Assembly (NCBI RefSeq): GCF_001646865.1
Contig: NZ_LRRB01000317.1
Location: 1 to 38,803, forward strand
DNA: 38,803 bases
From: Aldersonia kunmingensis
GTDB taxonomy: Bacteria > Actinomycetota > Actinomycetes > Mycobacteriales > Mycobacteriaceae
Direction: 5' to 3'
The position numbers were made by a program, and so were the translations under genes. Below the pieces are notes generated by a model. The model was not told the DNA's origin, ran no database searches, and worked only from the letters and a program-made list of their open reading frames with translations. Position 1 is the first letter of the stretch, and every line of letters begins with the position of its first letter. Positions 1 to 38,803 of the stretch are shown here, one piece after another.

Positions 1-2
1 CT

Positions 3-1544
3 GCCGGTGTCGGCCTCGCCTACGGTCTGCGCGGGCTGCTCAACGCCTTCGATCTCGGGCTGCCGTCCGGGGCGCTGCAACTCTCGCCGCGGACCGTCGT
101 GGTCGCACTCGTTGTCGGCGTCGTGGTGACGGTGGTTAGCGCCTACGCGCCGGCGCGTCGTGCCGCGAAGACGCCGCCTGTCGAGGCGATGCGCGAGGAG
201 TTCGTTTCGGTCGGTGAGTCGCTGCGCGTGCGCACCATAGTCGCCGCCGTCCTCGGCGTGATCGGTGTAGCCGCGGTGATCCTCGGTGCCACCTCGACGG
301 GCGGGACCGCCGCGTCGACGGTGGGTGTGGGCGCGGCCGCGCTGATTATCGCGGTGCTGCTCGGTGCGCCGTGGCTGTCCCGGCCGATTGTCGGTGCGCT
401 GGCCGCAGTGTTGGCCCGTCCGTTCGGGACGGTGGGTCGCCTCGCCGGCACGAATGCAATTCGCAACCCGCGACGCACGGCCGCAACGGCATTCGCGCTC
501 ACGCTCGGACTCATGCTCGTGTCGGTCATCGGCATCTTCGGGTCATCGGCCAAGGCGAGTGTGGACCAGATCATCGACAACGGTGTGAAGGCTGATTACG
601 TGCTCGCCGGTCCGCAGATGATGGGTGTGCCTGTCGGCGCGGCACCCGCGGTGCGCGAGGTACCCGGTGTTGCGCAAGCCATCTCGCTGCATTTCGTCAT
701 GGCGAAGATCGATGACAAGTCGGCAGGCAATGGCGTCGCGTTGAGCGGGCCGGTCGAGAACGTGATCGATCTCGACATGATCGAGGGCAGCGCGACCCTG
801 GCCGACGACGGAATGCTCGTCTCGGAAACCGAGTCCAAGGACAAGGGCTGGAAACTCGGCGACACGGTAGACCTCACCAGCAACGACGGCGTGGCGTTCC
901 CAGTCCACGTGACCGGCATCTACAAGACCACCGGTTTGCTCGGCGGTTGGGTCGTATCGGAGCAGACCTACCTTGGGGTCACGCCTGAGAACCTGCGGTC
1001 GGACCTGCTGGTGTTCGTCACCGCGGCGCCCGGCACGGACCCGGCCAGCCTGCGCGAACCGCTCGAACAGGCCACCGATCCGTTCGTGATCGTGCAGGTG
1101 CAGGACCGCGAGGAGTTCAAGGGTGCACAGGCCGCGCAGATCAACACGCTGCTTGCGGTGTTGTACGGACTTCTCGCCCTGGCCGTGGTGATCGCGATCC
1201 TCGGCATCGTCAACACGCTGGCGCTGTCGGTGGTGGAACGACGCCGCGAGATCGGGATGCTGCGCGCAGTTGGCATGCACCGCAATCAGGTTCGTCGCGC
1301 GATCTACATCGAGTCGACGCTGATCGCGGTGTTCGGTGCGATCGTCGGTGTGCTGCTCGGTCTCGGCCTCGGCTCCGGATTCATTCGCACACTGCGCGAT
1401 CAAGGGCTGGAAGTGATTGCGGTGCCGTGGGCTCAGGTTGTGACGATGCTTGTTGGTTCGGCGCTGGTCGGCGTGCTGGCCGCGTTGTGGCCCGCCGCGC
1501 GGGCGGCACGAATCCGCCCGCTGGAGGCCATCGTCGACGTGTAG
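3..1544 (+). CDS. ABC transporter permease, two-domain FtsX/MacB type (5' end outside window)
   Basis: The reading frame is open from the first bases of the window, so the gene starts upstream and only its C-terminal part is seen. The visible part reads as the end of one FtsX domain (closing PVEAMREEF), then paired hydrophobic helices, an extracytoplasmic MacB-like domain, and a second FtsX domain with three membrane helices ending in RPLEAIVDV. Two domains, each closing with P(V/L)EA, are typical of the large actinobacterial permeases of about 850 residues that work with a separate LolD/MacB-type ATPase, which should lie upstream. Such complexes use ATP for envelope work (lipoprotein, lipid or peptide handling). 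The substrate cannot be told from the sequence. Confidence 0.9.
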   Translation, partial: AGVGLAYGLRGLLNAFDLGLPSGALQLSPRTVVVALVVGVVVTVVSAYAPARRAAKTPPVEAMREEFVSVGESLRVRTIVAAVLGVIGVAAVILGATSTGGTAASTVGVGAAALIIAVLLGAPWLSRPIVGALAAVLARPFGTVGRLAGTNAIRNPRRTAATAFALTLGLMLVSVIGIFGSSAKASVDQIIDNGVKADYVLAGPQMMGVPVGAAPAVREVPGVAQAISLHFVMAKIDDKSAGNGVALSGPVENVIDLDMIEGSATLADDGMLVSETESKDKGWKLGDTVDLTSNDGVAFPVHVTGIYKTTGLLGGWVVSEQTYLGVTPENLRSDLLVFVTAAPGTDPASLREPLEQATDPFVIVQVQDREEFKGAQAAQINTLLAVLYGLLALAVVIAILGIVNTLALSVVERRREIGMLRAVGMHRNQVRRAIYIESTLIAVFGAIVGVLLGLGLGSGFIRTLRDQGLEVIAVPWAQVVTMLVGSALVGVLAALWPAARAARIRPLEAIVDV

Positions 1545-1553
1545 CCGGGAGGC

Positions 1554-1988
1554 TCAGGCCTTCTCTGCGACAGGGCTGTTGGTGAACCACAGCATCTCCT
1601 CGCGGAGATCCCGGCTGCGCCAACCGTCGGGCGTGCGAACAACCTGGTGGTGGTAGTAGCCACCGCAGAAGCTCGGATCATCGAAGCCGGGCAGGTGCAG
1701 TGGGTTGTAGAACATCGCCCGTACGGTGGCCGCGTCACCGTCGAGGTCGATCTCGATGTTGGTGACGTAATGCTGGGTCATCGACAACAGTGCGAGGCTC
1801 GTCCGCAGCCACTCGGCGATCTCTTCGCGGGTGCCTTTTGCGCCGGCGGGCGCTGCCGAGTAGTCGATGTGGGCGTCCTCGGTGAACACGGTGCGGTACA
1901 GGTCCCAGTCCTGGCTATCGACCGCACGGCAGTAGCGGTGCAGCAACGCGGTGATCTCGAGGTGGTCGCTGATCTGCTGGATGTCCAT
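1554..1988 (-). CDS. SnoaL-like / NTF2-fold nuclear transport factor 2 family protein
   Basis: 144 residues. The start ATG at 1988 is preceded by ACAGGAG on the minus strand, 7 bases away. A longer open frame running upstream would lie inside the neighbouring gene, so it is rejected. The N-terminal pattern (EITALLHRYCRAVDSQDWD, then FTEDAHIDYS) is the usual opening of bacterial SnoaL_4-type domains, which form a small alpha+beta barrel used by dehydratases, isomerases and binding proteins. Asp and Tyr at the pocket entrance are kept, but no specific reaction can be read out. The start overlaps the TAA stop of the DapB-like reductase by one base, so the two are co-translated and probably act on the same substrate. 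Confidence 0.85.
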   Translation of the reverse strand: MDIQQISDHLEITALLHRYCRAVDSQDWDLYRTVFTEDAHIDYSAAPAGAKGTREEIAEWLRTSLALLSMTQHYVTNIEIDLDGDAATVRAMFYNPLHLPGFDDPSFCGGYYHHQVVRTPDGWRSRDLREEMLWFTNSPVAEKA

Positions 1989-3082
1989 TACTGACTCCTG
2001 TCGTTGTGCCCACGAAAGCCGGTGCGGCTCCGGATCAGGGGGAGATCCGCCATGGTGGCGAATCCCGGTGCGGCGGCGCAGATTGCGGGCACTGCGTTGA
2101 GGATCTGCATACCGGTCGCGACGCTGGCCGATCGCACGTGCTCGGTCATAGTCGCCGGGCGGGTGAAGCTGGCCAGGGAAAAGAAGTGGGTTTGCATCGA
2201 AGGATCGCCCTCGATCGTGAGTGTCCAGCCATCTCTCGGCTTGGGCCACTGCTCGGGGTATTCGCCGCCCACGGTCCACAGTGTCTCGATCTCCACAAGC
2301 ACCTCGCCGTCCCGGCGACCGGACCACTTCCACCGTTGCCCCGCAGTGGTTCCCGCACGCAGGACGTGGTCGAAGATCTGGTGATCCTCCTTGGCTGGAA
2401 CCGCTTCGACGGTGGCGGTGACCTCATCGATATCGGCATTCAGTGCGTCGGCGAGAAACCAGACCTGTTCGATGAAGATCCCGCTGTTGAATTCGAGGAA
2501 TTCGGTTGCGGTGGGCCCGATCTGTTCGACCGGCTGCCCGAATGCCATGTTGTCGAACGTGATTGCGGTGCTTTCGTACACCGACCAATCTGCGCGTTCC
2601 TGCAGCGTGATCTTGTCGATGGTGCGGCTCATTCCGGACAGCGCCAGCGGCAGCACGCCCGAGAGGTTGCCGGGGTTCAGACCGCTGCCGTGCACGGAAG
2701 TTCCGCCGGCGTGGCACGCCGCTTCCACGCGGTCACGATCTGCGGCAGCCATACGCCTTGGGTGGAACAGGAATGCCGTCGTGGCGACGTTCTTGCCGCT
2801 CGCGAGGATTGCGCACACCTCGTCGATGCTGGTGTTGCGCGGGGTGTAGAGCACACAATCGGCGTCGAGCGCGAGTATTTCGTCGACGTCGTTGGAGGCG
2901 GTGACTCCGATCGGATCGCGGCCGACCAGGGTGCCGACATCGACGCCGTTCTTACTGTCGGAGTAGACGCGGGCGCCGACGACCTCGAGATCGGGCTGAT
3001 TGTCGATGATCGCGGTGAGCATCTCCAGACCCACCGCGCCGGTGCCCCATGGGATGACTCGGTAGGTCTGCATCGCTGGCAC
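1988..3082 (-). CDS. NAD(P)-dependent reductase, dihydrodipicolinate reductase / diaminopentanoate dehydrogenase-like
   Basis: 364 residues from a GTG; an ATG three codons in (3073) is an equally possible start. The N-terminal Rossmann motif is WGTGAVG (residues 12-18), followed by a DapB-like segment LYTPRN and the C-terminal layout of the 2,4-diaminopentanoate dehydrogenase-like family that is abundant in mycobacteria and nocardiae. Members oxidise or reduce small amino or oxo substrates with NAD(P); the substrate here is unknown. It is not a lysine-pathway DapB: it is about 100 residues longer than the usual 245-270, and no other lysine gene is near. First gene of a two-gene operon with the SnoaL-like protein (one-base overlap, TAATG). 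Confidence 0.85.
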   Translation of the reverse strand: MPAMQTYRVIPWGTGAVGLEMLTAIIDNQPDLEVVGARVYSDSKNGVDVGTLVGRDPIGVTASNDVDEILALDADCVLYTPRNTSIDEVCAILASGKNVATTAFLFHPRRMAAADRDRVEAACHAGGTSVHGSGLNPGNLSGVLPLALSGMSRTIDKITLQERADWSVYESTAITFDNMAFGQPVEQIGPTATEFLEFNSGIFIEQVWFLADALNADIDEVTATVEAVPAKEDHQIFDHVLRAGTTAGQRWKWSGRRDGEVLVEIETLWTVGGEYPEQWPKPRDGWTLTIEGDPSMQTHFFSLASFTRPATMTEHVRSASVATGMQILNAVPAICAAAPGFATMADLPLIRSRTGFRGHNDRSQ

Positions 3083-3352
3083 CGCCTGGATCGTCGTAAC
3101 TCACTGTCCATCCACCACCTAGCCACTCGGGCGCAGGCAGCAGTGATGCACGTTACATCGGCCCCATCCGCACGTCCAGACACCAGTCCACCTGCTGGTA
3201 TTGACGTCATTGGTGCAGGTCACGGCACCAGACGTACGGGTGTGTGGGTGGTAACGGTTCGCGACACGAATCCGCGGAATGGGTGCATCGACGGACCTGC
3301 CGCAGGCAATATTGAGGTCAACCGGCACCGCATCACACGCGAGGAGTTCCGA

Positions 3353-4000
3353 TTGTCCCAGCTGCTGCACCTCGATTCGTCCGCCGATCTGACCGGCTCG
3401 ACGAGTCGCGCGTTGACCGAGTTGTTCGCCGACACGTGGCACGGGGTCAGCCCGGAGCATTCGGTGATCTACCGGGACCTGCATGTGAACCCACTGCCTC
3501 ACCTACCCACGAACGCGGCGCACTGGGCTGAGCGGTTGCGGGTACCGGGCGAGGAGGTAACCCCGGAAGTTGAAGTGCTGCAAAAGCAGTTGATCGATGA
3601 GGTGTTGTCCGCGGATGTATTGGTGGTTGGTGCGCCGATGTACAACTGGGGAATTCCGTCCACGTTGAAGGCGTGGCTCGATCACATCTGCGTGCTCGGT
3701 ACGACTATGCCGATCGATGGTCCGACGCAGCCGTTCCGTGGCAAACCGGTCGTTGTGGTGTCGAGCCGTGGCAATACCTATGCGCCCGGAACACCCGGTG
3801 AGGGAACGGATTTCGTGATTCCGACCTTGCGGGAGGTGCTGGGGAAAGCGCTCGGTATGGATGTCACGGTTGTGCTCGCGGAACTCACGCTGGCATCACG
3901 AGTTGCCTCGCTCGCGCCCTTGGCGCCGCAGGGCGAAGCGGGTCTCGCCGCCGCGCGCGCGACGCTCGTTCAGCTGGCCAAGGAGCTCGGCACCCGCTAG
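3353..4000 (+). CDS. azoR: FMN-dependent NADH-azoreductase / quinone reductase (AzoR/AcpD family)
   Basis: 215 residues if translation starts at the TTG at 3353, which has GAGGAG at 3341-3346 with a 6-base spacer; this decides the start. The frame stays open far upstream, but that part overlaps the opposite-strand reductase and shows no protein pattern. The product has the flavodoxin-like opening (SQLLHLDSSAD...STSRAL, FMN phosphate loop), the APMYNWGIPSTLKAW segment that lines the FMN and gives the dimer contact, and a later SSRGNTY loop. Family members are cytoplasmic FMN homodimers that reduce quinones and azo compounds by two electrons with NADH and so guard against quinone stress. It is monocistronic, divergent from the DapB-like gene across a 270-base gap in which TTGACGTCA around 3203 could be part of a promoter. 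Confidence 0.9.
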   Translation: MSQLLHLDSSADLTGSTSRALTELFADTWHGVSPEHSVIYRDLHVNPLPHLPTNAAHWAERLRVPGEEVTPEVEVLQKQLIDEVLSADVLVVGAPMYNWGIPSTLKAWLDHICVLGTTMPIDGPTQPFRGKPVVVVSSRGNTYAPGTPGEGTDFVIPTLREVLGKALGMDVTVVLAELTLASRVASLAPLAPQGEAGLAAARATLVQLAKELGTR

Positions 4001-4055
4001 GCGCGCACCGTCCGCCGGCACTGTCCGCGCGGAGGCACTGTCCGCGGCGACAGGG

Positions 4056-4647
4056 TCACCAGACGTCGTAGGCGGCGTCGGAAACCGTGAAGCCGTGTCC
4101 CGCTTTCGATTCGCAGGTGACGCCGCTCGTGCGGTCGATGGAGCAGACGAATCCGCCCGCTTCGAGCGTGCGGCCATAGGGCAATACCTGCGCCTCGCCC
4201 TCGAACCGGTGGAACTGGGGATCGCCTGCGCTGTAGAACTTTCCGCCCGTGTTGCCGGAGACCTTGATCGCGTTCGGCTGGACCAGTGTCTTCGGCGCAC
4301 CACTTCCCGGCACCTGCGGTGCGCCCGCCGGGAGCGCGCCGTGGCAGCCGGCGATTGCCTCGACCTGGGCGAGGATCGCGCATTCGAACTTCGATGAGGC
4401 CGAGACGAAGTAGAACGAACCCGGCTGTTGCCCCCCGGAACTCGTCGGCGTCGATCGGGGTCGGGGCTTCGGTGGTCGTTGACTCGGGCGCGGCTGCCGC
4501 GGGAGGCGCAGGCGTCGCCGCGTCCGCTTCGTGCCTCGACTCACCCGTGACGGACCCGGTTCCCTCGTCGCTGCACGCGATGAAGGAGACCGCACCTGCC
4601 GAAATTCCGGCCAGGGCGATGAAGGCATATGCGCGCATCGCGACCAT
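4056..4647 (-). pseudogene. Secreted lipoprotein gene interrupted by a frameshift at a G6 run
   Basis: Two pieces in different frames join into one sensible protein. The N-terminal piece (from ATG 4647, or 4638) has a positively charged start, a hydrophobic helix and a lipobox-like FIAC, then a low-complexity Ala/Pro/Glu linker to DADEF. The C-terminal piece, in the next frame and ending at the TGA at 4056, reads GGQQPGSFYFVSASSKFEC and closes with KAGHGFTVSDAAYDVW; it contains four Cys that could form two disulphides. The switch lies at six G on the coding strand (CCCCCC near 4432-4437). Removing one G gives DEF-RGQQPGSFYF in one frame. The cause could be a sequencing indel, a recent mutation or slippage-based phase variation; the coding quality on both sides argues that the break is very recent or not real. 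The function of the lipoprotein is unknown. Confidence 0.75.
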
Positions 4648-4701
4648 GCGCGGGAGCCTAGGGCCGCGGGCGCGATCGTCGGGGACGCGCGCCGAGGAGG
4701 C

Positions 4702-5370
4702 TCAGCGGGGGTTGTGCAGGAAGGCGGCGACAGCGGTCGGAGGCAGTGCGCTGCCGCTGCGGCGGAACAATTCGGCCGGGCGCCCGCGGCCCGCGACGGT
4801 GGTCTCACCGGTGCTGAGCAGGCCGTCGAGGACGTGGCGGCGGAACGTGTCCTTGGGAAATCTGCGCTCGAAGATCGCCTCGTAGAGCCGGCGGAGGTCC
4901 AGCACGGTGAACATGTCCCCGAGGAAATGCGCCGGGTCGACCTTTTCGGCATACCGACTGCGCAGGTGGGTCACCGCGCGCACCACCATTGCATTGTGGT
5001 CGTAGCCGAGTGCCTCGCGCGCCGCACCCTGGATCACCGGGATCAGGATCGCGTCGTCGGGCAGGCGATCGCGTGGCACCGCCACCGTGTGTGCCATCGA
5101 CAGCACCCATCCGCGATCGTCGCGGTTCGGGTCGTCGAACATCGCGAGTTCTTCGATCTGCTCCACGACATCCGTGCGCAGCCCCGCCTTCTCGGTGAGT
5201 GCATCGCTTGCCGCTTCGCGCAATCGCTTCCCTTGTCGCAGAAACTTGCCGGGTAAGACTGGTGCGCCGCCAGGGCCGTGAACCGCGAGCACGGCGAGGC
5301 GGTTGTCGTCAAAGGTGAGCACAGCGGTGTCCACGGCCACCGAGGGTCGGGGGTAGTCGGTGAGCGCCAT
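4702..5370 (-). CDS. NrtR-like Nudix-domain transcriptional regulator
   Basis: 222 residues, the usual NrtR size. Residues about 8-145 form a Nudix fold and about 150-205 a winged helix with the family pattern (FTVLDLRRLYEAIFERRFPKDTFRRHVL, then GRGRPAELFRRS; quoted here from 149-177 as separate segments DLRRLYEAI and TFRRHVL). In the Nudix box region (GKFLRQGKRLREA..DALTEKAGL) the catalytic acidic positions are Lys, Asp and Ala, so hydrolase activity is probably lost, as in NrtR proteins that only sense ADP-ribose or a related nucleotide. No SD precedes the ATG; a TAAGAT -10 ends 7 bases before it, suggesting a leaderless transcript. A perfect palindrome at 5381-5400 overlaps that -10, consistent with autoregulation. 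The same palindrome occurs at the ADP-ribosylglycohydrolase promoter at 8.9 kb, which gives the likely target. Confidence 0.85.
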   Translation of the reverse strand: MALTDYPRPSVAVDTAVLTFDDNRLAVLAVHGPGGAPVLPGKFLRQGKRLREAASDALTEKAGLRTDVVEQIEELAMFDDPNRDDRGWVLSMAHTVAVPRDRLPDDAILIPVIQGAAREALGYDHNAMVVRAVTHLRSRYAEKVDPAHFLGDMFTVLDLRRLYEAIFERRFPKDTFRRHVLDGLLSTGETTVAGRGRPAELFRRSGSALPPTAVAAFLHNPR

Positions 5371-5377
5371 GGCTGGG

Positions 5378-5400
5378 ATCTTAGCTCAGAAGTGAGCTAG
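5378..5400 (-). promoter_or_regulatory. Operator palindrome over the -10 of the NrtR-like gene
   Basis: On the plus strand the site reads TTAGCTCA-GAAG-TGAGCTAG (5381-5400): perfect 7-bp arms (TAGCTCA/TGAGCTA) and a 4-bp centre. On the minus strand the right end runs into TAAGAT (5383-5378), a good actinobacterial -10, with the A of the ATG start 7 bases downstream. A dimer bound here would block the promoter. The site also overlaps the TAG stop of the convergently placed end of the aldo/keto reductase gene. The half-site TGAGCTAA recurs exactly in the second operator at 8940-8947. Confidence 0.7.
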
Positions 5401-6278
5401 TCAGGCGCGCCGAGGTTCATCTTGTCGGGATGGATGCCGACCCGCGCGCCGTTGTTCAGTCCCGCGATCTCGTCGATATCGCCCGCGGTCAATTCGAAGT
5501 CGAATACGTCGATGTTCTGGGTGATCCGTTCCTCGTGAACCGACTTCGGGATTACTACGAGGCCGCTCTGTAGATGCCAGCGAATGATTACCTGCGCCAC
5601 CGACTTTCCGTGCTGCGTTGCAATCCTTGACAGGATCGGATCGTCCAGGAGTGCGTTGGGTTTCGAATGGCGTCCCCAGCCCGATCCGCTCGTCCCGCCC
5701 AGCGGGCTCCACGATTCGACAGTGATGCCGTAATCCGCTGCGGCGACACGAATCTCGTCCTGCGGCAGGTTCGGATGCAACTCCACCTGATCGACTGCCG
5801 GAACGACACCGCCGCGGTTCACCAGCAATGCGAGGTGATGGGGTTCGAAATTGCACACACCGATTGCCCGTGCGCGCCCGGACTCGGCGATCTGCTCGAA
5901 CGCCTCCCATGTGCGCAGCAGCCGGTCCTCGTTCTGCAATGGCCAGTGAATGAGATACAGATCGACGTACTCGAGCCCGAGTCGGTCGAGGCTCGCGTCG
6001 AAGGCCTTCAAGGCAGGCTCGAAACCCTGGTCCGCGTTCCACAGCTTGGTGGTGACGAAGATGTCCTCGCGAGAAACGCCCGACGTAGCGATGCCGCGGC
6101 CTACGCCTGCCTCGTTCGCATACGCGGAGGCGGTGTCGATATGCCGGTAGCCGGCCTCGGCCAGCGCGTATCGCACGATCGATTCGGTCTCTGCATCCTC
6201 GGCCTGCCAGACACCGAGGCCGAGTTGGGGGATGGTCGTGCCGTTGTTCAGTCGGATGGTCGGAACTTCGGTAGTCAC
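5397..6278 (-). CDS. Aldo/keto reductase (AKR5-like)
   Basis: 293 residues from the GTG at 6278 (a GTG three codons upstream at 6287 is an alternative). The catalytic tetrad is complete: Asp48 (HIDTA), Tyr53 (SAYANE), Lys78 (VTTKLW) and His111 (YLIHWP). The NADPH-binding end IPKSVHEERITQN is also present. Length and motifs match 2,5-diketo-D-gluconate reductase-like AKRs and the mycobacterial Rv2971/MSMEG_2407 type enzymes that reduce aldehydes such as methylglyoxal with NADPH in the cytoplasm. Substrate range cannot be predicted. It ends inside the operator palindrome of the NrtR-like gene, downstream of which it lies in the same direction; the start is close to the divergent HAD phosphatase gene. 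Confidence 0.92.
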   Translation of the reverse strand: MTTEVPTIRLNNGTTIPQLGLGVWQAEDAETESIVRYALAEAGYRHIDTASAYANEAGVGRGIATSGVSREDIFVTTKLWNADQGFEPALKAFDASLDRLGLEYVDLYLIHWPLQNEDRLLRTWEAFEQIAESGRARAIGVCNFEPHHLALLVNRGGVVPAVDQVELHPNLPQDEIRVAAADYGITVESWSPLGGTSGSGWGRHSKPNALLDDPILSRIATQHGKSVAQVIIRWHLQSGLVVIPKSVHEERITQNIDVFDFELTAGDIDEIAGLNNGARVGIHPDKMNLGAPD

Positions 6279-6335
6279 CTTCCCCACCGTAGACCGGTCG
6301 TATTGACAACAGTCGACCCTGGCATCATCGCTGGT

Positions 6336-7169
6336 GTGGGCGGCATCCGGCTCGTCGCGACGGATCTGGACGGCACGCTGCTGCGCTCGGATCGCACGAT
6401 CACGCGCCGCACGGCCGAGGCGATGCGCGGTGCCCGCAATGCGGGGATCGAGATCGTCTGGGCGACTGCGCGGGCCCGGCATTCGGTACACGAGTTCGCC
6501 GAGCAGTGCGGCTTTCGTGGCCTCGCCATCTGCGCGAACGGCGCGGTGATCATCGACCTCTCGGACGATGCCCCGCGGATTCTGCACACAATCGGCATCG
6601 AGGCGGGTGCCGGCGCTGCCGCGATCACTCAATTGCAGGACGCCATCCCCGGTCTGGCGTTCGCGTCTGTCGGGCCGAGTCGGTTCGTCGCCGAGCCCCG
6701 CTACGCCGCGCTATCCGTGTTCTCCGATCATCACCGCGACCCGGACACCATGGATCTGGCGTCCGAGCAGCCCGCACAGCTGGGGGAGCCGGTGGTCAAG
6801 ATCGTGGTGCGACACCCCGAGGTTCTCGGCATCGACCTTTACCGGGCCGCGAGCGCACTGGGAATCGAGGGCGTAGAGCTCACGCATTCCGGTGCACCGT
6901 ATGTGGAACTCATCTCCGCTGGAGTCTCGAAGGCGAGCGCGCTCGCCGACCTGTGCGCAGAGCGCGGCATCGACGCCACAGCGGTAGCCGCGATCGGTGA
7001 CGCGGTCAACGACGCGCCGATGCTCGCCTGGGCCGGGACCGCGCTGTGCCCGGCGAACGGGCTGCCCGAGGTGCGGGCGCTGGCGGACCGAGTGTTGCTC
7101 CGTAATGACGAAGACGGAGTCGCGATCTATCTCGAGGAAATTGTCGGCGCGGCACGTGGAGTTGTGTGA
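6336..7169 (+). CDS. HAD-superfamily phosphatase, Cof type (class IIB)
   Basis: 277 residues from the GTG at 6336, chosen because the HAD motif I begins 8 residues later and no SD-supported start lies upstream; a TTGACA at 6303-6308 may be part of its promoter. Motif I is ATDLDGTLL (nucleophile and acid/base Asp), motif II is WATAR, motif III the Lys in GVSKASAL and motif IV GDAVNDAPML. The cap is of the C2 (Cof) kind. Such enzymes remove phosphate from small cytoplasmic substrates such as sugar phosphates, PLP or flavin intermediates. The TGA stop overlaps the ATG of the next gene by one base, so it is translated together with the NERD helicase. That pairing does not correspond to a pathway I recognise. 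Confidence 0.9.
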   Translation: MGGIRLVATDLDGTLLRSDRTITRRTAEAMRGARNAGIEIVWATARARHSVHEFAEQCGFRGLAICANGAVIIDLSDDAPRILHTIGIEAGAGAAAITQLQDAIPGLAFASVGPSRFVAEPRYAALSVFSDHHRDPDTMDLASEQPAQLGEPVVKIVVRHPEVLGIDLYRAASALGIEGVELTHSGAPYVELISAGVSKASALADLCAERGIDATAVAAIGDAVNDAPMLAWAGTALCPANGLPEVRALADRVLLRNDEDGVAIYLEEIVGAARGVV

Positions 7170-8812
7170 TGACCTCAGATCGCCGAATCGAGCCTCAGTT
7201 CGCCAGCGCAGCGGAACGGCAGGTCTGGCAGGCGCTCCGCGTGCAACTGCCGGATACCGCGCTGCTGCGGACCGGCCAGCGCGTCACCGATCACTCGAAG
7301 GATCACGAAATCGACTTCCTCGTGGCGATCGAGGGCGCCGGGGTTGTCTGCCTCGAGGTCAAGGGCGGCGAAGTCTGGCATGACGGAGAGCGTTGGCGCC
7401 GCGGCGACGTCGACGAAATCAAGGACCCTGTCGCCCAGTCCCGCGATGCCTGTTACGCGCTGCGCAGATACGTAGAAGACGATCACCGTTGGACGCAGTC
7501 CCGGCCCCGCTGGGATCACATGGTTGTGCTGCCGAATGTCGAGTTGCCGGCGGACTTCGCGTTACCGGAGTGCCCACGCTGGAAGGTGATCGATCGAACC
7601 GAGCTGGACCACATGCTCGAGAAGATCATGCACGTGCTCGTGAACCACCAGGCCGAACGTCCGTCGCTGTCCGGTGCTGGGCTCGACGAACTGTCCGAGG
7701 TACTGAACGGTCGTGGGCTGCCGCAGCGGGACGTGGTAAGCCGTGGGAACGCGCACGAGGACGCGGCCAACGTATTGACCCGACAGCAATGCAGCATTCT
7801 CGACGCGATCCGGCTCCTCCCTCGAGTCGAGGTTCGCGGTGGCGCCGGAAGCGGTAAGACGTTCCTGGCGCTCGAACAGGCGCGCCGACTGCAGAAAGAA
7901 GGGAAAAGAACTGCGCTGCTGTGCTATTCGCACGGTCTCGCCTCCTATCTGCGGCGGGTGACCGCGGGATGGCACTACAAGGAGCGGCCCGCATATGTTG
8001 GTGAGTTCCACTCGCTCGGCCTGAAGTGGGGTGCGCCGACCGGTCCCGAGGAATCCGAGCGCGGCCCGGCGGCGGTTCAGTTTTGGGAAGTGGATTTGCC
8101 CGCGAAGATGGTCGAACTGGCGCAGCAGTTACCGCCAGGGCAGCGGTTCGATGCCGTTGTGATCGATGAGGCGCAAGACTTCGCAACGGAGTGGTGGACG
8201 GCCGTGCTGGCGGCGTTGCGCGATCCGGAGTCCGGCTGCGTCTACGCCTTCAACGATGAGGGGCAGCGCGTCTTCGACCGGTTCGGGGCCGTGCCGGTGC
8301 AGCTGATACCCATCCTGCTCGAGGAGAACCTTCGCAACACGGTGCCGATCGCGGAGACCTTCAAACCCCTTGTCGGACAAAAGATGCGGCTACGCGGGGG
8401 GGAAGGCCCCGACGTTCGCTTCGTCGAATGCGGTGCCCTTGAAGCCCTCGGTGCGGCCGATGATCAGATCGATGTGCTGCTTGAAGAAGGTTGGCGGCCC
8501 GAGGATCTCGCCCTGTTGGTGATCGGCTCGCGGCATCCCGAGCAGGTCGAACGGCAGCGCGAGGGGCACGAGGCGTACTGGGACAGCTTCTGGGACACCG
8601 AGCAGGTATTCTACGGACACGTGCTCGGCTTCAAGGGGCTCGAGCGCCGGGCCGTCGTCCTCGCGCTCAATGACGACGCCAACGGCGATCGGGTGCGCGA
8701 GCGGCTGTACGTCGGCCTGTCGCGTGCGCGCGATCAACTCGTGGTGTGCGGTGACCCGGATTTCATTCGCGACGTCGGCGGTCCCGAACTCGCGCGCAAG
8801 CTCGGGCTCTAG
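7169..8812 (+). CDS. NERD-domain nuclease-helicase (UvrD/Rep-like superfamily 1)
   Basis: 547 residues from ATG 7169 (GTG at 7166 also possible), with TGGAG 7 bases upstream. Residues about 10-130 form a NERD domain, a restriction-endonuclease-like fold, with EIDFLV...VCLEVKGGE matching the D-ExK catalytic pattern. After a linker comes an SF1 helicase core: Walker A GGAGSGKT near 225, Walker B VVIDEAQD near 331, motif III-IV EENLRN, and motif VI YVGLSRAR near the end, with a shortened 2B region. It should bind and unwind or cut DNA in the cytoplasm. NERD-helicases are patchily distributed and some occur with defence genes. Here it is coupled by a one-base overlap to a HAD phosphatase, with no other defence gene near. 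A hairpin repeat follows the stop codon directly. Confidence 0.88.
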   Translation: MTSDRRIEPQFASAAERQVWQALRVQLPDTALLRTGQRVTDHSKDHEIDFLVAIEGAGVVCLEVKGGEVWHDGERWRRGDVDEIKDPVAQSRDACYALRRYVEDDHRWTQSRPRWDHMVVLPNVELPADFALPECPRWKVIDRTELDHMLEKIMHVLVNHQAERPSLSGAGLDELSEVLNGRGLPQRDVVSRGNAHEDAANVLTRQQCSILDAIRLLPRVEVRGGAGSGKTFLALEQARRLQKEGKRTALLCYSHGLASYLRRVTAGWHYKERPAYVGEFHSLGLKWGAPTGPEESERGPAAVQFWEVDLPAKMVELAQQLPPGQRFDAVVIDEAQDFATEWWTAVLAALRDPESGCVYAFNDEGQRVFDRFGAVPVQLIPILLEENLRNTVPIAETFKPLVGQKMRLRGGEGPDVRFVECGALEALGAADDQIDVLLEEGWRPEDLALLVIGSRHPEQVERQREGHEAYWDSFWDTEQVFYGHVLGFKGLERRAVVLALNDDANGDRVRERLYVGLSRARDQLVVCGDPDFIRDVGGPELARKLGL

Positions 8813-8813
8813 T

Positions 8814-8867
8814 ACCGGAGTGAACGGAAGCGTTCACTCCGTCTAACGCAACAAATCTTCCGTTCAC
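8814..8867 (-). repeat. Dispersed palindromic repeat, single inverted copy
   Basis: Read on the minus strand this starts with GTGAACGGAAGATTTG and contains TGCGTTAGACG and TTCCGTTCAC. It matches the first 54 bases of each 100-bp unit at 35.6 kb with about 48 of 54 identical bases, in the opposite orientation. The ends GTGAACGGAA and TTCCGTTCAC are 10-bp inverted repeats. A further hairpin, GTGAACG-GAAG-CGTTCAC, lies at 8820-8837. It starts at the very end of the helicase gene and could also serve as its terminator, though no T-run follows. Confidence 0.8.
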
Positions 8868-8898
8868 GGACCGCGGAGGTGAACCACTAATACCAGCG

Positions 8899-8928
8899 TT
8901 GACACTTAGCGCAATAGTGCGCTAATAT
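8899..8928 (+). promoter_or_regulatory. Promoter of the ADP-ribosylglycohydrolase gene
   Basis: TTGACA at 8899-8904 and TAATAT at 8923-8928 are separated by 18 bases, an almost ideal SigA-type promoter. The 20-bp operator 1 occupies the spacer and the first half of the -10, so repressor and RNA polymerase would compete directly. The start codon is 29 bases after the -10, with a strong SD (AAGGAG) in between. Confidence 0.7.
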
Positions 8929-8947
8929 AAGCGCAAACCTGAGCTAA
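8906..8947 (+). promoter_or_regulatory. Tandem NrtR-type operators upstream of the ADP-ribosylglycohydrolase
   Basis: Operator 1 (8906-8925) is TTAGCGCA-ATAG-TGCGCTAA, a perfect 8-bp-arm palindrome. Operator 2 (8928-8947) is TAAGCGCA-AACC-TGAGCTAA, the same layout with two arm mismatches. The centres are 22 bp apart, about two helical turns, so two dimers would sit on the same face of the DNA. The design TTAGCnCA-N4-TGnGCTAA is shared with the palindrome at the NrtR-like gene (5381-5400) and occurs nowhere else that I can see in the window. Confidence 0.7.
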
Positions 8948-8956
8948 GGAGTAAGG

Positions 8957-10333
8957 ATGCGGCTTTCGGCAGTCCAGAACGATCGCGTGGCGGGCGTGCT
9001 GGTCGGTACCGCGGCGGGCGATGCGCTCGGCGCGGGTTATGAATTCACCAAACCCGCGGCGGACGCCGTCATCGACATGATCGGCGGCGGGACCTTCAAC
9101 TGGGCGCCGGGGGAGTGGACCGATGACACCGCAATGACCATCGCGGTGGCTCGGGCGCTGGCCGGCGGCGCGGACGTCGAGACCCGCGAGGGCTTCGACG
9201 CCGTCGCCGCCGAGTTTCTCCGCTGGTACGACACGCAGCCGAAGGACATCGGCAATCAGACCCGTGCCGTTCTCGCGCACCGGCCGAGCACGGCCAACGA
9301 GATGGTCTGGCACGCAAAGCAGCTCGGCAATGCGAAGCAGGGCAACGGCTCCCTCATGCGTACGTCTGCTATCGCGCTCGACTATCTCGACGACGCGCGC
9401 GGTTGCAGCGATGCCGCCGCCGCGGTCTCCCGGCTGACTCATCCCGCGCCCGAGGCGGTGGACGCGTGCCGGATCTGGTCGTCGGCGATCCGCTACGCCG
9501 TGTTGCACGGCTCGTTCGACGGCGTGCGGAAGGCGGCCGCGCATACCTCCGACCCCGGGTACTGGCTGCGGCTCCTCGATCAGGCCGAAAATGGCCGGCC
9601 GGAGGACTTCTCGAACAACGGCTGGGTCGTGCATGCCCTGCAGACGGCGTGGTGGGCGATCACGACTGCCGATGCCTCGTCGCCGCGACACCTGCAGGAC
9701 GCGCTGGAACTGTGCGTGCGCGCCGGGTCGGATACCGACACCACGGCCGCGACTGCCGGCGGGCTGCTCGGTGCGCGCTGGGGTGCTTCGGCGGTTCCGG
9801 CCCGGTGGCGGCGGATCATGCACGGCTACCCCGGCATGGACGCCAACGATCTGGTGCGCGTGGCGATGCGGATCGCATTCGACGGTGGCGCCGATGAGCG
9901 TGGCTGGCCGCTTGCCGACACGATCGACTACGCCGGATTCTCGACGGATCGGCTTGCGGTTCACCCGCACGACGAGGGCGTGATCCTCTCGGGTGCTGCG
10001 CATTACGACCGCGCGGCCGTGGATGCGGTGATCAGCCTGTGCCGGGTGGGTGCCAAGCCGATTGCGGCCGAGCATATTCAGTTCTGGCTCGTCGACAGCG
10101 GCAAGGACCGCAACGCCAATATCGAGTTCGTGCTCGACGACGCTGCACGGACCATCAACGAGTTGCGCCGCGAAGGAAAGCGGGTGCTTGTGCACTGTGT
10201 CGAGGGCAAGAGCCGCACCCCGGCCGTGGCGGCCCGCTACGCGAAGCTGCTCGGCCGCGATCCCCGGGACGTGTTGCGGGTGATGCCGTGGGCCCGGCCC
10301 AACCCCGCCCTCTGGAACGCGGCAACCCGCTGA
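8957..10333 (+). CDS. ADP-ribosylglycohydrolase fused to a C-terminal dual-specificity-type phosphatase
   Basis: 458 residues. ATG 8957 follows AAGGAGTAAGG. Residues 8-310 form a DraG/ARH domain: the first Mg2+ site TDDTAMT (55-61), GNGSLMR (129-135) and the second site AGSDTDT (256-262) are all intact, so it should cleave ADP-ribose from modified proteins, nucleic acid or small molecules. Residues about 325-455 carry a phosphatase-like domain with the P-loop HCVEGKSR (413-420), fitting the HCx5R signature; a general acid Asp may be D380 (WLVDS) or nearby. Such a protein could remove both ADP-ribose and phosphate groups, or process ADP-ribose 1''-phosphate-type products. Two tandem palindromes at its promoter match the one at the NrtR-like gene, indicating control by ADP-ribose or NAD status. 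Confidence 0.9.
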   Translation: MRLSAVQNDRVAGVLVGTAAGDALGAGYEFTKPAADAVIDMIGGGTFNWAPGEWTDDTAMTIAVARALAGGADVETREGFDAVAAEFLRWYDTQPKDIGNQTRAVLAHRPSTANEMVWHAKQLGNAKQGNGSLMRTSAIALDYLDDARGCSDAAAAVSRLTHPAPEAVDACRIWSSAIRYAVLHGSFDGVRKAAAHTSDPGYWLRLLDQAENGRPEDFSNNGWVVHALQTAWWAITTADASSPRHLQDALELCVRAGSDTDTTAATAGGLLGARWGASAVPARWRRIMHGYPGMDANDLVRVAMRIAFDGGADERGWPLADTIDYAGFSTDRLAVHPHDEGVILSGAAHYDRAAVDAVISLCRVGAKPIAAEHIQFWLVDSGKDRNANIEFVLDDAARTINELRREGKRVLVHCVEGKSRTPAVAARYAKLLGRDPRDVLRVMPWARPNPALWNAATR

Positions 10334-10449
10334 TCCACGCTCCCAGCGGATTGGCAGGTTCGCCGGAGGCTATCGCCAGGTCCGATCGGAATGCTTCGTG
10401 GTGTGCCGGAGCAAGACTGCGGCACAGCGTCAAAACGAAAGGACCACTC

Positions 10450-10707
10450 ATGAAGTCGAAGCTCATGAAGGCCGCCGCCACCGGCGGAATCGCCCTCGCC
10501 GCAGTCGGTATCGGTTCAGGTGTCGCGAGCGCTGAGCCGAACCACAACAACAATCCGCAGCCGTCCTGGCAGCAGGATCAGCATCAGGACAATCGTCAGC
10601 AAGATCACCGCAACGATCGCTGGGACGACCGGAATCACCGTTGGGAGGTCGCGCCCACCCCGCACGGTTTCTGGCTCTTCGACCAGTGGATTCCGCTGCC
10701 CTGGTGA
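10450..10707 (+). CDS. Small secreted Asn/Gln/Asp/His-rich protein
   Basis: 85 residues with AAAGGA 6 bases before the ATG. Residues 1-28 form a Sec signal peptide (KSKLMK, a hydrophobic Ala/Gly core, cleavage after ASA). The mature part of about 57 residues is very rich in Asn, Gln, His, Asp and Arg with repeated QQD/DR/WDDR steps, and ends in an aromatic tail with GFWLFDQWIPLPW. I recognise no family; similar short exported proteins are common in nocardiae. The His/Asp content might bind metal. A strong terminator follows 20 bases after the stop. The 116-base gap before it contains nothing I can assign except the SD. Confidence 0.75.
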   Translation: MKSKLMKAAATGGIALAAVGIGSGVASAEPNHNNNPQPSWQQDQHQDNRQQDHRNDRWDDRNHRWEVAPTPHGFWLFDQWIPLPW

Positions 10708-10727
10708 CCGAAGCCCACTAACAGAAA

Positions 10728-10763
10728 CGCCGGTGCTCCACCGCGGGGGTTGGAGCACCGGCG
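10728..10763. terminator. Bidirectional terminator hairpin
   Basis: CGCCGGTGCTCCA (10728-10740) pairs perfectly with TGGAGCACCGGCG (10751-10763) across a 10-base loop, giving a 13-bp GC-rich stem. It lies between the convergent small secreted protein gene and the 424-residue secreted protein gene. The flanks are AAA on the left and CTTTC on the right, so it can work in both directions, although neither side has a long U-run. Confidence 0.85.
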
Positions 10764-10777
10764 CTTTCGGATAAGCG

Positions 10778-12052
10778 TCAGCCGGCGTACGGCACCGTCG
10801 TGCGGGCCATCGAGCCAAGCATCTGCGGCAGCCGGACGAGCGCCCGCTGCTGCACGAATTGCTGATCCATCGGCTTGTTCAGCGTCGCCATCCACAGCTG
10901 CGGGTTCTGTTCCTTCAGCGCGCGGTAGGTCGGCAGCATCTCGTCCATGATGTATTTCCACCGCGCCTCGCGGTCCGACCAGTTGAACGCGGGCAGCGGA
11001 GTCTGCATCCGCCAAGCGACGTTGTCGACGTTGAAGTCCGCGGCGGTGATCGTCAGCGGCTGGTACTCGCGCGGCGGGACCAGGCCGGGAATGGCCGGAT
11101 CGGCGGCTACCGTGCTCAGGTAAGTCAGTGCGCGGCCAACCGAACCCTTGTAGTTGCGCGCGGTGTCCCACTGATCGGCGATCGTCTGGTTCTGCTCACG
11201 CCAGAGCAGTTCCTTGTTGCCTTCGACCACCTTGTCCGCCTCGCCGGTTGCCAAGTCGCGCCAGGCATTCAGCGCGTGGTCGTCGATGAGGCCGGCCGCG
11301 TGGTACTCCTCGATCGCGTCGAGGCCACCGGCGAGGAATGCCTCGTGCTGCGGGATCAGGTCGGCGAAGATGTGCTTGCTCATCCCGATCACCTGGACCT
11401 GGAAGTGCTCGATGTCCTCGGCGGTGATCACCTGTGCGACGTTCAGGACGGCCTTCAGGTTCTCGTTCAGCTTCGCCGTCGCGGGTGCTGCGGCGTCGTT
11501 GAGCGTGGTCACGATCGCGGCCACAGCATCGCGAACCTGGGTGACGCCGAACAGGGCTCGGCCCATATCGACGTCCATGATCCCCGCGCCGAACGACGGG
11601 CCGGCCATGCCGCCCTGTCCGGTCCAGAGGAAGTCGGCGTGCTCACGCTGCAGACGCTCGTAGTAGGCGAACGTGTTCTGCAGATTGCCGACGTTTGCCG
11701 CGAGACCCAGCTGCGGATCCCACTTGTTCAGATCGAGATTCGCCTTGCTGGTGGCGGTGGTCAGCCAATACTGGTGCAACAGTGCGGCATACCGCTTGGG
11801 CGCGATGCCCTCGCTGCGCGCCTCGTTGAGCAGCTTGCCCAATTCGACCGGGTCCGTTGAGAACTCGGGGTTCACGCCGCCGACATTCATCGCGGCTTCA
11901 TTGGTGCGAGGCGCGTCGAGGTAGCGGTCCAGCTCCCCGGCGGTGCCGGCAATGAGTACCGGGGAGGCGCTCGCCCCGGCCGGTGCGAGCAGCGCGGTCG
12001 TAGCGGCGGTCGCCGCGACAGCGAGCGTCGCGGCGATCATGCGGGCCTTCAT
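10778..12052 (-). CDS. Secreted alpha-helical protein of unknown function
   Basis: 424 residues. An N-terminal Sec-type signal peptide (KARM, Ala/Thr/Leu-rich core, ASA cleavage region near residue 29) is followed by a soluble, mostly helical body with many Ala, Leu, Gln and Trp and no membrane segment. I recognise no catalytic motif. His residues occur in HFQVQVIGMSKH and LIPQHE, which could be a metal or ligand site, but this is only suggestive. Its ATG overlaps the TGA stop of the lipase-like gene upstream by four bases (ATGA), so both are translated together and the two exported proteins very likely work as partners. Proteins of this size class are found in Nocardia and Rhodococcus as uncharacterised exported proteins. 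Confidence 0.8.
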   Translation of the reverse strand: MKARMIAATLAVAATAATTALLAPAGASASPVLIAGTAGELDRYLDAPRTNEAAMNVGGVNPEFSTDPVELGKLLNEARSEGIAPKRYAALLHQYWLTTATSKANLDLNKWDPQLGLAANVGNLQNTFAYYERLQREHADFLWTGQGGMAGPSFGAGIMDVDMGRALFGVTQVRDAVAAIVTTLNDAAAPATAKLNENLKAVLNVAQVITAEDIEHFQVQVIGMSKHIFADLIPQHEAFLAGGLDAIEEYHAAGLIDDHALNAWRDLATGEADKVVEGNKELLWREQNQTIADQWDTARNYKGSVGRALTYLSTVAADPAIPGLVPPREYQPLTITAADFNVDNVAWRMQTPLPAFNWSDREARWKYIMDEMLPTYRALKEQNPQLWMATLNKPMDQQFVQQRALVRLPQMLGSMARTTVPYAG

Positions 12053-13356
12053 CGGGTCTCCTTGAACTTCTTATCGAGCCATTCCACGTCCTGCATGCCG
12101 AGAAGATCGGCACCGGCGTGATACGGGTTGAGCAGCGTTTCGAGCCCGGCGCAGTGGCTGGGGTCGACAGTGACGTCGGTGCCACCGGCGCGGTAGGTCG
12201 CGGTCAGCTTCTCGACATCGGCGTAGGGAACGAGGAAGTCGTCACGGCACGAGGTCATGAGCACGGGCGCCTTCGGTGACGCCTGGCCCATGCGGTTCTC
12301 GCGGTAGGCACGCTCGAATACCGGATTGTCGGCGGGGCGCCCGTTCTTGTAGAGCGCGGAGAGCGGCACGAACGGCACGCCCAGGTAGAGCGCCTGGCAG
12401 GTCTCATGGAAGACATCGGCCATGGCCTTGCCGAGCGGCGTCAGTTCCTTGTCGAGGTCGATCTCGGGGTACTTGGCCGCGTAGCCGAGTGAGTTCGCGA
12501 ACACGAAGCCGGAGCCGATGCCGCCGTCTGCCTTGCGCTCGAAGGACGCGGGCTCGACGACCATCGCCTGCAAAACGGTGCCGACGACATTGAGTTCGGG
12601 TGCGTAAGTGGCCTGCTTCTCCGCGGCGACTCCCGCGGCAACGCCACCACCCGCGATGCCGTACAGCCCGATCGGGATGTCGCTGGGCAGGCCGGCGTCG
12701 GTGATCGCGATCGCGGCGCGCAGGCCGTCCAGGGTCGCGGGGCCGGAGTACTGACTGACCGAGAACCCGTGCGGGTTCGGGTCGCCGTCGTTGGCGGTGT
12801 CGCTCATCATCACGGCCCAGCCGTGGCCGAACATCTGCGCTACCGGCGGCAGCGCGGAGATGAGGGACGGGTCGGTCTGGTCGCCGCCGGTCCACTGGGT
12901 GCTTGGCATGCAGCCTGCGCCGAGGCTGTCATTCGCCTCGGAGTAGCCGATGAGCTTGCGGTCGGCAGGCTTGGTGCCGTCCTCCGGAACCATCAGGAGC
13001 CCGGTGCTCACGGTCTTGGACTTGTCGAAGTCGGTGGTTACGTACATCAGCTGCCAGGCACGGACCTTGCCCGGTTGCACGCCGTACACCTGCAGCTGGG
13101 CCGGGCGCGCCTTGAGCAGGGTGCCGGGCTTCGCGTCATCCTTCAGCGTCGGTGCCTGGTACCAGGGATCGTCAACGGGGTGGCGCGGGAACCAGTTCTC
13201 GGGCGGCGCGATGTGCGCGTCGGCGAGGGTGCTCAGCACGAAGGGGCTGAAGACCTGGCCGAGGTTGGGGACCTCTTCTGCCGTGGCGGTAGAGGCGCTG
13301 CCGATGGCCAACGCTCCTGCCGCGGCCAGCGCGGTCAGCACAAGACTGTGTGTCAT
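12049..13356 (-). CDS. Secreted LIP-family lipase homologue lacking the nucleophile serine
   Basis: 435 residues with a signal peptide (about 1-26, cleavage after ATA). The body follows the secretory lipase (Candida antarctica lipase A-like, PF03583) layout: YSGPATLDGLRAAIA, then the nucleophile-elbow region, then TYAPELNVVGTV, and late DDFLVPYADVEKL (acid Asp 372/373) and His401. At the elbow, where active members have GYSxGG, this protein has GIAGGG (233-238): the nucleophile Ser is Ala235, encoded by a clean GCG in a sound reading frame. It is thus probably not a hydrolase of the normal kind and may be a binding or scaffold protein. First gene of an operon with the 424-residue exported protein (ATGA overlap). 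A palindrome ACCGT-TACCT-ACGGT lies upstream at 13433-13447. Confidence 0.85.
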   Translation of the reverse strand: MTHSLVLTALAAAGALAIGSASTATAEEVPNLGQVFSPFVLSTLADAHIAPPENWFPRHPVDDPWYQAPTLKDDAKPGTLLKARPAQLQVYGVQPGKVRAWQLMYVTTDFDKSKTVSTGLLMVPEDGTKPADRKLIGYSEANDSLGAGCMPSTQWTGGDQTDPSLISALPPVAQMFGHGWAVMMSDTANDGDPNPHGFSVSQYSGPATLDGLRAAIAITDAGLPSDIPIGLYGIAGGGVAAGVAAEKQATYAPELNVVGTVLQAMVVEPASFERKADGGIGSGFVFANSLGYAAKYPEIDLDKELTPLGKAMADVFHETCQALYLGVPFVPLSALYKNGRPADNPVFERAYRENRMGQASPKAPVLMTSCRDDFLVPYADVEKLTATYRAGGTDVTVDPSHCAGLETLLNPYHAGADLLGMQDVEWLDKKFKETR

Positions 13357-13432
13357 TCGATCTCCGATGTGTCTTCGTTGGTCGAGGGCACGCCGGAAAA
13401 CCGGCCCGACGGTATATCAGCTTGGCAAGATT

Positions 13433-13447
13433 ACCGTTACCTACGGT
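13433..13447 (-). promoter_or_regulatory. Palindrome ACCGTTACCTACGGT upstream of the lipase-like gene
   Basis: Arms ACCGT and ACGGT with a 5-bp centre, 77 bases before the lipase-like start codon. The same 15-mer with one change (centre CACCT) occurs at 32069-32083 over the start of the sirtuin gene. Palindromes of this kind are common TetR-family sites in mycolata, but no matching regulator is encoded in the window. Confidence 0.4.
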
Positions 13448-13501
13448 TACGGAAATGTGAGGTTGATCGCGCTGGTGACGGCGAGGCCCGAGCGCTGGTC
13501 C

Positions 13502-14239
13502 TCAGCGGACGAACAGCCACCCCGCGAGGCCGATAGCGGCGATCGCCACCGCGATACGCAGCACATTTGGCGGAATCAGCTTCACTGTCGGCGGGCCGCA
13601 CCAGCCGCCGACGAGCATGCCGACGGCCAGTGCGAGCGCGGCCAGCCAGTCGACGGGGCCGAAGAACGCGAATCCCACCGCCGCCACGAGATTGGCAATG
13701 CCGAGGAGCACGCTCTTCAACAGGGTCGCCGACCAAATGGACTCGCTGGTGGCGATGAGGAACAGCGCGAGGATCATGACGCCCGCGCCGGCACCGAAGT
13801 ATCCGCCGTAGATCGAAACCGCCACGATGCCGATGGGCAGCAGCAGTGGCAGGTCTGCCTTGGCGGCGAGCGTCCGGAGTCGCGGCTGCGCGAGCAGTGC
13901 GATGGCGGCGATGAGGATGAGCGCTGGAACGATCGCCTCGAACGATTCGGCCGACGCGACGAGCAGCACCAGCGCGCCGATCGCTCCGCCGATCGCGGCG
14001 AGCACGCACCACCACACCAGTTGCTTTCCGCGGCTGAGCAATTCGCCCGCCGAGTTCGCGGTGGCGCCCACGCTCACCGCGACCATGGCGACGGTGTTGG
14101 TGACGTTCGCGGCGACCGGCGGCACGCCGACGGCCAGCAGCGCCGGGTAGGACACCACCGAAGCCAGACCGGTAACGAAGCCGATCAGGCCGGAGAAGAA
14201 TCCCGCAACGACGAGGAACGCGGCATCGGCGAGGCTCAC
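13502..14239 (-). CDS. TauE/SafE family sulfite exporter-like membrane protein
   Basis: 245 residues with about eight hydrophobic helices and the two family repeats, seen as GFFSGLIGFVTGLASVVSYP (residues 13-32) and YGGYFGAGAGVMILA in the second half. Proteins of this family move sulfite, sulfoacetate or other small organosulfur anions, or act as general anion exporters, across the inner membrane. No sulfur-metabolism gene is next to it, so the substrate is open. The start is a GTG four bases after the stop of the phosphodiesterase gene; there is no good SD and translation probably depends on reinitiation. The intergenic region to the lipase-like gene (13357-13501) carries that gene's promoter region. 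Confidence 0.9.
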   Translation of the reverse strand: MSLADAAFLVVAGFFSGLIGFVTGLASVVSYPALLAVGVPPVAANVTNTVAMVAVSVGATANSAGELLSRGKQLVWWCVLAAIGGAIGALVLLVASAESFEAIVPALILIAAIALLAQPRLRTLAAKADLPLLLPIGIVAVSIYGGYFGAGAGVMILALFLIATSESIWSATLLKSVLLGIANLVAAVGFAFFGPVDWLAALALAVGMLVGGWCGPPTVKLIPPNVLRIAVAIAAIGLAGWLFVR

Positions 14240-14243
14240 CGAC

Positions 14244-15389
14244 TCAGGCGACGCTGTAGAGCGGGATGAGCATTTCGGCGGCGGTCAGCGAACCGTGGTG
14301 ACCGATCAGGTTCGACTGGATCGGCTCCATCCCGGACCGGATGATCGCGCGCGAGGAGTTCGGCACGACGACGACATCGCCGATGCGTTCCTCGACGCGC
14401 GGTGTCACAACCGGGCCGAACCACCCCGCGGCGATCGTCTCGGCGCGTGAGTGCACCAGGAAATCGGCGCCGAGTTTGCCGCGCCACGTCGCGAGAACGT
14501 CATCGGCCGCACCGGGTGTGGCATAGACGTGCCGCGCACGTGGCTCACCGCCGACCGCGCGCACGCCGTCCTGCAGCACGGCTTCCTTGTCGAAGTCGAT
14601 CGAGTTCTGGACGGTGACCATGCCGTGGTCGGCCGTGATCAGGAGCGCCGCATCCTCGGGCAGGCGCTCGGCGATCATCCGGGCCATGAGGTCGACCTGC
14701 GCGAGCTCGAGCGCCCACGCGGTTGACTCGGGTCCGCGCACGTGACCCGTCATGTCGAGGTCGCCGTGATAGGCGTAGACGAGTGACCGATCTCCGGCCT
14801 CGAGTGCGGTGATGACGCCGTCGACGAGGTCACCGGAGGAGAAGTTCGGCTGAAAAGTCCCGCCGCGCAAGGCAGCTCGGGTCAGCCCAGACCCGCTCTG
14901 GTACAGCGGGCCGACCTGCGTAACCGCGATACCATCGGCCGCCGCACGCTGAAACGCGGTACCGACCGGCTGGAATTCCTCGGGCACGATCTCGTCCAGC
15001 AGGTTCACCTTCGGGCCCGCGCCCATCAGCCGCCACTTGAGCGGGTTCATCAGCCGTTCGTGCCCGGGCACCGCGAGGAGATAGCCGACGATCCCGTGTT
15101 CGCCCGCGGGGACGCCGGTGCCCAGCGAACTCAGGCTCGCCGCGGTGGTGCTCGGAAACCCGGCGGTGAGTGTCTTGGACGGGAGCTCGGACAGAAACGG
15201 CGCGTATTCGGCGCGGCTGGTGACCAGGTTGGCGCCCATCCCGTCTACCAGCAGGATCGCTACCCGCCGCACCTCGCCAGGCAGGTCGAGACCAATTCGG
15301 TCCGACTCACCGGGGACGCCCAGCACCGCAAGCACGGACGGGACGAGGTCAGCGAGCGACGAATGACCGTACTGCGGCGTGACGAGCAT
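14244..15389 (-). CDS. Alkaline phosphatase superfamily: type I phosphodiesterase / nucleotide pyrophosphatase
   Basis: 381 residues, no signal peptide. Metal-binding and catalytic landmarks of the NPP-type alkaline phosphatase fold are present: DGMG (Asp49), the nucleophile Thr in FPSTTAAS (80-84), YHGDLDMTGH (Asp and His of the first metal site), TADHGM (Asp-His of the second site) and IGHHG near the C-terminus. These enzymes cleave phosphodiester or pyrophosphate bonds in nucleotides or phospholipids using two Zn2+. The protein is intracellular by sequence. It is followed four bases later by the TauE/SafE gene, so the two may be an operon. A neighbour relationship with the secreted GH5 glycosidase, in the same direction 30 bases upstream, suggests a loose lipid or glycolipid theme but is not proof. 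Confidence 0.9.
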   Translation of the reverse strand: MLVTPQYGHSSLADLVPSVLAVLGVPGESDRIGLDLPGEVRRVAILLVDGMGANLVTSRAEYAPFLSELPSKTLTAGFPSTTAASLSSLGTGVPAGEHGIVGYLLAVPGHERLMNPLKWRLMGAGPKVNLLDEIVPEEFQPVGTAFQRAAADGIAVTQVGPLYQSGSGLTRAALRGGTFQPNFSSGDLVDGVITALEAGDRSLVYAYHGDLDMTGHVRGPESTAWALELAQVDLMARMIAERLPEDAALLITADHGMVTVQNSIDFDKEAVLQDGVRAVGGEPRARHVYATPGAADDVLATWRGKLGADFLVHSRAETIAAGWFGPVVTPRVEERIGDVVVVPNSSRAIIRSGMEPIQSNLIGHHGSLTAAEMLIPLYSVA

Positions 15390-15418
15390 GCGGCCAGCCT
15401 ATCCAGGAGGGCCTTTGC

Positions 15419-16864
15419 CTACCGTGGCGTGACGCGCACCGACACCTCGGTAGCTCCGAAGTCCGAGCGCAGTTCGAGTACCGCGGCATTCGGCGCCGAC
15501 ACCACCTGCGCGCCACGGGCCTCCACGACATAGCCGGCCGGGTAGCGCGTCTTCGGAATGAAGGCGGTCGTGGTCGATCCGGCCGCGAAGTCACCCTTGC
15601 CATCGGCGCGTGCGGTGCGGTAGCTCAGCTCCCACGCGTTGTTGGAGCGGTCGAGTCGCGAGGTAATCGGGGTTCCAGCAACCGCTTTCGGGTGCGGTAC
15701 GGCAAGCGCGTACAACTTCGCGGTATCGACGTTGGTGCCCGTTGGCGGCAGGGTCGGGTCGGCGACCAGGCCCTGGTTCGCCTGGTCCTGCGTCGTCGGA
15801 TCCGCGCAGGGGCAGTAGGCCCAGTACTGCCAGCCGACGTTCTTTTCGGCTGCTACATCGATGACTGCGTCGATCTGCCGGTTGTCATCGGTCGCGCCAA
15901 ACTCGGTGAGCAGCAGTGCCGCACCTGTGCGCGCGGAGTAGGCCTCGGCCCCAGCGAATACCTGCCGAATGAGTGCGTCACAGCCGAGGTCGGTGGCCGC
16001 GGCCCAGATGCAGTAGTAGTGGAACGACAATCCGGCGTTCGGATCGTTCATCGATCCCATGTTGGTCGGCTGCACGCTCGTGGGCGGGGACTCTGCGAAG
16101 ACCAGCGTCGATGGGTCGGCGCTTCGCACGGCTCGGGTCAGGTTGCGGAACAGTTCGGTCAGCTGGCCGTCCGCGGAGCAGCCGCCGGGCAGCAGGCAGG
16201 AGGGCCAGCTCGAGCCCGGCCACGGCTCGTTGAGCAGGTCGTAGCCAAGCACGCCGTCGACATCGCGGAAGTAGCCCGCGATGTGGGCCCACGCACCGGC
16301 GAACCGATCCTGGATACCGACCCCGCCCGGGCCGGGCGAATTGGCAAGGAAGTGCTCGTATGCGCGCCACAGCGCCGGTTGCACAAACATGTTGATCGGG
16401 AACCCGAGTCGCGGCTGGGCCGGAATGCCGTCGTCGATGACCGCCCAGTCCGGCGCGAACTCGCCCTGGAAGCGTTCGTTGAACTGATCCTGATGTGTGT
16501 CGATCAGACTCGTGATGCCGTGGGCGGCAAGCATTTCCACTGTGCGGCGAATGCTCGCGAGGTAGTTGTCGTCGTAAACCCCCGGCTGAGGTTCGACGGC
16601 CTTCCAGATAACCCCGACGCGCACCGTGTCGAGGCCGTTTGCGGCGAGGAACGCGGCATCGTCATCGCCGAAGCCGACCGCCTCCTGGGTGTACGGGGCG
16701 ATCTTGTTCACCATGTTGACGCCGTGCTGGATAACGACCCGCCCCTGCGTGTCGGTGATCCAGCGGCCCGCGTGGCTGTACGCAGGCGCGGCCGACGCGC
16801 TGGGTGCCAGAAGAACAGGGAGCAGCAGGGCAACCAACGCCAGTAGTCCGGCACGCAATCGCAT
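15419..16864 (-). CDS. Secreted GH5 glycosidase, endoglycosylceramidase-like
   Basis: 481 residues. Signal peptide 1-26 (Leu-rich, cleavage after ASA). The GH5 catalytic barrel runs over about 30-375, with the acid/base Glu213 in LLNEPWPG and the nucleophile Glu321 in LLLTEFGA; IDTHQD (121-126) and FHYYCIW complete the endoglycoceramidase pattern. A C-terminal beta-sandwich of about 85 residues follows, as in Rhodococcus EGCase. The known enzymes release intact glycans from glycosphingolipids, including galactosyl types, outside the cell. Bacteria of this group do not make such lipids, so host or environmental glycolipids are the likely substrate. The start ATG 16864 is well placed before the signal peptide though its SD is weak. 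Confidence 0.9.
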   Translation of the reverse strand: MRLRAGLLALVALLLPVLLAPSASAAPAYSHAGRWITDTQGRVVIQHGVNMVNKIAPYTQEAVGFGDDDAAFLAANGLDTVRVGVIWKAVEPQPGVYDDNYLASIRRTVEMLAAHGITSLIDTHQDQFNERFQGEFAPDWAVIDDGIPAQPRLGFPINMFVQPALWRAYEHFLANSPGPGGVGIQDRFAGAWAHIAGYFRDVDGVLGYDLLNEPWPGSSWPSCLLPGGCSADGQLTELFRNLTRAVRSADPSTLVFAESPPTSVQPTNMGSMNDPNAGLSFHYYCIWAAATDLGCDALIRQVFAGAEAYSARTGAALLLTEFGATDDNRQIDAVIDVAAEKNVGWQYWAYCPCADPTTQDQANQGLVADPTLPPTGTNVDTAKLYALAVPHPKAVAGTPITSRLDRSNNAWELSYRTARADGKGDFAAGSTTTAFIPKTRYPAGYVVEARGAQVVSAPNAAVLELRSDFGATEVSVRVTPR

Positions 16865-16931
16865 GGACAGACCGTAGCGATCGATGCGCAGTTGGCAAGG
16901 GGTTTTGGACGACCGACCTGTTTACTATCGG

Positions 16932-17276
16932 CTAGCCGAGCGCCGGACGAACCAGGACGAAGTCGATCGCCGCATCTGGGAGCCGGGCGGCGATCGCCAC
17001 CGCCTCGTCATGGTCGGCACATTCGACGAGGTAGAACCCCGCGAGATGTTCTTTCGCCTCGGCAAACGGGCCGTCCGTCGTGCTCACTTCGCCGCGGCGC
17101 ACCCGCACGGTGGTGGTCAGCCGATGGTCGTCGAGTCCTGCGCCGGAGATCAGTTGCCCGGACGAGGTGAGCTCCGCGTACACCTGCGCATGCCCTTCGC
17201 CGACGGCGCGCTGTTGGTCGTCGGTCAGCGCATTCCACGAGTCGGGATTGCTGTAGATCAGCAGTAGGTACTGCAT
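16932..17276 (-). CDS. DGPF-domain (YCII-related) protein
   Basis: 114 residues. The start ATG 17276 has GGAGG five bases upstream; the open frame extending further is not coding. The eponymous DGPF motif is at residues 68-71 (STTDGPFAEAKEHLAGFYLVE region, given here as DGPF-AEAKE), preceded by the YLLLIYS strand typical of YCII folds. DGPF proteins are the standard genetic companions of ECF42 sigma factors, and an ECF42-type gene lies 700 bases away. Their biochemical role is unknown. The gene is divergent from a 30-residue ORF; a symmetric TGTCGA/TCGACG element lies between the two at 45 and 41 bases from their starts, so it may be transcribed by the sigma factor of the locus. Confidence 0.88.
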   Translation of the reverse strand: MQYLLLIYSNPDSWNALTDDQQRAVGEGHAQVYAELTSSGQLISGAGLDDHRLTTTVRVRRGEVSTTDGPFAEAKEHLAGFYLVECADHDEAVAIAARLPDAAIDFVLVRPALG

Positions 17277-17320
17277 TCCGGCCTCCATTGCTCGATTTCG
17301 AGAAAAACCCGTCATGAGCA

Positions 17321-17348
17321 TGTCGAAATCGCCGTCTCCGATTCGACG
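17321..17348. promoter_or_regulatory. Candidate bidirectional ECF42 promoter
   Basis: TGTCGA (17321-17326), 16 bases, TCGACG (17343-17348). Read on the plus strand it gives TGTCGA as -35 and CGAC as -10 (17-base spacer) pointing to the 30-residue ORF. On the minus strand it gives CGTCGA as -35 and CGAC as -10 pointing to the DGPF gene. From memory, the published ECF42 motif has TGTCGA at -35 and CGA at -10, which fits both ways. Confidence 0.5.
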
Positions 17349-17389
17349 TATCGATAACACCACGAGAACGAGCGAGGGAGGTGAGATCG

Positions 17390-17482
17390 ATGTTGATGGC
17401 ACACCTACTCGGCGGGCTGACCCCGGAAGAGGTTGACCTCGTCGTTGCCGAAGAGCTGGCGGAACTCGAGCTCGCCGCATGA
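17390..17482 (+). CDS. 30-residue small ORF with a very strong SD
   Basis: ATG 17390 preceded by AGGGAGGTGAG, the best ribosome site of the window; an in-frame ATG at 17396 is an alternative. The peptide (start MLMAHLLGGL, then TPEEVDLVVAEELAELELAA) is acidic and predicted amphipathic-helical; about three quarters of its codons end in G or C, as in neighbouring genes. No family recognised. It lies between the divergent DGPF gene and the glyoxalase-sigma operon, and a candidate ECF42 promoter points at it. It may be a functional micropeptide or a leader ORF. Confidence 0.5.
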   Translation: MLMAHLLGGLTPEEVDLVVAEELAELELAA

Positions 17483-17494
17483 TCCCGCGAGTAA

Positions 17495-17522
17495 TGTCGA
17501 GGATGCCGATCGTGGTTTCGAC
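17495..17522 (+). promoter_or_regulatory. Candidate ECF42 promoter of the glyoxalase-sigma operon
   Basis: TGTCGA at 17495-17500 and CGAC at 17519-17522, spacer 18 bases, in an otherwise non-coding stretch 76 bases before the glyoxalase start. It resembles the site at 17321-17348 in both boxes, which would make the sigma factor operon autoregulated. The spacer is one base longer than in the first site. Confidence 0.4.
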
Positions 17523-17597
17523 TAGAGGGTGCGGCTCCGCAAGCTAAGCGCCCGGTGTCGCGGATGTACCCCATCGCGACTACGAAGGAGACACGAC

Positions 17598-17975
17598 ATG
17601 CTCGACAAAGCCAATATCTTCAGTGGGTTCTCCGTCGATGACACTGACACCGCCAGGAAGTTCTACGCCGACACGTTGGGTCTGTCCGTCAGCGAACAGG
17701 ACATGGGACTGCTGGCGATCGATACCGGCGGCGGAGGTCAGGTGCTGATCTACCCCAAGGGCGAAGGGCACAGTCCGGCAACGTTCACCGTGCTCAACTT
17801 TGTGGTGTCCGACGTGGATTCGACTGTGCGCGAACTGACCTCGCGCGGAATCACATTCGAACGCTACGACGGATTCGAGCAGGACGAGCTCGGAGTCGCC
17901 CGCGACCCGCAGGGTCCGGCGATCGCCTGGTTCAAGGACCCGTGCGGAAACATCCTGTCGGTACTGCAGGAATAG
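17598..17975 (+). CDS. Glyoxalase/bleomycin-resistance (VOC) family protein
   Basis: 125 residues; ATG 17598 is preceded by GAAGGAG with a 7-base spacer. The sequence shows the two beta-alpha-beta-beta-beta units of the vicinal oxygen chelate fold: FSVDDTDTARKFYADTLGL at the start and WFKDPCGNILSVLQE at the end (metal-ligand Glu125-type position). Members bind a divalent metal and act as isomerases, dioxygenases or drug-binding proteins; this short, single-domain type is often found in ECF42 loci next to DGPF proteins, possibly as antibiotic or stress response effectors. It is followed after 13 bases by the sigma factor gene, so both form an operon. Confidence 0.9.
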   Translation: MLDKANIFSGFSVDDTDTARKFYADTLGLSVSEQDMGLLAIDTGGGGQVLIYPKGEGHSPATFTVLNFVVSDVDSTVRELTSRGITFERYDGFEQDELGVARDPQGPAIAWFKDPCGNILSVLQE

Positions 17976-17988
17976 CTACGCTCCCGCT

Positions 17989-19227
17989 GTGACGCTCCCG
18001 CCACGCACCGAGGACCTGCTGCGAGAACTCGCGCCGAGCGTCCTCGGTGCACTAGTGCGCCGCTACGGCCATTTCGACGCCGCGGAGGATGCGGTGCAGG
18101 AGGCGCTGCTCGCCGCATCGCAGCAGTGGCCCGAGGAAGGGCTGCCGGACAATCCGCGCGGCTGGCTCATCACCGTTGCCGCGCGAAGGCTCACCGATCA
18201 ATTCCGCAGCGAGTCTGCCCGGCGGACACGCGAAGCGGGCGCAGCGACGCTCGATCCGGCGTTCCGGGCAAGCGCGCCCGCAGCAGACGAGGAGCGCGCC
18301 AGCGATGACACCTTGACCTTGCTGTTTCTGTGCTGCCACCCCGCGCTCACGCCGTCTTCGCAGGTGGCGCTGACGCTGCGCGCGGTCGGTGGGCTGTCCA
18401 CGGGTGAGATCGCCGCCGCCTTCCTGGCACCGGAATCGACGATGGCGCAACGGATCAGCCGCGCGAAGCAGAAGGTGCGCAAGGACGGCGCTCAGTTCAC
18501 GATGCCGTCGCAAGCCGAGTTGCCGGTGCGCCTCGCGGCCGTCCTGCACGTGCTGTATCTCGTCTTCAACGAGGGCTACACCGCGACCACAGGCGACGAG
18601 TTGCAGCGCACCGACCTCACCGGCGAGGCGATCCGGCTTGCCCGCACCGTGCGCGGGCTGATGCCGGACAACGGCGAGGTGGCTGGGCTGCTGGCGCTCA
18701 TGCTGCTCACCGACGCCCGCCGGGCCGCGCGGGTTCGTCCGGACGGTTCGCTCGTACCGCTCGACGAGCAGGACCGCAGCCGCTGGAACGCGGACGTGGT
18801 TGCCGAGGGCGTCGGGCTGGTGACCGAAGCGCTGCGGTCCGGGCCGGTCGGGCCGTATCAAATCCAGGCCGCGATCGCCGCGCTGCACGACGAGGCGCCG
18901 AGCGCGCAGGAGACCGATTGGGCGCAGATCGAGGCGCTGTACGAGGTGCTCGAGCGGCTGTCGCCCGGTCCGATGGTCACTCTGAACCGTGCCGTTGCCG
19001 TCGCGATGGTGCGTGGCCCGCAGGCGGGGCTCAAGCTCCTCGCGACCCTCGACGACGATCAGCGGCTCGCCGAACATCACCGGCTGCGGGCGGTGCGGGC
19101 GCACCTGCTCGAGATGGCCGGGGATGGGAGCGGCGCGGCGGCCGCGTACCGCGACGCCGCGCAGCGCACATCGAGCATGCCGGAGCGGCGCTATCTCGAA
19201 GAGCGCGCGGAACGGGTGGACGGTTAG
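17989..19227 (+). CDS. ECF42-group RNA polymerase sigma factor with C-terminal TPR-like extension
   Basis: 412 residues from GTG 17989. Residues about 20-85 form sigma region 2 (FDAAEDAVQEALLAA...PRGWLITVAARR), about 105-165 region 4 (LLFLCCHPALT, helix-turn-helix LSTGEIAAAFLAPESTMAQRISRAK), and about 170-410 a long helical extension with the ECF42 hallmark VLYLVFNEGY, containing TPR-like repeats (for example LNRAVAVAMVRGP). The extension replaces an anti-sigma factor and is needed for activity in characterised members. ECF42 loci normally contain DGPF genes as targets, as here. It is co-transcribed with the glyoxalase-fold gene and the SelW-like gene follows after 9 bases. The gene is complete. 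The DNA is extremely GC-rich, which creates a long meaningless antisense frame. Confidence 0.93.
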   Translation: MTLPPRTEDLLRELAPSVLGALVRRYGHFDAAEDAVQEALLAASQQWPEEGLPDNPRGWLITVAARRLTDQFRSESARRTREAGAATLDPAFRASAPAADEERASDDTLTLLFLCCHPALTPSSQVALTLRAVGGLSTGEIAAAFLAPESTMAQRISRAKQKVRKDGAQFTMPSQAELPVRLAAVLHVLYLVFNEGYTATTGDELQRTDLTGEAIRLARTVRGLMPDNGEVAGLLALMLLTDARRAARVRPDGSLVPLDEQDRSRWNADVVAEGVGLVTEALRSGPVGPYQIQAAIAALHDEAPSAQETDWAQIEALYEVLERLSPGPMVTLNRAVAVAMVRGPQAGLKLLATLDDDQRLAEHHRLRAVRAHLLEMAGDGSGAAAAYRDAAQRTSSMPERRYLEERAERVDG

Positions 19228-19236
19228 CGTGTGCGC

Positions 19237-19536
19237 ATGACCGAACTCCCGGAGGCAGGCACGGCGCGGGTCGCCATCGAGTACTGCACGCAGTGCCGCT
19301 GGCTGCTGCGCGCGGGCTGGATGGCGCAGGAGCTGCTGAGCACCTTCGCGACCGAGCTCGGGGAGGTCGCGCTGGTTCCCGGCGAGGGTGGCGTGTTTCG
19401 CGTGACGGTCGACGGGCAGCAGGTGTGGGACCGCAAGGTGGACGGCGGTTTTCCCGATATTGCGGTGCTCAAGCAGCGGGTCCGGGATATCGCGGTGCCG
19501 GAACGCGATCTCGGGCACGTCGACCGCAAGCACTGA
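19237..19536 (+). CDS. SelW/SelT/SelH-type thioredoxin-like protein
   Basis: 99 residues from ATG 19237 (a GTG two codons earlier is possible). It carries the Rdx-family opening VAIEYCTQCRWLLRAGWMAQE, with the CxxC redox motif (Cys-Thr-Gln-Cys) where eukaryotic SelW has Sec, followed by GVFRVTVDGQQVWDRK and GGFPD, the standard end of the fold. Bacterial Rdx proteins are small cytoplasmic thiol oxidoreductases of unknown partner. The gene begins nine bases after the sigma factor stop and probably belongs to the same transcript, which would put a redox protein into the ECF42 regulon. Confidence 0.88.
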   Translation: MTELPEAGTARVAIEYCTQCRWLLRAGWMAQELLSTFATELGEVALVPGEGGVFRVTVDGQQVWDRKVDGGFPDIAVLKQRVRDIAVPERDLGHVDRKH

Positions 19537-19559
19537 CCCGTTCTCGAATAGTTCAGTTC

Positions 19560-19655
19560 GCGGGGATGACCTCGCCGCGCACCTTTTGCGGTCAGCGCGC
19601 ATGTCTGGGCGTGCGCGATGGCTTGAAAGGTGCGCGGCGAGGGACGGCTCCCCGC
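19560..19655. repeat. Long nested inverted repeat between convergent genes
   Basis: A perfect 16-bp inverted repeat, CTCGCCGCGCACCTTT (19571-19586) and AAAGGTGCGCGGCGAG (19626-19641), encloses 39 bases that hold a weak GCGCA/TGCGC hairpin. An outer GCGGGG/CCCCGC pair (19560-19565, 19650-19655) extends it. It lies in the 168-base gap between the SelW-like gene and the convergent thiZ gene and codes for nothing. It may be a bidirectional terminator, a structured RNA or a remnant of a small repeat element; there is no U-run. Confidence 0.7.
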
Positions 19656-19704
19656 AAACCGCGCCTCGACGAGGTGGCCGGCGCCCCGGAACAGCGCGAC
19701 CGGC

Positions 19705-20523
19705 TCAGCTGCTCCCGCGGGACTCCTGATCCGCGAGCGCCCGCCGCGATTCCTCGTGCAGCACTTCGATCAATTCCTGTTCCACCGCAACGAACTCCGG
19801 CGCGGTGAGCATCGACAACTCCCGGGGCCGTGGCAGCGGAACCGCGACCTCGCGACGCACCCGTGCGGGCCGCGCGGACAGCACGATCACCCGGTCGGCG
19901 AGGTAGACGGCCTCGCGGATGTCGTGGGTGATCATGAGGACTGTTCGCCGGTCGTTCTGCCACACGCCCTGCAGCCAGTTCTGCATCTCCGTGCGGGTCA
20001 GCGAATCGAGTGCACCGAACGGCTCGTCGAGCAGGAGCACCGGCCGGTCCTGCACCACCGTGCGCAGCATCGCGGCCCGCTGACGCATCCCACCGGACAA
20101 CTGGAATGGCCGTGCGTCCTCGAATCCGGCGAGGCCGAACGCGGGGAACAACTCCCGCGCACGTTCCCGCGCCGCGGGCTTGCCCATCCCGGCTACCTCC
20201 AGCCCAAGGGCGGTGTTCTCCAGTACCGTGCGCCACGGGAAGAGCAGGTCCTTCTGTGGCATGTACGCGCAATGGCGGTTCGCCGAGCGCTTCGAGCCGT
20301 GCGCGACCTGGTCATCGCCGACCCGCAGCAGGCCGTCGTCCGCGCTATCGAGTCCGGCGAGCAGGTTGAACACCGTGCTCTTGCCGCAGCCACTCGGTCC
20401 GATCAACGCCACGAACTCGCCCGGCGCGACGGTGAACGACACCCCGTCGAGCACCGGTCGGGAGCCGCCGCGGATCGCGAATGCCTTGCGCACCCTTGCG
20501 ATTTCGATTCCGACCGCGCTCAT
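19705..20523 (-). CDS. thiZ: ABC transporter ATP-binding protein, thiamine-precursor (ThiZ-like)
   Basis: 272 residues. The ATG at 20523 overlaps the permease stop by four bases. Walker A GPSGCGKST (42-50), Q-loop YMPQ (Gln90), signature LSGGM (142-146), Walker B LLLDEP (164-168) and the switch His in ITHD are all intact. The LLFPWRTVLEN segment is typical of the taurine/nitrate/thiamine-precursor (SsuB/TauB-like) ATPases. It powers uptake of a pyrimidine compound together with the next-door permease and binding protein. As the last gene of a TPP-riboswitch operon, its substrate is most likely HMP or a degraded thiamine product such as formylaminopyrimidine. Confidence 0.9.
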   Translation of the reverse strand: MSAVGIEIARVRKAFAIRGGSRPVLDGVSFTVAPGEFVALIGPSGCGKSTVFNLLAGLDSADDGLLRVGDDQVAHGSKRSANRHCAYMPQKDLLFPWRTVLENTALGLEVAGMGKPAARERARELFPAFGLAGFEDARPFQLSGGMRQRAAMLRTVVQDRPVLLLDEPFGALDSLTRTEMQNWLQGVWQNDRRTVLMITHDIREAVYLADRVIVLSARPARVRREVAVPLPRPRELSMLTAPEFVAVEQELIEVLHEESRRALADQESRGSS

Positions 20524-21317
20524 CGCGACCTGCGTTCCTGCTCGGCCCACGGCGCCACGATCCGCTCGACGGCATAGGTCGCCGCGAACAGCACAAGGGT
20601 AATGAGCGCCGTCACGACCACAGCAGCGAGCACCAGATCGGTGCGGAACATGTTCTTCTGTTGGGCCATGTAGATGCCGAGTCCCGCACTGGCCCCAGCA
20701 TATTCGGCGAACACCGACGCCACGACAGCGTAGGTGATACCGATCCGGAGCGCGGTGAAGAATCGCGGCAGTGCGGAAGGCAGTCGCACATAACGGAACT
20801 CGGTCCAGCGCGAGGCGCCCATGCTGCGCAGCAGGGAGCCGGCGTCGCGATCGGTGGCCGCGAATCCCTCGATCAGCCCGATCGCCATGGGGAAGAACGT
20901 GGTCAGCACCACGATGACAACCTTCGGTAGCAGGCCGAAGCCGAACCAGATGATCAGCAGTGGGGCGATCGCGATGATCGGAAGCGTCTGCGACACCACG
21001 AACATGGGGACGAGGGCCCGCCGCAGCACCCTGGAGAAGTCGATCGCAATCGCCACAGCCCAGGCCAGAGCGAGCGATACGGCGAAACCGATCACCGTCA
21101 CCCAGAGCGTCGAGGTGGCGTTCGTGAGGATCGCGTCGCGGTGGGACCAGCCCTGCTCGACCACCCGGGCAGGGGAGGGCAGCACCCTCGGCCCGACCCC
21201 ACTCACCATCACGTACACCTGCCACGCCGCGACCAGAACGGCCGCGAACACCAGCGCCGGACCGACTGTCGCCAGTCGGAATCGGGTGGGAGCGTCAGGT
21301 GCGGACGAGATAGTCAT
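20520..21317 (-). CDS. thiX: ABC transporter permease, thiamine-precursor (ThiX-like)
   Basis: 265 residues from ATG 21317 (a longer frame upstream lies inside the binding-protein gene). Six hydrophobic helices and the permease EAA-type loop (GLIEGFAATDRDAGSLLRSMGASRW) identify a BPD_transp_1 permease of the SsuC/ThiX type, inserted in the cytoplasmic membrane. Its start overlaps the 3' end of the binding-protein gene by 23 bases and its stop overlaps the ATPase start (ATGA), so the three transport genes are tightly translated together. Confidence 0.9.
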   Translation of the reverse strand: MTISSAPDAPTRFRLATVGPALVFAAVLVAAWQVYVMVSGVGPRVLPSPARVVEQGWSHRDAILTNATSTLWVTVIGFAVSLALAWAVAIAIDFSRVLRRALVPMFVVSQTLPIIAIAPLLIIWFGFGLLPKVVIVVLTTFFPMAIGLIEGFAATDRDAGSLLRSMGASRWTEFRYVRLPSALPRFFTALRIGITYAVVASVFAEYAGASAGLGIYMAQQKNMFRTDLVLAAVVVTALITLVLFAATYAVERIVAPWAEQERRSR

Positions 21318-22335
21318 CGGTGAAATAGGTGGACCAATCCGGTTCGGTGGCAAGGGGTTTGCCGGATTCGTCGACGAGCAGGCCGTGCTCGTAGAGGAAT
21401 CGCGAGTAGCCGGTCCAGCGCTCGAGGTTCTGCGCGCCGACCCGTCCGTCCGTGTCCTTCATGTACTTCGCCGCGAGCATGTCCTGGCTTTCGCGGACCA
21501 TTGCCTCGTCGGTGAACGCGTCCGGGTTGGCGTCGATGAGATCCTGCGCGCCACGTGCCGGGTCGTCGGCGGCGAGCTGGTAGCCCTTCTGCAGCGCCTG
21601 CACGAACTTGCGGGCCTGCTCGGGGTGCTCGGCGAGCCACGGATTGCTGGCGTTCACCACGATCGCGTAGGCGTCGGGGAAGCCGTAGTTGGTGTAGTCG
21701 AATATCTTGAACGGCGTCCCGTTGTGCTGCGCCTCGATCCCCTCCCACGCGATGTACGGCACGGTGAAGTCGGCCTGTCCGGAGTAGACGGCCTCGTACG
21801 CGGAGGTGCCGAGCGTGACGTTCTGGAACTCGCCCTTGCCGCCGTCGTTGCGGATGACCTGCTCGAGCGTCGCCTCTTCACCGGCATCGCCGAATCCGGC
21901 ATAGGTCTTGCCGTCGAGGTCGCGCGGGCTCACGATGTCGGCGCGGTCGGCGCGCACACCGATACCCGTCGCCCAATGCTGCAGCGGCGCAAGGACGGAC
22001 ACCACGTCGGCGCCGGCGGCCTTGGCGAACGTGGATTGCGATTGGGTGCTGATCCCGAACTCGGCATTGCCGGAGTCGATGAGCGTGTCCGGCGAGGCGC
22101 TGTTGTACGGCAGCACCTCGACATCGAGTCCTGCGTCGGCGAAGTAGCCCTCCTGCATCGCGACGAACAGTCCGGTGTGGTTCGTGTTCGGCGTCCAGTC
22201 GAGCGCAAAGCGGATCGTGTTCTCGTCGGACGAGCCACTGCCGCACGCCGTCAGGACGGTCAGCAGTAGGGCGGCCACGGCCAGCACGACGCCCGCGCGA
22301 GCGCGACGGTGACGCAACGGGCGGTCGGGAGTCAT
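21295..22335 (-). CDS. thiY: ABC transporter substrate-binding lipoprotein, HMP/formylaminopyrimidine type (ThiY-like)
   Basis: 346 residues from ATG 22335, which has GAAGGA 7 bases upstream; an ATG at 22356 overlapping the tenA stop (ATGA) is the alternative. Signal peptide with lipobox LTAC, so it is anchored outside the membrane. The NMT1/THI5-like binding fold shows FALDWTPNTNHTGLFVA, the hallmark of ThiY, and later GFGDAGEEA and YNSASPD contacts for the pyrimidine. It delivers the precursor to ThiX. In Bacillus the ThiY ligand is N-formyl-4-amino-5-aminomethyl-2-methylpyrimidine, which TenA helps salvage; the adjacent tenA agrees. Confidence 0.92.
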   Translation of the reverse strand: MTPDRPLRHRRARAGVVLAVAALLLTVLTACGSGSSDENTIRFALDWTPNTNHTGLFVAMQEGYFADAGLDVEVLPYNSASPDTLIDSGNAEFGISTQSQSTFAKAAGADVVSVLAPLQHWATGIGVRADRADIVSPRDLDGKTYAGFGDAGEEATLEQVIRNDGGKGEFQNVTLGTSAYEAVYSGQADFTVPYIAWEGIEAQHNGTPFKIFDYTNYGFPDAYAIVVNASNPWLAEHPEQARKFVQALQKGYQLAADDPARGAQDLIDANPDAFTDEAMVRESQDMLAAKYMKDTDGRVGAQNLERWTGYSRFLYEHGLLVDESGKPLATEPDWSTYFTDDYLVRT

Positions 22336-22352
22336 CGCGAAATCCTTCGAAG

Positions 22353-23048
22353 TCATGCGGCGGGCCAGGGTGACGGGTGCAGTGCGGTGTCCCAGAACAT
22401 CAGCTCATAGCGGCTGGCGATGACGAACGCGTCGAGCATCGCTGCCCGCTGCTCCTCGGTGGCGGCCTCGGCCGCGCGGTCGACCGCGGCGCAGGCGGCC
22501 GTGACCTCTTCCTGGAACTCGGGGCTGTCGTACGTCGCCACCCACTGGGCATACGGGTGGTTCGGGTCGGCGGCGAGCACGTCTTTGGCGCTCGACGCGA
22601 GCCGGCGTCCGACATCCGCGTAGATCCAGAAGCACGGCAGCACCGCGGCCGCGGCGACCGCGTACGGCTCGGTGGCCGCGGCGGCGATCAGGTACGACAC
22701 GTAGCCGAGGCACGCGGGGGAGTGGGTGACGGGATCGGCCGGCTCGGGCAAGGTGCCGCCGCTGAGCAGGTTCTGGTGCAGCGACAGTTCCACCGTGGCC
22801 GCAGTCGCGGCAGCCTTGGCCCAGAAGCCCGCGGTGGCCGGGTCCGGGCAGCGCGCGGCAAGCAGCGCGAGCGCCTTCGCATAGCCCTCGAGATAGAGCG
22901 CGTCCTGATCGATGTAGGTGCGGAAGACATCGAGCGGGAGCGTGCCGTCACCGAGCCGTCGAAGGAATTCGAGGTCGTCGATCGACTTGCGCAGCTGCTC
23001 GGTCTGCGCCCAGAGAAAATCGGTATACGTGTCCTGCGAAATATTCAC
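22353..23048 (-). CDS. tenA: Thiaminase II / aminopyrimidine aminohydrolase (TenA)
   Basis: 231 residues from the GTG at 23048; the open frame continues upstream through the TPP riboswitch but is not translated there. The four landmark sites of TenA are present: Asp in YIDQDALYL (47 or 49), Cys139 in VLPCFWIY, Tyr143, and Glu215 in SRYELMFWD. The enzyme hydrolyses aminopyrimidine breakdown products of thiamine to HMP for salvage. First gene of tenA-thiY-thiX-thiZ. Its SD is the conserved AGGGA of the riboswitch aptamer, so TPP binding should directly hide the ribosome site. Confidence 0.92.
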   Translation of the reverse strand: MNISQDTYTDFLWAQTEQLRKSIDDLEFLRRLGDGTLPLDVFRTYIDQDALYLEGYAKALALLAARCPDPATAGFWAKAAATAATVELSLHQNLLSGGTLPEPADPVTHSPACLGYVSYLIAAAATEPYAVAAAAVLPCFWIYADVGRRLASSAKDVLAADPNHPYAQWVATYDSPEFQEEVTAACAAVDRAAEAATEEQRAAMLDAFVIASRYELMFWDTALHPSPWPAA

Positions 23049-23049
23049 A

Positions 23050-23129
23050 TGACATCCCTTCGTCAGCATTACCTGCATCAGGTTCGCGGGTTTTATCTCA
23101 GCTCCGCACTCGCGGCGCACCCCGTGTCA
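23050..23129 (-). promoter_or_regulatory. TPP riboswitch (THI element)
   Basis: On the minus strand the aptamer runs from TGACA (23129-23125, P1) through the conserved CTGAGA (23101-23096), ACCTGAT (23083-23077) and AGGGA (23059-23055) to TGTCA (23054-23050), which pairs with the first segment. The GTG start of tenA is one base after P1. AGGGA doubles as the SD with 6-base spacing, so no extra expression platform is needed; control is by translation initiation. A TAGTGT near 23143-23138 could be the -10 just upstream. Confidence 0.92.
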
Positions 23130-23190
23130 GTGAGCCGACACTAGCAGCACCACTCGTCGGGGTTAGTGTCGGCAGGGAAGGGAGGCGGGT

Positions 23191-24771
23191 ATGGACGAGA
23201 CCGACACCGTTGTCGAACCGACCATCGACGCCGAGGGTCCGGTTGCCGAGACGAGCTATGGCCCCGTACGCGGCCTGCGCGAGGGAACGACCGCGGTCTG
23301 GCGCAGCATTCCCTACGCCGACTCGATCGCCGGGCCGAACCGGTTCCGGTCGCCGCGGCCGCCGCAGTCCTGGACCGATGTCCGGGACTGTTCGAAGTTC
23401 GGCGAGATCGCACCGCAGAGCCTGAACAACTTCGTGCCCATCGCCGGCGCGTTGCAGGAGGGCCCCGACTGCCTGTGGCTCAACGTTTTCTCACCTCGTC
23501 ACGACGACGCTCGGCCAGCGCGTCCGGTGATGGTGTGGATCCACGGCGGCGCGTACTGCCTGGGCACCGGTGCACAGTCGATCTACGACGGCCGCCATCT
23601 CGCCGAACTCGGCGATGTCGTGGTGGTGACGATCAACTACCGGCTCGGCGCGTTCGGCTTCGTCGACTTCTCGGCGCTTTCGACCGACGACGCCGTGTTC
23701 GAGAGCAACCTCGGCCTGCGTGATCAGGTTGCCGCGCTCGAATGGGTGCGCGACAACATCGCCTTCTTCGGCGGCGACCCCGACAAGGTGACGATCTTCG
23801 GCGAGTCCTCGGGCGGCGCGTCCGTGACGACGCTCCTCACCATCCCTGCCGCCGAGGGGTTGTTCCACCGGGCGATTGCGCAGAGCCCACCCGCGACATC
23901 GGTGTACGGCCCGGAGCGGGCGGAGAACGTCGCGAGCCTGTTCCTCGACCTACTCGGTCTCACGCCCCGGATGGCTGCCGATCTGTATTCGATGGACGTC
24001 CAGCGGATCTCCGAGGCGACCAACCGGTTGATCGACAAGATCGCCACCACGGTGCCCGGCACGCTCGCCATCGCGCCCGTGGTCGACGGCGAGTTCATCC
24101 CGCGCTATCCGGTGTCGGCCTATCGCAAGGGGCTCGCACACCGCGTCCCATTGATCATCGGCACCAACAAGGACGAGACCACGCTGTTCCGGCTGCTGCG
24201 TTCGACGCTGATCCCGGTCTCACCGAACACGGTGAATGAGATGCTGCGCCAGCTCGCAGCGGACCATCCCGACGAGCCGCCGGAGCAGCTCGCGCAGATC
24301 GTGGCGGCCTATCCACACCTCGGTAAGAACCGTGGGGCAATGGCGCTGGCGACGGATGCTGGATTCCGGATGCCGGCGCTGTGGATTGCGGAGGCGCACA
24401 GCAAGTTTGCGCCCACCTGGCTGTACCGGTTCGATTACGCGACCCCGATGCTCAAGGCGGCTCGGGTCGGTGCCGGACACGCGATGGAATTGCCCTACGT
24501 ATTCGGCAACTTCAACACCTTCGACCGCGACCCGACGTTCTGGCTCGGCGGCAGGAAGGCGGCGATGGATGTTGCCGGGCGCATTCAGCGGCGCTGGCTG
24601 GCGTTCGCCGCGCACGGAGTACCGGCAGCGATCGACGGCTCGAAACACTGGGCGCCGTACGACGAAGAGACGCGCGCGACGCTGTTGATCGATACGGCCG
24701 ACAAACTCGCGAACGACCCGGACAAGGAGCTGCGCGACGCCTGGGGCGACCGGGTGACGGCCTTCACGTAA
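23191..24771 (+). CDS. Type B carboxylesterase
   Basis: 526 residues, full family length, no signal peptide. ATG 23191 follows GGGAGGCGGGT. The nucleophile elbow is GESSGG with Ser206, the oxyanion hole HGGAY (118-122), and the C-terminal His sits in GAGHAMELPYVF; the acid Glu is expected near NKDETT. These are alpha/beta-hydrolases of the carboxylesterase/cholinesterase family that hydrolyse aliphatic and aromatic esters, including xenobiotics. The gene is divergent from tenA with 142 bases between start codons, holding the riboswitch leader on one side. It is followed by a block of palindromic tandem repeats. Confidence 0.93.
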   Translation: MDETDTVVEPTIDAEGPVAETSYGPVRGLREGTTAVWRSIPYADSIAGPNRFRSPRPPQSWTDVRDCSKFGEIAPQSLNNFVPIAGALQEGPDCLWLNVFSPRHDDARPARPVMVWIHGGAYCLGTGAQSIYDGRHLAELGDVVVVTINYRLGAFGFVDFSALSTDDAVFESNLGLRDQVAALEWVRDNIAFFGGDPDKVTIFGESSGGASVTTLLTIPAAEGLFHRAIAQSPPATSVYGPERAENVASLFLDLLGLTPRMAADLYSMDVQRISEATNRLIDKIATTVPGTLAIAPVVDGEFIPRYPVSAYRKGLAHRVPLIIGTNKDETTLFRLLRSTLIPVSPNTVNEMLRQLAADHPDEPPEQLAQIVAAYPHLGKNRGAMALATDAGFRMPALWIAEAHSKFAPTWLYRFDYATPMLKAARVGAGHAMELPYVFGNFNTFDRDPTFWLGGRKAAMDVAGRIQRRWLAFAAHGVPAAIDGSKHWAPYDEETRATLLIDTADKLANDPDKELRDAWGDRVTAFT

Positions 24772-24794
24772 CCGCGTTCAGGCGAGCAAAACTT

Positions 24795-24826
24795 GTTCGT
24801 GTGGGCGAAACTTTGCCCACACGAAC
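24795..24826 (+). terminator. Hairpin after the carboxylesterase gene
   Basis: GTTCGTGTGGGC and GCCCACACGAAC form a perfect 12-bp stem with loop GAAACTTT, 23 bases after the stop codon. It lacks a clear U-run, so termination efficiency is uncertain. It is part of the first tandem repeat unit. Confidence 0.6.
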
Positions 24827-25017
24827 ACAATTCGCCCCCGTTTCGCGTCGCTTCGCGGGTGCAAAGTATGCGTTTGGGTGCGAATTTTCGGCCCCGTCTA
24901 CACAAATCGCACCCGTTTGGCCAGGCTTCCCGGGTGCGAATTGTGTTCGTGGGGGCGAAACATTGCCCCCGTATACAAGTTTTGCAATCGTTGGCCTCGC
25001 TTCCCGGGTGCAAAACT

Positions 25018-25051
25018 TCGCCCCCGTCAGCCGGTCGGCGAACGGGGGCGA
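25018..25051. terminator. Bidirectional hairpin at the end of the repeat block
   Basis: TCGCCCCCGT (25018-25027) pairs perfectly with ACGGGGGCGA (25042-25051) over a 14-base loop. It lies 14 bases after the stop of the GNAT gene on the minus strand, the expected place for its terminator. Confidence 0.6.
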
Positions 25052-25064
25052 GTGGGGGTTTGCG

Positions 25065-25343
25065 CTAGGCGACGAGGTCGGCGAACTCGCGGTTCTTGGC
25101 GATGTATTCGTCGACGTACCAGCAACTGGCCCGGACCTTGAAGCCTGCCTGGCGGGTATCGGCCAGTGCGTGCCCGACGACCTGCGCAGCGACGCCGTGC
25201 CCGCGGTACTGCGGCAGCGTCAGGGTGTGGTTGAAGTCGCGCACCCCCGCATTCTCCGCGTACTCGGCATACCCAGCCAGTTCACCGTCGAGAAAGAGGT
25301 CGTAGCGGCTCTTCGCTTCGTTGTGTTCGATCCTGGTTGCCAT
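25065..25343 (-). CDS. Small GNAT-fold N-acetyltransferase-like protein (YjdJ/Gcn5-related type)
   Basis: 92 residues from ATG 25343. It shows the short single-domain pattern of PF14542: YDLFLDGELAGYAEY, NHTLTLPQYRGHGVAAQVVGHAL (the acetyl-CoA loop RGHGVA is clear), then ASCWYVDEYI. This family is far shorter than normal GNATs and consists of the acetyl-CoA-binding half only; the human homologue is NATD1. Substrate unknown. The gene lies 57 bases upstream (in its own reading direction, downstream) of the GlcD-like oxidase gene, which is transcribed in the same direction. Confidence 0.85.
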   Translation of the reverse strand: MATRIEHNEAKSRYDLFLDGELAGYAEYAENAGVRDFNHTLTLPQYRGHGVAAQVVGHALADTRQAGFKVRASCWYVDEYIAKNREFADLVA

Positions 25344-25399
25344 GACGGCTGCAACGACACGGGCGGAGGGATTGTTCCCCAGCCGAACTATCCCGCAGG

Positions 25400-26758
25400 T
25401 CAGAGCATTGCACCGGGGTTGAGGATGCCCTGTGGGTCCAGGGCCTCCTTGATCCGCCGGGTCAGCTCCATGACGTCCGGGCCGAGGTAGTCCGGCAGCC
25501 ACGCCTTCTTCAGCCTGCCCACGCCATGCTCGCCGGTGATGGTGCCGCCGAGCCCGATCGCGAGGCTCATGATCTCGCCGAACGCGAGGTGGGCGCGCTC
25601 GGTCATCGCGACGTCGTCGGGGTTGTAGACGATCAGCGGGTGGGTGTTGCCGTCACCGGCATGCGCGATAACCGACACCATCACGTCGCGTTCCGCAGCG
25701 ATGTCCGCGATGCCGCGCACAAGTTCGGCCAGCTTGGGCACCGGCACACCGACATCCTCGAGTAGCAGGCTGCCCTTGCGCTCCACCGCCGGGATTGCGA
25801 ATCGCCTTGCCGCGCAGAATGCTTCGCCCTCCTCGGGATCATCGGTGTGGAAGACCTCGATGGCGTTGTGCTCGCGGCACGCCTGCGCCATCGTCTCGGC
25901 CTCCTGCGCCGCGTACGGGCCCGGCGCATCGGAGCGGGCGACCACAAGGGCCTCGGCGTCGCGATCGAGGCCCATCTTCAGTTCGTCCTCGACGGCGTTG
26001 ATCGCGACTTTGTCCATGAACTCGAGCATCGATGGCCGCAGCAGGCGGGTGATCGCGAGGATCGCGGCCGCAGACTCCTCCAGCGTCGCGAAGGTCGCGA
26101 CCACAGTGGTCTGCTTCGGTTGCGCGGGGATGAGCCGCAGCGTGATCTCCGTGATGACGCCGAGCGTGCCCTCGCTGCCCACGAACAGCTTGGTCAACGA
26201 CAGTCCCGCGGAATCCTTCAGCCGCGGACCGCCGAGGTGTACCGCGGTGCCATCCGCGAGCACCACCTGCATGCCGAGCACGTAATCGGTGGTGACGCCG
26301 TACTTCACGCAGCACAGCCCACCGGCGTTGGTGGCGGTGTTGCCGCCGATCGAACAGATTTCGAACGATGACGGGTCCGGCGGGTACCACAGTCCGTGCT
26401 CGGCGACGGCGCGCTTCACCTCGGCGTTGAACAGTCCCGGCCCGACTACTGCCGTGCGGGTCACTGGGTCGACGGTGATGTCGCGCATCCGCTCGGTGCT
26501 CAGCACAATGCCGCCGTCCACGGCGGTCGCCCCGCCGGACAGACCCGACCCCGCGCCGCGCGGTACGACAGGGACACCGTTCGCGCTGGCCCAGCGCAGC
26601 ACGTTTTGGACATCGGCCGTGCTCGTGGCGCGCACCACCGCAAGCGGTTTGCCGGCGTTGGGATCGCGGGCCCAGTCCTGGCGGTAACCCTCGGTGACCT
26701 CCGGATCGGTCAGCACCGACCCGTCGGGGAGTTGCGCGATCAGCTCGGTGAGGCTCAC
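25400..26758 (-). CDS. FAD-linked oxidase, glycolate/D-lactate dehydrogenase type (GlcD-like)
   Basis: 452 residues from GTG 26758 (a TTG at 26791 would add 11 residues; neither has an SD). FAD-binding PCMH domain over about 35-215 with PRGAGSGLSGG (67-77) and SIGGNTATNAGG, followed by the FAD-linked oxidase C-terminal domain with HAGDGNTHP and GEHGVGR. These enzymes oxidise 2-hydroxy acids (glycolate, D-lactate, D-2-hydroxyglutarate) and pass electrons to quinone or another acceptor. The substrate cannot be decided. No GlcE/GlcF partner is nearby, which favours the single-subunit D-lactate/D-2-hydroxyglutarate type. Confidence 0.92.
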   Translation of the reverse strand: MSLTELIAQLPDGSVLTDPEVTEGYRQDWARDPNAGKPLAVVRATSTADVQNVLRWASANGVPVVPRGAGSGLSGGATAVDGGIVLSTERMRDITVDPVTRTAVVGPGLFNAEVKRAVAEHGLWYPPDPSSFEICSIGGNTATNAGGLCCVKYGVTTDYVLGMQVVLADGTAVHLGGPRLKDSAGLSLTKLFVGSEGTLGVITEITLRLIPAQPKQTTVVATFATLEESAAAILAITRLLRPSMLEFMDKVAINAVEDELKMGLDRDAEALVVARSDAPGPYAAQEAETMAQACREHNAIEVFHTDDPEEGEAFCAARRFAIPAVERKGSLLLEDVGVPVPKLAELVRGIADIAAERDVMVSVIAHAGDGNTHPLIVYNPDDVAMTERAHLAFGEIMSLAIGLGGTITGEHGVGRLKKAWLPDYLGPDVMELTRRIKEALDPQGILNPGAML

Positions 26759-26844
26759 GAAAGCCACGTTACGCGGCGAAAGAAGGCCCAATCGGGGAAG
26801 TTGCGGGCGGTTTGGTGGCCGGTCACAATCTTCACTCGCGAAAC

Positions 26845-26858
26845 ATCCGTTACCGGAT
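26845..26858. promoter_or_regulatory. Short palindrome in a divergent promoter region
   Basis: ATCCG-TTAC-CGGAT, 5-bp arms, in the 201-base gap between the oxidase gene (minus) and the orphan gene at 26960 (plus). It could be an operator for either gene. The evidence is only the symmetry and the position. Confidence 0.25.
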
Positions 26859-26959
26859 CGTTGGCGGTGTGAGGCCGGAATTTGCCCGCCAACTGGTTAC
26901 GTGTGCGCCACTGTCGAGACATGCCGGTCACGGGGTGGCCGGGAGTCGAGGAGGCCAGC

Positions 26960-27265
26960 ATGACTTCGGACGATCGCAGTGATGTTGCAGTGGCGATGTT
27001 CGGTGGCGAATGCCATGACGGCGGACTCGATTACGAGACGATCGAGGCGCTGCATCGCGGTGAAATCGATGACTGGCTGCGGGCTCTCAGGGAGAGCGGG
27101 CGGGTCGGCGACGACGACCTGCGTGAGATCGCGCGGGAGTGGCGGATGAATCCGCGCACCCTCCTCGACATCCTCCTCACCGAAGCCGACGAGATGACCC
27201 TGCGGCGCTGCCGCACCTCGTGGGCCGTGCTGGACCGGCTCGCACCGCTCTCCCAAATTGGCTGA
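26960..27265 (+). CDS. Small acidic protein of unknown function
   Basis: 101 residues. ATG 26960 has GAGGAGG with a 5-base spacer, so the start is clear; the longer open frame upstream is ignored. It is Asp/Glu/Arg-rich, with the central part (DETIEALHRGEIDDWLRALRE and DDDLREIAREW) strongly helical; no signal peptide, membrane helix or metal motif. Not recognised. It is convergent with the peptidase E-like gene (6 bases between stops). Confidence 0.7.
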   Translation: MTSDDRSDVAVAMFGGECHDGGLDYETIEALHRGEIDDWLRALRESGRVGDDDLREIAREWRMNPRTLLDILLTEADEMTLRRCRTSWAVLDRLAPLSQIG

Positions 27266-27271
27266 GCCCCT

Positions 27272-27898
27272 TCAGAGCAGCTCGGGTTCGCCGCCGTCGA
27301 CCAGCACTACCTGCTCGTCGGTGAGCGCCCAGTGCGCGACGCCCTGCTCGCGATAGCGCACGGCCTGCGCCGTGGCATCGGGATCCGAATCATAGTGCGG
27401 CACAATCGCTTGCGACACGAGGCCTAGTCCGGTCCAGATCGGCGCGATGCCGCAGGTCGGCTCGACCTCCGCGGGATCGTCGACCGTGTCGAGCCCCGCC
27501 AGTGACGGGGTCAATACGCACGCACCCGCGCTGTAACCCGCATAGACGATCGCATCCTCGGAAAGCATTTGCGCGAGAACATGATCACCGCCGCTGCGGG
27601 CCAGTTGGGCGCGCAGCACAAAGGTGTTACCGCCGCGCACCCAGAGGAAGCCGGCATCGGTGAGTGCCTCGCGCAGGGCGTCCGGCGCGCCGATGAAGTC
27701 GCGCAGATCCACCTCGCATGCGTCGAAACCCAACTTGCGCAGCGGAACCAGGTCGCTGGTCAGTGCGGAGCTGCGCGCGGCGTCGCCCCAAGCGTCGCAC
27801 GCGTTCGCGATCACGGCCACCCGTTTGTGCTCACCAACCATGTCAAGCAACCGTTGCTGGTGCGCGCCGAACCGGTAGCTCGCCAGAAATAGCCGCAC
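27272..27898 (-). CDS. Peptidase S51 family protein (peptidase E-like)
   Basis: 208 residues. The nucleophile Ser123 lies in GYSAGA (121-126), the oxyanion/substrate loop GGNTF (89-93), and the later VPHYDSD segment contains the expected His. It is a glutamine-amidotransferase-like fold. Typical peptidase E cuts Asp-X dipeptides in the cytoplasm; some relatives are cyanophycinases. Length and motifs fit the Asp-dipeptidase type, but no substrate evidence exists. Followed after a short gap by nothing else on its strand; it lies 6 bases downstream of the mycothiol-dependent enzyme gene in the same direction and may be co-transcribed. Confidence 0.88.
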   Translation of the reverse strand: MRLFLASYRFGAHQQRLLDMVGEHKRVAVIANACDAWGDAARSSALTSDLVPLRKLGFDACEVDLRDFIGAPDALREALTDAGFLWVRGGNTFVLRAQLARSGGDHVLAQMLSEDAIVYAGYSAGACVLTPSLAGLDTVDDPAEVEPTCGIAPIWTGLGLVSQAIVPHYDSDPDATAQAVRYREQGVAHWALTDEQVVLVDGGEPELL

Positions 27899-27904
27899 GC
27901 GAGA

Positions 27905-28726
27905 TCAGATGGTGAAGGCGAGTTTCCGCGCGATCTGCTCGGCCAGCGCGGTGTCACCGCCGAACTCGATCTCGCCGGCATGCTGGTCGTAGATCGCGCG
28001 ACCGCCGACCAGCCGGACGAACATCCGCGAGTCCAATGTCAGTGTGGCGGTGGCGGGTCCGTCGAGAGCGTCGACCTTCTTGGCGCGACCGTCGACGGCG
28101 ACATGGATGACCTGTGCCAGCGGTCCGGTCAGTTCGATCGTCACGCGGGAACCGTCGGGTGCCTTGCCGAGCTTGCCGACGATGAAGCCGATCGCGCCGC
28201 TGATCTCGGGGAACGCGAGCTGCGCGCGTTCGTCGCCCTCCTCGCCGGGGGACTTCAGGCCGTCACGAATGTCGAGTTCGTGCATCCAGCAGTCGAACAG
28301 CCGGATTCGCATGAAGTGCCCGTACGTGGTCTGCCCGACGGGCGACCAGGAGGGCGCATTCCACTCCTCGTCCGTCAGATCCGTGAGGATCCGGCGACGC
28401 TGGCCGGTGACATCGCGGAATCGGTCGATCATCTGCTCGGCAGAGTAGCTACGCAGCCCTTCGACCCACAGCTCGTTGAAGCTGCCGATCTCGTTGCGCA
28501 CGTACGAGGCCGGTGTTTCCAGGGCGGCCAGCGGCGGATCGATCCCGAGCAGCATCGATTCCGTGCCGATGATGTGCGAGATCACGTCGTGCACGGTCCA
28601 GCCCGGGAGTGGTGTCGGCGCGCGCCAGCCCTGGATATCGAGCCCGCTGATGAGAGCGTCCGTGACATCCCACTGCGCAAGCAGCGCGCTCGTGACGCGG
28701 TTCTGGTCGATCGTCGGCGCGGTCAT
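27905..28726 (-). CDS. Mycothiol-dependent maleylpyruvate isomerase-type protein (DinB fold)
   Basis: 273 residues from ATG 28726. The N-terminal half is a DinB-like four-helix domain; metal ligands His51 (DVISHIIG), Asp145 or Glu150 and His149 (FDCWMHELDIR) are visible. The C-terminal about 90 residues form the MDMPI-C beta domain. In the family, mycothiol is used as cofactor or substrate for isomerisation or detoxification; only a few members are characterised. The gene supports the assignment of the organism to mycothiol-producing actinobacteria. The downstream neighbour in the same direction is the peptidase S51 gene; upstream lies the DsbA-like gene after a 32-base gap. Confidence 0.88.
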   Translation of the reverse strand: MTAPTIDQNRVTSALLAQWDVTDALISGLDIQGWRAPTPLPGWTVHDVISHIIGTESMLLGIDPPLAALETPASYVRNEIGSFNELWVEGLRSYSAEQMIDRFRDVTGQRRRILTDLTDEEWNAPSWSPVGQTTYGHFMRIRLFDCWMHELDIRDGLKSPGEEGDERAQLAFPEISGAIGFIVGKLGKAPDGSRVTIELTGPLAQVIHVAVDGRAKKVDALDGPATATLTLDSRMFVRLVGGRAIYDQHAGEIEFGGDTALAEQIARKLAFTI

Positions 28727-28758
28727 GGGGTCACTGTAGACCCGCCGTCCGGGGCTCC

Positions 28759-29523
28759 CTAGCCCCTTTGGGCAGGTTCTTCGCCGGTCGCCGACCCATG
28801 CGGTGGCGTGGGCGTAAACGCCCCCACACCGGACAGATCGATGACCCGGCCGCGGTCGATGCTCACCCAGTCCCGGCCAGAGACGTACGGCTTCAACGCG
28901 GTGGCGATATCGGTGACCTCGCGCTCGCCCTTGGGGCGCTGGATCTCGTAGACGTTGGGGAATTCGAGCAGGCCGACGACCACATCCCACAACCGTTCGG
29001 CGCGCTCACCGGCGGGCGGGTTGACGAGGACCGGGCCGAAGAACTTCTGCCCATCGGGAAAGAACAGTGTCGGTACGCCGAAACCGCCGCTCTCGACCAC
29101 GCGTCGATGGTCGGCGAGCACGTCGTCGTGAGTGGTCGGGTCCGCGAGCGCGTCATCGAGGAGCGTGTCGCTGACGCCGAGGTGGTCGAGCAGCACCCGC
29201 GCGACCTCGGGATCGTGGGGTTTTCCGCCCTGAAGGTGCAACTCCGTGCCGATCAGGGCGTACCACCGGTCGAGCAGCGCCATATCGGTGCGGCGCAGCA
29301 GGGCGCCGATGCGCATCAATGACCAGCCGTAGGACCATTCGCGTTCCCACGGGTGCTTCTTCCCGTCGACGCGATTGATCTCCTCGAGGCTGAAGAATCG
29401 CCAGTTGATCTCCAGCCCGGTTCGGGCGCGTACCTCGCGGATCCAGACCGAGGCGTGAAACGCGAACGGGCACATGGGGTCGAAATGGAAGTCGACCGTG
29501 GCAGGTGCGGCAGGCGAGTTCAT
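28759..29523 (-). CDS. DsbA-family oxidoreductase, Rv2466c-like
   Basis: 254 residues. The N-terminal motif is [15 protein letters not shown], a thioredoxin-fold opening with a single Cys in CPFA, and the protein continues with [21 protein letters not shown] (cis-Pro region) and a C-terminal helix as in mycothiol-dependent nitroreductase Rv2466c. Having no second Cys in the motif it should use mycothiol to complete the redox cycle. It is cytoplasmic. The ATG is one base after the HIT gene stop, so both are translated together. Confidence 0.85.
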
Positions 29524-29524
29524 C

Positions 29525-29962
29525 TCAGCTGCCCTCGCTTTCGAATTTTCTCAATCCCGTGCGGATGGCCGCCGCGGTTGCCTCCGCGTCTTTGCTCCGG
29601 CGCAGCACCAGGCCGGTGGCGAAGCGCAGTTTGTCGCCATGCTGGCGCGGAACCACATGCAGGTGCACATGTCCCACGGTCTGGAATGCCGCGGTGCCGT
29701 CGTTGAGGGCCAGGTTCGCCCCGTCCGCTGCGAGATCGCTGCGGCGCATGGCGAGAGCGAGATGGTGGCCGAGGCGGAACAACCGGGCGCCCGCATCCCG
29801 ATCGAGATCCTCGAGCTCCGTCGAATGCTGCTTCGGGATCACGAGTGTGTGACCGCGCGTAATTGGGCGAATGTCGAGGAACGCCAGGAAGTCGTCGTCC
29901 TCGTACACTCTGGTAGCCGGAGCTTCGCCGCGCACGATCTGACAGAAGATGCATGAGCTCAC
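29525..29962 (-). CDS. HIT-family nucleotide hydrolase
   Basis: 145 residues from GTG 29962, with the zinc Cys pair at the start (SSCIFCQIV) and the catalytic triad HVHLH-VVP (His98, 100, 102). Members cleave AMP from adenylylated amines or dinucleotides (Hint-like) or hydrolyse AP3A/AP4A. It is the first gene of a probable pair with the DsbA-like gene. No SD is seen, so the transcript may be leaderless; the DAG-kinase gene starts divergently 57 bases away. Confidence 0.93.
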
Positions 29963-30019
29963 GGGGTAACCCTAGGCGCGGCGACGACGCCACGGAACAG
30001 TGCAAGAGAGGAGTCGCCT

Positions 30020-31351
30020 GTGGCGGCCGAGGATTCCGCGTCCGTCGTTGATTCGCGAACGCGCCTGCTGGCCCGCGGAGCGTTCGCGGCGCTTTTCGTG
30101 GCCATCGCGTTGCTTGTGGTGGTCGTCGGTCTGTTCCGCACGGTCGCCCTACTGGCGGTGTGTGTCGGTGGGGCAGTGCTCACGATCGCCGCGCTGTACG
30201 CGTTTCTCGTCAATCGCGGTGCCCTGCGATGGATCTCGCTGGCAGTGGTGGTCATCATCCCGCTCGCCGTGATCGCCGCGATCGTCAATGCCGGACTCTT
30301 CTGGGCCTTGATACCGATCGTGGTCCTGCTGGCCGCGGCGGTGTGGTGGGGACGCGCGGCGCTGGTACGCGACGGTCGTGTGCCGCCGTCGCCCGAGATC
30401 GCAGTGCCGCCCCCGGCACACCCGATCCTGCTGATGAATCCGAATTCCGGTGGCGGCAAGGTCGGGCAGTTCGACCTGATTCGCCGCGCGGAGGCGCTCG
30501 GCGCCGAGGTGGTGTTGATCCAAGGCCCGGGGCATGTGGATGTTGCCGAGCTGGCTCGCCAGGCGGTCGCGCGTGGCGCCGACCTGCTCGGAGCAGCGGG
30601 CGGTGATGGCACCCAAGCGTTGGTGGCCCAGGTCGCGGCCCAGAACGGCCTGCCGTTCCTCGTGATCAGTGCGGGGACGCGCAATCATTTCGCGCTCGAT
30701 CTCGGCATCGACCGCGACGATCCGGTCCGGTCACTATCCGCGCTGACCGATGGGGTCGAGATTCGCGTCGACCTCGGAGAAGTGGGTGGCCACCCGTTCG
30801 TGAACAACGCCTCGTTCGGCGTTTACGCCGAGGTGGTTCGTAGTCCCGCTTATCGCGCCGACAAAGTACGGACCGTCCTCGATCTGCTGCCCGACGTGCT
30901 GGCCGGCAAGCGCGGCGCGCCGCTCGTGGCGCGAGCCGAGAACACGACGGTCATGGGCCCGCAGGCCGTGCTGGTGAGCAACGGCCCCTACCGGACCGAC
31001 GACCTCGCCGGACTCGGCCGGCGGGCGCAACTCGATAGCGGCCTTCTCGGCGTGGTGACGATTTCGGTGCGCGGCGCCCGGCAGGCGGTCGGCCTGTTCA
31101 ACCGGGCGCACAACCGCGGGATGGTTCGCCTCGAGGCCAGCGAGGTGGTGGTCGATTCCGAGGCCGCGGAGATCGCAGTGGGCGTGGATGGCGAGTCGAT
31201 CATGTTTCCGACGCCGGTGAAGTGCCGCATCCAGCCGGGGGCCCTGCGTGTCCGGCTGCCTCGCGACCGCCCGGGGGTCCCGCCGCTGCGCCCCGCCTGG
31301 GACTGGCTGCGGCTGTGGGAACTCACCAAAACCTCAGCGCGGCGCCAGTAG
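30020..31351 (+). CDS. Diacylglycerol kinase-family protein with N-terminal membrane helices
   Basis: 443 residues from GTG 30020, preceded by GAGAGGAG with 6-base spacing. The first 110 residues contain four hydrophobic helices. The catalytic DAGK_cat domain begins near 135 (LLMNPNSGGGK, then GGDGT at 194-198 and SAGTRNHFA), with the second lipid kinase domain carrying FVNNASFGVYAEV. This is the arrangement of actinobacterial lipid kinase-like proteins that phosphorylate diacylglycerol or a related lipid. The membrane part is unusual for soluble DgkB and fits a membrane-anchored enzyme. The 3' end overlaps the convergent sirtuin gene by 18 bases. Confidence 0.9.
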   Translation: MAAEDSASVVDSRTRLLARGAFAALFVAIALLVVVVGLFRTVALLAVCVGGAVLTIAALYAFLVNRGALRWISLAVVVIIPLAVIAAIVNAGLFWALIPIVVLLAAAVWWGRAALVRDGRVPPSPEIAVPPPAHPILLMNPNSGGGKVGQFDLIRRAEALGAEVVLIQGPGHVDVAELARQAVARGADLLGAAGGDGTQALVAQVAAQNGLPFLVISAGTRNHFALDLGIDRDDPVRSLSALTDGVEIRVDLGEVGGHPFVNNASFGVYAEVVRSPAYRADKVRTVLDLLPDVLAGKRGAPLVARAENTTVMGPQAVLVSNGPYRTDDLAGLGRRAQLDSGLLGVVTISVRGARQAVGLFNRAHNRGMVRLEASEVVVDSEAAEIAVGVDGESIMFPTPVKCRIQPGALRVRLPRDRPGVPPLRPAWDWLRLWELTKTSARRQ

Positions 31352-32077
31352 TTCCAGGCCGACGGCTGCCGTCGTGCGCCAGACGTGGTCGGCCTGCTCG
31401 CTGATCCCGGTCGGTTCGGGATTGATCTCGACGACGGTCGCACCGGCTTCGCGCGCGAGCCCGGGCAGTCCGGCTGCGGGGTAGACGACTCCGGATGTGC
31501 CGACGACGAGCATGAGATCGCAGGTCTGGGCGCACTCCATCGCGCGTTCGAGCGGTTCGGAGGGCATTGCTTCGCCGAACCACACCGCGCCGGGCCGGAT
31601 CAAACCGCCGCAACGGTCGCAGTCCGGCGGATCGAGCCGTTCGACTGGATCATCGAGTGGCTCAACCGAATCGGCGGGTGTTCCGCATTCACTGCAGCGC
31701 GGCGCGAAGAGGCTGCCGTGTAGATGGGAGGCAACCTCGCTACCGGCGCGCTCGTGCAGATCGTCGACATTCTGGGTCACCACGCGGACATCCGCGTGCG
31801 CGGCCCAGCGGGCGAGCGCGAAGTGGCCGTCGTTGGGCTGGGCGCGGCGCACGAGCCCGGCGCGCCACTGGTACCAGGCCCACACCAGGGCGGGGTCCGA
31901 TTCCCACGCGTGCGGGGTGGCGAGGTCCGCGGGATCGACGCGGGCCCACAGGCCGGTCTGGGCGTCACGGAAGGTCGGAACTCCGCTCTCGGCGGACATC
32001 CCAGCGCCGGTGAGGACCGTGATTGTGCGCGTTTCCGCAGCGAGAGCCTGAAGTTCAACAGGAAGAGGAACCGTCAC
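31334..32077 (-). CDS. cobB: Class III sirtuin (SIRT5-like NAD-dependent deacylase)
   Basis: 247 residues. NAD-binding TGAGMSAESGVPTFRDA (23-39), QNVDDLH (102-108), catalytic His120 and the zinc Cys 128, 131, 153 and 156. Tyr69 and Arg72 (YQWR) match the YxxR pair that lets SIRT5-type enzymes bind succinyl, malonyl or glutaryl groups, so desuccinylation is likely. It is a cytoplasmic protein. A palindrome at 32069-32083 overlaps the GTG start. The gene overlaps the 3' end of the lipid kinase gene by 18 bases. Confidence 0.93.
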   Translation of the reverse strand: MTVPLPVELQALAAETRTITVLTGAGMSAESGVPTFRDAQTGLWARVDPADLATPHAWESDPALVWAWYQWRAGLVRRAQPNDGHFALARWAAHADVRVVTQNVDDLHERAGSEVASHLHGSLFAPRCSECGTPADSVEPLDDPVERLDPPDCDRCGGLIRPGAVWFGEAMPSEPLERAMECAQTCDLMLVVGTSGVVYPAAGLPGLAREAGATVVEINPEPTGISEQADHVWRTTAAVGLELLAPR

Positions 32078-32083
32078 CTACGG
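32069..32083 (-). promoter_or_regulatory. Palindrome ACCGTCACCTACGGT over the sirtuin start
   Basis: 14 of 15 bases are identical to the palindrome upstream of the lipase-like gene at 13433-13447. Here it spans the GTG start codon of the sirtuin gene, so a bound protein could block transcription or the overlap may be chance. Confidence 0.35.
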
Positions 32084-32227
32084 TAGCGTAACTTTCGCCT
32101 CACAATTCCGATGTGTTGTCCGTTAGGCTCACGGCTCTGCTCCGTGGGGAGTGACAATTACAACTCTCATAGTACTCTCTATGAACTTGCGGGTTGCCGT
32201 CGCTGACATAGGAGAGGCCGCAGAGCT

Positions 32228-33373
32228 GTGGAGACAACCAATCCATCGTTAGAGGGTGTGACTGTGAACCGTCCGAGAGTCGGGATAGTGCGCGAAGTCG
32301 CGACCGGCGAACGCCGTGTCGCGCTGGTGCCCAAGATCGTGTCGGGCCTCGTGAGCAAGGGCGTCGACGTGATCGTCGAGGAGAAGGCCGGTCTCGGCGC
32401 CCTCATTCCCGATGAGCTGTACACCGACGCCGGGGCGACGGTCGGCGATCCTTGGTCGGCCGATGTCGTGGTCAAGGTCGCGCCGCCCACCGATGACGAG
32501 ATCGCACGCCTGTCGGGTGGGCAGACGGTGATCGGGTTCCTGGCCCCGCGAAATGCCGACAACAAGATCGCCGAGTTGAAGCGTGCGGGTGTGCAGGCGT
32601 TCGCGGTGGAGGCGATCCCGCGCATCTCGCGCGCGCAGGTGATGGATGCGTTGTCCTCACAGGCGAACGTGGCCGGCTACAAGGCCGTGCTGCTCGCGGC
32701 GTCGGAATCGACCCGGTTCTTCCCGATGCTGACCACCGCGGCCGGAACGGTGAAGCCGGCAACGGTACTCGTACTCGGCGTCGGTGTGGCCGGCCTGCAG
32801 GCGCTCGCCACGGCGAAGCGCCTCGGTGGACGCACCACCGGCTACGACGTGCGTCCCGAGGTGGCCGATCAGGTGCGCTCGGTGGGCGCCCAGTGGCTCG
32901 ATCTCGGCATCGACGCAGCCGGCGAGGGTGGCTACGCGCGTCAGCTGACCGATGAAGAGCAGGCCCAGCAGCAGCAGGCGCTCGAGAACGCGATCAAGAG
33001 CTTCGACGTGGTGATCACGACCGCGCTGGTGCCCGGTCGGCCCGCGCCGCGCCTGGTGACCGCGGCCGCTGTGGAGGGCATGAAGCCGGGCAGCGTGATC
33101 GTGGACCTTGCCGGCGAGACCGGCGGTAACTGCGAGCTCACCGAGCCGGGCCAGACCGCCGTCAAACATGACGTGACGATCTGCTCGCCGTTGAATCTGC
33201 CCGCGACGATGCCCGAGCACGCCTCGGAGCTGTACGCGAAGAACATCTCGGCACTGCTCGAGCTGATGTTGGTGGACGGCAAGTTCGCCCCCGACTTCTC
33301 GGATCAGGTGCTCGCCGATTCCTGCGTCACCCGCGACGCGGAACCTGTTGCGAGCGAAGCGAAGGGGAACTGA
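32228..33373 (+). CDS. pntAA: NAD(P) transhydrogenase subunit alpha 1 (soluble NAD-binding domain)
   Basis: 381 residues. A GTG at 32264, with AGAGGG 7 bases upstream, could be the true start and would remove 12 residues. The domain I signature GIVREVATGERRVALVPK (19-36) and the NAD-binding Rossmann VLGVGVAGLQALATAKRLGG are clear, as are the RPAPRLVTA and DLAGETGGNCELT segments. It is the NADH-binding part of the split-alpha transhydrogenase that uses the proton gradient to make NADPH. Overlaps pntAB by one base (TGATG). Confidence 0.95.
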   Translation: METTNPSLEGVTVNRPRVGIVREVATGERRVALVPKIVSGLVSKGVDVIVEEKAGLGALIPDELYTDAGATVGDPWSADVVVKVAPPTDDEIARLSGGQTVIGFLAPRNADNKIAELKRAGVQAFAVEAIPRISRAQVMDALSSQANVAGYKAVLLAASESTRFFPMLTTAAGTVKPATVLVLGVGVAGLQALATAKRLGGRTTGYDVRPEVADQVRSVGAQWLDLGIDAAGEGGYARQLTDEEQAQQQQALENAIKSFDVVITTALVPGRPAPRLVTAAAVEGMKPGSVIVDLAGETGGNCELTEPGQTAVKHDVTICSPLNLPATMPEHASELYAKNISALLELMLVDGKFAPDFSDQVLADSCVTRDAEPVASEAKGN

Positions 33374-33720
33374 TGTACGACGAACTGCTCGCGAATATCG
33401 CGATCCTGGTGTTGTCCGGGTTCGTCGGGTTCGCCGTGATCTCGAAGGTGCCCAACACCCTGCACACGCCGCTGATGTCGGGCACGAACGCCATCCACGG
33501 CATCGTGGTCCTCGGCGCGCTGGTGACGCTGGGCCGGATGGAGAACCCGTCGGTTTTGATCCAGATCATCCTGTTCGTGGCGCTGATCTTCGGAACCCTG
33601 AACGTGATCGGTGGCTTCGTGGTCACCGACCGCATGCTCGGCATGTTCAAGACGAAGAAGGAAGAACCCGCCAAGGCCGCCGCCAACGGTGAGGCTGCTG
33701 CCAAGGAGGGCACGCGCTGA
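33373..33720 (+). CDS. pntAB: NAD(P) transhydrogenase subunit alpha 2 (membrane part)
   Basis: 115 residues with about three transmembrane helices, matching the membrane part of split-alpha transhydrogenases (VISKVPNTLHTPLMSGTNAIHGIV is the diagnostic motif, residues 24-47, shown here in short: VPNTLHTPLMSGTNAIHGI). A Lys/Ala/Glu-rich cytoplasmic tail follows. Stop and start of pntB overlap by one base. Confidence 0.95.
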   Translation: MYDELLANIAILVLSGFVGFAVISKVPNTLHTPLMSGTNAIHGIVVLGALVTLGRMENPSVLIQIILFVALIFGTLNVIGGFVVTDRMLGMFKTKKEEPAKAAANGEAAAKEGTR

Positions 33721-35138
33721 TGGACTACCTCGTCAACATTCTCTATATCGTCGCGTTCTCGATGTTCATCTACGGTCTGATGGGCCTGACCGGCCCGAAG
33801 ACCGCGGTGCGCGGCAACCAGATCGCCGCGGTGGGTATGGCGATCGCCGTGATCGCGACGCTGATCGCGATCCGTGACACCAGCCAATGGATCCTGATCG
33901 CACTGGGCCTGATCATCGGTGTCGCGCTGGGTGTTCCGCCGGCGAAGTACACGAAGATGACGGCGATGCCGCAGCTGGTGGCGCTGTTCAACGGTGTCGG
34001 TGGTGGCACGGTCGCACTCATCGCCTGGGCGGAATTCCTCAACACCAGCGGCTTTTCGAACTTCGAGCACGGCGAGGAACCGACCGTGCACATCATCGTC
34101 GGCTCGCTGTTCGCGGCGATCATCGGCTCGATCTCGTTCTGGGGTTCGCTGATCGCGTTCGGCAAGCTGCAGGAGATCCTGCCCGGCCGCCCGATCGGGC
34201 TTGGCCGGTTGCAGCAGCCGGTGAACCTGCTGTTACTGATCGTCGCGGTGGGCGCGGCTGTGCTGATCGGACTCGGCGCGTCCGAGGGCGGTGTGGACCC
34301 GTTGTGGATGGGAATTCTGCTGGTCGCCGCCGGTGTGCTGGGCCTGATGGTGGTGCTGCCGATCGGTGGCGCGGACATGCCCGTTGTCATCTCGCTGCTC
34401 AACGCGCTGACCGGATTGTCGGCTGCCGCGGCGGGTCTCGCGCTGAACAACACCGCGATGATCGTCGCCGGCATGATCGTCGGCGCGTCCGGTTCGATCC
34501 TGACCAACCTGATGGCCAAGGCCATGAACCGCTCGATCCCGGCGATCGTCGCGGGCGGTTTCGGTGGCGGCGGCGGTGCCGTGTCCTCCGGCGACGGCGA
34601 GCAGAAGCAGGCCAAGGCCACCTCCGCGGCGGATGCGGCGATCCAGATGGCCTACGCCAACCAGGTGATCGTGGTGCCCGGCTACGGCATGGCCGTCGCG
34701 CAGGCACAGCACGCGGTGAAGGAGATGGCGTCGCTGCTCGAGGCCAAGGGCGTCGAGGTGAAGTACGCGATCCATCCGGTCGCCGGCCGCATGCCGGGGC
34801 ATATGAACGTGCTGCTTGCCGAGGCCGAGGTGTCCTATGACGCGATGAAGGAAATGGACGACGTCAACGGCGAGTTCAACCGCACCGATGTTGCCCTGGT
34901 CATCGGCGCCAACGACGTCACCAACCCGGCCGCGCGCGAGGATGCGGCCTCGCCGATCTACGGCATGCCGGTTCTCAACGTCGACCAGGCCCGGTCGGTG
35001 ATCGTGCTGAAGCGGTCGATGAACTCCGGGTTCGCCGGCATCGACAATCCGCTGTTCTACTCCGATCACACCAGCATGTTGTTCGGCGACGCCAAGAAGT
35101 CGGTCGGCGCGGTTACCGAGGAGTTGAAAGCGCTCTAG
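33720..35138 (+). CDS. pntB: NAD(P) transhydrogenase subunit beta
   Basis: 472 residues: nine or so membrane helices over residues 1-270, then the NADP-binding domain III from about 310, with the fingerprint GYGMAVAQAQ, HPVAGRMPGHMNVLLAEA, VIGANDVTNPAA and KRSMNSGFAG(I)DNPLF. All proton-channel and nucleotide landmarks appear intact, so the enzyme should be functional. Last gene of the pnt operon; a terminator follows after 13 bases. Confidence 0.96.
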   Translation: MDYLVNILYIVAFSMFIYGLMGLTGPKTAVRGNQIAAVGMAIAVIATLIAIRDTSQWILIALGLIIGVALGVPPAKYTKMTAMPQLVALFNGVGGGTVALIAWAEFLNTSGFSNFEHGEEPTVHIIVGSLFAAIIGSISFWGSLIAFGKLQEILPGRPIGLGRLQQPVNLLLLIVAVGAAVLIGLGASEGGVDPLWMGILLVAAGVLGLMVVLPIGGADMPVVISLLNALTGLSAAAAGLALNNTAMIVAGMIVGASGSILTNLMAKAMNRSIPAIVAGGFGGGGGAVSSGDGEQKQAKATSAADAAIQMAYANQVIVVPGYGMAVAQAQHAVKEMASLLEAKGVEVKYAIHPVAGRMPGHMNVLLAEAEVSYDAMKEMDDVNGEFNRTDVALVIGANDVTNPAAREDAASPIYGMPVLNVDQARSVIVLKRSMNSGFAGIDNPLFYSDHTSMLFGDAKKSVGAVTEELKAL

Positions 35139-35151
35139 ACGGAGTGTGCAG

Positions 35152-35187
35152 AATGGCGGCCGGTTCTGAGGGACTGGCCGCCATTTT
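35152..35187 (+). terminator. Rho-independent terminator of the pnt operon
   Basis: AATGGCGGCC (35152-35161) pairs with GGCCGCCATT (35176-35185), 14-base loop, followed by TTTTC. Stem and T-run are typical, 13 bases after the pntB stop codon. Confidence 0.85.
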
Positions 35188-35259
35188 CATATCTGCGGCG
35201 CGATGGACCCGTTCCTATCCTGAATGAAGATTTTGACGGGATTCGGGAAAGGGCTGGAG

Positions 35260-35595
35260 ATGACGGAGCATGAACAGTTCGATCTTCCTGCGGTTGCCGG
35301 TGATTCGGCGGTGTTCGGCGTGCCGTTTCGCACGCCCGATGGAGTGACGATCATTCCCGTCACGCGTCCGGCGGGCTGGTTTCGGCCCGCGCGGCCCCTC
35401 GGCATTTTCGTGATCGACGACGGCAAAGCCGCTGATGAGAAAGCGACCTGGCACGCCGTCACCGATGACACCGCCCTTGCGACGTTTGGGACCTTCGTCG
35501 GCCTGGCCGCGACAGTCCTGTCGCTGATCGCGGTAGTGCGCAGGCCGCCGTGGCCGGATGTCACAGTCCGGGTGCACCGCCGCATGAACTCCTGA
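35260..35595 (+). CDS. GerW/YtfJ-like small membrane-anchored protein
   Basis: 111 residues from ATG 35260, which has GGGAAAGG about 9 bases upstream; an ATG at 35224 would add 12 residues without an SD. The central part (SAVFGVPFRTPDGVTIIPVTRPAGWFRPARPLGIFVIDDG region, e.g. VFGVPF and GVTIIPV) resembles the GerW/YtfJ family, whose members in spore formers are needed for germination and in actinobacteria are of unknown role. The C-terminus is a membrane helix (TFGTFVGLAATVLSLIAVV) and a basic tail. The glycine-rich loop of typical YtfJ proteins is missing, so it is a shortened form. Confidence 0.5.
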   Translation: MTEHEQFDLPAVAGDSAVFGVPFRTPDGVTIIPVTRPAGWFRPARPLGIFVIDDGKAADEKATWHAVTDDTALATFGTFVGLAATVLSLIAVVRRPPWPDVTVRVHRRMNS

Positions 35596-35636
35596 CACCG
35601 GCTCGAACGGGACGCCAATCCCACCTAGTGAGCAGA

Positions 35637-35836
35637 TCCCACATGGTGAACGGAAGATTTGGTGCGTTAGACGCAACGAACGATTCCGTTCACTCCGCTG
35701 AGCGCAACTGAACTTCCGTTCACGGTTTGCGCGGCGTCCCACATGGTGAACGGAAGATTTGGTGCGTTAGACGCAACGAACGATTCCGTTCACTCCGCTG
35801 AGCGCAACTGAACTTCCGTTCACGGTTTGCGCGCCG
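35637..35836. repeat. Two tandem 100-bp repeats with palindromic core
   Basis: Units 35637-35736 and 35737-35836 are identical except for one base near their ends (GCGGCG versus GCGCCG). A degenerate start of a third unit follows (35837-35853). Each unit contains GTGAACGGAA (from 35646/35746), a TGCGT-TAG-ACGCA hairpin, TTCCGTTCAC and a second TTCCGTTCAC. The first 54 bases match the inverted copy at 8814-8867. The repeats occupy the 268-base gap between the GerW-like gene and the MFS gene. Confidence 0.9.
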
Positions 35837-35863
35837 TCTTACATCGTGAGCGGCAACCCCGGA

Positions 35864-37033
35864 TCAGTGGTCGGTCGGACTCCGCGGTGAGACAACCCCG
35901 GCGAACACGGAGGCGAGCAGTACCGCCACCAGTGGCACCACCAGTGCGGAGTTGAGCGAGATCAGCTTGGTCAGCCAACCGATCACGGCCGGCCCCGCGA
36001 GCAGTCCGACGTAGCCCATCCCGAACACGCGCGACATATTTGTGCTCGGGCTGCCGCCGGACAGGTTGCCTGCCGCGGTGAAGATCTGGGGGATGCCGCC
36101 GGACAGTCCGAGCCCGAACAGCGCCCAGCCGGCCAGGGTCAGCAGCGGCCAATCCGAGAAGATCACCACCGCGATGCCGGCCGCGGCGATCAGCGTGCCG
36201 TAGCGGACGACGCGCACCGGGCCGATGGCGGCGCTGACCCGGTCGGCGCCGAATCGGCCGAGCGTCATCATGACCGAGAACGCGCCGAAGGCGAGGGCTG
36301 CTGCGGCGTCGCTCGTATCGAGGTGCTCCTTCACCTGCAGCGCGCTCCAGTCGAGCGCGGTGCCCTCCGACATCAGGAGTGCGAACGCGATCAGGCCGAG
36401 AGCGATCACCGTGCGCGAACGTTGCCGGGAGGGCTTCGCCGCGTGCGTGGGTGGGTGGGGGACATGCGGGAGCATGCGGGTCACGCACGCCGCGGTCACC
36501 ACGAGTCCGGTCGCGGCCGCGACGGCCAGCGTCAACCGCACATCCCATCCCATAGCCAGGGTCGCGGCTCCGACGAGCGAACCAGCTAGCCCGCCGCACG
36601 AGAACAGCGCGTGGAACGCGGCCAGGATCGGCCGGCTGTACTGCTGTTCGACGTGCACGGCCTGCGCGTTCATCGACACGTCGAGCGCGCCATTGGCGAA
36701 TCCGAACACGATGAGCGCGATGCCGAGGGCAACCGCGTTGTGCGCGAAGCCGGGTCCGAGCACGGTCACGCACAGCGCCACTGCGGCCGCAGTCACCATC
36801 GTGCGGCTGCCGAATCGATCCGCCAGCGGCCCAGCGAGTTGCATGCCGATCAACGCGCCGCCGGCCAGCACCAGGATCAGCAGGCCCAGCGTCGCCTTCG
36901 AAACGCCGGCGCGCTCGCTGATCACCGGGATGTGCACAACCCACATCGCGAGCATGAAGCCGTTGAGCGCGAAGATCCCGAACACGCCTGCGCGGGCGGC
37001 GCGGAGTTCGGGAGCGACGACAGGGACGGCCAC
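35864..37033 (-). CDS. MFS transporter (YfcJ/YbjJ-like)
   Basis: 389 residues from GTG 37033, with twelve hydrophobic helices and the MFS motif A-like GPLADRFGSR (about 68-77). The NGALDVSMNAQAVHVEQ segment resembles the FucP/YbjJ group, and the protein has the usual inner loop rich in Pro and basic residues in the middle. Transported compound unknown; drug or sugar export are both possible. The stop lies 11 bases from the end of the 100-bp repeats, with no separate terminator visible. Confidence 0.88.
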   Translation of the reverse strand: MAVPVVAPELRAARAGVFGIFALNGFMLAMWVVHIPVISERAGVSKATLGLLILVLAGGALIGMQLAGPLADRFGSRTMVTAAAVALCVTVLGPGFAHNAVALGIALIVFGFANGALDVSMNAQAVHVEQQYSRPILAAFHALFSCGGLAGSLVGAATLAMGWDVRLTLAVAAATGLVVTAACVTRMLPHVPHPPTHAAKPSRQRSRTVIALGLIAFALLMSEGTALDWSALQVKEHLDTSDAAAALAFGAFSVMMTLGRFGADRVSAAIGPVRVVRYGTLIAAAGIAVVIFSDWPLLTLAGWALFGLGLSGGIPQIFTAAGNLSGGSPSTNMSRVFGMGYVGLLAGPAVIGWLTKLISLNSALVVPLVAVLLASVFAGVVSPRSPTDH

Positions 37034-37066
37034 GCCTTCCCAACCTAATCGGCTGACGCCGACTCG

Positions 37067-38326
37067 TCAGGCGCGCGCGAGCAGTAGCCCCGGCTCGGTC
37101 AGCATGGCGGCGACGTCGGCGAGGAACTTCGACGCCTGTTCGCCGTCGACCAGCCGGTGGTCGAACGAGAGGCCGAGCGTGGTCACCCACCGCGCCGCGA
37201 TCTCATCGGTCCCGGGCAGCACCCACGGTCGCTTCGCGAACGCGCCGAGGCACAGGATCGCTGCCTCGCCCGGGTTGACCATCGGCGTGCCGGTGTCGAT
37301 GCCGTATCCGCCGACATTGGTGATCGTGAAGGTCGCCCCGGTGAGGTCTGCCGGGGTCGCGGAGCCGGAGCGGGCCAGGGCGATGGTCCGGTCCAGTTCG
37401 ACCGCGAGCGCTTTCAGGTCGTATCGCTGCGCGTCGGCAAGTTTGGGCACGAGGAGCCCGCGCTCGGTGGCCGCGGCGATGCCGAGGTTCACGTAGCGGT
37501 GCAGCACGATATCGCCGTTGTCCTCGTCCCAGCGCGAGTTCAGCGTCGGGTGATCGGCCAGTGCGGTCACGATCGTCTTGGCGACCAGTGCGAGCGGGGT
37601 GAGCTTGACGCCGTCGAACAGTGGTGCCGCGCGCAGCCGGTGCAGCAATTCCACGGACTCGGTGACGTCACATGTGACGAACTCGGTGACCTGTGGAATC
37701 GTGCTCGCGCTCAATGTCATTGCCGCGGCGGTCCGCTTACGCACACCCGCGATGGGGATGCGCGTCTCACGTTCGGAGGACACCGCGGGGACACCGGTCT
37801 GTCCCTCGACGTCGGACACGGTGATCGCGCCGCCGAAGCCACTCCCGGCGACGGTGGCGAGGTCGACGCCGAGTTCCCGTGCCCGTTTGCGCGCAGCGGG
37901 GACGGCGTCCGGCCGCGTGGAGGCATCGGTGCCATTCGTTGTCGTCGTGCCGTTGAGTGGGGGCCGACGCCGACGAGTGACCGCCGCCGCGGATGGCCCG
38001 TAACCAACGAGAACCGCCTGCCGCTCGCCGGTCTCCGAATCGGCTTCGGGCGGGGCAGCTTCAGGCGCAGACTCCGCCGGGGCATCGATTGCGATGCGCA
38101 GCAACGGCGCGCCAACGATCACCGTGTCACCGGGCTCGGCGAGCAGTTCGGTCACCGTGCCGACGAACGGTGAGGGCAGCTCGACAAGGGCCTTCGCTGT
38201 CTCGACCTCGGCGATATTCTGGTTCAACGCCACCACGTCGCCCACCGCCACGGCCCACGAGACAAGTTCGGCGTCGGTCAGCCCCTCGCCGAGGTCAGGC
38301 AGGCGGAACTCCTGCGATGTGCTCAC
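37067..38326 (-). CDS. bkdC: Dihydrolipoamide acyltransferase E2 of a branched-chain-type 2-oxoacid dehydrogenase
   Basis: 419 residues from GTG 38326, whose first base is shared with the E1-beta stop. One lipoyl domain with Lys45 in VETAKALVE, a linker rich in Pro, Ala, Glu and Thr, a peripheral-subunit-binding domain near 130-165 (AARKRARELGVDLATVAGSG) and the catalytic domain with FDHRLVDG near the C-terminus. It transfers the acyl group made by E1 from lipoate to CoA. A single lipoyl domain and the neighbouring E1-beta agree with the branched-chain type known in mycobacteria (BkdABC). Pyruvate-type cannot be excluded. Confidence 0.92.
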   Translation of the reverse strand: MSTSQEFRLPDLGEGLTDAELVSWAVAVGDVVALNQNIAEVETAKALVELPSPFVGTVTELLAEPGDTVIVGAPLLRIAIDAPAESAPEAAPPEADSETGERQAVLVGYGPSAAAVTRRRRPPLNGTTTTNGTDASTRPDAVPAARKRARELGVDLATVAGSGFGGAITVSDVEGQTGVPAVSSERETRIPIAGVRKRTAAAMTLSASTIPQVTEFVTCDVTESVELLHRLRAAPLFDGVKLTPLALVAKTIVTALADHPTLNSRWDEDNGDIVLHRYVNLGIAAATERGLLVPKLADAQRYDLKALAVELDRTIALARSGSATPADLTGATFTITNVGGYGIDTGTPMVNPGEAAILCLGAFAKRPWVLPGTDEIAARWVTTLGLSFDHRLVDGEQASKFLADVAAMLTEPGLLLARA

Positions 38327-38803
38327 TAGGCTGCCATCGCGCGGTCCACCGCGGCCAGGATCCGATCCGGGTCGGGCAGGTGGTGCTCCTCGAGCTTCGC
38401 CGGGGGATAGGGGATGTCGTAGCCGCATACGCGCAGCACGGGCGCCTCGAGCTGGTAGAAGCAGCGTTCGGTGATGCGGGCAGCGATCTCGGCTCCGATC
38501 CCGACGTAGCCGGGCGCTTCGTGTACGACCACGAGACGACCGGTCTTGCGCACCGAGGCCTCGATGGTGTCGAAGTCGATCGGCGCGAGCGAGCGCAGAT
38601 CGATCACCTCCAGCGAATGACCTTCCGTGGCAGCGATTTCAGCGGATGTCTTCGCCGTGGCGACCATCGTGCCGTAGCAGACGATCGTGGCATCGGTGCC
38701 CGGCACTAGGACACGGGCGCGGTCGAGTGGCAGGTCCGGGGTGGCGTCCAGGTCGACTTCTGCCTTGTCCCAGTAGCGGCGCTTGGGCTCGAAGAAGATC
38801 ACC
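38326..38803 (-). CDS. bkdB: 2-oxoacid dehydrogenase E1 component beta subunit (N-terminus outside window)
   Basis: Only the C-terminal about 158 residues lie in the window. IFFEPKRRYW, the transketolase C-terminal fold GTDATIVCYGTMV, VIDLRSLAPID, VVVHEAPGYVGIGAEIAARI and the end VCGYDIPYPPAKLEEHHLPD all match BkdB/PdhB-type E1-beta. It forms the thiamine-diphosphate enzyme with an alpha subunit that should be encoded upstream on the minus strand. Translated together with E2 (shared G). Confidence 0.93.
   Translation of the reverse strand, partial: VIFFEPKRRYWDKAEVDLDATPDLPLDRARVLVPGTDATIVCYGTMVATAKTSAEIAATEGHSLEVIDLRSLAPIDFDTIEASVRKTGRLVVVHEAPGYVGIGAEIAARITERCFYQLEAPVLRVCGYDIPYPPAKLEEHHLPDPDRILAAVDRAMAA

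Follow-up and report, generated by a model that had tools for sequence, protein, structure and literature searches.

A conserved palindrome as the probable operator of an NrtR-family regulator and of an ADP-ribosylglycohydrolase-phosphatase gene in Aldersonia kunmingensis and its relatives

The stretch of Aldersonia kunmingensis DNA analyzed here (38,803 nucleotides, referred to as the window) carries a gene for a Nudix-like, winged-helix regulator and, on the opposite strand, a gene for an ADP-ribosylglycohydrolase (DraG) fused to a phosphatase. Three copies of a 20-bp palindrome accompany them, one next to the start of the regulator gene and two next to the start of the DraG gene (Table 1). 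Between the regulator and DraG lie genes for an aldo/keto reductase, a HAD hydrolase, and a NERD-helicase protein.

Table 1. Genes, promoter-like site, and palindromes of the locus, with positions in the window
Feature	Position	Strand	Evidence and remarks
Nudix-like, winged-HTH regulator, NrtR family, 222 aa	4702..5370	-	PF21906 NrtR_WHD, 44.7 bits (cut-off 27)
Putative operator 1, TTAGCTCAGAAGTGAGCTAG	5381..5400	.	1 mismatch to TTAGCnCA-N4-TGnGCTAA; 23.3 bits (weight matrix)
Aldo/keto reductase gene, 26 bp before the regulator, same strand	5397..6281	-	PF00248, 175.1 bits
NERD nuclease-domain and SF1-type helicase gene, flanked by the HAD gene and the DraG promoter	7169..8812	+	PF08378, 39.4 bits; PADLOC RTasNERD-Hel, 121.1 bits
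DraG promoter-like site: TTGACA (8899-8904), 18-bp spacer, TAATAT (8923-8928)	8899..8928	+	10/12 consensus matches; predicted
Putative operator 2, TTAGCGCAATAGTGCGCTAA	8906..8925	.	0 mismatches, perfect palindrome in the promoter spacer; 31.0 bits (weight matrix)
Putative operator 3, TAAGCGCAAACCTGAGCTAA	8928..8947	.	1 mismatch; 22 bp from operator 2; 23.8 bits (weight matrix)
ADP-ribosylglycohydrolase (residues 13-283) fused to dual-specificity-type phosphatase (354-428), 458 aa	8957..10333	+	PF03747, 184.8 bits; PF00782, 37.5 bits

The first-pass annotation of this DNA had called the regulator NrtR-like and its target an ADP-ribosylglycohydrolase, and both assignments hold. For the regulator, the family match in Table 1 is joined by PDB sequence matches (SoNrtR 3gz5, AraR 5bs6, and an Enterococcus Nudix protein) and by the predicted fold. 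Positions 10 to 203 align by profile with 3gz5, with an N-terminal Nudix fold and the domain order of SoNrtR. The predicted model (mean pLDDT 74, pTM 0.73) derives from a four-row alignment and is poor over much of the region after residue 185; in a structural comparison that re-aligned Foldseek's own matches only, it gave Z-scores of 17.5 with AraR, 16.8 with DNA-bound SoNrtR (3gz6, 190 residues), and 14.5 with NadQ (7q93). Pfam NUDIX had no match in the regulator at an E value of 1e-3, and the score against the NCBIfam equivalog NF050029 (68.6 bits) is far below the 400-bit cut-off. As read from the alignment, the Nudix box is degenerate, with A57 and K61 at the two catalytic-glutamate positions and K48 and D56 at two other box positions, and it appears to be of a nonhydrolytic type that has lost the catalytic glutamates. 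A Nudix-like domain, a winged helix, and a degenerate Nudix box are common to the NrtR family (SoNrtR, MsNrtR, and SsNrtR), although the domains of SsNrtR are described as being in the opposite order (PMC12735969).

The glycohydrolase assignment is supported by PF03747 and by the PDB relatives 6dre, 2cwc, and 2woc. The translation of the fused phosphatase contains an HCxxxxxR motif, which we take to be that of a phosphatase. The aldo/keto reductase gene occupies the same place in the sister species, where it is 80% identical. The sole other genome of the genus that was compared (G001) has the same gene order without the NERD-helicase gene, which thus seems to have been added in the species of the window; its membership in the system is uncertain. 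Among the window genes scanned, no macrodomain or chaperone partner was found. In relatives, a macrodomain-like gene adjoins DraG on the same strand in 7 of 21 loci (L122, L124, L128, L129, L130, L132, and L038), as called from the starts of translations, with Pfam run for L129 only. Pfam domains at the relatives' loci comprise Macro PF01661 (L129), TY-Chap1/3 (L128), and VWA (L191 and L207). Genes for calcineurin-type phosphatase, vWA, SIR2-like, and TY-Chap proteins were also seen near these loci.

The three palindromes read as first proposed, at the positions and with the layout given in Table 1. The center of operator 1 lies 20 bp upstream of the regulator ATG, and this site overlaps the aldo/keto reductase stop codon; 9 bp separate the end of operator 3 from the DraG ATG. 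No other place in the window matches at up to three mismatches, where 100 shuffles gave a mean of 0.28 matches and reached three in a single case. A point against the operator reading is that the two halves of a given site are no more alike (6.32 of 8 positions) than halves taken from different sites (6.50 of 8). A scan of the whole genome (5.62 Mb, 330 contigs, 99.94% complete), which the first-pass annotation had proposed as a check, returned at no more than one mismatch only the three window sites. At up to two mismatches, the pattern occurred at 5 places, of which three are the window operators, versus 11 for a reversed control pattern. The two additional places (contigs C51 and C137), the neighbors of which were inspected via the beginnings of their translations only, score below 14 bits, and a wider regulon in this genome was rejected. 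The sister species keeps all three operators in weaker form (15.1, 19.4, and 18.7 bits for operators 1 to 3).

As had been noted, operator 2 fills the spacer (18 bp) of the near-consensus DraG promoter; it also covers the first bases of the −10 element. This is the sole promoter-like site between positions 5300 and 9000, versus 0.5 expected in shuffles, and the −10 element of the regulator gene that operator 1 had been said to overlap was not found in this region. The 22-bp step from operator 2 to operator 3 was also given correctly and is conserved among relatives: 28 of 30 close site pairs at no more than one mismatch have a spacing of 22 or 23 bp, and the other two have one of 25 bp. Such a conserved spacing suggests dimers bound on one helix face, and the position of the sites points to repression.

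The pattern, in the form TTAGMKCA-N4-TGMKCTAA and at up to one mismatch, was searched in 401 genomes of the family and matched in 98. Places were tallied for 97 of these (two G058 sites were left out), giving 146 sites, of which 88 are upstream of both the regulator and DraG; a further 21 precede the regulator alone, 18 precede DraG alone, and 14 precede pnuC. The 141 sites at these promoters lie 18 to 162 bp upstream of the regulator, DraG, or pnuC-nadR; distances were measured between the site center and the beginning of the protein match, and the true start codons may therefore sit some codons further upstream. The five sites elsewhere (two in G207 and one each in G374, G146, and G104) have no NAD-related neighbor by eye. 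A site was present in 96 of the 143 genomes with a close regulator, defined by a listed match at an E value of about 4e-37 or better, versus 2 of the 258 others (Fisher p 1.5e-53, ignoring relatedness). The reversed control pattern gave 73 matches, spread over 63 of the 401 genomes, and it too was more frequent where the regulator is present (38 of 143 versus 25 of 258), showing that base composition plays some part in the co-occurrence. This skew is far smaller than that of the true pattern, which is set apart by its near absence elsewhere and by its position.

Weaker forms of the operator were followed with a weight matrix (23.8 bits) built from 94 distinct sites, mostly of the same family. 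No site at one mismatch or fewer is present in 47 of the 143 regulator genomes, and the loci of 32 of these were examined. In 20 of 20 orthologue loci of this kind, the best hit, with a score between 20.3 and 26.3 bits, precedes the regulator, DraG, or both, and the listed hits away from these genes reach at most 6.7 bits; two further genomes (G029 and G098) gave 14.1 and 17.0 bits. Around more distant orthologues (43 to 47% identity), the operator has drifted: as read by eye, 9 of 10 loci have a TTTGCGCn-type pair with a spacing of 24 bp and the other has a single site. Near the regulator in these ten loci, the same matrix scores 4 to 11 bits. An upstream match at up to three mismatches was found at 30 of 30 orthologue loci, with one genome counted twice. 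Outside the family but within the same taxonomic order, four orthologues show a site pair (L216; 20.1 and 15.1 bits), a single site (L211; 16.0 bits), a site 334 bp away (L215), and no site (L209), while the Pedobacter relatives L039 and L040 gave no matrix hit above 11.0 bits. Plasmid p1 of Rhodococcus sp. DN22 carries a 54.6%-identical regulator orthologue with a site pair, and six regulator matches in phages are at most 31.8% identical.

Gene layout provides natural controls. Of 105 genomes with listed and typed coordinates for both genes, 84 have the regulator and DraG as divergent neighbors, which makes the 3.6-kb separation in the window, with operators retained on both the regulator side and the DraG side, the rarer layout. 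In the remaining 21 genomes, the two genes lie on different contigs or at distances of 1.6 to 299 kb. Even so, both genes have a site scoring 14 bits or more in 19 of these 21, the regulator site scoring 12.6 bits in the other two (G333 and G255). Within 170 bp, and with the 12.6-bit sites included, one site accompanies the regulator in 21 of 21 and two accompany DraG in 16 of 21, which is the layout of the window. The promoter sites, the 20 weaker loci, and the 19 separated pairs thus bear out the expected conservation near orthologues of both genes. In genus g22, DraG occurs in 25 of 52 genomes, none of which is among the 143 regulator genomes, and the site occurs in 0 of 52. At nine DraG loci that lack a close regulator (L198 to L203 and L205 to L207), no matrix hit exceeded 4.7 bits, and the best hit at the g22 pnuC-nadR locus (L204) was 1.0 bits. 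This comparative sequence evidence shows that the repeated palindrome is real and ties it to the regulator and to its target genes, very probably as their operator.

The pnuC-nadR genes, for nicotinamide riboside import and its conversion to NAD, form a third target in relatives that goes beyond the earlier proposal. Among 15 distal sites examined, 10 (9 of them perfect) precede pnuC followed by a nadR-like gene, and the remainder are the five unassigned sites named above. In G001, PnuC scores 84.9 bits against TIGR01528 (cut-off 42.45), and the NadR-like protein scores 130 bits against TIGR01526, below its cut-off of 341. pnuC was detected in 45 of the 401 genomes, and 30 loci were examined. 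Sixteen of the 25 that belong to regulator genomes have a site 26 to 40 bp upstream, one (G308) lies in the DraG operon after DraG, and eight are without a site, including one with masked bases upstream (G131); the site was found in 0 of the 5 from genomes without a close regulator. In G060, pnuC-nadR is directly 3′ of the regulator. No pnuC was detected in the window's genome at an E value of 1e-20, so that its own known regulon consists of the regulator and DraG. The proposal of an NAD/ADP-ribose-responsive regulon is therefore strengthened by the relatives, but its pnuC branch was not found in the window's genome.

The same genome encodes an NrtR paralogue (contig C77) that is 32% identical and located beside nadABC. 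The sequence GTTTTCGATTCTAAGTCGAAAAC, between the paralogue and nadABC, matches exactly the published mycobacterial NrtR operator, GTTTTCGA-N7-TCGAAAAC (PMC6800001), and the two paralogues, with their different operators, appear to split NAD control between them. The window sites were ruled out as operators of the nadABC-type NrtR (MsNrtR), their sequence and neighbors being different. A palindromic operator at its own gene and at its targets, a trait of the NrtR family, is what the genome comparison indicates for the window's regulator. MsNrtR is described as an autorepressor with a palindrome, the binding of which is disrupted by ADP-ribose (PMC6800001), and SsNrtR as binding the pnuC and pncB promoters and being released by ADP-ribose (PMC12735969). 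The system described here differs from MsNrtR in its operator and from the family in its main target, which is an ADP-ribosylglycohydrolase and not NAD synthesis.

The reading favored by these data, with a probability of roughly 80%, is that TTAGMKCA-N4-TGMKCTAA is the operator by which the NrtR-family regulator represses itself and the DraG-phosphatase, ADP-ribose being the most likely releasing ligand. Regulator dimers would bind the one copy before their own gene and the two copies, 22 bp apart, that cover the −10 element and the start region of the DraG-phosphatase promoter, and would repress both genes. Occupation of the Nudix-like pocket by a ligand, most likely ADP-ribose, would free the DNA, and an enzyme that removes ADP-ribose would then be made as ADP-ribose rises. 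In relatives, the same operator would also control pnuC-nadR and, by operon position, a macrodomain protein.

Arg98 of SoNrtR is reported to contact ADP-ribose (PMC4666351). Its counterpart is Arg86 of the regulator, in an RGW motif, if the PDB chain has three extra starting residues, an offset suggested by the fit of both Arg41 and Arg98. Arg86 does not vary across the 19 aligned rows (18 of them distinct, from 31 regulators; the L028 and L038 proteins are the same), whereas Arg41, the SoNrtR contact to the ADP-ribose phosphate, has no conserved counterpart in the aligned regulators. From the family and the pocket residues taken together, ADP-ribose is the likely inducing ligand. The same regulon and operator could instead answer to a different signal, such as NAD as a corepressor or a product of the glycohydrolase or the phosphatase. 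The lack of a conserved counterpart to Arg41 is compatible with this, as are two precedents: NdnR of Corynebacterium glutamicum, an NrtR-family protein, is reported to respond to NAD (PMC4666351), and arabinose is the ligand of AraR, which shares the fold and gave the highest Z-score. We regard a different ligand as possible but clearly the lesser option, since the residue equivalent to the invariant Arg86 is a glycine in AraR and the class of the target enzyme releases ADP-ribose.

It is improbable that some other transcription factor binds the palindrome and that the Nudix regulator is merely a neighbor and co-target. Binding of the palindrome by the regulator is itself a prediction, composition explains part of the co-occurrence of sites and regulator, and the layout of the palindrome resembles the NadQ motif, ttATRCTCannntGAGYATaa, NadQ having a homologous winged helix (PMC5343134). 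The NadQ motif itself is different, NadQ controls NAD biosynthesis genes of Proteobacteria, and its effector domain is described as dissimilar to that of NrtR (PMC5343134). Against a different factor, the sites track the presence of this regulator across the 401 genomes, more distant regulators go with a drifted operator, and the other NrtR of the genome owns an exact operator of its own. A chance or structural repeat, such as a hairpin or terminator, without any regulator can be dismissed as a general account: a similar exact palindrome is scattered through one virus contig as an apparent repeat, but promoter placement (141 of 146 sites), the 20 weaker-site loci, and the sites at separated genes refute it, and the hits of at least 14 bits in 214,541 positions (the window and 18 loci) are the three window sites and five in site-selected loci only.

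The locus resembles the ARG-centric systems predicted by comparative genomics, in which an ADP-ribosylglycohydrolase is fused to or beside a phosphatase and a Nudix-HTH regulator is predicted to repress the system and to sense ADP-ribose (PMC9503650, section 3.8). The accessory genes of these systems encode macrodomain, vWA, TY-Chap chaperone, and nuclease/helicase proteins (PMC9503650); macrodomain, vWA, and TY-Chap genes were seen near the loci of relatives. Section 3.8 of that proposal names no operator, regulon, or pnuC-nadR link, and the operator and target set described here appear to be new, whereas the Nudix regulator of such DraG systems had already been predicted in print (PMC9503650). 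In the window, a Nudix-HTH regulator is found together with glycohydrolase and phosphatase domains in one polypeptide (PF03747 and PF00782). A search of open-licence literature found neither the operator nor a link between pnuC-nadR and DraG; RegPrecise or Rodionov 2008, the founding paper on NrtR, might list this regulon.

More tentatively, the regulon may serve recovery from NAD loss. A rise in ADP-ribose would free the regulator, leading both to ADP-ribose removal by DraG and the macrodomain protein and to the rebuilding of NAD from imported nicotinamide riboside by PnuC-NadR. The trigger might be the consumption of NAD by ADP-ribosylation or by NAD-cleaving enzymes, for instance during phage attack or self-defense, and the second NrtR, with its different operator code, might separately run de novo synthesis. 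The computational proposal of Nudix-regulated ADP-ribosylglycohydrolase systems becomes directly testable, now that an operator of 20 bp, its regulator, and two or three promoters can be named across about 100 related species. One switch would join ADP-ribose removal to NAD salvage, and the findings suggest that two NrtR paralogues divide the control of NAD by operator sequence.

The window's own genome encodes a second NrtR, with an exact GTTTTCGA-N7-TCGAAAAC operator at its nadABC locus. Exact TTAGCGCA-N4-TGCGCTAA copies occur in the virus contig IMGVR_UViG_3300042518_000273, seven of them in the pieces examined (L236, L237, L240 and L242); flanking bases before or after lengthen the palindrome in most, and these copies are probably an unrelated repeat.

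The gene call at window 4056-4647 gives 85 amino acids, whereas its sister-species relative (L118:9357-9938) has 193, a shortening that may reflect a frameshift or an assembly error. The gene that follows the regulator in the related genome G121 (L120:8661-9785) is 30% related to the dehydrogenase-like gene of the window. Comparison of the loci showed that the NERD-helicase gene is absent from the corresponding position in the sister species, and a relative with 65% identity lies directly after the regulator copy of another related genome, G272 (L135:13113-15488). The inverted repeat behind the window's NERD-helicase gene is without a T run.

Features of the window and of the second NrtR locus
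Feature	Position	Description
Dehydrogenase-like gene	window 1988-3073	DAP_DH_C
NERD-helicase gene	window 7169-8812	between HAD gene and DraG promoter; resembles PADLOC RTasNERD-Hel (121.1 bits)
Perfect inverted repeat GGAGTGAACG-GAAG-CGTTCACTCC	window 8817-8840	immediately past NERD-helicase stop codon
Second NrtR	L117:2403-3139 (contig C77)	divergent from nadABC

In G272, DraG and a SIR2-like gene (L135:7602-9158) are divergent, with the operator palindrome at 7449 common to both. This SIR2-like gene is possibly a co-regulated NAD-consuming defence gene.
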